Assembly (NCBI GenBank): GCA_956465555.1
Contig: OY101128.1
Location: 558,001 to 622,000, forward strand
DNA from: Nitzschia sp. pyKryTriq1
Taxonomy: Eukaryota > Bacillariophyta > Bacillariophyceae > Bacillariales > Bacillariaceae
Length of the DNA: 64,000 nt
Reading direction: 5' to 3'
Shown: piece by piece, positions 1 to 64,000 of the stretch
How positions within the stretch are numbered: position 1 is the stretch's first letter
Layout of the letters: each line of letters starts with the position of its first letter
The notes under the pieces: model-generated
What the model was told of the DNA's origin: nothing
Seen by the model: only the letters and a program-made list of their open reading frames with translations
Database searches by the model: none
Made by a program: the position numbers and the translations under genes

Positions 1-555
1 ACTGCTTCAGGAATGAATAGATTCTCTACTCTCTACTAGTATTATAGTATTGTACCGGTACGATAAGTACATCAAAAATACAGTTGAGTGAAGGTAGCAG
101 ACAATCCCCCCTCGTACGCTGGTATATCTGTGGTACTCGTACCAGGTACGAAGTACCATACTTGTAGACTACAGTACCGCTGGTACAGGTACAAGTACCA
201 GGTACAGTACTGGCAAGGATAACGGTACAGGTACTACTGGTACCTGTACCCGGTACCGGTACTTTTATGATCTCATCGGAGTACAAAAATAGCATTCGTC
301 GTGCGTGCATGTGTGCGGCGTAGACTCCATGTACGACTACTACGATTCTGTCACCTTCTCACATCACACATCACCCGTACCCGTTATCGCGCACCATGAC
401 GTCATGCACTTCGAATTTCATGCGTTGGATCCAGGTATATAATATTCATGTCTGTAGGTTGTACAATGGTAGTGTCTGGATGTCACAATTTCAGTTTTGC
501 AGAAATTTCATTTTGTTGCCCACACTATTTTTGCAAATCTACCTTCGGAACAACC
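1..555. other. Intergenic region with GTAC/CCGG-type repeats
   Basis: No supported gene. Bases 50-265 are crowded with short GTAC, GGTACC and ACCGGT words, including exact TACCGGTA at 53-60 and 254-261. This is the same sequence type that fills most other gaps in the window. A possible 5' UTR intron of the downstream gene (donor near 435, acceptor near 502) can be drawn but is not supported further. Confidence 0.5.
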
Positions 556-3500
556 ATGGCGACCCCCACCGTGGTCGAAGTCGACCCAAATGCACCTCAG
601 ATCCTGTCCCCCATCAAGGATTACACCTTTGGTGTGATAGATAGGGACTCAAAGAGAGACACCGAGAGTCGAAGGAGCCGAAAGCATGCCGTGGAGATAA
701 AGAACTACAATGAGATGCGCACCAAATATCAAGAAGCCCAGAAGCGGTTGGATCGCATGAAATTAGAGAGTGCTAATAATAGACGAATGCTCCTCGAGAT
801 GAGTAGTGTGATTAATAGCCTGAGAAACATATCTATTGATTACGAACGTGACGAATCATCAGATGCCGGGGCACCTATCATCAACGTCCAGAAGAAAATC
901 CGTGCTATAGACGAGCAGTTGAAGGCGTCAATGATGCAATGCGGTAACTTGGCACAAGAGAAAGAGTCTCAATCATCGACTATCAAAGCCCAGGAAGGCC
1001 AAATCAGAACCATGGAGGAACAAATAAACGTCCTCCAGGGACAGTTGAAAGAGGCCCTGAAAGAGAAACGCATTGAGGATATTGCTTCCGAGAGGGAAAC
1101 TCTCGATAAGATGAATCGAAACGGAGAAATCACGAGCACTATTAAGGCTCAAGAAGAAAAGATTGCTGCATTAGAAGATCAAGTTCGAAAATATGCTCTG
1201 GAAAGAAATAGCACATTCGATAAACAAATTGAAGTGCTGAAAGGGTCCAACGAAGCAAAGTATCTTGAAATCCAGGCCATGGAGAAGAAACTCACGATGC
1301 TGCGAAGTGCTCAAAATGGTCAGACAATTTCCGAACACGATGAGCATCTTCTCAAGCATGTATCGTTCACACCAGATTCAGTCGTTTTGAGCGTTAAGAA
1401 GAGTACAACTAGTAGCGAGAGCAGCAGCCGAAGTCCGTCCTTGGCATCGATTTCGGAGGAGACGTCGACTACCTCGGTCGATCACGGCGATATATATGCG
1501 GACGACAAGGATATTTACTACTCATCTCGCTCGTTCTCGATGGAAGAATCTTACAAGAATAAAGGCGACGAAGGTTCTCATTCGATCAAGATTGCTACCT
1601 CATACGACGACGACAGCGTTGAAATCATGATTGCCGACAGGGTTGGCGGGATAGATGTATCGGATGTATCGTGTACTACAGACGAATCAACAGCGGCCTC
1701 TGTATCGTTTGACTATGTGAAGGAATACAACAATGCAATGAGCCTAGTTCAGGAGCTCAAACGCGAAAACGAAAAGCTTCGCAGGAATCACAGTCAAGCC
1801 TTGTCCAACATGGCCCAAGTATCGGGTGTCACTTCTCAGGCAGAGCAATACAAGAGAGAGTACGAAAAAATTGCCAAGGTACTCGAAGAGCAGAAGCAGT
1901 CTGCGACTTTGGCCAATACCAAGTACGAAAAGCTCCGTCGAGAGCATGCCAAGATGGTGGAAGACCAGAAGGAGGAGCATGCCAAATACACTCAACTAAT
2001 GGAAGACTATGGCAAGATTGCTCATCGCGAGCCTGATTTGGAGAACTACGACAAACTCAAACAACTTCATTCCGCCGTGGTCATGAAAATGGCTGACTTG
2101 GGTGAAGAGAATGAATCATTGCTTGTTGAGAGGAATGAGGCTCGCAAGGAAAAGGAACAAGCGGAGGCCAAGACTCGAGCACTCTCTTCAGAGCTAGATG
2201 CTACGACTGCTGCCTACAAAGATCTCCAAAAAGCGAATGATGATACCAGCAGCAAAATCAACAAGTTGACTCGACAGTGTGACTCCTTCAAGACCAAGTA
2301 TTATGAGCTTCTAGCCAGCGATCAGACAATGCACTCTGAATCGTCTTCCCAAAAAGATGAGCGTTATGACATGCTACATCGTGAGTACGAGCGCGCCCTG
2401 AACAAACTCCGTGCCGTGGAAGCCAAGGGCCCAACTGCTGACAAGCTGAAGCGAGACTACGCCGAATCTCAGGCCAAGATTGCCGTTCTGGAACAGTCCA
2501 TTAAGGAACTTGAGATGACTCGTGATCAGTACCATGCTGCCGAGGCCAAAGTTACCTTGCTCGAGCGCAACAGTATCAAGGCAGAAAAGGCCGCCGCGGC
2601 TGCCAAGAAGAGAGAACAACAACGAGCCACTCATCTTAAGGACATGCTGTCTCATTACAAGGCACTGGAGAAAGAGCACGAAGCGGTGTCTGAAAAATTG
2701 AAGCGACTTCAGGCTGTCATCTCTGACCACAAAAAGGAGGAGGGTCCCCTCCAACTGAGAACTGTTGGGTCCTGGCCCTTCGGTGACTTTAACGAGGCGA
2801 CAGAACGTGAGAGCAGCCTTGCATCTTCTGAAAGGCGAATCAAGGAATTGCAACAGCAGCGAGATGCGGCCCTAGAACAAATGAGCCAATTGGAAGATGA
2901 AATCTGCCAGGTACGCCTGGAAAAGGTCGAAGCATCGCGAGCTCGCAAGGAGCGCGAAAATGATCTCAAGGTGGTCCTGGGTCACTACCATGAGCTTCAA
3001 AAGCAACACGAGGCTCTCACAATCAAGGCGGAACAGCTTGAGCATGAGTTGATGGCGGATGGAACACGCCATTCGATTGATACGGAGCTTGCCGTCCTGG
3101 TTGAGAAAAAGGAGCACGAGGAAGTTCAAGCTTCGGAGCTCTTTGAGCTAGACGAGCCGTCCCCCGATGCTCCCGAGCCAACGCAAGACGCAGGAAAAGA
3201 ACCGGTCTCCACGGTGGGACAACTTGCTCCTAAATTTGTGACGGATGAAGCCCCAGCTATGCTTCCCGTGGTGGAAGAGGAACAACGAGACGAGGAAGAA
3301 GAGGAACATGCTTCTAAACCAGCTGAAGCACCTGTAGAAGAGAAGGAGGAGTTTGACGATGGCGACACCGAAATGGTGTCGGAGATGCCGGACGAAGAGG
3401 ATGAAAAGACGGCCGTGCAAGAGGCCGAGGACTGTCAGATGGCGTCGATGAGTGCCGAAGAGGCTTGTCAGTCATCGGCTCCGAAAGATGTGGAGCTAGA

Positions 3501-4341
3501 AGCATCCGAGCCTGAAAAAGCGGAGGAAGCTTATAGAATTGAAGATGCCGCCGTCCCAGAGCCAGTGGCCTTGGAGGAGGAGAGCGAGGCATGCTTTGTG
3601 TTTGATATGGAAGAGTTTGAAGCTCTTGTAGAAGCAAGACACGAAGAAGTAGCACCCAAAAAGCTTGATGACGAGGACAAGAAGGAAGATTCCGACGATA
3701 GCGTGGCCCGCTTATTGACCGATATGGAAGCATTGAAGCGTCGAAAGCAAAAACGATTGGCGTCGTCATCATCAGATCCAAACGCCAGGTCGGACATGTC
3801 CACCGTCTCCAACGTTTCCGAAGGCGTTTCGTTGGATAATTCGGAGGGCACCGCCGAATTCAGCCATTCGGGCCTGTCGGATGAGGCTCCAAGCACTAGC
3901 TGGAAAGATGTCAAGATTGCCAAACTCTTGAGCGAACTAGAACAAGCCAAGAGTACTGTGTGGGCACTGGAAGAAAAGGAAAAGTCGGCACTTGCGCAAC
4001 TTGAAATCACTGAGCGCAAGCTTTTGGTAGCCTCGCGCGAGACGGACGACGCCAAGAAGCGACAGAATACTCGTGAAGGTCATTTGCGCGATACGATCGC
4101 CCAACAAAAGCGACTGGAACGAGAATTCGAGCAAGTTCAAGAAACAGTTATTAGTCTGCAAGAGCAACTGGAACAGGCCAAGAAGGAGGCGCGTTTGTGG
4201 GAAGAAGAAACAAAGGCCGCTCGAACGCGTGCCACTAATTACCACAATCAATTCAAGAAGCTTCAAGAGAAGCATGCTGCTGCCATGGATATCATCAAAA
4301 AGCAAGAGCAGGAGATTGAAATGCTCGGAGACAAACAATAA
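556..4341 (+). CDS. Large coiled-coil protein, function unknown
   Basis: A 1,261-residue protein dominated by long heptad-rich coiled coils (about residues 40-250, 385-850 and 1110-1255). They are separated by a Ser-rich segment (about 285-390) and a very acidic Glu/Asp-rich segment (about 870-1060). There is no signal peptide, membrane segment or catalytic motif. The reading frame is open from an upstream ATG at 448, but the first 36 residues from there are Cys/Phe-rich and unlike the rest. I prefer the ATG at 556, which sits in an ACC-ATGG context and begins MATPTVVEVD. The architecture is that of scaffold, tether or cytoskeletal proteins (golgin- or myosin-tail-like), but no family can be named. 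It converges with the DCC gene, and the two stop codons are about 310 bp apart. Confidence 0.8.
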   Translation: MATPTVVEVDPNAPQILSPIKDYTFGVIDRDSKRDTESRRSRKHAVEIKNYNEMRTKYQEAQKRLDRMKLESANNRRMLLEMSSVINSLRNISIDYERDESSDAGAPIINVQKKIRAIDEQLKASMMQCGNLAQEKESQSSTIKAQEGQIRTMEEQINVLQGQLKEALKEKRIEDIASERETLDKMNRNGEITSTIKAQEEKIAALEDQVRKYALERNSTFDKQIEVLKGSNEAKYLEIQAMEKKLTMLRSAQNGQTISEHDEHLLKHVSFTPDSVVLSVKKSTTSSESSSRSPSLASISEETSTTSVDHGDIYADDKDIYYSSRSFSMEESYKNKGDEGSHSIKIATSYDDDSVEIMIADRVGGIDVSDVSCTTDESTAASVSFDYVKEYNNAMSLVQELKRENEKLRRNHSQALSNMAQVSGVTSQAEQYKREYEKIAKVLEEQKQSATLANTKYEKLRREHAKMVEDQKEEHAKYTQLMEDYGKIAHREPDLENYDKLKQLHSAVVMKMADLGEENESLLVERNEARKEKEQAEAKTRALSSELDATTAAYKDLQKANDDTSSKINKLTRQCDSFKTKYYELLASDQTMHSESSSQKDERYDMLHREYERALNKLRAVEAKGPTADKLKRDYAESQAKIAVLEQSIKELEMTRDQYHAAEAKVTLLERNSIKAEKAAAAAKKREQQRATHLKDMLSHYKALEKEHEAVSEKLKRLQAVISDHKKEEGPLQLRTVGSWPFGDFNEATERESSLASSERRIKELQQQRDAALEQMSQLEDEICQVRLEKVEASRARKERENDLKVVLGHYHELQKQHEALTIKAEQLEHELMADGTRHSIDTELAVLVEKKEHEEVQASELFELDEPSPDAPEPTQDAGKEPVSTVGQLAPKFVTDEAPAMLPVVEEEQRDEEEEEHASKPAEAPVEEKEEFDDGDTEMVSEMPDEEDEKTAVQEAEDCQMASMSAEEACQSSAPKDVELEASEPEKAEEAYRIEDAAVPEPVALEEESEACFVFDMEEFEALVEARHEEVAPKKLDDEDKKEDSDDSVARLLTDMEALKRRKQKRLASSSSDPNARSDMSTVSNVSEGVSLDNSEGTAEFSHSGLSDEAPSTSWKDVKIAKLLSELEQAKSTVWALEEKEKSALAQLEITERKLLVASRETDDAKKRQNTREGHLRDTIAQQKRLEREFEQVQETVISLQEQLEQAKKEARLWEEETKAARTRATNYHNQFKKLQEKHAAAMDIIKKQEQEIEMLGDKQ

Positions 4342-4652
4342 AGGTAGAAATGCGATAATGATTTTTGTATGCCACTTTTGTGTGCCAAAAACAACTCCTC
4401 TATTCAGTAGCCGTTCCCCAGTTTCATCTCCTGTTGCAGTGTTTTGTTTTTCGTTGACAACGCTCTATACTACTACGACGTCCTTTGGGGATCTTAGAAT
4501 GTACAATATTGGTACAGGAAATATCGAGACCCCAAAACTGCGGGACTAGAGTTTTCTGTGGTTGATCAACCGACCCTGCCGACAAGTTGTCAGAGTTTGC
4601 CGGAGGACTAAAAAAGAATGACGATTCCAATACATCATACAGTAGTATTCGA
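4342..4652. other. Intergenic gap between convergent genes
   Basis: This 311-bp interval lies between two convergent stop codons and presumably holds both 3' UTRs. I see no further gene. Confidence 0.5.
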
Positions 4653-5465
4653 TCACACATCGCTAATATCAGCTGGGTCAGATACGAAGCGACTGGTAAG
4701 TGTTCCATCAAAGTCTAGCCGACAAGAATCATTCTCTCCAAAGTGATAACGATTGACCGACACAAATTGATAAATCGGTTCTCGAATCCATCTGGGCGTC
4801 ACTTGTCCAATCTGCCCGATCCATTGCAAGGGCGCCAGATCCAATTGCTGGCAAATACGTGTGACAGCATCACTGCTAAAGTAGGTCCGATCTTTGGTCA
4901 CCAGCACAATTTTATTAATGTCGGTCGGTTGTTGACCGGCTTGAATGAGCAGCGACTGCGCCGTTTTGGACTGTAAACTACAAAATCGCAGTTTGGCCTC
5001 TTCATCGTGATCCATTGCGAAATTTACTCCCCCGTTGCAAAGATTGCAAACCCCATCAAATAGTACTACGGGACGCTGGTCGTCTCCCGCAAAGACGCTC
5101 GTTGCTACTGCTTCCCAGTCCCAGTCCACGACCATATCCACTTTAGATGAAGAGTTGATGGTGACGGATCCTTCTTTCTTATTGGAAGGACTTCCACTAG
5201 TAGATTGGTCATTTTTTTGGCTGACAGCACTACTAGCAGCAGAACTTTCTTCGTCCGCTCCTCCCAAAATGTCCATGGTGGACATGGAAGTTTGAAGACG
5301 TGATGGTGACGAGCAAGAAGATTTGGATGGTTGTGAAGAGGAAGTACTTCTTGTATTTGTACTTGTACCTGTACTTCTTATCGGATATTCTGGACCCGTA
5401 AATGCCGATGCATGATGGGGGACAACGAGGACGACCGCCAACGAACAGTAGAGGGAAAGCTTCAT
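4653..5465 (-). CDS. DCC (DUF393) thiol-disulfide oxidoreductase-like protein, plastid-targeted
   Basis: A 270-residue protein. The start at 5465 gives a signal peptide ending HHASA-F (about residues 18-23), the ASA|F junction of diatom bipartite plastid presequences. An in-frame ATG at 5573 would bury this signal and is disfavoured. A Ser/Thr-rich linker follows. The C-terminal half (about 130-265) is the DCC domain: VVLFDGVCNLC carries the diagnostic DGxCxxC, and the later FCSLQS and SDAVTRI segments match the family. DCC proteins are thioredoxin-like predicted oxidoreductases whose substrates are mostly unknown. I infer a redox role inside the plastid. Low-complexity Ser codons occupy residues 30-90. 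Confidence 0.82.
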   Translation of the reverse strand: MKLSLYCSLAVVLVVPHHASAFTGPEYPIRSTGTSTNTRSTSSSQPSKSSCSSPSRLQTSMSTMDILGGADEESSAASSAVSQKNDQSTSGSPSNKKEGSVTINSSSKVDMVVDWDWEAVATSVFAGDDQRPVVLFDGVCNLCNGGVNFAMDHDEEAKLRFCSLQSKTAQSLLIQAGQQPTDINKIVLVTKDRTYFSSDAVTRICQQLDLAPLQWIGQIGQVTPRWIREPIYQFVSVNRYHFGENDSCRLDFDGTLTSRFVSDPADISDV

Positions 5466-6150
5466 TCTGAATTTTAAAATATGAATTCCAATATAATTGA
5501 ATGGGAATGTTGTTGTTGCTAGTCTACCGGAACAAGTTTGTTTCCCAAAAAAGAATTTGCTTTTTAGAGACAAGTGGGAGAAGTTTTGGATGGAACAAGA
5601 AAGTTCGGAAAGTCGAAAAACAAAAGCAAGTGCCGATCATCGATCGATCGTCGAAAAGTTTGGAAGTTCGTTAGTTCAAGTTGCTTGGACGACCGACAAT
5701 AAACTCCGTCATCAGTCATCGTTGAAAATGTGCCCGAAGCAATAAGGAGCCATTCGTGCTTGTATTATTGCCGTGCGTGCGTGTGATGACGATGATGCCA
5801 GGCACTGAAAATAAAATGATAACTAATAAAGTCGCAGTGACATGGAAACTGTGACGTGGCCACAACTAGAGTTCGGATTTTGCCCATCGGTATCATAAGC
5901 CCTTTGAAGTTGCAGCTTGTTGGTCGGTGGTGGTGTGGGGTGGTGGTGGGTACCACCGGCACTGTTTACCGCTACGTACCTGTATCATACCGTACCGGAA
6001 CGGTACTTGTAGTGTAGTTGTTGCGCGAAACACTCTGTAGCCATCGGCTGATGGACAGACCTAGGGGGGCTCATTTGGGGGATTTTTTGGTGGGGGACAC
6101 AGACTGTCCACAGCAAGAAAACAACATGCATGTGGTGGTGCTGGGAACCC
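5466..6150. other. Intergenic region upstream of the DCC gene
   Basis: Non-coding as far as I can see. It holds the 5' flank of the minus-strand DCC gene, a GT-rich stretch near 5920-5960, and GTACCGGAACGGTAC-type words near 5975-6010. Confidence 0.4.
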
Positions 6151-6157
6151 AACTAGA

Positions 6158-6867
6158 CTAGTGTGGCTGATTCCAACAGCAATTACTTGTGCTCATCCAG
6201 ATGGCCCTTTGCACCAAGCATACTGCTATGAACAATACTGCATCAACTGTGGCACCTGGGCTGATGACACAAAACAAGGATTCTCCTAATCGCTTGTGGG
6301 TGGGGCTGTGGTGATCGCCAGAAAGAAATGAATTGCTGTAGCTGTTTGTACGGTCTATCATCAAGTACCAGCTCTTTTGCTTCATTTTTCCAACAGGTAC
6401 CGAAGACGACCGGATCTTGATTGAAGACGCCATGCAGGCGATTCAGTCTCACAACTTCGCGCGTACTTCAAGAAATTGGCCAGCAACCCTGTGCCCAAGA
6501 AAATGTCTGCTGCTGAGTTTCAGACGCTGCACAAGCACGCCACATACATTGTGGGTGCAGAAGCAAACTGACACATCGAATTGCACATGTGCCAGAATTC
6601 TGTCATGTCCAAATCTCCTTTCCAACATGCCAATGTAGCTAGGGCAATCCAATCCTCATCCGTTCCACTGGGTTTTGGGTTCACTAGTTTCTTCCCTTCA
6701 GCTTTCAATCTGTTGGAGATGTGTGAGGTGATGCTTTTGCTAAGGGGAGCCCATTTTTCCGAGGAAAATACGTCCTGCAAAGGCTGAGTGAAATGGTGTG
6801 GCCTCAAGCGACATGAGGCTTGCAAGCCTGGAATATTCGACGACCCAATGCGTCGCTTGGGATGCAA
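6158..6867 (-). pseudogene. Decayed protein-coding remnant of unknown family
   Basis: On the minus strand, a run of protein-like sequence (for example the segment around DWIALATLACWKGDLDMTEF) is spread over overlapping short frames rather than one open frame. The residue composition is normal and not low-complexity, unlike spurious frames elsewhere in this genome, which suggests a broken gene or repeat-derived fragment. I recognise no family. There is no clear start, no splice pattern that restores a gene, and no visible terminal repeats. Confidence 0.25.
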
Positions 6868-7651
6868 ATGCTCAACTTACCAAATTGACACCTTCCATTT
6901 TTCAAAGAATGACGATAAGCGATAAGGATTAAAATACCGTTGTGTGATGATGAAATGCGACCGAAACGCGGGTGAATGGGATGATGAAAGTCCTTCCAAG
7001 GATGAGGGACAAACCCAGGAGATGAAATTTAAATAATTTAGGATCATTGTTGTTGTTCAGCGGCGAAGACAGGTTGGAAACGTGTGGACGATCACAATGT
7101 CTGTCTGCGCCCGTCTTTATGACCAAAGGTGGGTGGAAAACTATATTATTTCTTATTTCAGGACGAGAAACTCAGCATCGAAGTAAAAATGTACCAGATT
7201 CTACGTGTTTCAATTTCTGTTGCTTTCGTGGGTTTTTATTTTCGGTATTAAAATTTTGTGTAGGACTTGGTACTGGCTGCCGTAGGAGATATTTCTTGTA
7301 TGTTGGCCGAGAGCAACAGGCGGCAACAGGGGATACGCGTTGTCGCGTGATATGCGCGGATGGTGGCAATAGGGGCAACGCAGATACTTCTTGTTGCGCA
7401 GAAATTTTAAGTAAACAACTGTATGTACCGTTACGTACCGGTACAAGTACTGTCAGAAAGCACGAAACAACACGCTCGAACGCGGGAACATCATCTCATA
7501 ACAAAACTGTTGTTTTCATGTTCATTCTTGGCATTGATTTGCAAATTATCTATCACCTTGTTGTCATCCAAAAGCAAAAGCAACAGCAACTCACAATAAG
7601 CAAGTTATATTATATTCCGTACCTGTACAGATAGTATCCATCCACTGAACC
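6868..7651. other. Intergenic region upstream of the PH-domain gene
   Basis: No supported gene. A 195-residue open frame (7047-7634, +) is Cys/Arg-rich, crosses GTAC-type intergenic repeats (TACCGGTA at 7436-7443) and matches nothing. I treat it as chance. The last 150 bp are A/T-rich and probably contain the PH gene's 5' UTR. Confidence 0.4.
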
Positions 7652-8396
7652 ATGGCCATGTCCAGATCTCATCTTGCCCGCCCACCTTACGTGGACCCCA
7701 CTACGAATATCATCTACGACACGGACAACCCGGAATATCAAGGATACTTGACGAAGCAGAGCATGTGGCTGAAGGTATGTACTTCTGTCGTTGGCATTGC
7801 TTGCGTGGTGAATTGATCAGTTGGCCAGTGTGTTCATTCTCATTTGACTGAATGACTGAAGGACTTACCACGAATCATCATCATCATCATCATCATCAAA
7901 TCACTGACTATTCCACCCCACCCCCGAAAAAATCCAGGATTGGCGCCGGCGCTACTTTTTGCTCAAGGGCAGCAAGCTCTTCTTTGGCAAAAACGAATAC
8001 GGTCCACCTCATGGAATGATTGATTTGGCCCATTGCACGACCGTCAAATCCGCCGATCTCAAATCACATAAGCGACACTCCTTTGAAATTAGTACCCCCG
8101 AGTTGACCTACTTGTTGTACGCGGATACCGAACAAGAAAAGGATGACTGGATTGGACGCGTCGGAAAGGCGATTGTGCGATGTTCGTCGACGTACTACTC
8201 GCAAAGCAATAACAACAACAACAACAACAACTCGCAACAAAATAATCAACAACGCCAACAGCAGCAATCCAACAACCCAAATTCGCCCTATCGACAACAG
8301 CAACAGCAGAATCAACAATATCAAGACGACGACAGCGACGATTCGGATATCTTGTATGAAGATCCCAACAATCCGAATCCTTATTTCAATGACTAG
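7652..8396 (+). CDS. PH-domain protein with Asn/Gln-rich tail (2 exons)
   Basis: Exons are 7652-7774 and 7938-8396, with a 163-nt GTATGT...CAG intron in phase 0. The result is 193 residues. The splice is fixed by the PH domain running across it: GYLTKQSMWLK joins DWRRRYFLLKGSKLFF, a classic PH beta1-beta2 hairpin. The domain continues through the HSFEI strand and ends in the C-terminal helix EKDDWIGRVGKAI with its expected Trp (residues about 30-125). The tail is Asn/Gln-rich with an acidic end (DDDSDDSD). PH domains bind phosphoinositides or proteins, so I infer a small membrane-recruited adaptor. The intron contains a CAT-repeat tract near 7876-7896. Confidence 0.85.
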
Positions 8397-8562
8397 AATA
8401 CAGCAGTATTGGTAGTAAAGAATATTCAAAATAGTTAATACTGTAATTGCGGTACCGTGGATGGGATAATTATCCTTAATTCATTTCTACCGTACTTATT
8501 GAATTCCTAAGTCTACGCACTGTACTTGTTTTATCGTGCTCTATGTTATTGTTGTTCCCATA

Positions 8563-10776
8563 CTATGGTAGACCTAGACTTTCAGCACCATATCGGGCTT
8601 GATGCTCTGCCAATTTCTTGTACAATTCGACATCGATGGTATCTAATACATCATCATCCCCTCCTTCCGCATTTTGAAGGGACTTATCCTTGGTAGCAGT
8701 TGTGGAAGTCGCAGCAGAAGGCCTTTCGCTGTAGGCGGTGATGGGTTGGTCCCTGTAGGGTGCAAAGCCGGATGATGATGATTCCTTGGCGGTCAAATCA
8801 TCTTTTCGCTTCTTGCTCAACTCTTCTCGCAGCACATCATCCGCATCCGCATCATCCGGGTCGGCATCATCACTTCCATAAATCATACTCGTCAGGTAGT
8901 TGAAAGGATTCTCCTTCTTTTTGGCCACATAATGTCCCAATAAGTTCGATTGGTCGATCGTTTTGCCCAAACCTACTGGATTCTCCTTGTGAGTCTTGGT
9001 CACAGTAGCACTCTTGTGAGCGGCCCAAGCTTTGTTGACTTCGGCCAAGGGTGGAAAGAGTGTCGCCTTTTCTTGCTCCTTCGATGACGACGACGTCTTG
9101 TTGTTGTTGCTGTTGTTGCTGCTGCTGCCAAACTCAATCGTTTCATCGTCCAAATAGTCCTCCCGACTGCCTTTTCTGCTTCCCAGCGCCAGTCCCAGCA
9201 TGGATGGTAATGTATCCATAGCCATAGGAGGAGGAATGCGGGTAGTGACTCGATCATGCCGGATGGGCGATGAGGTGAATTGACTGTCTTCTTCTTCTTC
9301 TTCCACGTCGGGACTTTTAGAAGCAAAGAAACTCGTAAACCCAGCAATTGTGGATGATGTCGATGATTTGGAAGGAGGAGTACTTCCATTGTTGTGTTTC
9401 CAAGAGGATTTTGATTCGAATTGATTGACTACCTTGTCGAAATCATCATGACTGCTTTTTATTCCCAGACTTGCGGCACCATATCGGGCTTGATGCTCTA
9501 CCAATTTCTTGTACATTTCAACATCGATGATATCTTCATCATCCTCTCCTTCCATATTTTGTTGGAACTTATTCTTGGTACCTGAAGAATCTTTGTGGTC
9601 GTCTCCCGACGAAGATGTGCCCAAGAATCCACCAAACCTCGCGGATTCTCGTTTCTTCTTGCTGGCCAAGGCTTGCTTGAGGAAATCCGTTTGAGACGCT
9701 GGGGAAGGATTATTATTCTCTCCATCATTATCGTCATTATTATTGTCATGGGAGGTATCTTCCACTGATGGAGCGGCTTTCAGGGTGGGGGAAAACCAAC
9801 TTCCTCCTTTGGGCGCAAATTGCTGGTACTGTTTGAGATCATGTTCCATCCGATCCATACTGAGCTTCAATTCCAATTTTTCTTCTACCAGTGCCATTAT
9901 TCTTTCCTGTAAGTTCTGAACGGTGCCCTCTAGTTCACGGATCTGAGCCACCTGTCCCGCATATTGCCAGGCTGACGATTGCGGTAACTCCGGCTTGGGT
10001 TTGGCGGAATTAATAATAACTGGGTCGTCCTTCTTCTTTGCGTCGTTTTGATCTTCGACTGGTGTGGGTGGTGCAGTCTCGTGGGCGGTCTGATTCTTTA
10101 ATTTCTCAATCGTTTCCAAATGGTGTTCGTTTTGCTGTTGCAATTCTTGTACTTGCATCTGCAGTTGCGAATTCCCGTCTTCCAATCGCCGATTCATCGT
10201 TTCCAAAGCTTGAATTCGTTGCAACAAGGTTGACACACCGGCGCTCGTTGGATTTGCCAGCGTCTGTTTCTGTTCTTGCAATCTAGCAACTTGAGTTTCC
10301 AAATCGGAAATTTGTTCCAATAAATCATCCGTACTCGGCGCATTGGGGTCGACCGTATCATTGGCGAGTTGCATTTCCTGGAGTTGCTGCTGGAGTTGGG
10401 CATTTTCGTCCTGCAATTTCCGCACCTGCTCTTCAGGTGATAACGTCACTTCAACCTCGGCTGCTGAAGCTGCTGCTGCTGCTGCTGCTGCTGCTGCCGT
10501 TTCTGGTGAAGTAGTATGCGCAGTATTATTACTTGCATCGCCACCACCACCACCACCATTATTATTATCATCATCATTATACTTGGCACCACTTTCACCG
10601 GTTAATTTTTGTTGAAGCTCTAGAAAATCGGGATCATCCTCTGCCTCGTCGTCGTCGTCGTCGTCGTTGTCGCCATCATCGTCACCCTCAAAGTTTAAGA
10701 GATCTTCAATATTCACATCTTCCATCCCACTATTACCTTCGTCGGTAGCGGTATTTGTAGTACTTTGAAGAGTCAT
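8563..10776 (-). CDS. Acidic coiled-coil protein with a duplicated YKKL-EHQARYGA motif
   Basis: A 737-residue protein from the ATG at 10776. An upstream in-frame ATG at 10866 adds an Arg-rich stretch I regard as leader. Asp/Glu tracts, a poly-Ala run and Asn/Gly tracts fill residues 20-110. Coiled coils at about 110-310 include leucine-zipper-like heptads. The remaining part is disordered and Ser/Asp-rich. A segment of about 25 residues, consensus D-x-I-D-V-E-x-Y-K-K-L-x-E-H-Q-A-R-Y-G-A-x-S-L-G, occurs twice, in the middle (DNA about 9466-9534) and at the extreme C-terminus (DNA about 8575-8643). The DNA of the two copies is also nearly identical. No family was recognised. Confidence 0.78.
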   Translation of the reverse strand: MTLQSTTNTATDEGNSGMEDVNIEDLLNFEGDDDGDNDDDDDDEAEDDPDFLELQQKLTGESGAKYNDDDNNNGGGGGGDASNNTAHTTSPETAAAAAAAAAASAAEVEVTLSPEEQVRKLQDENAQLQQQLQEMQLANDTVDPNAPSTDDLLEQISDLETQVARLQEQKQTLANPTSAGVSTLLQRIQALETMNRRLEDGNSQLQMQVQELQQQNEHHLETIEKLKNQTAHETAPPTPVEDQNDAKKKDDPVIINSAKPKPELPQSSAWQYAGQVAQIRELEGTVQNLQERIMALVEEKLELKLSMDRMEHDLKQYQQFAPKGGSWFSPTLKAAPSVEDTSHDNNNDDNDGENNNPSPASQTDFLKQALASKKKRESARFGGFLGTSSSGDDHKDSSGTKNKFQQNMEGEDDEDIIDVEMYKKLVEHQARYGAASLGIKSSHDDFDKVVNQFESKSSWKHNNGSTPPSKSSTSSTIAGFTSFFASKSPDVEEEEEDSQFTSSPIRHDRVTTRIPPPMAMDTLPSMLGLALGSRKGSREDYLDDETIEFGSSSNNSNNNKTSSSSKEQEKATLFPPLAEVNKAWAAHKSATVTKTHKENPVGLGKTIDQSNLLGHYVAKKKENPFNYLTSMIYGSDDADPDDADADDVLREELSKKRKDDLTAKESSSSGFAPYRDQPITAYSERPSAATSTTATKDKSLQNAEGGDDDVLDTIDVELYKKLAEHQARYGAESLGLP
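8587..8643 (-). repeat. C-terminal copy of an internal coding duplication
   Basis: About 57 bp that match 9478-9534 with only a few substitutions. It encodes the YKKLAEHQARYGA motif at the end of the coiled-coil protein. The DNA-level similarity suggests a recent internal duplication or strong constraint. Confidence 0.7.
9478..9534 (-). repeat. Central copy of an internal coding duplication
   Basis: Partner of 8587-8643. It encodes the YKKLVEHQARYGA motif in the middle of the same protein. Confidence 0.7.
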
Positions 10777-11742
10777 TTTGTGGTTGTACCGACAGACAGC
10801 AGACTCTAGACTGGGATGGGTCGATCGTCTTCGGTCTTCGTCTCGGTTCGTCCTCCGCGCACTCACTGCCCGTAAGACCTGATGTCGATCTACTTCGTAC
10901 TCGTACGGTACAGATAAAGCACAGTATTTGTACGAGCGTATCTGTCTTTGTTTTTTTTTTAAATAAAATAGAAGAGCCTATTATTCCAAGGCCTACAAAC
11001 CAAATGGAGCAAGAGAGAAAGTAATAGTTTACGATTTGGAATTTGGAATGACAAGAGAAGAGGGGGCGTCCCATCACCCATCACACCGACCGACCTCAGA
11101 TCCCTCTCACGCGATGTGCATGCAGTAGTATTAGACGCGGGAAATTATTACACTGCGTGATAGCATGGATCTTCGCGAGAGACGCTTGAGCTACAGTACC
11201 GGTACCTGGTACGGTACCGGTACAGTACGTCTGTGTTTAGGTTTCGCCCGCGCCCGATACCGGTTCACGTTAGACCTATGATACTGTACATACAGTACCA
11301 GGTACCGGTATGGTATGTACCACTACCGGTACCCCACCTGGTATGTGGTATGTGGTACACGTACAAGCAGTAGACTTCATACGCACGGTTCCGGCGGAAG
11401 TCGAAAGGAATCGAACGAGTCGTCGTATGGGCCCCGCCCGCCGCCCGGCCCAGGAACAGGCATGGGAAGTCGGAAAACAAGTCACAGACACATACGAGTA
11501 GCGACTACGAGTACTAGCTAGTAGACTAGTCGAGAAAAAATCTTTGAAATGACGGTTTGAAAGATCCAACAAGTAGCAAGCTTACCCAGATCCAAGTAGC
11601 AAGTAAGCTTACCCTCTCTCTGGCACGGATCCAAGGAGTTGTTTCGAAAGGAGGGACAACTGTGGCGCATGCATCATAGTAGAAAAGACACCACCTGATG
11701 CTGAACTACTAGTCGCACCAGGGGCGGAGTCGAATCTTCGCT
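10777..11742. other. Intergenic region rich in TACCGGTA palindromes
   Basis: No gene supported. Exact TACCGGTA words lie at 11197, 11215, 11303 and 11324. Many GGTACC and GTAC words between 11190 and 11365 could form hairpins. A short imperfect direct repeat (AAGTAGCAAG...CTTACCC) lies at about 11569-11612. Confidence 0.55.
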
Positions 11743-13440
11743 TCATTGCTCGTTCGCGCTTGTTCGGAGTGCTTCGTTTTCTTCCTCCAGCGATAGGATC
11801 TTACCTTCCATCCGTTCGATCAGATTACGAAGGCCTGAAATGACTGCCACTGCTTGTAAGTTGTCATGGGCCACTACACGTTTCATTTCCTCGAGCTTCT
11901 GTCGGTATCTCCTGACTTTAGTACGCTCTTCGACCAGCTTCGTTCGGACACGTTCCAAGGTTTTCAATGTTTTCTTCTTAGCCGATTCCAGTTCTTTCTT
12001 AAGCTGATCCTGGGTTTCCTCGATTTTTTGAATCCATTTAGGATCCATCGCACGGCGATCCCTCGGCGCTGCCGCCCGATCGCCACCAGACATCAAATCG
12101 TCCATAGCAATACTTCCTCGGCTCTCATTCAACTCTACCGTGAGATTTTCGACGGTCAATCCTTGTTGGCTAAACTCCAATATGTGGAAGCTCAGATCAT
12201 TTTGGCTCATATGCATTTCTAGCTTGCTTCGACTTTGGTTCAGCTCCTCCATTAGCTGTCCAATCGCCAAATCTTTTTGACTGGATTCTCGGCGAAGATT
12301 GCTTTCATTTGCTCGAAGTTCAGCTACGATTTCGGTATTCAAGTCCGTCTCCTTCTGAAGTTGTTGGGCCATTTCTTCTAGCTCTGCATTCAGAATGTTG
12401 ATTCTGAGATCTTTGCTACTGCTCTGTCGTTGAAGGTCTCGTTCGGTTTCCTGTAGCTGAGCGATGAAGTCCTTATGACCCATGATAAACGCCGTATTAG
12501 CATCCGTTTCTTGCTGTAGCTGGTCGTTCTTTTCGTGCAGTTGCGCTGCAAGTGCTCCAATCTTTTGGTCCTTCTCGTTACGTTCTTGGAGCAACTCAAT
12601 CAGTTTCTTTTCCCAGTCCACGCCTTGTTCCACATTGGACACCTCAGGCTGGAGTGCATGGAAGTCGGCCCGAAGCTGCTTATTTTCCGCCATGATGGCT
12701 TCTGCAATGAACTGGGTGCCCTTCAATTGCTCTCTTTGAGTCGCTTGGTCTTCTAACAGTTGATCTCGGTCTCGTCGAAAGCGTTGAAGCTCCACACTTT
12801 GAGCCTTCCAGGTTAATCGATCCTGGATATGGCGGGTTTCTTGATTCTTCAACTTCTGTTGTAATTCCGCCATTCGCTTTTTCAAAACCATGATCTCGGG
12901 AGATAGCTTTATTGTTGGTGCTGGTGCGAGATTGAATGTTGCATTGGCTGTAGATGAAATTGCCGCTTCTGCATAAGGGTCGCCAAGGCCCCTTGGCGAC
13001 GATAATTTGCTTCTTGACAACGAAGGCCGCAACGCCGAAGCAGACATATCTTTATTACTGTTGGAGTGGCCATCATTTACGTCAAAGAGGGTTTTCAAGT
13101 CCTTCACTGAATTACTGCGACGGTCCAGGCCATTACTGGCCAAATAGCTTTCAATAAGACCGTTGAATCGCTGACTGCCTCCTCTTTCCTTGGTTCGCTC
13201 CAAGCCCGGCCGCACTTGTTGTTGCATGTTTTCGAGGTTTCCGGCAGAAGAACTGCGGGTATATTGATCATAGAGGGACCGTTCTTGGCTCCCTCCTCGG
13301 TCGTTCTTGGCACACTCCAAATCTGGCCGCACTCGTTGTTGCTTTCTCTCATACTGGTAGAGGTTTTCGAGGTTTCCGGTGGAAGAGCTGCGATTGTATT
13401 CACGGGCTCCGCTTACTCGATTGATACGTTGGAGGACCAT
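11743..13440 (-). CDS. Coiled-coil protein with RSSS-GNLEN repeats
   Basis: A 565-residue protein in one exon. The N-terminal 110 residues hold a short repeated motif: RSSSTGNLENL, RSSSAGNLENM and a weaker RRSNSVKDLKTL. Basic and Gly-rich linkers separate them. The Arg-Ser-rich context suggests phosphorylation or peptide-docking sites (inference). From about residue 175 to the end it is almost continuous coiled coil with Gln/Glu/Leu heptads. No membrane segment or enzyme motif is visible. The start at 13440 is the only upstream ATG in frame and lies just before the first repeat. It is divergent from the TPR gene across 740 bp. Confidence 0.8.
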   Translation of the reverse strand: MVLQRINRVSGAREYNRSSSTGNLENLYQYERKQQRVRPDLECAKNDRGGSQERSLYDQYTRSSSAGNLENMQQQVRPGLERTKERGGSQRFNGLIESYLASNGLDRRSNSVKDLKTLFDVNDGHSNSNKDMSASALRPSLSRSKLSSPRGLGDPYAEAAISSTANATFNLAPAPTIKLSPEIMVLKKRMAELQQKLKNQETRHIQDRLTWKAQSVELQRFRRDRDQLLEDQATQREQLKGTQFIAEAIMAENKQLRADFHALQPEVSNVEQGVDWEKKLIELLQERNEKDQKIGALAAQLHEKNDQLQQETDANTAFIMGHKDFIAQLQETERDLQRQSSSKDLRINILNAELEEMAQQLQKETDLNTEIVAELRANESNLRRESSQKDLAIGQLMEELNQSRSKLEMHMSQNDLSFHILEFSQQGLTVENLTVELNESRGSIAMDDLMSGGDRAAAPRDRRAMDPKWIQKIEETQDQLKKELESAKKKTLKTLERVRTKLVEERTKVRRYRQKLEEMKRVVAHDNLQAVAVISGLRNLIERMEGKILSLEEENEALRTSANEQ

Positions 13441-14180
13441 TTTGCTATATTACAGAGGGAGGAGTGGAGCAGTAATGCTTTGTTGCAGGAAACGAAGTAG
13501 TGGCATGGTCAATAGGCATCTCTCATCTGCCGCAACATACTCTCGCAGTACTCAGAGATTCGATCGATGAGATATTATGGCGGAGGCACAATGAAGAAGT
13601 GGAAAACAGTATCGTGCTGTTTTACCGTTTTCGGAAATTCTTTTCGCTCTCGTTCATTAATTAAATATCATCTTCCTGCAAATAATAGGGTAAAGCATGA
13701 AGTAATCGTAATGATGACCGCCTTATTATTGGACCGGATAAACTTTCACACTATTGCATTTTTGTATATGCCTTGGTGTCGTTCACGATCGTGATTGAAC
13801 TGAACAGTCGTCGCAGTCCGTGAACGGAAAATCTGTCTCTAAGTAATCTTAGTCTTCCTAAGCACCCATGTCGCACTTGCGGCGGCACATTCAATTTGCG
13901 TATTAAAAGTAATAGCAACGAAATATTGGCCATGTCGACGAATTTGTCGTAAAAATTCACAAGAGGAGCTCGGGTCATCGAAATTCGTCATCGGAAACAA
14001 CCGGAAGCTACTACCGGTACGACCATTGCGGTGATGTTGATGCCGCATGCCGCCGTCGACCACACCATTAGCCATTAGCAGAGCTGTGCAGGTAGTCTAT
14101 GTGCAGTGGAGAATAACAACAAGATCTATTACAAAGATAACAGGAACCAAGAATAGCATATTGCACGTACTGCAAGGAGA
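13441..14180. other. Shared 5' region between divergent genes
   Basis: 740 bp between two divergent starts, presumably containing both promoters. One TACCGGTA lies at 14012-14019. An AT-rich stretch with ATTAATTAAATAT lies near 13655-13670. No gene seen. Confidence 0.4.
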
Positions 14181-15002
14181 ATGTCGCGACCACAAAAAAG
14201 AGTGGAGCCCGGCGGTCCAGAGGAGCACTGGAATGAAAATGTGTTGAAAGAAGTTAGCAAGGAACAAATTGGGTTCATCGCGGAGGGATTGTTCAAGGAA
14301 TTGTGGGCCAGGTGCGGAAAGGACGTTGCTGTTGATCAAGTCAGTTTGATGATTGCCGAAGTTCAGTTCAGCCGAGGTTTCGACTTATTGTACAAGGTAC
14401 ACGACAACGATTCTGCCCTGGCGGAATTTCGCAAGTGTTTACACATTCGAGAGTCGATATTGGGCAAGGACCACCGAGACACTGGAAAGACATATTGCTT
14501 TGTGGGTCATGCTCTTCGAGAAAAGCGAGATTATGATGAAGCTGTCGGTCAATACCGTAGCGCTCTGCGGATTTTAGTAGCTCTCTTGGGAAAAGATCAC
14601 AACCACACGAAAGACGTCATCAGTTGCATTGATGATGTGCTCAAGGCCAAGGGTCTTGCCGACAATGAGGCAGCGGAATACCTCACAACTGTATTGAACA
14701 GTCTAGAGCACAAGCGAAATGGTGACAACTTTGCCGAGGAGGGCAACCATGACATTGCAATTGCCGAGTACCGAAAGGCCCTCATTATCGAACAGATCCC
14801 GCAGGGCAAACATCACCCCGATACGGCCGATATTTATGGAAAGATTGGAAACAGTCTGGCACGACAGGGAGAACTTAAAAAGGCTGTTGTTGAATACGGA
14901 AATGCGCTGGCTATCTATGCCGTTACCTTGGGTGGTGATCATCCCGATACAAAGGAGGCCTTGAAGAATATCCAAAATCTGCCTTCTTTAATGATCAGGT
15001 AG
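14181..15002 (+). CDS. Kinesin-light-chain-like TPR-repeat protein
   Basis: A 273-residue protein whose central and C-terminal parts are tetratricopeptide repeats of the kinesin-light-chain type (about residues 65-265). Each has the form ...A...Y..AL.I....LG.DH.DT. Examples are the repeats ending LGKDHRDTGKTY, LGKDHNHTKDV, GKHHPDTADIYG and LGGDHPDTKEAL. One repeat near residue 170 is degenerate. Such repeats are protein-protein docking surfaces. This repeat variant is very common in diatoms, so a specific role cannot be inferred. No signal peptide. The stop lies about 180 bp from the stop of the convergent menin gene. Confidence 0.85.
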   Translation: MSRPQKRVEPGGPEEHWNENVLKEVSKEQIGFIAEGLFKELWARCGKDVAVDQVSLMIAEVQFSRGFDLLYKVHDNDSALAEFRKCLHIRESILGKDHRDTGKTYCFVGHALREKRDYDEAVGQYRSALRILVALLGKDHNHTKDVISCIDDVLKAKGLADNEAAEYLTTVLNSLEHKRNGDNFAEEGNHDIAIAEYRKALIIEQIPQGKHHPDTADIYGKIGNSLARQGELKKAVVEYGNALAIYAVTLGGDHPDTKEALKNIQNLPSLMIR

Positions 15003-15181
15003 ACGCAATCCTGGTTTTGCATTGCCTTGGGGAACTGTAGTGGAAACATCACCACCTTTGTTATTATGTGTGTCTGCAAGAATGTCTAAAATGATACTAT
15101 AGGAAGTAAAAGATATCCAAACAGAACCTCGCAGTACAGGTACCAAACATTGGAAGCCTTTGTTTTCTGACAAACGGCTTG

Positions 15182-17219
15182 TCATCTCCTCATTCTCTTG
15201 GAGCGTCGATCCCCGCCCTCGTTCTCTGCAGATGGTATGGCTAACTCCATTTCTCCTATAGACACTCTTGGCTTTTTTAGAGTCTGCAGAAGCAAACTAC
15301 CCTTGCCCAACCGTTTGGAGCGAACCTGACAAAACCAGTCCGGCAGCAGCCTGCTCTCTTCCTCCACATCCATATCCATATTGCCAGCAGTGGCCTTGTC
15401 TAGAATCTCCAATCGCATACTTTGGTCAAGGAGTTGAAATAGCCTCCCGATACCATATTTGTGTGACGGTGTTAAAATTTCCACAAATTGTTTCCCACTT
15501 GAAGAAGACGACTCTTCCCAGTATAACAAGGAATCGAAAAAGCCCAACAACCAAGTCCCCGCACAGAGCGCGTTTTCCGGCTTGGTCCATCGTCTTGGTT
15601 CCTCTTTCACTCCATTTATCTTGTATTTTGGAGTGAGAATATCTTGGGCAATCAGCATGGCTGCCGCACTCATATGTTGGTTGAGTTGCAACGAGTCAAT
15701 CCCTTCGTACCGGTACTTGCTTGCCACTCGTGCGGCATCTGCATAGTGTTTCATAGCATGTACGAGCCGATATTCATGCTCTGGTCCCTCATTGCCAGCA
15801 TCCTTGTGATAATGTCCTGCATCTGAGAAGAAACGTACAGTAGAGTATGAGAAGATACTGTACAATCTCCCAACCATCGGCGCCGATTATGGTACAGAAA
15901 GTTCCGCCAACGCCAAGAGACTTACAGAAGTAGGGGTACACCTGGGCTTCGTTGTACAATACCTGGTTGATGATTATGGCGTCGTAGAAAAGCTTTTCGT
16001 TTTGCAGAATGGGTTCGGGGATGTTGTCTACTTTCACCCATTCTTCCGATCGGGGAGATCCTCGATGCTCCTCGCAATCTCCGAGTTCCAAGAGCCCAAA
16101 AGGGAATTTTGACATGTGACCATGATCATACAGAATCCACAGTAGATCCCGTTTGAAATCGTAGAGCTGTCCACTTGCTAAAGACTTTTTCTGTGGTTGT
16201 TGCTTTTCGATCGTGCAGTTGATATTTCCAACCACAGCGACCAATGTCATGGGTATCGAATCGCAAACCACCGCATTCGAGGCCATGTACAACCAGGAAG
16301 TCTGTGGTGTCAGGGTGGCATCTTTGGGGAACGTTTCAGCAATTTCGCGTCCCCGCTTGGCTTGGGCAGCCTTAGTCGTCCCTGGGACAGCCACTTCGCA
16401 AGTTCCGATGAGGAGGGGACCACCACCTGAGTTGCCTGATGATGTTCCGAGGACGTGTCGTTCGTAAGCGTGATCTTCCGACAATGTCAACTGGCTCGAA
16501 TTCAAACCTCGGATATGGCATCCCGCGATGGTTGTTAACGCGGCACCAAAGCAATCCAAACTTTTTCGATCGATCCGACCACGTAGCCAAACATACACCG
16601 AATTGGCATGGATTTCATCTCGAGTGTTTGGTTTGTTGAGGGTTTGAGCCCAAATCCCGTTGGCGACAGCTTGGACGGTTTCTCTATGCGTCGGTGATAA
16701 CATGCCAACTGAGACCGATCGGATTCTTGGTATGAATTCCTCTCGAATCAAACGTTGGAGAGCCCCGAAAGGCAAAGGAAATATATGATAACGTTGTTGC
16801 TTGTGCGTCGCCAATGCTTCGGCGTAGCCGGCCACACAGCTCCATAGGGCGAGAACTTCTCCGCTATTAGTTCGATTGGATGGCGAGATGTCCGAAACAA
16901 AGGCCGCCTTGAAATGACCCATTGTTTCTATGATCACATCTCCCTGTTGGTGATTGAGTCCCTGCCAATGGGGCGACAGGGTCGGCGGCAGCAACGGTGG
17001 TGCATCCTTCTCATCGTCAAATCCGACTCTCAACATGACTTTTTTGGGGAGCTGCCATCTACATTGGTTCATGGTCGATGCAAGATACAAGATACAAGAT
17101 ACAACAACATCAGCATCATCTTCTATCGTAGCCTCTATCTCATTCCTCTGCCGTACCGCCGGTCTCTCAGTCGCCGGGAAAAGCGCGAAAAGAAATCGAA
17201 TCGATCGTGTCGAACACAC
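15182..17219 (-). CDS. MEN1: Menin homologue (2 exons)
   Basis: Exons are 17219-15926 and 15822-15182, with a 103-nt GTAAGT...CAG intron. The product is 644 residues (human menin is about 610). Landmarks align in order with menin as I recall it: SEDHAY at 247-252 (human SEDHAW), SWLYMASNAVVCD near 308 (human SWLYLKGSYMRCD), LLWILYDHGHM at 359-369 (human LLWLLYDLGHL), and VYPYFYAGHYH across the splice (human IYPYMYLAGYH). LLGFFDSLLYWEE near 520 corresponds to human LLRFYDGICKWEE. The tail ends in a basic RRSKRMRR, plausibly a nuclear signal. In animals menin is a nuclear scaffold that binds MLL/KMT2 and JunD; here I infer a chromatin scaffold. A start further upstream or at Met50 cannot be excluded. 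Confidence 0.88.
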
Positions 17220-17745
17220 TGCCCTTATTTTTTATTGTGTAGGAGTTAGTAGATAGTTGAGAGTTGAATGACCAATGCGACTAAAGTGACATAGTCGATG
17301 CTTTCAGACGCTCACAAAATCAGAGCCTCGCCCCCGAAAAATCCGAAATTTCTTGGACCCTCCGTCAACTCATCAATCAATCAATCACACATACATTCAT
17401 CATGCATGGCGGATTGTTGTTGCTATGTCAGAATTTGCTGCAAGGAGCGGTGCGTGCGATTTTCAAATGTACTCGTATTATAGCAATGAAACTACGAGAT
17501 TTCATACTACTGTATATATCTGTCTATTCCATCAATTCGCACGAGCAGGGATGGCCGCAAAATGGAGTCGTCGTCGTCGCCTTCGCCAACTCCACAAAAA
17601 ACCGTCGGAGAAAGCTGATGACAGCGATAGCGATGTATTCTCTTTCTTTGCCAGGACCAAAAGTGTTATTTGATGTCACAAACTTCGAAAAGTGTTTCCA
17701 TTTCATCATTTGGCAAGAAATAACAGAAACCTCTCCTGCTCCAGC
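17220..17745. other. Intergenic region between divergent menin and zinc-protein genes
   Basis: Short overlapping frames only. A fragment around 17550-17670 (basic, then DDSDSD) looks protein-like and could be an unrecognised 5' exon of the downstream zinc-protein gene, but I cannot define splice sites. Confidence 0.35.
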
Positions 17746-18072
17746 ATGATGATGACAACATCAAAAACCTCACCAACAACGACAACAAAGACGAGAAGCC
17801 GAATTGTTCGAAACGATAACAATCTTTGTCTATCCAAGTTCTATCAGGATCATAAACTTTCAGCGAGCTGTGTTCGATGCAGCGAGTCGTCCTACACTCG
17901 AGGTAATATTCTTCCTTCCTCGCTTGAGCAGTGTGCCCACTGTGGGTTCGACGTTTGCCAGGATTGTCGCAGCGCCTCGAGAAGCACTCTTTACTCGGTG
18001 CTGTTTTATTCCATCACGGCAAACCATTGCCTGTGCAACGCATGTTATCACACCATGCAGTGTTTGGACTAG
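17746..18072 (+). CDS. Small FYVE-like Cys-rich zinc-finger protein
   Basis: A 108-residue protein beginning MMMTTSKTSP. After a basic Thr-rich leader it contains four CxxC pairs in order: CVRC, CAHC, CQDC and CNAC. The middle block QCAHCGFDVCQDCRS resembles the core of FYVE zinc fingers (C-x2-CG-x3-C-x2-C), which bind two zinc ions in cross-brace fashion. The hallmark basic RRHHCR patch of PI3P-binding FYVE domains is absent, so this may be a FYVE-related or RING/PHD-like domain that does not bind lipid. The gene may have an additional 5' exon. Not certain to be expressed. Confidence 0.5.
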   Translation: MMMTTSKTSPTTTTKTRSRIVRNDNNLCLSKFYQDHKLSASCVRCSESSYTRGNILPSSLEQCAHCGFDVCQDCRSASRSTLYSVLFYSITANHCLCNACYHTMQCLD

Positions 18073-18307
18073 TAGAAAGACAGCCGGACGCCGATGCCGA
18101 GTCGTCCCCAATCGTAGACGTGGAGAGTGGGGATGTTATTTTCTCGTGGCAAGGCTTCCTTCCTCGGCAACATGATCGCCATATTCTCAACCAGCAACGT
18201 CACCTCTAACAAAAAACTATAGGTACCCTTTTGTAAACCATGATACGGGTCGTCGCTTGAAAAGTTCCATGCTACAGCCAGTCAGTAGTTGTTGGACGAG
18301 AAAAAAT

Positions 18308-20092
18308 TCAATGCTCGTTCTTCGTGTGCTCTTCCACCATATCCCAGAGTGCTCGTACATGTGCTAGCTCGGTCCAACTGACCGCAGCCTTGTACGCGTG
18401 TTGACCCACGACAGAAAGTGTTTTCGCATCATCATCGTGGTCGTGGCTGTCGTGGTCGTCTAATAGTAGCTTCATGACTTTTGCTGTCACGGCGTCTCGA
18501 TCTTCCATATCGACACCCATAGAGCACTGGCTGTGAATTGGCAATAGTTGCTCGGCTCCAATGGCTCCATTTTGGTTCAGTAGTGTTGGAACGCCACACG
18601 CCGCAGCCTCGACTATCGTCATCCCCCACGCTTCGTACAAGGCGGGATGAATATTCAATCGACTTTGCTGTAGCAACTCTGACAATTGTTCGGGGTTCAA
18701 AAAGTCGTCGATGATCAAGGCGTGGGGGACGCACGCTCGTAAATCCGCCTTGACCGTCTCGGCAAACTCGGGCTGCGAGGCCGCGCCAGCCAAGAGTGGG
18801 ATGACCTGGGTACGGCTCCAAAAATCGGGGTCGAGTTGGGTGATGTCTTGGCAGACTTGCACAAATCGTTGTGGTCCCTTGTCTTTGGAGAGTCGAACAA
18901 TACAAGCAAAGTATGGGCGATGTCTTGTCGCGTCCAAAATGTGGGCCTGGTCTCGTAGAGCGATTTCGGTAAACTCTTGTCGCAGCATGGGCCAAATAGT
19001 TCGGACTTTTTCTTCTTGATGTGTTGATGGTGGCTCTCTTTCTTCTGAAGTATTCATACTATCGCCTTCACCGCCAACAGCAATCATGGATTGAAGCGAC
19101 TGGTTGTCGGCCGAGCACATTGCCATGACGGCTCCTCCCGATGCCAGAGCGAATTGTACGGATGCGGCTTCGACGGTTTGATAAAAGAGCCGATCTTCCT
19201 CCCGAATATTCGTCATGCTCGAGTAGACTCTGAAATTTAAAAAGAAGACTGGAATGATCTTCTTCATCTTCTTCTTCTTCTTGGATGACGATGATGGTAG
19301 TGATTCGTGAAAGCTTTCCATCACTCCCGCCATGCCCGTCCAATCGGCAGCTAAAATCGCCGAAATAGGTGGCAGTGACGATGATACTGATACTGACGAT
19401 GCTGATGGTTCTCCTAGTACTGTTTCGCTGTCGTCAGCGAGCAGCAGCGACGAGACGATTCGTTGCACTCCCTGAGCGAATGTTTCGTGGTCGAACTCTC
19501 GATCCGTAGTCTTCCAACCTTTATCCGAGACGGGGACCACATGCAAACGAACTCCTGGTGGTGTGTCCGATGGGTCCAATTCTCGGGATGCCGACGACAT
19601 GGGTCGCGCCACAATCACTTCCTGGAGTAACCCTAGACGGCGAACGGCGGCATTGTTGTTGTTGTTGTCGTCGTCATGCTGACTAGAATTTTCCATGGTG
19701 TTGGTGTTGGTGTTGGAAGACGAAAATAAAGTCGAAAGGCCCCGTACATGACTTCGTGCAGCGATACCATTTCCGGAAAAGAGATCATCGTGACAATATT
19801 CCAAAGAAATGTAAATGATACGCCGTGCGTCGGTCGTCGCTGCTGCTGCTGCTGATGCTGCTTCGTCTGTGGACGTCGTGACGGATTGGGTGATGCTGCT
19901 GTCGCGTGGAGTCATGCTGAGGAGTCCTTGTTGTGATTTTCCTAAACAGTATGATCGTCTTGTCGTCCGCACCAGTTTTTCGGCATGCCGTGCTGGGACT
20001 ATAAATCCTTCTGCACCTTGGAACGAGAGCAGCAGGATGAGCGATGTTACCAGCAAATGATGCAAATGATGCAATAGGTGGCGAGGAGGCAT
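18308..20092 (-). CDS. GT4-type glycosyltransferase, probably plastid-targeted
   Basis: A 594-residue protein. The N-terminus has a hydrophobic signal segment followed by GAEGFIVPARH, resembling the ASA|FAP junction of diatom plastid preproteins, then a basic transit-like stretch. The N-lobe begins RIIYISLEY with a Gly/His-rich NGIAARSHVRGL loop. The C-lobe has ACIVRLSKDKGPQRF and the retaining-GT signature EAWGMTIVEAAACGVP (E-x7-E) near residue 500. These mark a GT-B retaining glycosyltransferase of the GT4 group, using a nucleotide-sugar donor. The acceptor is unknown; glycolipid or polysaccharide synthesis in the plastid is inference. Ser and Asn homopolymers interrupt the N-lobe (about residues 125-150), which is unusual for the fold. 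Confidence 0.78.
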   Translation of the reverse strand: MPPRHLLHHLHHLLVTSLILLLSFQGAEGFIVPARHAEKLVRTTRRSYCLGKSQQGLLSMTPRDSSITQSVTTSTDEAASAAAAATTDARRIIYISLEYCHDDLFSGNGIAARSHVRGLSTLFSSSNTNTNTMENSSQHDDDNNNNNAAVRRLGLLQEVIVARPMSSASRELDPSDTPPGVRLHVVPVSDKGWKTTDREFDHETFAQGVQRIVSSLLLADDSETVLGEPSASSVSVSSSLPPISAILAADWTGMAGVMESFHESLPSSSSKKKKKMKKIIPVFFLNFRVYSSMTNIREEDRLFYQTVEAASVQFALASGGAVMAMCSADNQSLQSMIAVGGEGDSMNTSEEREPPSTHQEEKVRTIWPMLRQEFTEIALRDQAHILDATRHRPYFACIVRLSKDKGPQRFVQVCQDITQLDPDFWSRTQVIPLLAGAASQPEFAETVKADLRACVPHALIIDDFLNPEQLSELLQQSRLNIHPALYEAWGMTIVEAAACGVPTLLNQNGAIGAEQLLPIHSQCSMGVDMEDRDAVTAKVMKLLLDDHDSHDHDDDAKTLSVVGQHAYKAAVSWTELAHVRALWDMVEEHTKNEH

Positions 20093-20688
20093 GGGCAGTG
20101 GGAGGCTCTCGTCGTGTCCTTGTCTCTCATCTCTCCTTTCGTGCGGTGTGTTGTCTGTCTGCTGTGTCTCTGCGGGTCATTGCTCTCGCTTTTTGCTGCT
20201 GCTTTTCTCATTTTGGATCCCTCTCATCAATCCGATCAAAATGGAGCGAAACGCGGCCACATAGCCAGGAAGCGAGACAAGCGTTCGATCTTCGATCCAT
20301 CCGAGCCGTCTGGCCGTGCTTCTGTCAGCCAAAGAGGGGGCAATACCGGTAGGGCGGGAGGGACTTGTTGAGACCCGAGAAGTCCCGCTACTAGAGCGCG
20401 CGGGTTTTGCGGTCCTTTTGGTCAACCCCGTTATTTTGAGACATGCCCTCTTGGACGACGACGACTCACTCTTGGAAGCAAAATAAAGGAGAAAGGAGAA
20501 CGCCATACCAGTACTGTAATTCCCTTCTCCTATATTCATTCATCAATCATTTTTCAGATTGCACGATACACGCACGCAATACCACAACAAAACAAGAAAC
20601 AAAAAGTTCTCAAGAATTCGATAATACAATCAAGACAGTTAGTGAGCGAGTGATACTGTAACAATATTGATCCATTATTAATTTGCCC
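20093..20688. other. Shared 5' region between divergent genes
   Basis: 596 bp between the glycosyltransferase start (minus) and the kinase-like start (plus). It includes TACCGGTA at 20344-20351 and an A-rich stretch at 20575-20605 before the kinase start. No gene is supported. Confidence 0.4.
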
Positions 20689-22095
20689 ATGGAACAAGAC
20701 TTCCCTGGGCCGGTAGCAGAAGATATCAATGTTGTCATCGCCGAGGGGGCGACGAATGCCCAAATCTGGGTCGTGCCATCAGCAGCAGCATCATCAGCAG
20801 CAGCAGCAGCATCATCACACAGCAATACTACTGCTATCAGCAATATCAGCAGTACCACCACCACCACCACCACCTCGAGTACTACCATCATCGATCCAGA
20901 GTTGCGGCAGGTCGAGGTTGTGAGACGAGACAATCCTACACAAGCTTACAACATCAACACGGCGGTAGCTCCACGGCCACTGTCGCATGGAGACCTCCAG
21001 TGGGGGCATGTCTATCGAGGGTATATTTTGCCTCGTTGGCAGCAGCAGCAGCAGCAGCAGCAGCACGACCCCGTGTTTCTAGAACCGAAACCACCCAACC
21101 AACTTGCCACATCAGCGGGACAACCAGCGGTTCCACTGGTAGAGGTCATCATCAAACGTCTGGATCGTGCCGTGGTAGAGTGGGAACTCCAGCATGGCTC
21201 GGCGGAGAATCCCATGATGGAAATCTTTCGCATGCAAGAGATTGGGGATGACCAGCATGTCCTTGGTATCATTGAGGCATTGCAAAACGACCAATATCTA
21301 TACATTATTTCCCGCTTTTGTGAAAAAGGAAGCTTGGCGGATCACTGTCCGCTACATTCCAATTATTATTATCATTATTATCCCGAACCCAATCTTCACA
21401 CAGAAGGTCGAGCTCGGTTCTACTTTCGACAAATGCTCGAGGCAGTTCAGTACATTCATGATAATGACGATGCTCATCCTCCTCATGGTGGCATCTGCCA
21501 CCGAGATATTGATCCAGGAAATTTTCTCGTAACCAATCAAGATCGAGTCCTTCTCAATGACTTCGCCATGTCGTTTCGAATCCCACAAGGGGGCATTGTT
21601 CGACCCATGGGGCGATGTGGCAAACCACCCTATTGGCCTCCCGAGATCTTTTTGAACAACCAAGCCTTTTACGCCCATCAAATCGATATCTGGGCCTGCG
21701 TTGTCAGCCTTTTCAATCTCCTAACAGGAGAGAGACCATATCTACTGCCGCATCCGGGAGATATCGGCTTTCGATATTGTGTATTGGCTGGTGGTGCCTT
21801 CTCCTTCGTTTCGTCTGAAGAAAACAGTAATCATCATGAACGGCTCATGGATGTCCTACAAGACATGAACTACACCGCCGACACCTTTTACCCTCCAGAT
21901 ATCTCGGATCACGCCCGAGGACAAATTTCCTTTCGAGAAACGTTAGCGCTATGCTCCTTGGTTCCCAAAATCATGGCGATGAGTCCTCAGGTGCGAGAAC
22001 TCTTTCATAATTGTCTACGCATGAATCCCAACGATCGATGGACCATGGACCAGATCAGGAACTGCGAATGGATGACCATGGAACTGCCAGAGTAG
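20689..22095 (+). CDS. Divergent protein kinase-like protein
   Basis: A 468-residue protein starting MEQDFPGPVAE. Residues 20-65 are Ala/Ser/Thr homopolymers encoded by CAG and ACC repeats, and a Gln tract lies near 115-125. The kinase fold spans about 100-465. EVIIKRLD holds the beta3 lysine. The catalytic loop near 270 reads HRDIDPGN, keeping the HRD aspartate and the asparagine but with Asp where Ser/Thr kinases have Lys. The metal motif near 289 is DFA rather than DFG, and the APE motif is PPE. The HxxxxWxxGVxL helix is represented by DIWACVVSLFNLLTG. It may be an active divergent kinase or a pseudokinase. The nearest family is unclear. Confidence 0.8.
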   Translation: MEQDFPGPVAEDINVVIAEGATNAQIWVVPSAAASSAAAAASSHSNTTAISNISSTTTTTTTSSTTIIDPELRQVEVVRRDNPTQAYNINTAVAPRPLSHGDLQWGHVYRGYILPRWQQQQQQQQHDPVFLEPKPPNQLATSAGQPAVPLVEVIIKRLDRAVVEWELQHGSAENPMMEIFRMQEIGDDQHVLGIIEALQNDQYLYIISRFCEKGSLADHCPLHSNYYYHYYPEPNLHTEGRARFYFRQMLEAVQYIHDNDDAHPPHGGICHRDIDPGNFLVTNQDRVLLNDFAMSFRIPQGGIVRPMGRCGKPPYWPPEIFLNNQAFYAHQIDIWACVVSLFNLLTGERPYLLPHPGDIGFRYCVLAGGAFSFVSSEENSNHHERLMDVLQDMNYTADTFYPPDISDHARGQISFRETLALCSLVPKIMAMSPQVRELFHNCLRMNPNDRWTMDQIRNCEWMTMELPE

Positions 22096-22634
22096 GTCTA
22101 ATAGAGAAGCTATGACAGTTTTTATTGTGAGCTGTGGTACTTGATTGATTGATTGATTGATTGGTGTTTTGCCGTCTTGACGACGACCTTTTGGGATAGA
22201 TTCTCTAGTAGACTCCAGCCGCCGACGCTATCCGTTCAGGGGAAGTAGGAAAAGGGAAAATACCAGCAATTGAATTCTTCGAGTCCATCCATCCTCACGC
22301 GAGAACCTCTCGCACCATGAAAATGTCAGAACGATTGGATCATTTCTTGAGTATCTACTCAATGCTTTTCTCTTATGTTTATATGTTTCGACGTTTTAGC
22401 TTTACTCAACGATTCAAGTGCACAAATAATATAGTAATAATAAAAATAAATAACCATACCGGTCGCAATCATTGCCAAACAATGACATCGCGCATGAATA
22501 GAGTATATAGCGTACTATAATTGCTGGCAACTATGTAGTGTTACTATATTCTTTCTAGCTAGCCGGGATCACTCTATGCAGCGTCAAAGCTCAGATGGAC
22601 TGATTCAATTGTGTTGTGCTTCGTGTTCTGATGC
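22096..22634. other. Intergenic gap between convergent genes
   Basis: 539 bp between two stop codons. It contains a TTGA tetranucleotide tract at about 22143-22162 and AT-rich sequence around 22425-22455. No gene supported. Confidence 0.4.
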
Positions 22635-23541
22635 TTAGAACTGAATGGGAAGCTGAGCCTGGGAAGCGGCATCAAATCGATCGACGGCAAGTCCGAGATT
22701 CACAAAGATCTCCTTTCCATTGACAAGCTCTTGAAGAATCATACCAGCAGCTCCAAGCATGGCCAGACGACCATTTTGCAATTCCTTGGTCTGAATCTCC
22801 GCAAACTCCGCGGGATCTTCGGGCTTGAGGCCAAGGGGGTCGAAACCAATATCTCCTGGGTAGTAGTTTTCGTTGAGATCCTGGAACATGGTACCAGAAT
22901 CAGACGAGACACGTCCGAGGGAACCAGCATCGGGAGCCTTCCATCCAACTTGAGCACGATTGAGCTCGAGGGCACCAATAAGGACGGTAAGAGCCACGAA
23001 AAAAAGAGGTTCGACAGCGCGGACTTCGTCGAGGTGACGAATGGCTGGCCCAATATCCTTGTTGGACGCCTCAAAGAGAGGATGGAACTCGAGGGGTTCC
23101 TCGGTAACAAGCATACCGATGGAGGCGAGCATGGCTGTCATGAACGAAACAAGGTGAGAAGACGAGATAGGCATATTATGTGTTCGCAAATGCATTTCCA
23201 ATTCATTGTCGTCGACCGAAAAGACATGACGAGATGTATTTCGGTCGTCTCGAAAATACATACGAGTACACCACATCAGCAATATGTAACTTACCAACAC
23301 GTCCATGTTGAAGTTCAGCCTCTCTGTACTTCTTGATGGTATCAAGGTCGGCACCGGCAGCAAAGCCTGCAGGATCGAACTCTCCGACGGGGGGAAGAGA
23401 TCCGGGAAGACCGAAGCAGAACTTGTTTGCGTCAGCGGTCCAACCGTTTAAGTTGAGAGAGGTGGAGGCACGACCAGCCTGCTGGGCAGGTGCAAAGGCG
23501 GTGGCAGAAGTGGCAAGGAAGGCGGCAACGGTGAACTTCAT
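22635..23541 (-). CDS. Fucoxanthin-chlorophyll a/c-binding (LHC family) protein (2 exons)
   Basis: Exons are 23541-23295 and 23134-22635, with a 160-nt intron. The product is 248 residues. The splice restores the helix-1 motif E-x2-HGRVAMLA. The N-terminus [20 protein letters not shown] is a textbook bipartite plastid presequence with the SATA|FAP junction. Helix 3 carries [15 protein letters not shown]. The Glu/Arg and Asn/His pairs of helices 1 and 3 are the expected chlorophyll ligands and salt bridges. FDPAGF and FDPLGL precede the two helices. It should bind chlorophyll a/c and fucoxanthin in the thylakoid. I cannot assign the Lhcf/Lhcr/Lhcx subgroup, but the start of the mature region ([19 protein letters not shown]) does not look like a typical Lhcf. 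Confidence 0.93.
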
Positions 23542-24742
23542 GGTAAATGATAGTGGGTTTATGATGTTCGTCGAAATGGGAATTGTGAGCAGAAGCTGGT
23601 CGTCGTCGTCGATGTGAATTGTAGCGAAGACGCCGCATTGCATTCTCATCCTTCTTTGCGTTCTTCGTTCGTAGAGAATCTCTTCCTTCTTGTTTTGCGC
23701 GCATACGTACTTGCTGGATCCTTTTTCAATTTTTGGGTTTCTCCGAATTTGCTGGCTCTTGTCTCGTTGCTTATTGGTTGATGGATGAGAACACGAACAG
23801 CTGCTCTGCGCATAGTAGCGGGATATGCATGTTCGCTAGCTGCAAAAACAGCGGATAGTTAGCTTTCTCGGAGATTCATTCTACTAAGCGTCTACTACCG
23901 AAGTACTACTACTGTACAACAGCTACTGCCGTAGTAGAGTACTTCTTGTCTAAATACTCCGATTGTCTTTGTACGTAGTTTCCTGCATTTATTATTGCGT
24001 GTTGTCCGACTATTCTGTACCCCACCGAGAAAAAAGTGCATACGTGGTGATGGTGGGCGTGGTGGTCGGTGGTTATTACGAGTACTGTATCTTTGCAGCA
24101 GGCTCCCTGCTTGTGCAGTACGTACCCTGTACAGGTAGTCTATGATTTCTCGCACCGGTAAAACAGTATCGGTATCTTCACAGTTGTACTCGTACCAGCA
24201 GACTACATACTATTGTACGTGAATTCGAAAGAAAGATACCAAAGAACAAAAATACCAAAGCAAACTGCTTTCCGTCGAGCTTGGCCTTCCTTGCTAGCTT
24301 GATTGGGCTACCGGTATATCGTAGCCTGCCTGAAGGTGCTGGTCTCGGGATCTCTCCGAATGAAGTCGAGCTGAAGGAGAGAGCGAAGGAGACGGTTGTT
24401 GGTAATAATGGTTCTTGTTGCTCTACCACTGCTAGCTAGTACTCTTACAGAGAGTGGGCAATTGGCTGCTGCTGTCAGGCGAGCAGACAAAGATACCGGT
24501 ACTATTCGGGTCCTCCAGAGCTACTGTACGACAGCGCCCAGTAGCCCAGTCTATCGTCCTCTACTACGTAGTAGCTGCGTTGTTCTACAGTAGCTCTACT
24601 ACTAGAGCCGGCATGCTTCTAAAACATAACTTAAGAACTATCAATTTCGAAATTACTCTAAACATAATATGCTGCAACAATTTTGTACATCTGCGCCCTA
24701 GAAAATGCATGCATGATGTACAGTATTTCGTCTACAAATCTA
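23542..24742. other. 1.2-kb gap upstream of the LHC gene
   Basis: Holds the LHC promoter and 5' UTR plus repeat-like intergenic DNA: TACCGGTA at 24309 and 24494, and many CTAGTAG/GTAC words between 23880 and 24610. Only short chance frames are present. The far end is the 3' side of the aldo-keto reductase gene. Confidence 0.45.
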
Positions 24743-25904
24743 CTAGTCAAAAATATCGGTACCCTCTGGGCAAAAGGCATTGGGTCCACCCAAAAAGGAG
24801 CTCAGTGGATTAGGATTTGTCTTGGCACTCACATATTTGTCCAACCCCATGATAGCCGTCATATCGTCGTCCGTCAAGGAAAAGTCAAAGACCGAAATAT
24901 TTTCCGCCATGCGATGGGGTTTGATACTCTTTGGTAGAACCACAATGCCTCGCTGCAAGAGAAAGCGCAACAAGACTTGCGCGGGGCTCTTGCCATGCGC
25001 TTCCGCAATAGTTTTGACGACGGGATCGTCCAACGGGATGGAGGCTTGCCACATTTCCTTTTGGGACACACCGCCACCCAGCGGAGTATGCGCCGTCACG
25101 CAAATGTCTCGGGACAAGCAGTAATTGACCAAAGACTCGCGTGTGTAGTACGCATGGACCTCAATTTGGTTACAAGACACGGGAACACGGGCCTGATTGA
25201 CCAAATCATGCACCAACATCATGGGGTAGTTACTGACACCGATGCTTTTGCATTTTCCTGCGTCGACCAACTTTTCCATAGCACGCCAAGTATCAATCAA
25301 AGGCGTGGTGCCCAGTTCCGACGAACCCCATCCGGGAGTGGCCAAGCCTGTATGCTTCCACGCAATGGGGAAGTGGATCAAATACAAATCGAAATGGTCG
25401 AGACCCAGATTGTTCAAACTGTGATCGCAGGCCTGAGGGACAATATCCACGTCGTGGTCCGAGTTCCAGAGTTTTCCGGTGAAAAAGAGATCTTCTCGTT
25501 TGACCAATCCATCATCGAACGCCTTTTTCAATGCTTCTCCGATCTCCTTTTCATTTCCACTGTTGTTTGTGCAAGTTTTGATTTGTGTCGAGAAAGAAAG
25601 AAACAAATCAGTCGCCCGTCAAAATACTGTAGTGATGAAAATCATGTTATCCCATCGTGATGATTCTTCGTGATCACAGGCGGTCACTGGTTATTCCCGG
25701 TACCGGTACTTACTATACATGAGCCAGATCAAAATGTCGGTATCCTGCCTTGATGGCCTCAATGACGGCGGGTCCCACCTCGCCAGGTTCACTCCGAAAA
25801 GTGCCGTACGCAATGACTGGCATTTCGACGCCACTGGCCAATTTGTAGGTCGGGTCGGGCTTGGAAAGATCAAACTTGGGCGCTGGTTTCGTGTAAGAAG
25901 TCAT
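24743..25904 (-). CDS. Aldo-keto reductase (2 exons)
   Basis: Exons are 25904-25714 and 25559-24743. The 154-nt GTAAGT...CAG intron lies inside the catalytic-Tyr codon: exon 1 ends HV-TA and exon 2 restores Tyr-Gly-Asn-Glu, giving HVYGNEKEIG. The product is 335 residues. The AKR tetrad is present: Asp of FDLAHVY, that Tyr, Lys of FTGKLWNSD, and His of LYLIHFP. NADPH-binding GVSNY and LPKSIKPHR motifs are also present. It should reduce aldehydes or sugars (AKR2/AKR4-like) with NADPH in the cytosol; no targeting signal is seen. The substrate is not predictable. The intron carries a TACCGGTA word at 25701-25708, 5 bp before the donor on the minus strand. Confidence 0.93.
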
Positions 25905-26630
25905 GGTCGTTGTTTTCTTGATTGGGACAAGTCGTCAGTTGTCAGTTGTTTTGGATGATAAGATGGAATGGAACGGAATGGAATGTACTTTGGAGACAAA
26001 GAGCGAAGGTGCGATCTTTGATTTCCGATTGTTGTTTTTGTCGTTTTATGATGAGAAGAAACAAACTCGTCTTCGTCGTCCCTCGGTGGTCTTCGCCCCC
26101 ATCGATGATGAGCGACCACACAACAAAACTGGTTTGCGGTTGCGTTATTGCTCGGAGTCGACAGTCGGCATCACCGATATCAGGGAGCGTATCTTTGATG
26201 CTGGTAGAATAAGGTACATGGATAGGAACATATTCACCCGGTAAATTGGAACTATTCAGGTGGAATTTCCGAGGGAGACGAGCGAATGAAATCCATCCGA
26301 CTCAAATGACCTGACGGGTAGCAGACGGACCGTCGTCCTATTGCGGCAGGATTGTTGATGATGATGATTCTCTAATAGTACTGTACCACCGGTAGAGCTA
26401 GACTATTCGTAACGTACCACAACTACCAGGTACTGTAGAGTAACCCGAGTCGTCGTCGTAAAGGGATTGATTACTCGCAGAAATGTCCATTACTATAGTT
26501 GCTGGGCAAAAGATTGGGGTACAGCAATATAGTAGTACTAGTACTGTAGTAGAAGCGGACCTGTAAGAGGGAAGTTCTCTCTAGTAGTAGTAGCAGTATT
26601 GAAAAAGTAAAAGGCCAACAATCCTTTTTC
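25905..26630. other. Intergenic region
   Basis: 726 bp between the 5' side of the aldo-keto reductase gene and the 3' side of the oligopeptidase gene. Short frames on both strands look like chance. CTAG/GTAC-rich words occur at 26370-26430 and 26520-26550. Confidence 0.4.
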
Positions 26631-29600
26631 TCATTGAGCAATCTGATCCAAGACAAAGGTATATATCCATGCAAGTTCCTCAAAGTACTTGCTCCGATTA
26701 CTTCCAAATGAATGCCCCGCGCGGGTGTCAATCTTAACTAGAATGGGTCGGCCTTCTTCCGCCAAAGTCGAATGGCGAAGCGCAGCAGCAAACTTGAGGG
26801 GTTCCCAGTAGGGAACTCGAGGGTCCTTCCAACCTCCAATCAGGAGACAACTCGGGTACACTTTGTTGGCGGCAATGTTATGCATAGGAGCGTACCCTCC
26901 AATGCTGTGGAAACCCTCTTGTGTATGAGGGTTGCCCCACTCGTCCCATTCTAGAGCCGTCAGAGGCAAGGTTGAGTCCGCCATGGTACATAGAATGTCC
27001 ACAAAGGGGACGCCAAGTACCACGCATCGAAAGAGATCCGGGTTTTGGTTCATCGCGCTCGCCACCAATAGACCTCCAGCCGAACGACCCTCCGCGGCCA
27101 TACATTCTGGTTTCGTCCAGTTGTGTTCTACCAACCACTTTGCCACATCGCAAAAGTCATGGATCGAATTTTCCTTGAAGACGCCCTTTCCACTCTCATG
27201 CCATTGCGTGCCCAATTCTCCACCTCCGCGTACATGAGCCACCGCACAAATGACTCCTCGTTTCAAAAGTGGTATTCGCAGAGTGGAAAACGATGGTTCC
27301 AGGGAATGGCCATAGGCACCATATCCCAACAAATGAAGCGGGCATGGAAATGAGGAAACACTCTTCTTCTTCTTGTTCTTCTTCTTGTGGTAGACCAAAC
27401 TCACAGGAATGCGAGTGATTCCATCTCGAGAGGGTACCTCCAGTCGCTTGCAAACGAAATCCGTTTTGCAGTATCCAGGGATGGTTTGTTCGTAGAGTGT
27501 AGTAATCGATGATAATGATGATGATGATGATGTTTGATACTGGTCCGTCGTCGTCGTCAAATTGACTTGAAGGATTTGACGTGGGGTGACCATGGATTCG
27601 TAAGTCAAAATGCAAAGATCGGAATGAAAAGCTTGTTTTCTTGCCATTGCCACGTAGTTTGGTAATACTGGCTCATTGCGATTTTTGGAAGAGTCGTCGT
27701 CCTCGTCCCAAATAAGTGGCCGGGCATTCCACTCCTGATTTTCCTCTACGTCCACGGCTGGTGTCAAAACCCAAATACGCTGCAGTCCGTCTTGTTGTCG
27801 GCCTTGGACTACGACATGATCCGCAAAGGTCATCATGTGATCGAACGAAAGCATTCTCGTCGATGTGCTGCCCTCGTCATCAAGCGTCATCGTTCTTGGG
27901 AATCTCCAAGTGACAGGTGTCCAGATCGACGCATCCGCACACGAGGATGTAAACAGCTGGTGATGGTGCGCTGAACTCCATGCCTCGCCACAATTCCTAT
28001 CCAATAGCCACCATTGACCGTGTCGATGGTCCAAGACAAAATTATTGGTTGTATTAAACGACGATACTTTGATCAAGCTGGGTCGTCGGTCGTTCACCAG
28101 AAAATTCTTCTTGGTACTACAAAGATCCAAAGCCAGAATGGCGCCTCCAATCGCCGAAGAAGTCTCGCACTTCCAAAGAAGATACTTTCCATCCGAGGTT
28201 TGACTCAAGTCACACCAATATCGTTCATTGGGTTCTGTGTGTAGCACGGTATAGTACTCGCTTTCACTAACATCCTGGAATGATGATGGTGGTGATTGCT
28301 GTCCTTGTTGCTGTTGCTGTTGCTGTTGCCATTGAACCCACTGAAATGGACGATGCAAGACTGGATCCAATTGAACGTAATGAAGAGAGTAGCGGTAGTT
28401 CTGGTCACCATTGACACATTCGATCGTACCGCTTGTGTGTTCGGCCACCTTTCGAAGATGGGACGTTTGGGAGTCTCGTACAAAGATAGTATAGGACTCG
28501 TCTCCGACAAGATCCACCGAAAAGGCAACTCCAGAAAGGCTCGAACAGTTGTCTGTGTCCTTTTCTCCTTCCGATGACGATACGAAGATTGGAATGACGG
28601 AATGGATGGCAAAGTAGGAATCTTGCCTCGAGGAGTCGTCGCATTCCTGTGATAGTAATTGCTTGGCAATCTCGTTTTCATCCAATATGACTTGTTCGTT
28701 CTGAAACATTTCAAACGGCGTAGAATTGTATTGAGCTTTCACACGGCAGTGAAGAGGATACGGTTGATTGGAGAGCCGTTTGGTATAATAGTAGGAACCA
28801 TCATCCCCATGCAAGTATAATTGTGAAATTTCAGCGTTATGGTCATCGTCGTCTTTTTGCGATGACGATGACGATGACGATGATTCACCATGCAAGTTAA
28901 GGTATTCCCGTACCAAATCTTGGTGCAAGCGTTGCCTCCGATGACCCCCATCGTCGCCTTCCCTTTGGGAGGAGAAAAACTGCTCCGTGTAGCGATTTTC
29001 CTTTTCAATATGATCCATCACTCGTTTTTGTTTTTCATCATCATCATCATCATCATCCTCCTCTCTTACTCTCATCCAACCGTAAGGATCTGGCACTTTG
29101 ATCGGAGGGTCCAACCATGAAATATTTATTCTTGGCTCTCCTGTTTCTGAAAACAAGGCCGGATCGTTGTTGCTGTTGTCGTCTTTATTGAGAGCGAGGG
29201 GCGACAGGGCAGATTTTTCACCACCAAACAGCACGACACAATCTTCATCTCTTTTCGCGATTGGCGGCGGCAAAGTGCTGCTGCTTCTTGTTGTTGAATT
29301 GAATAATAGCAATGTCGTCGTAGTCGTCGTCGTCTCACCATCATCATCATCATCATCATCAGTCTTTTTTGTCGAACAAACAAGACCAACACAGGTCGAG
29401 GATGGGATGATTCTCCTTGTTCTGATTATTGCAAAGGCATCAACCCCACCGAGCGGCCGCAGCAGCCACAAAGCAGATCTGCTACTGCTACTACTGCTGC
29501 TACTACTAGCGTCAAGAATTAGACAGAAGTAGTGGTGGTGGAAGGCTGCACATGCACATATTCTTGCAGTGAAGAATGATCGCAGGATCGCAATTATTAG

Positions 29601-29756
29601 CGCGGCGGCGATGACAGCAGCAGGACCAATGCTGTTCTTCCATCTCGCCGGTCTTGCGTGTACCCTTATGGTCATACTACTACTACTACTAGTAGTAGTA
29701 GTAGTAGGCATCAAAGAATCATCATCTATCGAACCTATCGAGATGACCCCTGGCAA
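26631..29756 (-). CDS. S9A prolyl-oligopeptidase / oligopeptidase B-like serine peptidase
   Basis: Up to 1,041 residues. The C-terminal catalytic domain has the nucleophile motif GRSAGGLLVA, a following Asp region (GWKDPRVPYWEP) and the catalytic His in RAGHSFGSNRS, in the usual S9 order. It is preceded by HVRGGGELGTQWHESG, typical of oligopeptidase B/prolyl oligopeptidase. A beta-propeller domain fills the middle. The family cuts short peptides, often after basic residues or proline. The N-terminus is longer than usual, with a hydrophobic stretch and a later GGVDAFAI resembling a plastid junction. Start uncertain: the ATG at 29756 reads through an (ACT)n(AGT)n palindrome at 29676-29706, and the ATG at 29675 avoids it. 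Ser/Asp homopolymers are frequent. Confidence 0.88.
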   Translation of the reverse strand: MPGVISIGSIDDDSLMPTTTTTSSSSSMTIRVHARPARWKNSIGPAAVIAAALIIAILRSFFTARICACAAFHHHYFCLILDASSSSSSSSSRSALWLLRPLGGVDAFAIIRTRRIIPSSTCVGLVCSTKKTDDDDDDDGETTTTTTTLLLFNSTTRSSSTLPPPIAKRDEDCVVLFGGEKSALSPLALNKDDNSNNDPALFSETGEPRINISWLDPPIKVPDPYGWMRVREEDDDDDDDEKQKRVMDHIEKENRYTEQFFSSQREGDDGGHRRQRLHQDLVREYLNLHGESSSSSSSSQKDDDDHNAEISQLYLHGDDGSYYYTKRLSNQPYPLHCRVKAQYNSTPFEMFQNEQVILDENEIAKQLLSQECDDSSRQDSYFAIHSVIPIFVSSSEGEKDTDNCSSLSGVAFSVDLVGDESYTIFVRDSQTSHLRKVAEHTSGTIECVNGDQNYRYSLHYVQLDPVLHRPFQWVQWQQQQQQQQGQQSPPSSFQDVSESEYYTVLHTEPNERYWCDLSQTSDGKYLLWKCETSSAIGGAILALDLCSTKKNFLVNDRRPSLIKVSSFNTTNNFVLDHRHGQWWLLDRNCGEAWSSAHHHQLFTSSCADASIWTPVTWRFPRTMTLDDEGSTSTRMLSFDHMMTFADHVVVQGRQQDGLQRIWVLTPAVDVEENQEWNARPLIWDEDDDSSKNRNEPVLPNYVAMARKQAFHSDLCILTYESMVTPRQILQVNLTTTTDQYQTSSSSSLSSITTLYEQTIPGYCKTDFVCKRLEVPSRDGITRIPVSLVYHKKKNKKKKSVSSFPCPLHLLGYGAYGHSLEPSFSTLRIPLLKRGVICAVAHVRGGGELGTQWHESGKGVFKENSIHDFCDVAKWLVEHNWTKPECMAAEGRSAGGLLVASAMNQNPDLFRCVVLGVPFVDILCTMADSTLPLTALEWDEWGNPHTQEGFHSIGGYAPMHNIAANKVYPSCLLIGGWKDPRVPYWEPLKFAAALRHSTLAEEGRPILVKIDTRAGHSFGSNRSKYFEELAWIYTFVLDQIAQ
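29676..29706. repeat. ACT/AGT trinucleotide palindrome
   Basis: A TACTACTACT...AGTAGTAGTA inverted repeat able to fold into a perfect hairpin. It lies at the extreme 5' end of the oligopeptidase gene, between its two candidate starts. Confidence 0.7.
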
Positions 29757-31201
29757 AATAACTCAATTACGAAGTATCTGTACCGGTACGGTAGACAGAG
29801 GAAGTCAATAATCCTTGCGATCCCATCATCGCGAGACCATCATCATACCAGGTACTGTACCGGTACCCGGTACCGGTATCGAACATCATTAGTCGTCGCG
29901 GCGGTCCGAGCATTAAAGATACAAATACAGTACGTACAAGGTACAGGTATTCTTGTACCGGTATGATACCAGCAACGCACTCGCTATGGGGTAAAAATGA
30001 GAATGGGCGACGGGCAGACGGTCTCACATGAAAAAGCCTCTACCGGTACTGGTACCTGGTACCGGTACGGTACCAGTATACTTCGTATCAATGTAAGATA
30101 TTTACTTAGAAACCAAATAATAACGTCTGACTCGCCGGGTCAGCTCACAAAAGAGGTCGCTACCACCATCAGACCTTGCCTTAGTTTCAACAACTATTTC
30201 TAGTAGTACTTTCAACAAAAGTAGTGTTGAAACTATGCGGCGAACGCTCTAGTTGTGAAGATACATATAGCAGCCAGCAAAAGGCCAGCCAAGAGAAGGA
30301 CGAGAAAGGCACTAACTGCCGCCAGAAGCAGCAGATTCGATGGACAGACAGCAGAAGGCAGCTCAAATGCACGAAAAGCGTTTTACATATGCCCCCTCGT
30401 CTTGGGTCTTGGGTCGGTACTCTACTTGGTATCAACAGATTCTTGGCTCCTTGCTTCTGTTACACCAATTTTCCGGATTCCCGAATTTGTGGAGAGATTC
30501 CGGATTCTGAATCTGTAGAATCAAGTGATTTTATGAATCAATCCCTGGTAAAATTTATTTCTACAGTAAGATATTTTCTCCATTAAGCGTGTCGATCGTT
30601 GGCGAGAATACAGTAAATACTCGGCGGAACTCGAGTTGACAATAATTGACAAGTTTTGCTGACAAAAAAGTCATTTATTATCGACGGTTTCATGCATCCA
30701 AAAGTCGCGGAGTACTACGGTAAGTAGTATGTAGTAATAGTACTGACTTTATACACCATCGCCCAAGATTGCTTGTGTCTTGGAGGCGGGGCTGAGATAT
30801 CAAACGTATTGGCATAAATCTAGTTGATCAAGACATTGGGGCATATGCATAAAAAGCACTATGGGCATATACAGGACATGTTGACAAATATTGGAGACAA
30901 AAGGCCCTTCGTCGATAAAATAATGAGAAAAGTGGGCCCCACGCTATTACGTACAGGTACGCCCCACGATCGACCGGCGAACCAAGATCAGTCAAGATTG
31001 AAGATTCTTCGAGGCAAGACCCTTCGCATTGCATATTATTTAACGGCATTTTTCACAATTTTTGGATCAATTTTTGGATACTGCTGTTGTGTTCCACGCA
31101 CAGCACCCACGGGTTCAGGTTGACCTTCCAAACACTGATTTGATCTCATAAAAACAAAGCCTGACTAGGACAATTCCTCCGTCTACAAACAAAACGAAAA
31201 G
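29757..31201. other. Intergenic region, source part of the local tandem duplication
   Basis: 1.4 kb upstream of PhoX-like gene A. TACCGGTA words lie at 29781, 29858, 29871, 29956, 30041 and 30060, the densest cluster in the window. Segments 29813-29845 and 30245-30395 recur in diverged form at about 34999-35032 and 35043-35180, upstream of gene B. A 99-residue frame (30824-31123, +) has no support. Confidence 0.5.
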
Positions 31202-34005
31202 ATGAAGACCGAATATCGCTGCTTCTTGCTCTCTATCCTCGCCGTTTCAATGGCGACAGCACAAACGCTGACGGACCTAACGAACAACATGGGCCAGCGT
31301 GCCTACGGACTCTGTCAAGGAGATTGCGACAGGGATTCAGACTGCGATTTCGGATTGAACTGCTTCCAGCGCAGTGGAACTAAGACGGTGCCTGGCTGCG
31401 CCGGTTCAGGAACCAGTGGTACTGACTATTGCTACATCCCACCTTCAGGAAGTCTCGTCATCACCGGGGACGAAGAGGAACCAGTGGGTGCCTTCCCTCT
31501 TCAAGCATGCCAGGGCGACTGCGATTTCGACAGTGACTGCCAAGGTCTTCTCATGTGCTTCGAAAGAACCGGAACGGAAGCCGTACCTGGATGCACTGGC
31601 TCTGGTCAGAGCGGTAACGACTACTGTTATGATGCTGGTGCGACTGTGACCACCCTCCAACTGATGGGCGACAATGGCAGCCCTGCGGCTCAGTTTCCTC
31701 TGGGAAAGTGTCATGGTGACTGTGACTCGGATAGTGATTGTGCGGGTTCTCTTATTTGCTTCCAGCGCGGGGCTCTTGAACCTGTTCCAGGGTGCGATGG
31801 AGTAGGACGCAGTGGCTCAGATTATTGGTAAGTCCAGTTTCGCAAGCTCGATTCAGTTTGGAGAAATTGATTCACCTTCTCATCTTTCATCACGCTTTCT
31901 TTGTGCAGCTACGACCCTGCCCCTCCCGTCTCATCGCCGACAAACGCTCCTGTTACTCCAGCCCCAGTTCCATCGCCGACCAACGCGCCTGTTACTCCAG
32001 CCCCAGTTCCATCGCCGACCAACGCTCCTGTTACTCCAGCCCCAGTTCCATCGCCGACCAACGCTCCTGTTACTCCTGCACCTGTCCCGTCGCCCACTAA
32101 TGCACCTGTCACTCCTGCCCCAGTCCCAACGCCAATGCTTTCCCTTCAAGACCTAGGTAACAATGGCGCTCCAGCAGGTGTCTTTCCACTTATCGAATGT
32201 GCAGGAGACTGCGACAATGACGGTGAATGCGCCAGTGATCTCAAGTGCTTCCAGCGAAGTGGATTGCAGCCTGTTCCAGGATGCAATGGATCGGGATCGT
32301 CTGGTACGGACTATTGCTACAGCCATTACACCGGATACGGCACCCTTACCATCGCTGGCGATAACGGTAGCCCGGCGTCGGCCTTCCCGCTCCAAGTTTG
32401 TCAAGGCGACTGTGATTCAGACGACGATTGTGGCCCGGGCTTGTATTGCTACCAGCGAGGGTCCGACTCCACCTTTGTCCCCGGTTGCGTGGGATCGCCG
32501 GACGGTGCCAAAGATTACTGCATCAACCCCAACAAAATCACCGGCCCCACTCCCGCGCCAGTGTCCGCACCAACATTCGCTCCTGTCGACCCCACTCCAA
32601 CACCGCCCGGCGTCACCTACCGACCCGGTGACAAGACCGTATTGATGGAGGGACTCTCCCTCTCGACAGGTCTCACAGCAAGAAAGATTGCCACCAAGAA
32701 TCTCCCGGTCCAGTACGACATTGGCGGTCAGTCAACTGACGTCTTCCACACCGCCCCCGATGGTGCTGCTATCTTCGAGGATAAAGTTACTGGCGAGTAT
32801 GTCTATGCTTCCAACTCCGAAAGCTCGACGGATGGAGGCGTGGGCTCCATCCGATTCAATGCCCAAGGTCAAGTCATTGGGTATCAGCGACTCAAGTTCC
32901 GCGATCCTGTCACGGGCGTTGCCAGCACAACCAAGACGTCACGCAACTGCGGTGTCGGTAAGACGTATTGGAACACTCTCATGACATGCGAAGAGAAGTC
33001 CGATGGAGGTGTGTGGGAGGTGGATCCATGGGGTAACGAGCCAGGTCGAAAGACACAAATGGTCGCGCAGGGTAGAGCCTATGAGAGCGCTGCCTATGAC
33101 AACCGTAATGTGAACAATCCTGTCTTTTACATCACCACCGACGAGACTACCGGCCCCTTGGTGCAGTACACTCCCGCTCCATCCGTGGTAGCTACGGCCA
33201 TCACCACTGGTAACTATTCTCAGGTGCTTCACTCCGCTGGTGGAACGTACAGATACTTCAAAATCGATTCCATCACCCAGAACTCCGACGGTACAGCGAC
33301 CGGTTCCTATTCATGGACAACTGATGTGCAACAAGGAAACGACTCGGCCGGGACCTATCACAAGAACGGCGAGGGTATCGACATTCGGGGTAACCAGCTC
33401 TACTACACCACGAAGACAGACAAACTGCTCTGGATCATCGATCTGGATAGTAACAACTGTGAGTTCACCAAGCCATGCCGTGGCACATCCTCATGCAAAC
33501 TAATGTCACTTTCACGTTCCGATTTCTCACCGAGCCTGCTCTCCTTTTTTCTTGTATCGTCTTTTTCAACCCAACAGTCTCTCGCTCTAGCACTGTTAGT
33601 GGAGCATTTGATTCTCAGCCCGACCAGGTTGCCCGTGTCCTTGACTTCGGCAATGGGTCCACCGACGGTATCTTGTACTTCTGTGAGGATGGCGGAGACG
33701 AATGCGGCGTCCACGGCCGCGATGCTCAAGGTCGCTTCTTCACCATCCTTGAGGACGGCACCGGAGCCTTTTCGGGGGAGACAACCGGTCTTGCCTTCTC
33801 TCCAAACGGTATGTTTATGTATGTTTCGTTCCAGAGTCCTGGGATCATATTCGAGATCAGTCGAACGGATGGATTCCCGTTCTATGGGGCGACCTTGGAT
33901 ATCAAGTACCATGCCGACGGAGGCCCCAATGCCTTCCGAGACCGTATGCTGTTTGAAGACAACGCCAAGACATGCGAAACCAACACCGAACTCTGTTCGC
34001 ATTAG
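31202..34005 (+). CDS. Secreted six-Cys-module + PhoX/DUF839 protein, copy A (3 exons)
   Basis: Exons are 31202-31827, 31909-33458 and 33578-34005 (introns of 81 and 119 nt). The product is 867 residues. The signal peptide ends SMATAQ. Three modules of about 65 residues follow, each with GDCDxDSDC, a CFQR-like segment and VPGC...DYCY, six cysteines in all. Then comes a Pro-rich linker of repeated APVPSPTNAPVTP units, two more modules, and from about residue 446 a PhoX-like domain. DUF839 hallmarks are NCGVGKTYWNTLMTCEE, VWEVDPWG, YFCEDGGDE and GLAFSPNGMFMYVSFQSPG. Bacterial PhoX is a Ca/Fe alkaline phosphatase. An extracellular phosphatase or a carbohydrate/wall-associated protein is inferred; metal ligands were not verified. 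Its 3' part is almost identical to copy B. Confidence 0.9.
31810..33986 (+). repeat. 2,177-bp near-identical repeat, copy A
   Basis: Matches 37321-39497 at a constant offset of 5,511 bp. The only difference I found is an intronic T (33546) versus C (39057). It starts near the end of exon 1 and stops 19 bp before the stop codon's last base, so it covers exon ends, both introns and all of exon 2. Flanks on both sides are clearly more diverged. Confidence 0.93.
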
Positions 34006-35958
34006 AAAAAACGTTGAGGTACCATGTTAGCTACTTGTCAAATGATAATAGAATAATTTGCAGAATGAATCGTCTCGTTGTTTCCTCTACTAGATTAGTG
34101 CGTGCATTGTACTGTACGATGAGTCTATTATAACTTTGAACTTGTTCTTCGAAGCCTTCCTTCATTTTTTTCTACTGCCGGGATGACTTATCAATATTGA
34201 TGCTAATGGGCAGCGGCATAATATGAGTACGCGATCTCGTATTTGCTTGATGTCATTATCTATGTTTAGCAAGACGGAGAATGATGAGTCGCTTAGCTTC
34301 TCGCTCTGTCACTAGTAGTAGACAAACTACCGGTACTCTAGAGTACTTGTAGTCTGCTAGCATCAGTAGTCTGCGGTACCAGGTACGATACCAGGTACTG
34401 GTTTTCCGCTGTGTGTTGTGATCTTGTGAGAAGTTTAAAATATCCTTTTTTGTTACGTACAGTACGTAGTAGATTACACCCAAAAGTCCAAACGACGCTC
34501 TGCTCTGAGCCTTGTTTGAACCCTACCGGTACTGAAAGTCATCGTAGGACCGCAATTATTAGCGTGGTGGCGATGACAGCAGCAGGACCAATGCTGTTCT
34601 TCCATCCCGCCGGTCTTGCGTGTACCCTTATGGTCTTACTACTACTGTGAATGTAGTCGAAAAATAATCTACCATAAAATCTACTAACAATAACACGGGG
34701 TTCTCATCTCCGAAATCGTACAAGTCGGTGCGCTCTCACCCCTTTTGGACGCGAAATGCGTCAAGTCGGTTGGAGAGCCGAAAGCACACGGTGGGCACGC
34801 GGTGTCAACAAGTCGCGAAACACAACAGTAGCTAGTATTATGATGCATCTCGTAGCAGTACTTGTACAACTACTTGTACTTGTACTCGTCTCTACTCTAG
34901 CTAGAGCTACTAGCTAGTAGTAGAGTAGAGAGCTGAGGTAATTTAGTAACTACTGTCACTCTAGTAGTACTAAGTACTATATTGCCAATAAGTCCCATCA
35001 ATCCTTGCGATCCCATCGCGACCATCAGCATCGAACACCATTGAAGCAAGATAGTGTAGTGCAGCCAAAGGCGAGCCAATAAAAAGGACGAGAAAGGCAC
35101 TGCATGCCAGAGAAGCAGACAGACAGAAGCCGCAAGGCGTCCTGCGCAAATGCACGAATAGCGTTTACACATGCCTCGCTCCTCCGCTCTAAATACAACT
35201 TTTAAATCATGACACCGCAAGGTGATTGGGCCTCTTTGGGTCGTTGTGAAGGAAGGATCGCTCAGTTTTTTCGTGGCTGTTCTCGGGGGCTTCCGAACTG
35301 AAGTTGACAAACAACTACTAAATAATTTACCAAGGCAGGTACCAGTACCGATTAGTGTGGAATGCTTCGAGGCGTGATGGGGTCGTAGTAGAAATTTTTT
35401 GACTAGTCACGGTTCCGAAAGTCGCAAAGTAGAGACAGACCAACGTTTTAGCAAGACGGAGGAGAATGATGAGTCCTCGCTTAGCTTCTCGCTCGGGTCA
35501 CTATATAAATAACACCAGTATTCTAGGGTACTGGTATTCCGCGTTGTGTTGTGATCTTGTGATCGGTTAAAAATACGTATCCTTGTTCTTTTTTTTTAAA
35601 CGCAAGCACCCAAAAGGCCCAACGCAACCGAAGGTCTTGGTGTTTGGAACAACCCGAAGCCAAAACCTATAAATCTTGCACAATGATACGCGTGATGAGC
35701 TCCTTCGAAGTCGACGGAAGGTCCTTTTATATGCCCTTCAAACTTGGGTTGTCTTGGAGGGTGCTTTATATATACAAAAATTTCCAATAAATATTCCCTG
35801 CATTGGTGAGGAACAGGTCGAAAGGCCAAAGGTGTGTTCGTGAAGCGATCCAATTTCGATTGATGGCGGTCGTGGCTTGATTTATTGTAGCACTTTTTTC
35901 TCGTGGTTGCTCTCATCTCACAAATTTCAAAGCCTGCATTAATACAAGCAAAGTAAAA
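34006..35958. other. Intergenic region with nested duplications
   Basis: 1.95 kb between copies A and B. It contains a fragment of the oligopeptidase 5' end, copies of the sequence upstream of gene A, and an internal repeat: 34266-34500 resembles 35452-35625 (both carry AGCAAGACGGAG, CTTAGCTTCTCGCTC, GTTGTGATCTTGTGA and an ACCCAAAAG segment in the same order). TACCGGTA words lie at 34328 and 34524. Confidence 0.6.
34541..34649 (-). pseudogene. Duplicated 5' fragment of the S9A peptidase gene
   Basis: About 109 bp that closely match 29579-29690, the N-terminal coding end of the oligopeptidase gene (same orientation, about 95% similar by eye). Similarity stops within the ACT repeat. The fragment has no start or continuation. 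It marks one breakpoint of the tandem duplication that produced the A/B pair. Confidence 0.8.
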
Positions 35959-38900
35959 ATGATGAAAATTGATTATCGTTGCTTCTTGCTCTATGCCCTC
36001 GCCGTTTCAATGGCGACAGCTCAAACGCTGACGGACCTAACGAACAACATGGGCCAGCGTGCCTACGGACTCTGTCAAGGAGATTGCGACAGGGATTCAG
36101 ACTGCGATTTCGGATTGAACTGCTTCCAGCGCAGTGGAACTAAGACGGTGCCTGGCTGCGCCGGTTCAGGAACCAAGGGTACTGACTATTGCTACATCCC
36201 ACCTTCAGGAAGTCTCGTCATCGCCGGCGACGAAGAGGAACCAGTTGGTGCCTTCCCTCTTCAAGCATGCCAGGGCGACTGCGATTTCGACAGTGACTGC
36301 CAAGGTCTTCTCATGTGCTCCCAACGATCGGGGACTGAAGCCGTACCTGGATGCACCGGCTCTGGTCAGAGCGGTAAAGACTACTGCTATGACGCTGGTG
36401 CCACTGTGACCACCCTCCAACTGATGGGCAACAATGGCAGCCCTGCGGCTCAGTTCCCTCTGGGAAAGTGTCACGGTGACTGTGACTCGGACAGTGATTG
36501 TGCTGGTGAGATGCTTTGCTTCCAGCGCGGGGCTCTTGAACCTGTTCCAGGGTGTGATGGGGAAGGAAGCAGTGGTTGGGACTACTGGTAGGTTGATGTT
36601 CCTGATTGTCTTTGACCAATCGTTCACTCCTCTGACCATTCATCGTATTGTGATGTCTTTGTATCTAGTTACCTCCCAAGCTTGCCATTGACTGACCTTA
36701 CCAATAATCTTGGTCAACGTGCCTACGCTAGATGCCAGGGAGACTGTGACAGCGATTCTGATTGTGCGGTAAGTACCACATAGAAGGAAAATGTTGCGCA
36801 ACGATTTTCAGTGGCAATATGTTTGCTCACTGTTCCTTCCATCGTGCCTGTTGAGAAAGTTTGGCCTTGGTTGCTTTCAACGCAGCGGAACTGAAACCGT
36901 TCCTGACTGTGACGGTGCGGGAAGCAGTGGAACGGACTATTGCTACCTTCCACCTGCAGGAAGTCTTATCATCGCCGGCGACGAAGAGGAACCAGTGGGT
37001 GCCTTCCCTCTTCAAGCATGCCAGGGCGACTGCGATTTCGACAGTGACTGCCAAGGTCTTCTCATGTGCTCCCAACGATCGGGGACTGAAGCCGTACCTG
37101 GATGCACTGGCTCTGGTCAGAGCGGTAAGGACTACTGCTATGACGCTGGTGCCACTGTGACCACCCTCCAACTGATGGGCGACAATGGCAGCCCTGCGGC
37201 TCAGTTTCCTCTGGGAAAGTGTCATGGTGACTGTGACTCGGACAGTGATTGTGCGGGTTCTCTTATTTGCTTCCAGCGCGGGGCTCTTGAACCTGTTCCA
37301 GGGTGTGATGGGGAAGGAAGCAGTGGCTCAGATTATTGGTAAGTCCAGTTTCGCAAGCTCGATTCAGTTTGGAGAAATTGATTCACCTTCTCATCTTTCA
37401 TCACGCTTTCTTTGTGCAGCTACGACCCTGCCCCTCCCGTCTCATCGCCGACAAACGCTCCTGTTACTCCAGCCCCAGTTCCATCGCCGACCAACGCGCC
37501 TGTTACTCCAGCCCCAGTTCCATCGCCGACCAACGCTCCTGTTACTCCAGCCCCAGTTCCATCGCCGACCAACGCTCCTGTTACTCCTGCACCTGTCCCG
37601 TCGCCCACTAATGCACCTGTCACTCCTGCCCCAGTCCCAACGCCAATGCTTTCCCTTCAAGACCTAGGTAACAATGGCGCTCCAGCAGGTGTCTTTCCAC
37701 TTATCGAATGTGCAGGAGACTGCGACAATGACGGTGAATGCGCCAGTGATCTCAAGTGCTTCCAGCGAAGTGGATTGCAGCCTGTTCCAGGATGCAATGG
37801 ATCGGGATCGTCTGGTACGGACTATTGCTACAGCCATTACACCGGATACGGCACCCTTACCATCGCTGGCGATAACGGTAGCCCGGCGTCGGCCTTCCCG
37901 CTCCAAGTTTGTCAAGGCGACTGTGATTCAGACGACGATTGTGGCCCGGGCTTGTATTGCTACCAGCGAGGGTCCGACTCCACCTTTGTCCCCGGTTGCG
38001 TGGGATCGCCGGACGGTGCCAAAGATTACTGCATCAACCCCAACAAAATCACCGGCCCCACTCCCGCGCCAGTGTCCGCACCAACATTCGCTCCTGTCGA
38101 CCCCACTCCAACACCGCCCGGCGTCACCTACCGACCCGGTGACAAGACCGTATTGATGGAGGGACTCTCCCTCTCGACAGGTCTCACAGCAAGAAAGATT
38201 GCCACCAAGAATCTCCCGGTCCAGTACGACATTGGCGGTCAGTCAACTGACGTCTTCCACACCGCCCCCGATGGTGCTGCTATCTTCGAGGATAAAGTTA
38301 CTGGCGAGTATGTCTATGCTTCCAACTCCGAAAGCTCGACGGATGGAGGCGTGGGCTCCATCCGATTCAATGCCCAAGGTCAAGTCATTGGGTATCAGCG
38401 ACTCAAGTTCCGCGATCCTGTCACGGGCGTTGCCAGCACAACCAAGACGTCACGCAACTGCGGTGTCGGTAAGACGTATTGGAACACTCTCATGACATGC
38501 GAAGAGAAGTCCGATGGAGGTGTGTGGGAGGTGGATCCATGGGGTAACGAGCCAGGTCGAAAGACACAAATGGTCGCGCAGGGTAGAGCCTATGAGAGCG
38601 CTGCCTATGACAACCGTAATGTGAACAATCCTGTCTTTTACATCACCACCGACGAGACTACCGGCCCCTTGGTGCAGTACACTCCCGCTCCATCCGTGGT
38701 AGCTACGGCCATCACCACTGGTAACTATTCTCAGGTGCTTCACTCCGCTGGTGGAACGTACAGATACTTCAAAATCGATTCCATCACCCAGAACTCCGAC
38801 GGTACAGCGACCGGTTCCTATTCATGGACAACTGATGTGCAACAAGGAAACGACTCGGCCGGGACCTATCACAAGAACGGCGAGGGTATCGACATTCGGG

Positions 38901-39516
38901 GTAACCAGCTCTACTACACCACGAAGACAGACAAACTGCTCTGGATCATCGATCTGGATAGTAACAACTGTGAGTTCACCAAGCCATGCCGTGGCACATC
39001 CTCATGCAAACTAATGTCACTTTCACGTTCCGATTTCTCACCGAGCCTGCTCTCCTCTTTTCTTGTATCGTCTTTTTCAACCCAACAGTCTCTCGCTCTA
39101 GCACTGTTAGTGGAGCATTTGATTCTCAGCCCGACCAGGTTGCCCGTGTCCTTGACTTCGGCAATGGGTCCACCGACGGTATCTTGTACTTCTGTGAGGA
39201 TGGCGGAGACGAATGCGGCGTCCACGGCCGCGATGCTCAAGGTCGCTTCTTCACCATCCTTGAGGACGGCACCGGAGCCTTTTCGGGGGAGACAACCGGT
39301 CTTGCCTTCTCTCCAAACGGTATGTTTATGTATGTTTCGTTCCAGAGTCCTGGGATCATATTCGAGATCAGTCGAACGGATGGATTCCCGTTCTATGGGG
39401 CGACCTTGGATATCAAGTACCATGCCGACGGAGGCCCCAATGCCTTCCGAGACCGTATGCTGTTTGAAGACAACGCCAAGACATGCGAAACCAACACTGA
39501 AATGTGTGTGCAATAG
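35959..39516 (+). CDS. Secreted six-Cys-module + PhoX/DUF839 protein, copy B (5 exons)
   Basis: Exons are 35959-36587, 36669-36768, 36860-37338, 37420-38969 and 39089-39516. The product is 1,061 residues. It has the same plan as copy A: signal peptide ending SMATAQ, Cys modules, Pro-rich linker, two modules and a PhoX-like domain. It carries three extra modules, eight in total against five. Introns after modules 3 and 6 split the same codon, TG|T or TG|C, the Cys of DYCY, in phase 2, so the extra block (exons 2-3) is symmetric and can be added without changing frame. The smaller intron 36769-36859 is phase 0 within module 4. The N-terminal signal region differs from copy A in several residues, and the last four codons differ. 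Function as for copy A. Confidence 0.88.
37321..39497 (+). repeat. 2,177-bp near-identical repeat, copy B
   Basis: Partner of 31810-33986, with one intronic difference seen. The repeat ends abruptly at both sides. Confidence 0.93.
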
Positions 39517-39710
39517 ATTTAAATACAATATAGTAAAATGACGACGAAAAATCCGAATGATTTCTTGTTCCTATTTAGAACAGCCTTCATCGTTCCTACC
39601 AAGCAGGTCCGTAAACGGCGGAACAGAAGCAATATTCCTGCTGCGTTTCCCTAGAGGGACTCGCAAAATTTGTAGTGCATTGCTCCGGAGGAGTGTCAAG
39701 AAATAGCTTC

Positions 39711-42700
39711 CTATCTTTGCGAAACCAGGGGTGAAGCCTCAAGGTAAGGATTAAGTTCATCGTTGCTGATTGATAACTCAAGTGTACAGTCAAAGCGTTT
39801 CAATACGTCTAGCTCAACGGATGAAGCGTTCTCTTCCTCCTTGGCCCACAACGTCATGAGACCAATTACTCGTTCTGTGGCCGTTTCTCGAGCACGGGAT
39901 AGCTGACGCATAGATAGATCATGCAATTCTTGCTTGAGCGCCTTCGATTCCAAGTGCGCTTCTTTGGCTTCCTTGACGGTCGTATGCGAAACATCCGTGC
40001 CGACAGCTTCAAGCTTCACTTGGAGCTCTTTCACCAACACCGGCATGCGCTTTCGCGTAGCAATGTTTATGGCAGAAGTAATGTCTGTCTTCTTCTCGAA
40101 CGCCGCTAGGGCCGTCGCTCTCTCTTGACTAAAGTGCTTCTCCAGTTGAATTCCTACACACTCCATGTATACAAACGATTCAAAGGCCTCGACACGGTGG
40201 TTGTATTCTTTCAGAAGCTCCCTTAGGCTTGATAATAGCCATTCAGTACCGGATTCTCGCGTGTCCATATAAAACTTGGCTGCGCCTCCACATCCATCTT
40301 CCTTTCGACGCCACCCCAGTGGGTCGTTCAACGTGATGCCCTGTTCGATCAAAGCTCGGACGTTCAATGCCGTCTTGGGCTGTTCTATGGGTTGATACGC
40401 GCCAGAAAATAGAGTTTGTACTTCCGACATCATATCATTCCTCAGATGCCGGATATCGCCGAATCCTCCCTGGAGAATACTCATCCTAAGCACTTCAAGA
40501 GCTTCCATGCATCGTTGCACATTCTCTCGCAAGCCAATGGCGTATTTTCGTACTAGACGCAAGTCACGGGTCGTTTCTTCGACGCGAACATTGGCATCTT
40601 GGACACCTACAGCCTCCATGATAGCCATGGCTGTCCGCGAATCCCATCGACCAATTCTACTGCGACATAGCTCCATCGCCGCGTCACGCAATTCACCCTT
40701 TCTATTCTCGGCGTCCTTGTTGATTTCAACACCACGCTCGATTTCTTCAGTCCCGTCATCGGGTTTTGAGAATTTCTTGCTGCAACCGAGATTTACCATC
40801 CTTTGGACAAGTTGAATTTCGGTAGCCCGATCCTCTTTGGTTTCAATGTTATGCCGGCGAATCATTTTTGACAAAGCATCCTTGGATGCCACACCTATCC
40901 TTGTTCGCGTGTTTATCGCAGCAGAGTGCATGGCACCGGTTTGCTTTATTTCGGTCTGAATGTATCCATGAGCCATGCGTGCTGTTCGAACCGGCACCGT
41001 TCGACAAAATCTGGTGAGATACTCGTGCAGCATTGCTTCATTCTCGTGAACACGTTTTTCCATTACTTCAAGTTGCAATTCTGCTTGTTGCAGCCTCGTT
41101 TGCACACCCTTTCCTTCCCCGGCCTCACCCTCGCCTGACTGGGCCACTAATTGTTTCTTGACTTGATCCAGACCAGCTTGAATTTGATCTGCGAGAGTCG
41201 AGGTTGGTGCTTGATCAGGTTTAGCCTCCTTGAGGAACTTGACGGTTTCGGCTTGCATTGCAAGCTGCTGCAATGAGCCTAGGTACGCTTGCACGGCCGG
41301 CTGTACAGACGAAAGGTCCGCGACATAGGCACTCAGCATGACAGACAGCATATCCAAGCTAGGTGTACACCGCTCCACCTTTTGCTTTGCCATGATCCGT
41401 AGCACGTCATCAATGGTCGATTTCTGAAGCTTGCGATATGGCATCACCAAGTCCTTTCTTGCCTTGACGTCTCCCAGACGAGCCGACTCCACCTCCTTCT
41501 CGTAGGCAAAGAGATTGCTGAGAGAAATCGCAAATCGCTTCCATGCGGCTGCAATATGTTTCTCTTCATTTTCCACAATTCTTAGTTTCTCCATAACAGA
41601 CAAGGCATGCGTTCTCCAATTCCAAATAAGCTCCTGTTCTGCCTGCAATACGTCGGTATATTGGGCGGGTGTCTTGTTGGACAAGTAATCAAGTGTTGGT
41701 TCGACGAAGGAGTCTTGGACATTCAAAGTCCTTGCATCGCCCAATGCTTTGGAAGAGACTGTTTGACGATTCAACGGTAAATTGATTTTCTTCGGTTTGG
41801 GAGGGGACAAGACTTTCTTGTCGGTCTCGTCCTGCGCGGCACAGACACTCGTCAAACCACACATGTCACCGTTGATGACCCACTTCAAAATACCACCCTG
41901 CTGTTCTTCGTCCCATTTCAATTTGTCGGAGGCCGTACCTCCCACACGAGTAGATTTGCCATCCGGTGAATATATAACGTAGCCGCCAATGGGTTGGAGG
42001 TTGGCCCTATACATAAAGGCTTCCATGGCCTCGCATGTTTGCCAGTTGACAGGAAATGACCGTGCGAAAGAAGAAGCAAGCAACCACTCTCCTTGACCTC
42101 TCACTCCATTGAATACATCGCTCAACCAGTTCGTCAATAGTCGGGCGTCGACTTCGTGCTGACAGCTCTCTAAATCTGGCACTCCCAACGAAATACTCAA
42201 GGGAGGGAGCAATAGCCCTCCGTGAAATTCTGCCTGTAAAGCCTGTTCTAACCAATAAAAGTCCGCCAGAGATCGGAAGGTCATTCCATTGGTCAAGTCT
42301 TGGATGATCTCTTCGTCGTCCGATAGAACTCGCTTCTGGATGATGACACGATACTTCCAAACTGATTCTTCTCCGTCCCACTCGGCAGGCGCTACATGCA
42401 CCAGCCACTACAATATTGGGTACCCAAGAGAGTTGGGTTGAGTTGAGTTGACGTCACGGCGTGAGTACAAGTCCTGACTGATGTTGATTATTTCTGAAAC
42501 AAGCAAGTACCGAATGAATCATGCATACTTTTTTCTTGCTTACCATTAGGTCCTGAGGTCGAAATGATTCTCGGCCAAACGGCCGCTTCAATATTGTAGC
42601 GACAACGCCCGCGGGCGCCGACGGAGATCTCGATTGAGTAAAAGCACCCGGGATTTTTTGTTTGGCTCTACCATTCTTTTCGGGACTGCGACTTGCAGAC

Positions 42701-43380
42701 TTTGGAAGGGATTCTGATTGGTTGCTATTGTTGTTGTTGTTGCTGCTGTAATTGCTCATCGGGCTGTTACTGTTGTTGTTGCTGCTGCTGCCGCTGCTGC
42801 TTGTGGCCGATTTCTGTGGTGCTACTGCTACTGGTGTAGTTTTGACAAAAGCAGCAGCGGCCTTATTGGAATCATCGTCCCGCCTTTCGGGTCTGGTTCG
42901 AAGCGGCGCGGTGGGACGAGAGGATGATGCCGCGGACGTCCTCCCCGTCGCCGAGTCGTCGGATGAACCCACCTTCACAACACCCACAGTCCTCGACTCA
43001 GCCTCCTCCTCGTACGCATGTTGTTGTTGACCTAGTGATGCTGAGAAAGTGCCTTCGCGGTCGCCGGCTTTCAATGGACTTGTAGTGGTAGTGTTTCTTC
43101 TTCGACTGGCGCTGACAGCCCGACCCGCGGAACGCGAGGAGGTCGCCCTGGAAGCTCCACCAAACAAGCGCGATCTCCAGCTTCCTTTCTTCTTGTTGTG
43201 GCTGCTGCTGCTGCTGTGGTTGCTGCTGCTGTTGTTGTTGTGTGTATCGTTGGTGGGTTGTGTTTCGCGGTGGTAGTCGGAAAGATCGTCCGATAAAATA
43301 GGAGCTGCTTCGGGAGAAAGTAAGGCCTGCTCGTCACGCCGGGACGACTTGTGACTGTTATGGTTTTGTCGTCTCATCAT
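39711..43380 (-). CDS. PX-domain (sorting-nexin-like) protein with long disordered N-terminus (2 exons)
   Basis: Exons are 43380-42544 and 42407-39711, with a 136-nt GTAAGC...TAG intron in phase 0. The product is 1,177 residues. The downstream frame has no usable ATG before its PX domain, so the Ser/Asn-rich upstream frame is its first exon: ...FRPQDLM joins WLVHVAPAEW, the first PX strand. The PX domain (about 280-420) has WKYRVIIQKR, FRSLADFYWLEQAL, LLPPLS and a final helix. A long helical region follows to about 1160, interpreted as BAR-like as in sorting nexins. PX domains bind PI3P, so endosomal sorting is inferred. The basic loop Arg residues were not individually confirmed. Residues 1-275 are low-complexity with a basic RRLFGGASRA-like patch. 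Confidence 0.82.
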
Positions 43381-44376
43381 CGTCCTATTTCGACGAATAA
43401 TAATGGTGTTGTTGTGGAAAGATTGACTTCAGTAATCACTCGGTAGGCTGAAAAGAAATTCTGTCAGTTCGAGTGAACTATTCTTTCTCTTCTCTGAGGG
43501 AGGAGTTCAAGCTACTCGCACAGTACCGGTAGTCTCTACTAGTGTACAGTAGGGAAATGGATGGAAAGTTGTTGTTTCTCGATTGCCCTTGCACAAGTTC
43601 GTCCTTGTATTCTCTTCTCACTAGCTACCGGTAACTAGACTACTTGTAACTCGTAATCCGTGTCCGTTCGTTGGCGGAGAGCAGGTAAAGGATGTGCTAC
43701 TCTACCGGTACTACTACTACTAGTAGTAGAAATAATCAGCTTGTGTGTCTGATGTGCAGTTAGTGCTCTGACCTCTCACGATAGACGAAAAGTCGCCAAT
43801 GATGGACGACCATTGTCGACATGGCACACGACTCCGGAAACAACCCCATAGTGAAAAATGAGGCGGGCAGTTTATATATATCCGTACTTGAAGACAATGA
43901 AATGATCCAACATATAAAACGTTGGCTTTCCAGTTTCGAGCGGAGTGTTGGTGAGTTGTTAGTGTGAAGAACGTGTGTACCGGTACCAGTACTGTACGAG
44001 TACACGGTAACCGGTACTGTGTGGAAAATACCCGCGCGTCAATCGCGGAGGCTCCGCGACCAAAAGGAGTGATCTTCTTCCACGTGTAATGCACTGCATT
44101 TGCCCATTCATTCACGGATGGATCTTTTTTTATTTTGCTTTTTGCATGAAGAAAATGGAAGTGCCCATTACCGGTACATCATACCACATACCGGTACCGG
44201 TTCATGCTTGGTCGTCCATTCCTCGTCGTCGACGAATCAGGATGTTCGTTCAATCGAAAGCAGCAAGACATGATGATTGTATCACACTTTTCAATATCCC
44301 TACTCTACTTCGAGTTAAATATCTCCTCGTACAGCGTCGAGCGTCGAGGAGCACCATCATCATCATCACCATCACC
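43381..44376. other. Intergenic region rich in TACCGGTA
   Basis: About 1 kb between divergent genes. TACCGGTA occurs at 43524, 43626, 43703, 43978, 44169 and 44189. The open frame extending upstream of the SOD-like start (from 44089) runs through two of these words and is probably not coding. Confidence 0.55.
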
Positions 44377-45405
44377 ATGATGTCCGGCTATTCATTCTAC
44401 ACTGCTTCCCTGTCCCCGCTCGGAGACTCGGGTGTCATGGGGGAAGTCAAGGTCTTCACTCCGATACCTGGCATGGTCTGCTTTGTCGGATCAGCGTCGG
44501 GACTGGAGCCTGACCTTTCCAGCATGTATCCTGTTCTCCCTGCTAGGAGTGCCGGTACCGATTGCTCTGCCACCAACGGCTGTGGTGTGCATGTTCATGT
44601 CGGCACTGGGCCGGACGCCTGCACGAACACGACGACGCAAGGGGGGCACTGGTGGAACGACACTGCTCTGCCTGTGGACCCATGGGCGGTGGTGGGATAC
44701 TTGGACACCAGTGTGGATGGAGCTGCCTCCTTTGCCGACTGTATGTATACGGGATCGATGGAATCCCTGGGATCGCGGGCCTTTATCGTTCATGCCAATG
44801 ATGGAAGCCGCGTCGCTTGTGGACTCATGGAGACCGATGAGAGTCCCATGTTTGAAACCATGACGACTACCACCACTGAGTTGGGCGACAGTGGAGTCGC
44901 TAGTGAGGTCACGGTGATGACCAACGTCTTTGCTGATGTTCCCGATGGTGTCTGTTTTGTTGGAACTGCGACTGGTCTCGAAGCCGGAATTGATTCGACC
45001 TATGCTTTGGGCGGTACTGGTACTGATTGCACTGCCACCAACGGCTGTGGTGTCCACATTCATAGTGGCACTGCCTGCGATGACGCTGACACTCAAGGTG
45101 GCCACCTCTATGACAGTGAAACCGTCCCGGTGGATCCGTGGATCATCGTCGGCTACACGTCGACGGACGATGCCGGCGCGGCCATGTTTGCGGATTGCGT
45201 CTTGACCGGCACGTCCGACTATGTGAGCAAGCCCGTGATTGTTCATGCCAACGACGGAAGTCGTGTCTCGTGTGGTCTTCTTCCCGAGGAACAAGAAGCA
45301 TCTCCCACGCCCGTTCCCAGCGGCAGTGCCTCCGTGAGCACCAAACTGGCTGTGTGGGCGGCGGTGATGGCCCAGTTGGCTTTGGCATTTTTTAACCGTA
45401 TGTAG
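44377..45405 (+). CDS. Two-domain Cu-only superoxide dismutase-like protein with GPI-type tail
   Basis: 342 residues from MMSGYSFY. Two Cu/Zn-SOD-like domains (about 8-152 and 166-302) each keep the copper set: H72/H74, H91 and H139, then H227/H229, H243 and H290. Each also has the disulfide cysteines (82/148 and 234/299) and the active-site Arg (145, 296) in NDGSRV(A/S)CGL. The zinc-loop histidines and Asp that follow HFNP in SOD1 are absent, as in Cu-only SODs. The C-terminus has a Ser/Pro spacer and hydrophobic tail, a GPI-anchor signal. That implies secretion, yet this start lacks an obvious signal peptide. The start at 44089 adds a hydrophobic leader but crosses intergenic repeats, so an unrecognised 5' exon is likely. 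Extracellular superoxide detoxification is inferred. Confidence 0.82.
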   Translation: MMSGYSFYTASLSPLGDSGVMGEVKVFTPIPGMVCFVGSASGLEPDLSSMYPVLPARSAGTDCSATNGCGVHVHVGTGPDACTNTTTQGGHWWNDTALPVDPWAVVGYLDTSVDGAASFADCMYTGSMESLGSRAFIVHANDGSRVACGLMETDESPMFETMTTTTTELGDSGVASEVTVMTNVFADVPDGVCFVGTATGLEAGIDSTYALGGTGTDCTATNGCGVHIHSGTACDDADTQGGHLYDSETVPVDPWIIVGYTSTDDAGAAMFADCVLTGTSDYVSKPVIVHANDGSRVSCGLLPEEQEASPTPVPSGSASVSTKLAVWAAVMAQLALAFFNRM

Positions 45406-45835
45406 GGTGTCGTCTTTGATGAGAGTATCATCTGTCTGACCCCGGAGTATTTTATTTGGAAAGAGTGCATTCGGTTTCGGCCAAAGGTATAATTGCGAAC
45501 AATCGCGGTACTGTACTGTGTGATGTGCTTCGTTGGTTGTTGGTACGTACATCGAAATTGAACTATTATTTTAAAAAAAAAACGACATAAAACATAGATC
45601 GGAACCAACTAATTGGACCAGCGTGCTGAAATACTGTACTGCAAAGACACTGGATGTAGCTGCTGCCTGCATTGGGTGGTTGTGGTGGTGGCGGCGGCGC
45701 TGGGAGGAGACGTAAGTCTCCGCTTTAGGGCGCAATACTCGTAGTATGATGCGCATCATGGCATTCGTGTAGTTCCATTTTCACTTCTGGGAAATTCTTC
45801 ACCACTGACTGACTGACTAACTAACTAACTCACTG
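45406..45835. other. Intergenic gap between convergent genes
   Basis: Presumed 3' UTRs. It contains an A-run near 45573-45582 and a GACT/AACT tetranucleotide tract at about 45805-45832. No gene supported. Confidence 0.4.
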
Positions 45836-47185
45836 TCATATTCTCTCGCCGTATTCTGCTTCTTCTTCTTTCTCCACAAACTCCCATGCCTCTCGAAAAC
45901 TGTAAGGTTGATAGTTTCGAAAGACAACTTGTTTGGCAATCCATCGTAAATACACTGCCTCTTCGGGTGTGGGCAGTGCGCCAGGCGCCTCTCTTCTCAG
46001 CCCCATGCTGCGAGACTGGGCAAACGTCTGATTGATCATCAACTTACCAGCCGTAGCATCGCTCACGGTGGGAGCATCCGGCAAGCGTCCAAAGATGGTA
46101 GCATGAACAACGCATCCCATCAAGTAGGTTCCGAGAGGACTGGGATGGTACTGGTCGGATCCAAACAGTCGATCCCACATTTCCGGGTTTTCTTCCCACA
46201 CTACCAAAAAGGCAATCCCCACTGGTGCCACAAGAGGTTTCAACGATGACAGAGTCTGGGCGTACACTTGATAGCCTTTATGAAGTCTGGCAGTAAAATG
46301 CGGAACATCTTGGATGCCATACAATTCTGTGAGGTTGAGGTTGTCACGCCAGTAGCCATGAGTCGAGATGAAGACCGGAGTCGCTCCACACTGTTCAAAT
46401 AGAGGAGCATAGGTCGATTCCAAGACTCTGACCGTTTTCTCCCGCTTTCGGGGGACGGCGGGCCGAACACTTTGATCGTTCAAGACGACATAGTCCCATG
46501 TTTTGTTGGCGACCATTTTGGTTGCCAAAGTGAAATTTAAATACACCTGGCTCTCCTCGTCATCCTGATAGTACCTGTCATCGTCATCACCGTCATCATA
46601 GTACACGGCATCGTCGTCACTAGCCGCCTCATAGTAGGCGTTCGAATATTTGTTGAAACATGGATTAAAACCATCATTGGAATAAACTTGATCGTAGTTG
46701 TTTTCCGTGAGGTAGTCATCTTCTCCCAGCAAGAGTTGCGGCAGTGTACACGCCCCATAGTCGTAGACCCCCAGAGTCTCATTCCACGCATTTTCTGTCT
46801 TCCATCGCTTCCTCATTCCATTTCCTCTCTTTAACAGCGTAATTAAGGATAAGCTCCCGTGCAGCATCGAATCTTGTTCAATGACAACCTGGGGTTCTGC
46901 CATAGCAGTCAAAACACGAGGCAAATCATTGACGAATTGGAAACTGTTGCCCACAAAGGCAATGCGAGCCGTCGTGGAGGGGGTCGGTCGTCCCCAAAAT
47001 AAAGCGTAGAGGACCACCGCTGCTGCTCCCACTCCTACCCATAATCGCGAGGCTTGTCCTACTGATGCTGATGCTACTGCTGATGCTGCTGCTGGTGGTA
47101 TACGCGGTGCGGGAGGACGAAGAAGGGGATGATGATTCTTCGCCTCGCCGAGCAAGAACGATGCAGTGTGCTGTATCCGTTCCAT
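45836..47185 (-). CDS. SGNH/GDSL hydrolase-like membrane protein
   Basis: 449 residues from MERIQHT at 47185 (an in-frame ATG at 47287 would add 34 His/Gln-rich residues). A single membrane anchor at about 48-64 (LWVGVGAAAVVLYALFW) gives a type II topology, with the catalytic part outside the cytosol or in the lumen. FVGNSFQFVNDLP provides the block-I region with Gly-Asn-Ser, and DQYHPSPLG near residue 340 provides the block-V Asp-x-x-His. An intermediate VVLNDQS resembles block III. These point to an SGNH-fold esterase or acetylesterase. An acidic Tyr/Asp-rich insert (about 190-225) interrupts the fold. Substrate unknown. Confidence 0.72.
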   Translation of the reverse strand: MERIQHTASFLLGEAKNHHPLLRPPAPRIPPAAASAVASASVGQASRLWVGVGAAAVVLYALFWGRPTPSTTARIAFVGNSFQFVNDLPRVLTAMAEPQVVIEQDSMLHGSLSLITLLKRGNGMRKRWKTENAWNETLGVYDYGACTLPQLLLGEDDYLTENNYDQVYSNDGFNPCFNKYSNAYYEAASDDDAVYYDDGDDDDRYYQDDEESQVYLNFTLATKMVANKTWDYVVLNDQSVRPAVPRKREKTVRVLESTYAPLFEQCGATPVFISTHGYWRDNLNLTELYGIQDVPHFTARLHKGYQVYAQTLSSLKPLVAPVGIAFLVVWEENPEMWDRLFGSDQYHPSPLGTYLMGCVVHATIFGRLPDAPTVSDATAGKLMINQTFAQSRSMGLRREAPGALPTPEEAVYLRWIAKQVVFRNYQPYSFREAWEFVEKEEEAEYGERI

Positions 47186-47864
47186 GCCAGACTGGCTACC
47201 AGGCTGTTTTGGATGGCTGTGATACCAGTGCCGAAGTTGAGGCTGTTGACCTAATATGCTGTGAAAGATTATAAAAAAGACGCACAAACCTCTATCGTCA
47301 TCGTCAATCGTCAGATCATTTATTTTTCCTGAAAAAATTATGTAGACGAAAAAACTGTGTGGCCAATGGTCGTTATTATTATTTTTTTACTCGCACCGAT
47401 CGTTGCAGTCAATGGTGCCTGCTGGCTGGCGCTGCCGATCAGCTCGCTGGCGCGATCGATCCGACAGAATCCCAGCAGAATTGCATTGAAGAACTTGCCG
47501 CTCCGCGCGCGTGCATCGATCGACAAATGACTCGACTCAATCGACTTCTCCCCGTTTGTCGTTGTCTCAGTCTGTCCATCGTCAAGCACCCAAGTCGTTC
47601 GTCCGTCTCGTCATTCTTCCACGTCGTCACGCACGACGCACGACGACGCAACGCGCTTTCCATCGCCAAAGTTCGTCGTTCGTCTTTGGCCACCGCCATG
47701 GACCTCTCGATTTTTTGTTGAATGTGGACACGAGAGACGACGCGACGACGATGACGATCATACTGGTATCTCGCTCCATCGCGATCATCATTATTAGTAT
47801 TCCTTGATCACCCGAACGAATTATTTCACTTCCAGACTACAACTACTTTCATCACATCACCATC
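47186..47864. other. Shared 5' region between the SGNH gene and GET3
   Basis: About 680 bp containing both promoters. Rich in CGTCGT and GATCG words around 47450-47750. Frames here look like chance. Confidence 0.4.
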
Positions 47865-49553
47865 ATGACGGATCTTGAAATTGACGATGCCGACCTTCCG
47901 GAGCCTTCGTTGAAAAACATCATCGATCAAAAGAGCTTGCAGTGGGTGTTTGTCGGTGGAAAGGGTGGTGTCGGAAAGGTGCGTGCGTGACATTGCTCGG
48001 GTACTGGAACTTGTAGTACTGTACTGTACTGTACTGTACTGGCTGCCGTGGCTAGATGGATCTGTATCATCAAGCATAGCACTGTCACTCACTCAAATTC
48101 GATGCTTTCTTTCTTTCGTTCGTTCATCTGCTGTTCAATTCATCGTGTGACGTCTCAACGTTCATCGTTGCCTTTCCATCCCACGACTGCGCATCTCTTT
48201 TATTTCTTCCTTCTTTCCTTCCTTAGACCACCACAAGTTGCTCCTTGGGTATTCAACTAGCCAAGTCTCGATCGAAGGTACGTGCAATCAACAGTCAAGA
48301 CTGCTGGTCAGTGGAGCAGACATCTATCTATCCCCGTCACTCGTGGGTGGATGGCTCGACTAGTTATGAATGTACAGTATTCATTCAGTCCTCGTCTCAT
48401 TGAAGTATCATTATTTATTTGTTTGTTTATTTATTCATATTTGTTTAGGTTCTTCTTGTTTCGACAGACCCCGCACACAACTTGTCAGACGCCTTTTGCC
48501 AAAAGATCGGCCGAGAGCCCACCCCCATCCAAGGTTTCGACAACTTGTGCGCCATGGAGATTGACGCCAACAACGATATGGAAGAAATGCAACGCAACAT
48601 GGCCGAGCAGGGGACAGATGATGAAGACGGTGGTCTCAATGCCATGATGTCCGAACTCACCAATAGTATTCCAGGTATCGATGAGGCGATGAGTTTTTCA
48701 GAACTCATGAAGCAAGTGCAGGGCCTGGATTTTGATGTGGTCGTCTTTGATACCGCGCCGACGGGGCACACACTTCGGTTGTTGTCCTTTCCGACGATTT
48801 TGGAAAAGGCCTTGGGCAAAGTCATGGAACTCAAGGATCGATTTGGAGGATTGATTGGACAAGCAACGGCCTTGATGGGAGGAGGTGGCAACCCGGCCTC
48901 GACACAGGATGCCATTTTGGGTCGACTGGAAGAAACAAGGGCGGTTATCAACAAGGTCAATGATGCCTTTCAAGATCCTGCCTTGACTACCTTTGTACGT
49001 GTTTTTATTATCACTTTATGACGATTGATTCATGCATGATGCATTCGTACATGGATGAATGAATGGATGGTCTACCATCGAAAAAGAATGTCGTCGTCGT
49101 CGTCGTCGTCTCATCATTTGCCTTTCCTTCGGTATACTATTATTGTACTTGCTTCCTTGCCTGCATTTTGCACCCACACAGGTCTGTGTCTGTATTCCCG
49201 AATTCCTTTCCATTTACGAGACGGAACGATTGGTCCAAGAACTGTCCAAATTCGGAATCGATTCTCACAATATTGTGGTCAATCAAGTTTTGTTTCCCGA
49301 AAAAGACGCAGAAGAGTTGGCCGAGTGGTACGAGGGCAACAAGGCGCAATTGCCCACTGAGGCCCAGGAAATTTGCGGCAAAATGTTGGCCCGAAAGAGA
49401 ATGCAGGACAAATACATTGGGCAATGCTTTGATTTGTACGGAGAGGACTTTCATGTTACGCTCATGCCCCTCTTGGATCATGAAGTCCGGGGTACTGAAA
49501 AGTTGAAGGACTTTTCGGAATTCTTGACCAACCCTATTGATATGGAAGAATAA
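47865..49553 (+). CDS. GET3: GET3/ArsA-type ATPase (4 exons)
   Basis: Exons are 47865-47978, 48227-48277, 48449-48994 and 49182-49553. All introns are phase 0 with GT-AG ends. The product is 360 residues (yeast Get3 is 354). Exon joins restore the deviant P-loop [11 protein letters not shown], the switch I region [13 protein letters not shown], switch [12 protein letters not shown] and the [14 protein letters not shown] strand. Get3 is the cytosolic homodimer that delivers tail-anchored proteins to the ER through Get1/Get2. The zinc CxxC pair that bridges the fungal/animal dimer is missing: the stretch before RKRMQDKY has one Cys (EICGKM). No plastid presequence is present. Intron 1 has a GTACT tract at 48015-48040. 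Confidence 0.95.
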
Positions 49554-49762
49554 ATCAATCAATCAATCTAGTCAATCAATCAATCAATTGAACTACGATA
49601 CAGTACACTACGTTTTTATACTCGGTCTCTAATATGCTCGTTCTACTTCGATCGTAGGGTGATACTTGTGTGTAAGTATTCGTACCTTTAGCATCAAGTC
49701 ACTGTGCTGTACAGTATAGGTCGCGTGTCCCGAAGGTCTGCCACAATCAAACCGAACGAGAG

Positions 49763-51547
49763 TTAGTTCCGTCGCCGTTGGACGTAAATGGGAACGTCAT
49801 GAGGCTTGACAGTCAACAAAATCGTGATGATTGGCGGCTCCGCATTCTCTTGTGGTCGGACCGTGTAGTTCCGAAATATATGTGCCAGCAGAGCCTTGAG
49901 TTCTGCCACTGCCATTGGTTGCCCTACACAATTCCGTGCCCCCACGGAAAAAGGATACCAAGGATGATCCATGTTGTTATTGTTGTTTTCCTTGTGCGAT
50001 GACTTCTTGGTTGTGGTGCCGCCGTTGTTATTACTAGTCGATGTGCTGGTGTTGGTGGAGGTTGTTGTTAGGAAACGTTCTGGTTCAAAGGCAACCCCAT
50101 TTTCCCAATAGGTCATATGGCCAATAGTTGGAAAAATATAAACATGCGAGCCCTTGGGCAAATGGTACAAACGCCCGTCTCGTCCCGTCAGCTGAATTGG
50201 CTCGGTACAAGTTCGACCGACAATTCCTGGAGAATTCAATCGCAAACATTCCCGAACCACCGCATCCAAATATCTTAATTGATTCAGCTTCTTGTACGAA
50301 GGATATCGAGTTTTTTCTCCTCCTGCTTGTTTTTGTTGTTCGAGACTGTTGTAAAATTCATCGAGTTCCTCTTGAAGTCGCGTTTGCTTTTCCGGATTGG
50401 ACGCCAAGTGCCACAAGCCATTCGCTAGGGTACCAGCAGTAGTATCATGGCCAGCGAAAAAGAACATGCGGACGTTTCCAAAGATGTAGTCAAATGGTAA
50501 TCGATTGCCGTCGTCATCCTTCTTCACCAAGTAGTCCAACAGATCCATTGAAGGTGGGGAACCGCCTGCTGATGCCGCTTTCGAATCATCCACCATGGAC
50601 GACTCCGTCTGTTGTTCTAACTGCACTTGGTCATTCAATCGTTGTTGAACCACATCACCAATCAATCGATTCAACCGTTCGCTACGTCTTTGAAACTCGG
50701 CATTTTCCTTTCTCCACAAATGGTGAACATATGGAGGAGATCGTGCTTTTTTGGTGAGATAGCGTATCATGTCAACGTAGCCGTCATAGAATGTCTCTTC
50801 TCCTCCTCCTTCTTCTTCTTCAGCATTGCTGTCTCCATGACTATCAGTCTTTCCAAGTCCACCAAAGTCATACCCAAAAGCAACTTGTCCCAGAATTTCC
50901 AGCGTCAGCCGCGAAGCAACACTGATTCCTTCCACAGCCGCGCCCTCTTTCCAGGTTGGAAAGACACGTGTTTCCAACAATTGAATGGATATTTGACAGA
51001 CGCGTTCCACAATTTGTTGATTAAAGCTGGCAGCAGCTAGTTTTCGTTGATGCTTCCACTCGGGACCGTCCGGTAAATCTAACAAAGAATGACCGATGAT
51101 AGGCTGCACGATGTCGTAAATTCGTTTGGCCTTGATGAGTTTTCGTGTGTTTTGCCGATCTTCCAAGAGTTGCTTGGCAACCTTTGCGTCAAACACAAAT
51201 ACAGCAGTCCTGGCAAAAGGAACCCAATAAGGATGAAAGGCCCACACGCGACACATTCCATAGTCGGCGAAGGTCTTGCCCAGCTTCAAATACCACCAGA
51301 ACGCGTCGGGAAGATCTGGACACTTGGGGATCGATCCCACCGACAAGATAAGCGGGTAAAAATGTGCCAGCATGGGATGCACCCACTCCTTGTCGCTAAA
51401 ACTGAGAGAAGGACCGGGGATCCTATCCATGGTTCGGATCCATCGGATTCGTTCCAGTACCCCGCGCACAATCAACACAGAGAGCACGCCGAGGAGTATC
51501 TTCCGAACGCCCCCCTCCTCGTCCAGAAACGCCGTAATGGGTTCCAT
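49763..51547 (-). CDS. Cytochrome P450 monooxygenase
   Basis: A 594-residue protein in one exon. An N-terminal anchor (about 14-31, ILLGVLSVLIVRGVL) indicates ER membrane attachment. The I-helix FFAGHDTTAGTL, K-helix ECLRL (E-x-x-R) and heme-binding loop PFSVGARNCVGQP with the axial Cys are all intact. Early WKHQRKLAAASF is the C-helix. The PERF-type motif is EPERF. The overall pattern is CYP4/CYP97-like, but I cannot assign a family. It needs NADPH-cytochrome P450 reductase and oxidises a hydrophobic substrate, perhaps a fatty acid, carotenoid or sterol. A Ser/Thr/Asn-rich insert (about 500-535) sits just before the heme loop, and a Glu/Gly insert lies near residue 245. Confidence 0.93.
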   Translation of the reverse strand: MEPITAFLDEEGGVRKILLGVLSVLIVRGVLERIRWIRTMDRIPGPSLSFSDKEWVHPMLAHFYPLILSVGSIPKCPDLPDAFWWYLKLGKTFADYGMCRVWAFHPYWVPFARTAVFVFDAKVAKQLLEDRQNTRKLIKAKRIYDIVQPIIGHSLLDLPDGPEWKHQRKLAAASFNQQIVERVCQISIQLLETRVFPTWKEGAAVEGISVASRLTLEILGQVAFGYDFGGLGKTDSHGDSNAEEEEGGGEETFYDGYVDMIRYLTKKARSPPYVHHLWRKENAEFQRRSERLNRLIGDVVQQRLNDQVQLEQQTESSMVDDSKAASAGGSPPSMDLLDYLVKKDDDGNRLPFDYIFGNVRMFFFAGHDTTAGTLANGLWHLASNPEKQTRLQEELDEFYNSLEQQKQAGGEKTRYPSYKKLNQLRYLDAVVRECLRLNSPGIVGRTCTEPIQLTGRDGRLYHLPKGSHVYIFPTIGHMTYWENGVAFEPERFLTTTSTNTSTSTSNNNGGTTTKKSSHKENNNNNMDHPWYPFSVGARNCVGQPMAVAELKALLAHIFRNYTVRPQENAEPPIITILLTVKPHDVPIYVQRRRN

Positions 51548-52346
51548 AATAACAATATCGTCACTGCCTACACGTACTGCCTCGTTTTCTCGATAGATAA
51601 CCTCTGTACGTAGGATAACGTATGCTTTTGTTCAGACGAGAGAAAAATGTGGAAACAGCAGTCCAATACTAGGATCGGAAATCGGACCACGAACTGTAAA
51701 AAATATTGAATGAGAAATGAGAGCCGATAGAGACGAGAGATGAGCGATGCGATGAATGATGATGCGGATGTAATTCTGACGACGATGATGCGATTATTCT
51801 TCGGTGTATCGAGCGACGTACGGACCACACGGGATTGCTTTTCCCACTCATGCGTTCGTGAATCAGGATAGATATATGCTCGTACTATTTTATATTATAC
51901 ATAAGATGTAACAACAACATAGGGTACCTGATACGGCACGTAAATCGTACTATGAATCGACAAAAACTTAGATGACAAAATGCTGGCTAGAGTGAGTCAG
52001 TCGTCGTCTGCTACTGTCTGTATGTGCCGGTAAATGTGTGTACCCTTTTGTTCTTGCGGGCACCGGCCAAAAAGCCCATTGGAAGGCCACAACTTGAATC
52101 GTCACTGGCGAATGGCGGGCGTCATCTCTACTGGCTACTAACTGCAGCAGCATACATCCAAGAAGAAGAATAAAAAATGGATGATTCTTCATTTCTTCTT
52201 CGACCTCGTTGTGTGGGTGTCTTTGTCGCGAACGATTCTCAGTGGCGTTCCGGGAGGATGATGTTTTGTCATTGCTGCTGGATTTGATCGTCTTATCTCA
52301 GTAGTATTTGCGGATCATTGAGCCCCCTTTTACTATCTTTGTCTTG
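51548..52346. other. Intergenic region, possible small secreted peptide
   Basis: About 800 bp upstream of the P450 gene and downstream of the opine-type dehydrogenase. The only notable frame is the small signal-peptide ORF listed separately. It contains GATGATG-type repeats around 51755-51790. Confidence 0.4.
51968..52192 (-). CDS. Possible small secreted peptide
   Basis: A 74-residue frame beginning MKNHPFFILLLGCMLLQLVAS, a convincing signal peptide with a hydrophobic core and small residues at the cleavage site. The remaining 50 residues are basic, with no cysteines and no known motif. It could be a short peptide gene, a first exon of an unrecognised gene, or chance. Confidence 0.25.
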   Translation of the reverse strand: MKNHPFFILLLGCMLLQLVASRDDARHSPVTIQVVAFQWAFWPVPARTKGYTHLPAHTDSSRRRLTHSSQHFVI

Positions 52347-53804
52347 TCACTGCACTACTGTAGACTGCTTCAGCGCCCCTGTCAGGGCCGCTTCTTGTAG
52401 TTCTTCCAAACTGTAGCGTTCCAGATGTAGAGCCGGAAGTAGATCATTCTCAGCAACAAAATCCCGTCCGTACATTGCCGAAACAATATGAACTCCGGAC
52501 TGGTGGAGCGTAGCAGGTCGGTTGACCATATCTCCGAGGACAATAGTTGGGACGAGTCCAAATGGAATATCTTCGGTAATGTAGCGACTGTTCGCGGTGT
52601 TGGGCCCATAAACATCATTTCCCGCCTTGTGGATTTCTTGGTTCATGTCTGCTATCGAAGACGTTATGGGGACATGAAAGGAAAGTGAAAAGTGCTCAAA
52701 TATCGTTTTGGTTTCCAGGTGAAGTGCTTCAGCAATGGCAAGTCGTTCTTTGTCGAGCGATTCGAGGAGAAGTCCAATCGTCGGCGTAATGTTTTCACTT
52801 TGATACCAAGCTTCTCCCTTTTCCATCCTACTAATGTTCCCGAGAGCAATTCCAAGATGATTTTGCGGATTCAGATTGGACAAGGATATGGCCAAAAGTC
52901 CTTCACGAGCGCGAAATGTTTCCACTTGTGGGAACAAGCATTGACATAACTCCAAGGAAGTTTGAGACTCGGAATGGGGAATAGTGCAGAGGTCCACCGA
53001 TTGGCGCACGGTGTTGACTCGGACACTTGTCCCCGATGGTCGCCGCGCCGTACAAACGGTTGTCCCCCAAGCAGTAATGGGGACCACTGCATTGTCGCCC
53101 AGGTAATCTCGCAAGAGTTGCGCCAAATAAAGAGCGCCAAACGACGAATGCGATGAAATAATAATGGGTTGTCCGTTTCGTACATGGGGTGCAATCGCGT
53201 CAAAGACTTGCTTGTGACCGTTGGCGGGCAACGCAATCATCAAGACATCATTTTGCTCTACCAATTCTTGGGCACTAGTGCAAATCCGAGGAGTCAGGAT
53301 CCACTCCCCGGTGGCACCTTCATGCGTGGATCCGCTTTTGTTTCGCTCTACAGAGAGTGCGGGATTTCTTCGTAGATCTTCGGTCCCAGCCCCACTGGGT
53401 GACCAAAGCATCGGATCGTGACCTTCCTCGGACAAAAGAGCTGCGGCTCCAAAGGCAATTGCTCCCGCACCGGCAATCCCAACCCGAAGTTTGCGTAGAG
53501 GAGCGGTCGTCACTAATTCTTCGGTCGATGATCCTCCAAGATGAGCAGAATGGCTGCCAAGGCGGACATGAGCAGCACTGGCCAGTGGGCGGCGACGATG
53601 ATGATGATGATGATGATGACTCTTTGATGCATAATTTTGCTGTTGCTGTGGCTGTGGCGCCTCGGGAGAACGTGGCACGAAATTTGGAGAAGATACGCTG
53701 TCTCGTAGAAGGAATGCGTGGGAGAGTAAAGTTCTCGAACAGATCACCAACACCCAGACAAACAAAAACGGCGACATTCGTTGCCGTCGCAGTAGAAAAT
53801 TCAT
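52347..53804 (-). CDS. Octopine/opine-dehydrogenase-family protein, plastid-targeted
   Basis: A 485-residue protein. The N-terminus has a hydrophobic signal (FLFVWVLVICSRTLL) ending SHA|FLLRD, a diatom plastid-type junction, then a Ser/His/Gln-rich transit-like region. From about residue 105 RVGIAGAGAIAFGAA is the Rossmann dinucleotide motif (G-x-G-A-x-A), followed by VLMIALPANGHKQV. The alpha-helical domain has NLNPQNHLGIALGN, with the catalytic-type His, and SRYITEDIPFGLVP, matching the octopine/nopaline dehydrogenase family. Opine dehydrogenases reductively condense an amino acid with a keto acid using NAD(P)H. A plastid location would be unusual, and the substrates are unknown. Confidence 0.88.
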   Translation of the reverse strand: MNFLLRRQRMSPFLFVWVLVICSRTLLSHAFLLRDSVSSPNFVPRSPEAPQPQQQQNYASKSHHHHHHHRRRPLASAAHVRLGSHSAHLGGSSTEELVTTAPLRKLRVGIAGAGAIAFGAAALLSEEGHDPMLWSPSGAGTEDLRRNPALSVERNKSGSTHEGATGEWILTPRICTSAQELVEQNDVLMIALPANGHKQVFDAIAPHVRNGQPIIISSHSSFGALYLAQLLRDYLGDNAVVPITAWGTTVCTARRPSGTSVRVNTVRQSVDLCTIPHSESQTSLELCQCLFPQVETFRAREGLLAISLSNLNPQNHLGIALGNISRMEKGEAWYQSENITPTIGLLLESLDKERLAIAEALHLETKTIFEHFSLSFHVPITSSIADMNQEIHKAGNDVYGPNTANSRYITEDIPFGLVPTIVLGDMVNRPATLHQSGVHIVSAMYGRDFVAENDLLPALHLERYSLEELQEAALTGALKQSTVVQ

Positions 53805-54161
53805 TTTGTTCTAGGTTTTGTTCTTGGGAAAACAGCAGTCGTAGGTTTCGTTCGTGTCCTGCAGCAGTCAGCCTGCAGTGCGTAGTTGAGTCCACCGTAA
53901 TTAAAGGTTACCACTTTCTGGGCACACCGCTGCGGCCGTTGTTGTTGTTGTTGTTGTTGTTGTTGTTGCTTTTTGTCCATTCTCGACTTTCCCTCTTGAC
54001 GGCACCGCACACCGCACCGTTGATGATGTTGGTTGATGTCGAAAAACGCGGGGGGAATTACCGCGGTATGTCGCTTCGTCGCCATCCTGCTTTCGCGCGC
54101 GATTTTGGGCGACTAACTGACGTCATACTCCGACCCATCCGATCGATCCCGAGCCACCGTG
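53805..54161. other. Intergenic region with a GTT tract
   Basis: 5' flank of the opine-type dehydrogenase gene. It contains a (GTT)n tract at about 53939-53970. No gene. Confidence 0.4.
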
Positions 54162-54355
54162 TGGCGCAGGCGCCAACAAACCCTCAACTCCTCGGACACT
54201 GTAGACCGATGTTATAGTAGTGTTGGTGAAATAATTCGTTGGCCTATGCCCCTGATCGATTTCGATCTGCGTAGCAAGATCGTCCTCTCTCGGGGATACC
54301 CTTGGGTACATCTCCTTGCCTCGTCCTTGTCAAGGTGTGAAGGGATGGCGGGCGG
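54162..54355. repeat. 194-bp direct repeat, copy 1
   Basis: Identical by eye to 54518-54711 at an offset of 356 bp. The copies are separated by 162 bp. Lies next to the recombinase remnant, so probably part of the same element. Confidence 0.9.
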
Positions 54356-54517
54356 GTTTTTAAAGCTAATCAATCTAGAAATCCGAAGTTGGGAGTTGCG
54401 ATACCGAAGTTGACTCGATGATCTTATGAGATCCATCGGTCGTCTCTCTTGGTATCGGTTTCAGGTTTGGGTGTTCGTTCGACTTCTTGTCTGTCCTTCG
54501 TTCGTTGGGGGTAGCCA

Positions 54518-54711
54518 TGGCGCAGGCGCCAACAAACCCTCAACTCCTCGGACACTGTAGACCGATGTTATAGTAGTGTTGGTGAAATAATTCGTTGGCC
54601 TATGCCCCTGATCGATTTCGATCTGCGTAGCAAGATCGTCCTCTCTCGGGGATACCCTTGGGTACATCTCCTTGCCTCGTCCTTGTCAAGGTGTGAAGGG
54701 ATGGCGGGCGG
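54518..54711. repeat. 194-bp direct repeat, copy 2
   Basis: Partner of 54162-54355, adjacent to the end of the tyrosine-recombinase-like coding remnant. Both copies are followed within about 30 bp by CTAGAAATCC. Confidence 0.9.
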
Positions 54712-55050
54712 CCATTGAACTAGAAATCCAGCCTCATCTCGTCGCCTTGGTTGTTCGCGTCGGTTCCTGAAAGGTCGACCATGTCCTCTGCAAGGTTGCT
54801 TGTGAGTTCGATGATCTGGGGTCTGATGTACGCCATGAATGCGTTGGATCTCCACCGCCCCAAAATCATGATCTTCATTTCTGAGTAGTTCCGTTGGCTA
54901 AGTGCTAGGGCCATGGCGGCGCCTGACCGTAGTGACTTGTTTCCAATTTCTTCAGGGTCGTGGTAGATGACCGTACGGGACCTTGTTTCACTATCTCGAA
55001 ATTTAAAATGAGTTCGACGATCGGAGCACGACCATATGGCCATATTCAAG

Positions 55051-55239
55051 GTAGTATTTTTATTCTACAAGTTTCGGTAGTACGAGTACATGCAAGTCTA
55101 GATTATATTTCTATCGCCGAATAAACAGAACACTGATTCATTCTAGCCTACTGCTCTACCAGCAACCAGCACAGAAGCAACTTGGTGCCTGCGCTGCGCT
55201 GCCAACTACTAGTAGGACATCATGCTTTCTTCCTCTTCA
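55051..55239. other. Gap between element remnant and GCV-H-like gene
   Basis: Under 200 bp with no clear gene. Contains an AT-rich stretch and a CTACTAGTAG word near 55206. Confidence 0.4.
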
Positions 55240-55917
55240 TCATCCGTCTGCAAACTTTCCAGGAGATAGAGACTTGAGTGTTCTGATATAGTCGTTCTCT
55301 CGCACCAAGATATTGTTTCGCTGTGCCCTTTCTAGATCGTCTTGAGTCGTCTTCATGGTTACTAGCACGGTATCTTCGTCGACGACTATCAAGGTGGTAT
55401 CATCGTCATCGTCGCTGCTGCCCAGCACGACCATATCCAGTATGTTCCCAGTAAGAGGCGACTGAATGTTGGTTTCCCCTGAAAAGGTTTCCCATACTGT
55501 ATGATATAACTCGTCCGCACTCGTGATAGAGTGTCCTTCCCATTCAATCTGTAGCAAGTTGTCACCGGCTTCCACCATCGTCACCATGTCGTTGGGGGTC
55601 GTCGTTCTTCTATCGTCGCGGACGCCACCACCACTGCCCAACACAGTCTCAGCAGATATCAGTCTACGAATGGCGGTCAAATCCCCCACTTCCTCAACCC
55701 CTCGCTCAGTCAACCCTATCTCGACGGCATATGCTGTTGGTGTAAACGACGGATTCGGACGACTCATCGTCGCCGCCGCCGCCAACTTTGTCGTCAACGT
55801 AGTAGTGGATCTGGACACTGATGCTGCTGCTTGCTGTTGTTCGGGCAAGGGGAAAACCCGCAGCCATAGATGCTGTGGAGGATGAAAGAGTCGAACAACT
55901 TGGCGAATTGAGTTCAT
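55240..55917 (-). CDS. Glycine-cleavage H-protein-like domain protein, probably organellar
   Basis: A 225-residue protein. The N-terminus is basic and low in acid (MNSIRQVVRLFHPPQHLWLR), compatible with a mitochondrial presequence. From about residue 63 the pattern resembles GCV H: VEIGLTERGVEEVGDL (H-protein VGIT..A...LGD), then AGDNLLQIEW, then INxQSPLTGNIL-like SPLTG (H-protein SPVSG). The lipoyl-lysine position, normally just before the SPVSG-type segment, has GETNIQSP with no Lys. It may therefore be a non-lipoylated relative acting as an assembly or regulatory protein. The assignment rests on spacing and is moderately weak. An Asp tract interrupts the last third. Confidence 0.5.
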   Translation of the reverse strand: MNSIRQVVRLFHPPQHLWLRVFPLPEQQQAAASVSRSTTTLTTKLAAAATMSRPNPSFTPTAYAVEIGLTERGVEEVGDLTAIRRLISAETVLGSGGGVRDDRRTTTPNDMVTMVEAGDNLLQIEWEGHSITSADELYHTVWETFSGETNIQSPLTGNILDMVVLGSSDDDDDTTLIVVDEDTVLVTMKTTQDDLERAQRNNILVRENDYIRTLKSLSPGKFADG

Positions 55918-56343
55918 GATCTACTACTAGAGACAATAATTGTGAGAATAAAGAAAAATCGATCGACTTTTGTGTCCCTTCTATACATATTTCTGTGTGT
56001 CAGCCGTGCTGAAGAGGAAAATAAAAATAACGGACGCTTTAATACGGACAATTTCGAACGATGCCCGACGACTGCGCTTTCTGCGTACTCGTGACTGACG
56101 GATTCATGTCTCACGCAATACAACAACTTCAAACTCCTCGAGCCATACATAATACAGGGGGACACGTTGAACGTACAGTACTCGTAATGTGCAGTGAAAG
56201 TACTATTCGTACGACACTGGTACATTCTCTCGAGAGTGAAAGAGAGCTGCACAAATACAATTTGAAATTGTCTGGTCTAGATTGATTCCCCAATATGAAT
56301 ATACTAACATCTATGCTGAAATCAATTGACTGACACGATCTGT
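55918..56343. other. Intergenic gap
   Basis: About 425 bp between the start of the GCV-H-like gene and the stop of the next minus-strand gene. Short frames only; no supported feature. Confidence 0.4.
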
Positions 56344-56947
56344 CTACATGTCTTTTAACATAAATAATGGATCATTTTGATCGTCCCCTGTTGGTTGGTT
56401 TTGCCGAATGGCCGGGTTGCCTTGGAGAGTCATGGGCATCCCACCTGGTGGACCAACTACCTGACCAGGCATGGGCATTGGCTGCGGCGCGAATTGCTGC
56501 TGCATTGGCTGAAAAAACTGTGGCATTGGTTGCATGCCATGCGGAGACTGCCCATATCCGACCTGCTGAGGAGGAGGAGGCTGCTGGTGATGGTGTTGCT
56601 GCTGTTGCTGCTGCATCATCCGAAGCTGAGCAATCTGCTGAGGCTGGAACTGTTGCTGTTGCTGTTGTTGTGGGGGCGGTTGTCGCTGTTGTAGTTGTTG
56701 CTGTTGCTGCTGCTGCTGCTGCTGTTGGTACAGTTGCTGTTGATAGGATGGCCGCTGTTGTGGTGGCTGGGACGGCGGTGTCGCCATTGGAATGAATTGA
56801 CTGTATGAATTTTGAGATGTATCCATTCCCCCGATAGATTGTTGCCGACTATAAGCAGCGTGACTAGCATTTTGTGGCTGTTGCGGCTGTTGTTGCAGTT
56901 GACGTTGCTGCTGCTGCTGCTGCTGTAATTGCTGTTGACGTTGTTGC

Positions 56948-56984
<37 letters not shown>

Positions 56985-59900
56985 TCTGTTGCAGCTGCAA
57001 TTGTTGTTGCCTCTGCTTCTGTTGCAGCTGTGCTTGCAGTGCCTTCGCTTGTGCGGCAGTTGGCTTTGCAGTAGACGGCTTGCGACGTTGAGCTGGTCTC
57101 GCTGATGCCTCCGACGTCGGCTTGCGTTTTCTAGCTGGCTTTGGTTGGGACGCACTCGTGGCGCTGCTTGCAAGGGCTCTTGCGGTCCCTATAGGTGCAC
57201 TAGTTGTAGTTGTTCCTCTCTTAATCTGTGCTTTCGCTACTGTAGGAGCAGCCGCCTGATCCTTTGCCGAGGTCGACTTTCTTCTCGCAGGTGGGGGTGC
57301 TTTGGCTTGCAGGGCTTTGGGGTTAAAAGTGTATCCTATCTCAAATTGTTTTTCGGTGGGTTGGAGCGGATCATTTTCGATTGATCGCGCTGAGAGTGGA
57401 ATAAAAAGAAAATAAGCGAGAATCTGTCGGACATACATTGTCGGGAAGAAAGACACTTACATGGCGTCGACATTGCAACGGCGGGATTCGTTTCGGCGAG
57501 ACTGGTAACCGTTGAAATAGTCGAGAGGGGGGCAGCCAAAGATCTTAACTGCGCAGTTCTGATCAATACTGATGCCTGTCGTCCTGGCGCGGAATGTATC
57601 TCTGAGAGGTTTCTTTCGACAATCGGAGCACTGAAAGGCCTCGGCAGCAAGTGATTACCACTTTTCTTTGGCACGTCAAGTACAACATGCCACCCTAGAC
57701 AGTAGAGAGAGGGGACCGATGATGAGGTAGATAAAAATGAATACAGCAGAAACAGAAACACAAACTTACCGGGCTCTCCCCACGAAGACGCCGACGGAAC
57801 AGTAGGGAGACCTTCCTGGCGCGGGGCAACCGGGTGGACAGCGAGAAGAAATGCTTGTTCAGCTTTTTGCAATTCTACCGCCTTACTAGCTTCGGGAAGG
57901 TCCGGGAGACTTTTCAGGATACTTAATTTTAGGTCAGCCGCAAGCGTTTCTTGTGATGGCCGAAGAACAATCTGCTGGCGACGTCGATGCATCTTGTGCC
58001 AAAGGCTTCTGCGCAGGGGGGCGGGTACGCCAGGTAGATTTTGCACCCAGGTGTTGGACGTGCTGCTTGTTCGCTTCAGATTCAGTTGCTCTCGGCGCTT
58101 GTCCGCTGTGAGTGCTAGGGCAGAAATCGTATCTTTCACTCTAGTTGAAGCACGGTCTACGTCGGATAGAGTCTTCTTATTCCTCAAGGCAGCGGCAGCC
58201 AGAGCCGCTGCCTGTTGTGTTTGTTTCGCGAGTGCAAGATATTTTTGCGTCTGTTGTTTAGTTTCTCCAACCTTCAACTGGGCCATTTTCGCTCGCTTCT
58301 CCGCTGTTTCGAGAGCACCTTTGTACTTAGCCGTTGCTTGTATCAGCTTCTGGCGGTCGCTTGGATTAGTCTGCGGCACGGGATTGCCGGCTTAACAAGA
58401 TAATGGTTAGGGCTGAGTGATTCTCTCAAAGCGAAAAGCGTTCGTCATAGCACACCGCACAATCGCTTACCTGAATCCAAGAATTTTGCAAACTTTGCGC
58501 GGAAATTCTGCCAACTCAGCTTTTTGCTTTCGTAGTCCTTGATGGCTTCCTTCGCCTTAGGCAAAATGTCCTTCTCTTCCTTATCGCATCTGGCGTGCAT
58601 CTTTTCGGCATTGTCGAATGCGGTTTGTAAGTCCATCGCTTTCTTCTCTAGAGCTGCGAGCTCCGCGTGCTCTTGCTCGTTCATCGACTCAATTCTCTGA
58701 AGACGCGCTGTTTCATCGCTGGTTCTCAAGTCCGTCAATACACAACGAATGTGACCCCCGCTTATTGCGACTGAATCACCGAAGTCAAAACCTTCCGACT
58801 CCAACATGGTAGGAATCTCGCCACAGATGATCGATTCAAGGAAGTCTCGAGCTTGAATACCCCAGGGGAGAAATGACTTCTTGTCGCTCTCTGTGTGGGG
58901 ATCGTTTTGCGATTCCTTCCTCTTCTCGTCCTTCTTTTCTTGGATATGCGCGACCCAAACACCCTCGTTGTGAATTTCGACAGATAGCTGCTTCGCAATC
59001 TGGTTCAGCATACCCTTTCGATGCTTGTGACGCGTCGCCGCGCCAGATTTCTCGTAGGGGAAAGAGTTGAGCCCTTCGCCGCTAGTCTTGATTGGAGAGG
59101 GTGGCCTCAAAGCCGCTTTCTCGTCACTCGCGGTTTTCGATGTATCCTTATATTGTTTGTCCGTCTCTTCTTTTGGCTTATCGTTTGCGTCGTCCTCCTG
59201 CAGCGATTTCAGTAGATCTTCCTTCTTCTTTGAAATCTTTTGAATATGGCGCTTCAAGTACCGCTGTCGCAGCTGCTGGAAGCCTGTGTACATCTTACTG
59301 TAAATGCTACGACAGTTGTTCTCAACATCAAGAATCTGTTTCTCGTATTGATTGCGAATCTTGGTCTGCTCATGACGGTACTCAGTTTCGGTGCGCTTTT
59401 TTACCTCCTCACCCTTGCCAGCAAATTCCTGAATTTGTCGCTCATGCTTCGAATTCAGGCGCTGCTGGAGATTCGCCCACTCTTGCGCTGCCATCTGCTC
59501 GGGAATCTGACGTTGTTGAACTTGCTGGCGATGCTGCTGAAGAATTCGTTGTGTTTCTTGACTGTGGCGTTTTTTCAACACTTGTACTCCTTGGTTGATC
59601 TTGGATTGGTTCGAGGCGGCCTTGTCACTAAAGATCTTCTGAAGTCGCTCCAAGTCTTTCTTCTCCTCCCCGATTTTCTTAGCCTTGTATTTATCCAAGC
59701 TTCTCTCTGTTGTAGTCTTTTTGACTTTTAGCTGCTCGGTGACAATCGCTTCGATATCTTTTCGGCCAGTTTCATCCTCGATACGCAACTTTCTCAGTTC
59801 AGCATCGATCTGCTTCCTCTTTTGGCCCTTGAGGAATATTGCAAAGGCCGGATCCTGTTCTTCGTGCGATTCACGGAAAAAGGACAAGGAATCTTCTAAC

Positions 59901-61510
59901 TCTGCTTCAGCTTGCGCTACCTGCTCTTCGACGGACAAATTCACAATATCCTTTTTGAACATTGTGGGTGATTTCAGACTGTAGTAGTCTCCTTCCTCAT
60001 CTTTCTTCTCGTCTTCCTTCCCCCCCGCAGAAGCTGGTAGACTAGTGATCGTGACAGTGAGCGGTTTTAATCGCTTTCTCGTTTGCTTTCTCTTTTTAAT
60101 TTCCTTGGTGGCCTCTGCTGCTTTGAATGCTTCAAATGGATCGACGCCATCCTCGTCCTCACTTTCTGATTCCACAATCCAAGTTGGAATTTCTCGAGGT
60201 GGTCCAGTCGATTTGACCTCTTCGTCGATGGGCGTGTCAACTTTGTGCGATGTAGCATTATTATTGGACTTGTTGTCAATCTCCATTGCTGCGCCTGCCA
60301 ATTGCAGAGGAGTCGTCTTAGTTGGATCCTCGTCGACCTCCATTGCGCCAGCGTCGCCGACTTGAGAAGGTTGGGTGCCGCCGCCAGATGTCGGAATGAT
60401 TTCGCTTCCCAAAGGTTTGCCAGAAGGTGACGTCGAGGAAGTTGGTGATATCTTGGTCATTTCCCCAGTTGTGAGGTTCCCGGAGGCGTCATCATCGGTA
60501 GGCTTCTCTTCTGGGTCAGCTTTTCGACGTTCTCGTCGCAAACTGTTGTCTGTACTAGTGGTCGTCATCTTTTTCGAATCATCAATGGCCGAAGACGGAT
60601 CATCAACAGCCTCTTCACCAGTAGCTGTTTGTTCCTCATCTGGCGGTGATTGGGGCTTGGACGATAGTACCTCAACAACCGAGGCGTTCGGGACGACCGC
60701 ATCTAGTGTCGCCGCTGGCTCAAAAGAATCTGTTGGATCGTCCGATTCCGATACCTTGTCTACATCCATCGCCTCCGGTTCCTTATCATCTTCGGGAGTT
60801 TCTTCAGGAGCGGCGACCGGAGGATTTTCTTCTTTCGGAGCAGAGGGGGTGCCATCTTCTGTCACGGTCAGCTCCTCCTTGCTTTCATCCTCGCCTGACT
60901 TTATATCGTCCGTAGCGGCAGCTGTTCCTTCAGCCTCCTCCTCCTCCAGCGCCTTGCCCGGAGACTCGGTTTCGTCTTTGGCCACGACAGTCGAATTGGT
61001 TGTGTCCTCGTCCCCGTCTTTATCATCCGAAGCTTTAGCTTCCTCCGGTTTGTCAGGGGCTTCACTGGTACTGCCGGCCGTCACCGTTGCTGGATCCTCC
61101 TTGGTAGAGGACGACGACTCTTTCTCTGCGTCCGCAGCAGAAGATGCCATGGTGTCTTCTTTGGGTTCTGCTGCAGCCTCCTCGGGAGTGGAAGATTTTT
61201 GCTCGGGTTTACTTCTACCGCTACTGCCTTCCGTATTACCTGTAGGATCCTGGAGCTTCTCTTGGCTGCCGTCTCCTTTGGGTTCCTCTTTGGATGTAGA
61301 TTCCGTAGCATCGTCATCGGCTTTGGCTTCTTTTTCCGGGCTTTCCTCTTCTTCTTCTTCTTCCTTTGCAGCTGCTTCCTCTTTTTTGGAAGCAATCAAC
61401 TTGGAGAGAGGAACCTCATCTTCTTCATCATAACTACTGCTTCCGTCGTCTTCGTCGTCGTCTTTTTCTTCTTTGTCCTGGGCTTTGGACGATGATGGAC
61501 GGCGTCTCAT
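56344..61510 (-). CDS. Large acidic/coiled-coil/Gln-rich nuclear-type protein (4 exons)
   Basis: Four exons: 61510-58471, 58390-57770, 57694-57461 and 57389-56344. Introns of 80, 75 and 71 nt are all phase 1 with GTAAG donors. The product is 1,646 residues. What looks like three separate frames joins cleanly: LDSG|AGNPVPQ, GEPG|WHVVLDV and AMSTP|SRSIENDP. Residues 1-500 are disordered, Glu/Asp/Ser-rich, with a basic KKRKQTRKRLK patch near 485. Residues 530-820 are Lys/Arg/Glu/Gln coiled coil. A globular stretch near 880-950 (GVWVAHIQEK, LPWGIQARDFLESI) follows, then another coiled coil. The last 300 residues are Gln/Pro-rich with long Gln tracts. I infer a nuclear transcription or chromatin co-factor; no family recognised. 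Confidence 0.83.
56690..57020 (-). repeat. CAG/CAA (poly-Gln) repeat region
   Basis: Long runs of GCTGCTGTTG on the plus strand encode Gln tracts in the last exon of the large Gln-rich protein. Expected to be length-variable between strains. Confidence 0.8.
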
Positions 61511-62579
61511 TATAGCGATATGGTGATGATGATGATGCTACTACTACTGCTGCTGCTGCTGATGATGATGATGACGATGATACGACTGCAGTGCGTATGG
61601 CACAGTGACCCCTCAATCAACAATGATGACGATGATGATCGATTGATTGATTCTTATTCGTCTCCGCTGATCGCTGATCGCTGATGGACTACAGGTTGGT
61701 AGCTAGCTGCGAGTTCGTACGGTACAGTCAGTCAGTGCGTATGTATGTCTCCAACGCTTTCCTTCTCTATTATCAGATGTATTGTGGCGATGAAATAATC
61801 CGTACAAGGTACTCTGGGACCAAGAATGAATCATCAATTGAATGAAGAATTATTGTGCAGTACCAGTACTGGTACTCGAAGTGGACAGAGAGCACGACGA
61901 AAACAATAAAATACAGTACTCGTATAAACGCAACGCAAAGACACGCGAAAATGCGGCGGCGCCGACGGTTTTTAATTTACAGGGCGGGGCGCAGCCGTCG
62001 CGTGAAAGCGCAGGTACGGTATGTACTTCGTACGGTACCCGGGACTACTGTACCGTCGTGTATCTACCCCTGTTATTATACCCGTACTCGTACCGTAGGA
62101 CGTACCAGGTACTGTGCCTGTTATGCGTTAGAGCTATTGTAGACCCCTGTACCGGTACAATACATGGTACATGCCGTTGCATAATAATCTACTCTGAACT
62201 CGTACATTGGATTTTTTTTCAGCGCCATTTTCAAGATGTTCTTTTTTCCTTCCTTATCATCGCGATGAGACATTCATTTTGTAGTGATTCTCGAACCTCG
62301 AACCACACATTCATCCTATATTGCCCATAGACCACAACAGAGACAGTCTCCGACAACGTAGATAGACAGAGGATAAGTTCAGGGGAAGAATCAATCAACC
62401 AGCCATCTTCAGGACGAACTTCTTTGATCGATTTCCAAGTTCCACGAAGAAGAATCTTTGGGTGTGACGCATCCTGCCTGCGCGCCCTTCCATCCAAGAT
62501 TGATTCATTCATTCATTCATTCATTGATTCGAAGTTCGCCCCTTGTATGGAACATTGGTCCATTGCTCCCCTTATCACC
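61511..62579. other. Intergenic region between divergent genes
   Basis: About 1.07 kb between two divergent starts. It includes GATGATG-type repeats near 61525-61640, a GCTGATC repeat near 61667-61685, GTAC-rich words with TACCGGTA at 62150-62157, and an ATTC tetranucleotide tract at 62504-62524. The 162-residue frame at 61842-62330 crosses these repeats and is not supported. Confidence 0.45.
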
Positions 62580-64000
62580 ATGACTCCCTTGTCCCAGAGC
62601 GAATCATCGTCGACCATTCCAGTCGCCGCCAGCATGCCGTCCTCGTCTCAGTCGGACGGTGGTGGTGGTGGTTCTTCTGGTGGGACTAGTAGTCATCCTT
62701 CTTCCGTCTCGTTGCTCGACAAGTACGCGAACTTGCATTCCGACATGGACCAGGCCCGGAAGGAATCGGTACAACACCAATCCGAGATCATCCAGTACCA
62801 GAATCAAATCCAAGACTTGCTGGAACTTCGTCAGAAGATGACGCAGGAGACCCGCCAAGCCCTCAAGGAACAAGAAGGTCTGCAAGGGCGAGTCGACGAG
62901 ACGTCGCGGGAGCTCCAGGCTTTGGAAGAGGATTTCTCTCGAGCCGAATCCAGACGAGCTCATGCACATACCGTCCTAGCCATGACTCAACGAAGACGTG
63001 AAGAGTATCGCCAAGACTTTTTCCAATCGACTCGATGCTTTCGGTCGGCCTGCCAAGATGTCTTGAGGGCAGCACCCGCACGGACATGGGCAGCAGCAGT
63101 AGCAGCAGCTCACGGAAAGAATGAAAATGCTAATGGAAAGGACACTCCCATCACGATGCCTCTGACTGAAAGCAGGGAGATGGATATCGATCCTTCCTCG
63201 AGTGACAGTTGCGCAACTGCACGCTCTGAAAGGCGACAGCAGGCTGCATCATCATCTCGTCTGTCAACTGCTGGTGCGGCAAGTAGCGGTGACGATGAGT
63301 CTTCTTCATCGCCATCCGAGGACGACAACGACGAAGATCAATCGCCAGCAACTCAAGCCAATACACAGACCTCACATAGCTGCAGCAATATCCTGAAGAC
63401 GGATTGGGCATCCCTCGTTGCTCGAGTCTTGCCGAAGAAAGCACAGAATGAGGTCATCGATCGTGATCGTGATCGTGATGCCATCTCGAGCGCCCTGGAA
63501 CAAGATTCATGCACCGCCACAGATTCCTCTTCTCGTCGGCATTCCTCCACCGCACTTGGTACGAGCGAAGGCCAAGAGAAAGCGCTTGAACCAACCGAAA
63601 CTGAAACGTCGTCGTCTTTGTCGGCAGAGGATGCCATGGAAGGGAGACCATCGTCTGGTGACGAGGAAAATCCTCAGAATGAGAATGTGCCGCCCAAGGT
63701 CGCACCTGCCTCAGAAATAGATCGTGGAACTCTTTTTGCTCAACTATTGCGAGAGATCGAAACGGTGGAAGCCGCGAAGGATTCCGAGCTGCAGGAGGCA
63801 AAGGAAAGGCTCGTTTTGGCAGAATCCCAGCACGACCAAGCTCTCCAAGCACGCGATGAGATCCAAGAGGAGCATAGGAAATGGGCTACGAAGGTAAATG
63901 GCCGTAGGACCTCGGTAAAGAACTTGCACAGTCAGAACCAGCGAGTGGGGAGTAAAGTCAAGAGTCTACAGGAGAAACATCATTTGCGACGAGTGCAGGC
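62580..64000 (+). CDS. Coiled-coil protein, 5' part (runs off the window)
   Basis: An uninterrupted frame from the ATG at 62580 (MTPLSQSESSSTIPV) to the last base, 473 codons so far with no stop. Ser/Gly-rich leader (1-50), coiled coil (about 45-150, LLDKYANLHSDMDQARKE onward), a Ser/Asp/Glu-rich disordered segment (about 185-380, with an RDRDRD run), and a second coiled coil from about 385 to the edge. An AAG|GTAAAT near 63892 could be a splice donor, but the frame stays open through it. No signal peptide or enzyme motif. Length, codon usage and protein composition resemble the other coiled-coil genes here. Confidence 0.78.
   Translation, partial: MTPLSQSESSSTIPVAASMPSSSQSDGGGGGSSGGTSSHPSSVSLLDKYANLHSDMDQARKESVQHQSEIIQYQNQIQDLLELRQKMTQETRQALKEQEGLQGRVDETSRELQALEEDFSRAESRRAHAHTVLAMTQRRREEYRQDFFQSTRCFRSACQDVLRAAPARTWAAAVAAAHGKNENANGKDTPITMPLTESREMDIDPSSSDSCATARSERRQQAASSSRLSTAGAASSGDDESSSSPSEDDNDEDQSPATQANTQTSHSCSNILKTDWASLVARVLPKKAQNEVIDRDRDRDAISSALEQDSCTATDSSSRRHSSTALGTSEGQEKALEPTETETSSSLSAEDAMEGRPSSGDEENPQNENVPPKVAPASEIDRGTLFAQLLREIETVEAAKDSELQEAKERLVLAESQHDQALQARDEIQEEHRKWATKVNGRRTSVKNLHSQNQRVGSKVKSLQEKHHLRRVQ

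Follow-up and report, generated by a model that had tools for sequence, protein, structure and literature searches.

A predicted menin homologue with an altered MLL-binding pocket in the genome of a photosynthetic alga

The window analysed here was the whole stretch of 64,000 nucleotides at positions 558001–622000 of contig C14, which was 1,332,194 bases (~1.33 Mb) long. The menin-like gene was located on the minus strand of the window and was composed of two exons, which were separated by a short intron. Exon 1 (17072–15926) encoded residues 1–382 and contributed one base of codon 383, and exon 2 (15822–15182) encoded the remainder up to the TGA stop codon at 15184–15182, both being assigned from the sequence and its translation. 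The intron (15925–15823, 103 bp, phase 1) had canonical borders, with the donor GTAAGT and the acceptor TTCTCAG, and translation across the join restored the menin-like YPYFY block. Exon 1 contained the N-terminal part, the thumb region with LDCFG and SEDHAY, and the early palm with LLWILYDHGH, and ended at YPYF. Exon 2 contained the remaining palm and the fingers (from GHYHKDAG to WEESS), followed by a non-aligning C-terminus in which a basic stretch, RRSKRMRR, was located directly before the stop codon.

Counted from the first in-frame ATG, the spliced protein had 595 residues. The earlier note had described a two-exon gene of 644 residues starting at 17219. The two-exon arrangement was retained, with its canonical splice sites, whereas the start and the length were revised because the 49 codons above 17072 contained no methionine. 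The in-frame open stretch without methionine (17073–17231, minus strand), part of which lay inside the gene as previously drawn, is probably a 5′ untranslated region.

A search with the Pfam Menin profile (PF05053), which the earlier note had proposed as a check of homology, gave a significant match to the spliced protein (E = 1.4e-35; 123.3 bits against a family cut-off of 23.6). The match spanned residues 128–489 and profile positions 107–408 of 678. Exon 1 by itself scored 99.4 bits with the same profile. Exon 2 by itself gave no Pfam match at E ≤ 1, so that its link to menin depends entirely on the splice and the alignment. Among PDB entries, 23 distinct sequences matched at E ≤ 0.01: 21 under the name menin, one as 'Multiple endocrine neoplasia I', and one, 3re2, as 'Predicted protein'. 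The best match was 3re2 (E = 1.4e-26), which we take to be Nematostella menin; the other 22 sequences had E-values of 4.7e-19 to 4.1e-17. As a control, 500 shuffles of the algal protein and its reverse were scored with the 3re2 fragment and the human construct. The real protein scored 94.6 bits with the 3re2 menin fragment (best shuffle, 4.2) and 69.9 bits with the human menin construct (best shuffle, 7.4). The homology to menin was far above chance over the protein core.

The PDB menin alignments covered residues 74–489 or 116–489 of 595, so that the previous description of a full-length menin held for the core and not beyond it. When the algal protein was compared with human menin (for example 4gpq, 4og6, and 3u84), the SEDHA, SWLY, LLW-LYD-GH, YPY-Y, and WEE blocks were common to both, whereas the alga had insertions and N- and C-termini that did not align. 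The motif blocks listed in the earlier note were thus present, although the fourth, YPYFYAGHYH in the alga and YPYMYLAGYH in human, was similar without an exact register. An AlphaFold2 model of exon 1, made from the single sequence, had a mean pLDDT of 30.3 and was unusable for the fold. NCBIfam, a prokaryote library in which no match was expected, gave none for the algal menin. Pattern matches to exon 1 were found in the viral (2) and prokaryote (33) contig collections and none was confirmed as a relative, as expected, because neither collection includes protist genomes. By these sequence comparisons, the gene is judged to encode a genuine menin homologue, a known family in an unexpected host. 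Menin is otherwise familiar as a scaffold protein of animals with a role in human cancer. No menin from a diatom, a stramenopile, or another protist appeared in the titles and abstracts of the open-licence literature matches listed. In the accessible portion of a 2011 review of stramenopile epigenetics, MLL-like proteins were listed for diatoms and the sole 'menin' string belonged to meningitidis (PMC3145265).

The Menin profile found one place in the 40.65-Mb genome of 20 contigs, and none of 14 prokaryote controls matched. The composition of the gene was compared with that of 16 neighbouring ORFs, which were picked mechanically for the codon comparison. The GC content of 0.494 lay within their spread, as did the GC3 of 0.518 (neighbours, 0.430–0.607) and the codon distance of 0.071 (neighbours, 0.048–0.156). 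A Pfam scan of 20 ORFs in the window identified, among others, a TPR protein, a glycosyltransferase, a kinase, a light-harvesting protein, and a P450. The light-harvesting family had 72 matches in the genome, some of which were parts of one gene. For the light-harvesting protein L051, the best-scoring PDB chains were the long LHCI chains of 9vfj, and the relatives of normal length were VCPI-1, a Pt17531-like protein, XLH12, and fucoxanthin proteins. The VCPI-1 and fucoxanthin-type names presumably indicate the heterokont lineage. These results fit an alga with a red plastid, probably a heterokont. The 'diatom-type' genome of the earlier note was not proven: light-harvesting genes were abundant and the normal-length relatives of L051 had heterokont-type names, but its best-scoring chains were those of 9vfj. 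Contamination was unlikely. That the menin gene is a contaminant or a pseudogene was considered extremely improbable: no evidence in support was found, the missing viral and prokaryote relatives being uninformative here, and the ~1.33-Mb contig, the light-harvesting gene in the same window, the neighbour-like codon usage, the open reading of both exons, and the canonical splice sites all stood against it.

Several other features were observed in the same genome. The window contained two direct copies of a 2,646-bp segment (31361–34006 and 36872–39517; 98.3% identity), which carried two 719-residue ORFs with proline/threonine repeats; one of them was scanned and gave a PhoX match below the cut-off. 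An octopine/nopaline-type dehydrogenase domain (E = 4.2e-32), as in an opine dehydrogenase-like enzyme, was located at 52350–53810 on the minus strand. Elsewhere, several SET, light-harvesting, and pattern matches on contig C1 (~4.28–4.70 Mb) were paired with matches on contig C3 (~3.14–3.56 Mb) at equal or near-equal scores. Because the pairs shared an offset of ~1.14 Mb, they suggest a duplicated block of ~0.4 Mb or an unmerged haplotype.

The algal menin was identical to the human menin construct at 107 of 354 positions (30%) and to 3re2 at 112 of 310 (36%), whereas 3re2 and the human construct, in the same alignment, shared 179 of 307 (58%). A recent transfer from animals was unlikely, since a recent copy should sit closer than 36% and 30% when two animal menins share 58%. 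The earlier note had proposed that menin either predates animals or was transferred. The divergence and the codon usage disfavoured a recent animal transfer, and they did not separate an old transfer from vertical descent. An old horizontal transfer from a donor of the animal lineage, in place of descent from an early eukaryote, was considered unlikely; the distribution of menin could be patchy, as such a transfer would allow, but the low identities, the neighbour-like codon usage, the intron, and the long native contig argued against a recent event.

The MLL-binding pocket was compared at 18 positions taken from the available text of PMC8022399. The algal and human pockets were identical at six of the 18, the equivalents of Leu177, Ser178, His181, Ala182, Tyr319, and Tyr323. 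These six residues seat an aromatic residue and a proline in human menin, and Leu177, Ala182, Tyr319, and Tyr323 are among the seats of Phe9 and Pro13 of the MLL peptide, as given in that part of the paper (PMC8022399). Four replacements in the algal pocket were aromatic or bulky (Y276F, M278F, M322F, and W341Y), two were common to 3re2 (S155F and M228V), and four were of other kinds (F238A, C241G, N282E, and C329K); positions 238, 241, and 329 also differed between human menin and 3re2. The acidic residues Glu359 and Glu363, which hold Arg12 of MLL1, aligned with His432 and Ala436 of the alga. Algal residues 426–442, ahead of a shared A-x-D, contained no acidic residue, so the pair is unlikely to be recovered by aligning the gaps differently. 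The best solved relative, 3re2, had LDCFG (LDSSG in human), phenylalanine at 155, and valine at 228 in common with the alga. However, it was identical to human at 12 of the 18 positions, including both acids, and differed at six. The pocket identity of the alga (6/18, 33%) was close to its overall identity with human menin (30%), so no special conservation related to MLL was visible. Since the pocket was no better conserved than the whole, it may not be a peptide site in the alga.

The thumb of menin has been described as transglutaminase-like, in the accessible portion of PMC13256885. LDCFG was located upstream of SEDHA in both the alga and 3re2; the cysteine, Cys174, aligned with human Ser154, and the histidine of SEDHA was His201. 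In an hhalign comparison with two of the three transglutaminase-like proteins from the same genome (L071 was left out), the LDCFG cysteine and the SEDHA histidine were in register with the transglutaminase-like cysteine and histidine, with a probability of ~1% and E = 0.058 for three against two sequences, which was not significant. The Cys/His register is a lead at most, and Transglut_core gave no Pfam match in the algal menin at E ≤ 1.

Candidate partners were sought among SET proteins. The SET family had 87 matches in the genome at E ≤ 0.01, some of which were portions of the same gene or duplicates, and the four top-scoring loci were opened: L032 (C1), L033, L034 (C5), and L035. The C1 protein (C1:1331492–1337227; L045 and L032) contained a PWWP domain, four PHD stretches, a bromodomain, HC5HC2H, FYRN (E = 9.8e-22), and FYRC (21.8 bits against a cut-off of 21). 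The following frame contained a SET domain nearest to yeast-type Set1 (1.3e-40) and KMT2A (3.8e-40); the joining of the domain frame and the SET frame into one gene was assumed. The FYRC match was the single one in the genome at E ≤ 1, and FYRN had two matches over the cut-off, in the C1 protein and on C11. PWWP had four matches, three of them over the cut-off, and the best was in the C1 protein. Judged by its domains, the C1 locus encodes a trithorax/KMT2-type protein with a predicted Set1/KMT2A-like SET domain. The C5 protein, L034, contained PHD, a bromodomain, and a KMT2A-like SET domain; L033 looked NSD-like, and L035 had AWS and SET. Dpy-30 gave one genome match over the cut-off. The N-SET profile had no match in the genome or in the controls and was uninformative. 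The algal menin might read H3K79me2, a role that did not appear in the passages of PMC12904788. The DOT1 family, as a candidate H3K79 methylase, had nine genome matches, all partial and four over the cut-off; it also matched six of the 14 prokaryote controls, with one of these matches above the cut-off.

The FP.R-type menin-binding motif was absent from the three SET proteins scanned, L032, L033, and L034. The looser F.AR pattern occurred twice in the C1 protein, both times internally and far from its start. A DNA pattern of the RFPARP type had 17 sites in the genome, compared with nine for the reversed control; seven of the 17 encoded RFPARP, and none of these seven was preceded by an ATG within its open frame. 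The C1 gene had a possible short upstream exon, read by eye, which started MATIRWEMTAEDRSN before GTAAGT; the N-terminus as read is a guess. The search that the earlier note had proposed, for a KMT2/Set1 protein with a menin-binding motif, found a gene of trithorax/KMT2 type, in which no animal-type motif was seen.

The LEDGF integrase-binding domain (PF11467) gave no genome match at E ≤ 1, in a search without a eukaryotic positive control. The motif and LEDGF searches read frames ignoring introns, so that spliced or diverged sequences could escape; for this reason, and because the control genomes were prokaryotic, both absences are weak. According to the available text of PMC8022399, animal menin binds the N-terminus of MLL1 and joins LEDGF in a ternary complex, which the PWWP domain of LEDGF tethers to chromatin. 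Animal MLL1 is supplied with PWWP in trans, via menin and LEDGF, whereas the algal KMT2-type protein is predicted to have its own PWWP in cis. This arrangement may make a menin–LEDGF bridge needless, and because the algal KMT2-type protein carries its own PWWP, the bridge is probably absent in the alga.

An animal-like mode, in which the palm pocket would bind the algal KMT2/trithorax-type protein via a diverged motif and guide H3K4 methylation, is conceivable but doubtful. Such a protein exists, as does the second protein L034, the Phe9 and Pro13 seats are kept, and the C1 protein contains the two loose F.AR matches. However, Glu359 and Glu363 were replaced, neither KMT2-type protein had an FP.R-type motif, and the LEDGF domain was not found. 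With the acids lost and 12 of the 18 pocket positions changed, animal-like binding of an MLL-type partner, the kind of partner about which the earlier note had asked, was not supported.

We favour, on balance, an old, single-copy menin that would bind peptides as a scaffold in the nucleus but would lack the MLL/LEDGF mode of animals. In this proposal, the algal protein would be a nuclear, non-enzymatic scaffold, and its palm cavity would hold a short peptide from a partner in chromatin or transcription. This cavity appears to keep the aromatic and proline seats but not the acidic pair for Arg12 of MLL. Because this pair is lost, the ligand is probably another motif than the animal MLL peptide. 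The algal menin would not bridge MLL and LEDGF, and the KMT2-type protein would read chromatin with its own PWWP.

A further, tentative proposal, to which a low probability was given, is that menin is ancient among eukaryotes and did not originally serve to bridge MLL and LEDGF. In the algal thumb, Cys174/His201 would then be the retained Cys/His pair of a transglutaminase-like fold, the palm ligand would not be MLL, the trithorax-type protein would read chromatin via its own PWWP, and the ternary complex of animals would be a later invention. If this is true, the animal complex arose later, with menin and LEDGF together providing PWWP in trans. A menin with an altered MLL pocket in a photosynthetic protist would be a natural experiment on the ancestral functions of menin, and the algal protein would make the origin of the menin–MLL–LEDGF complex testable in a single-celled organism.
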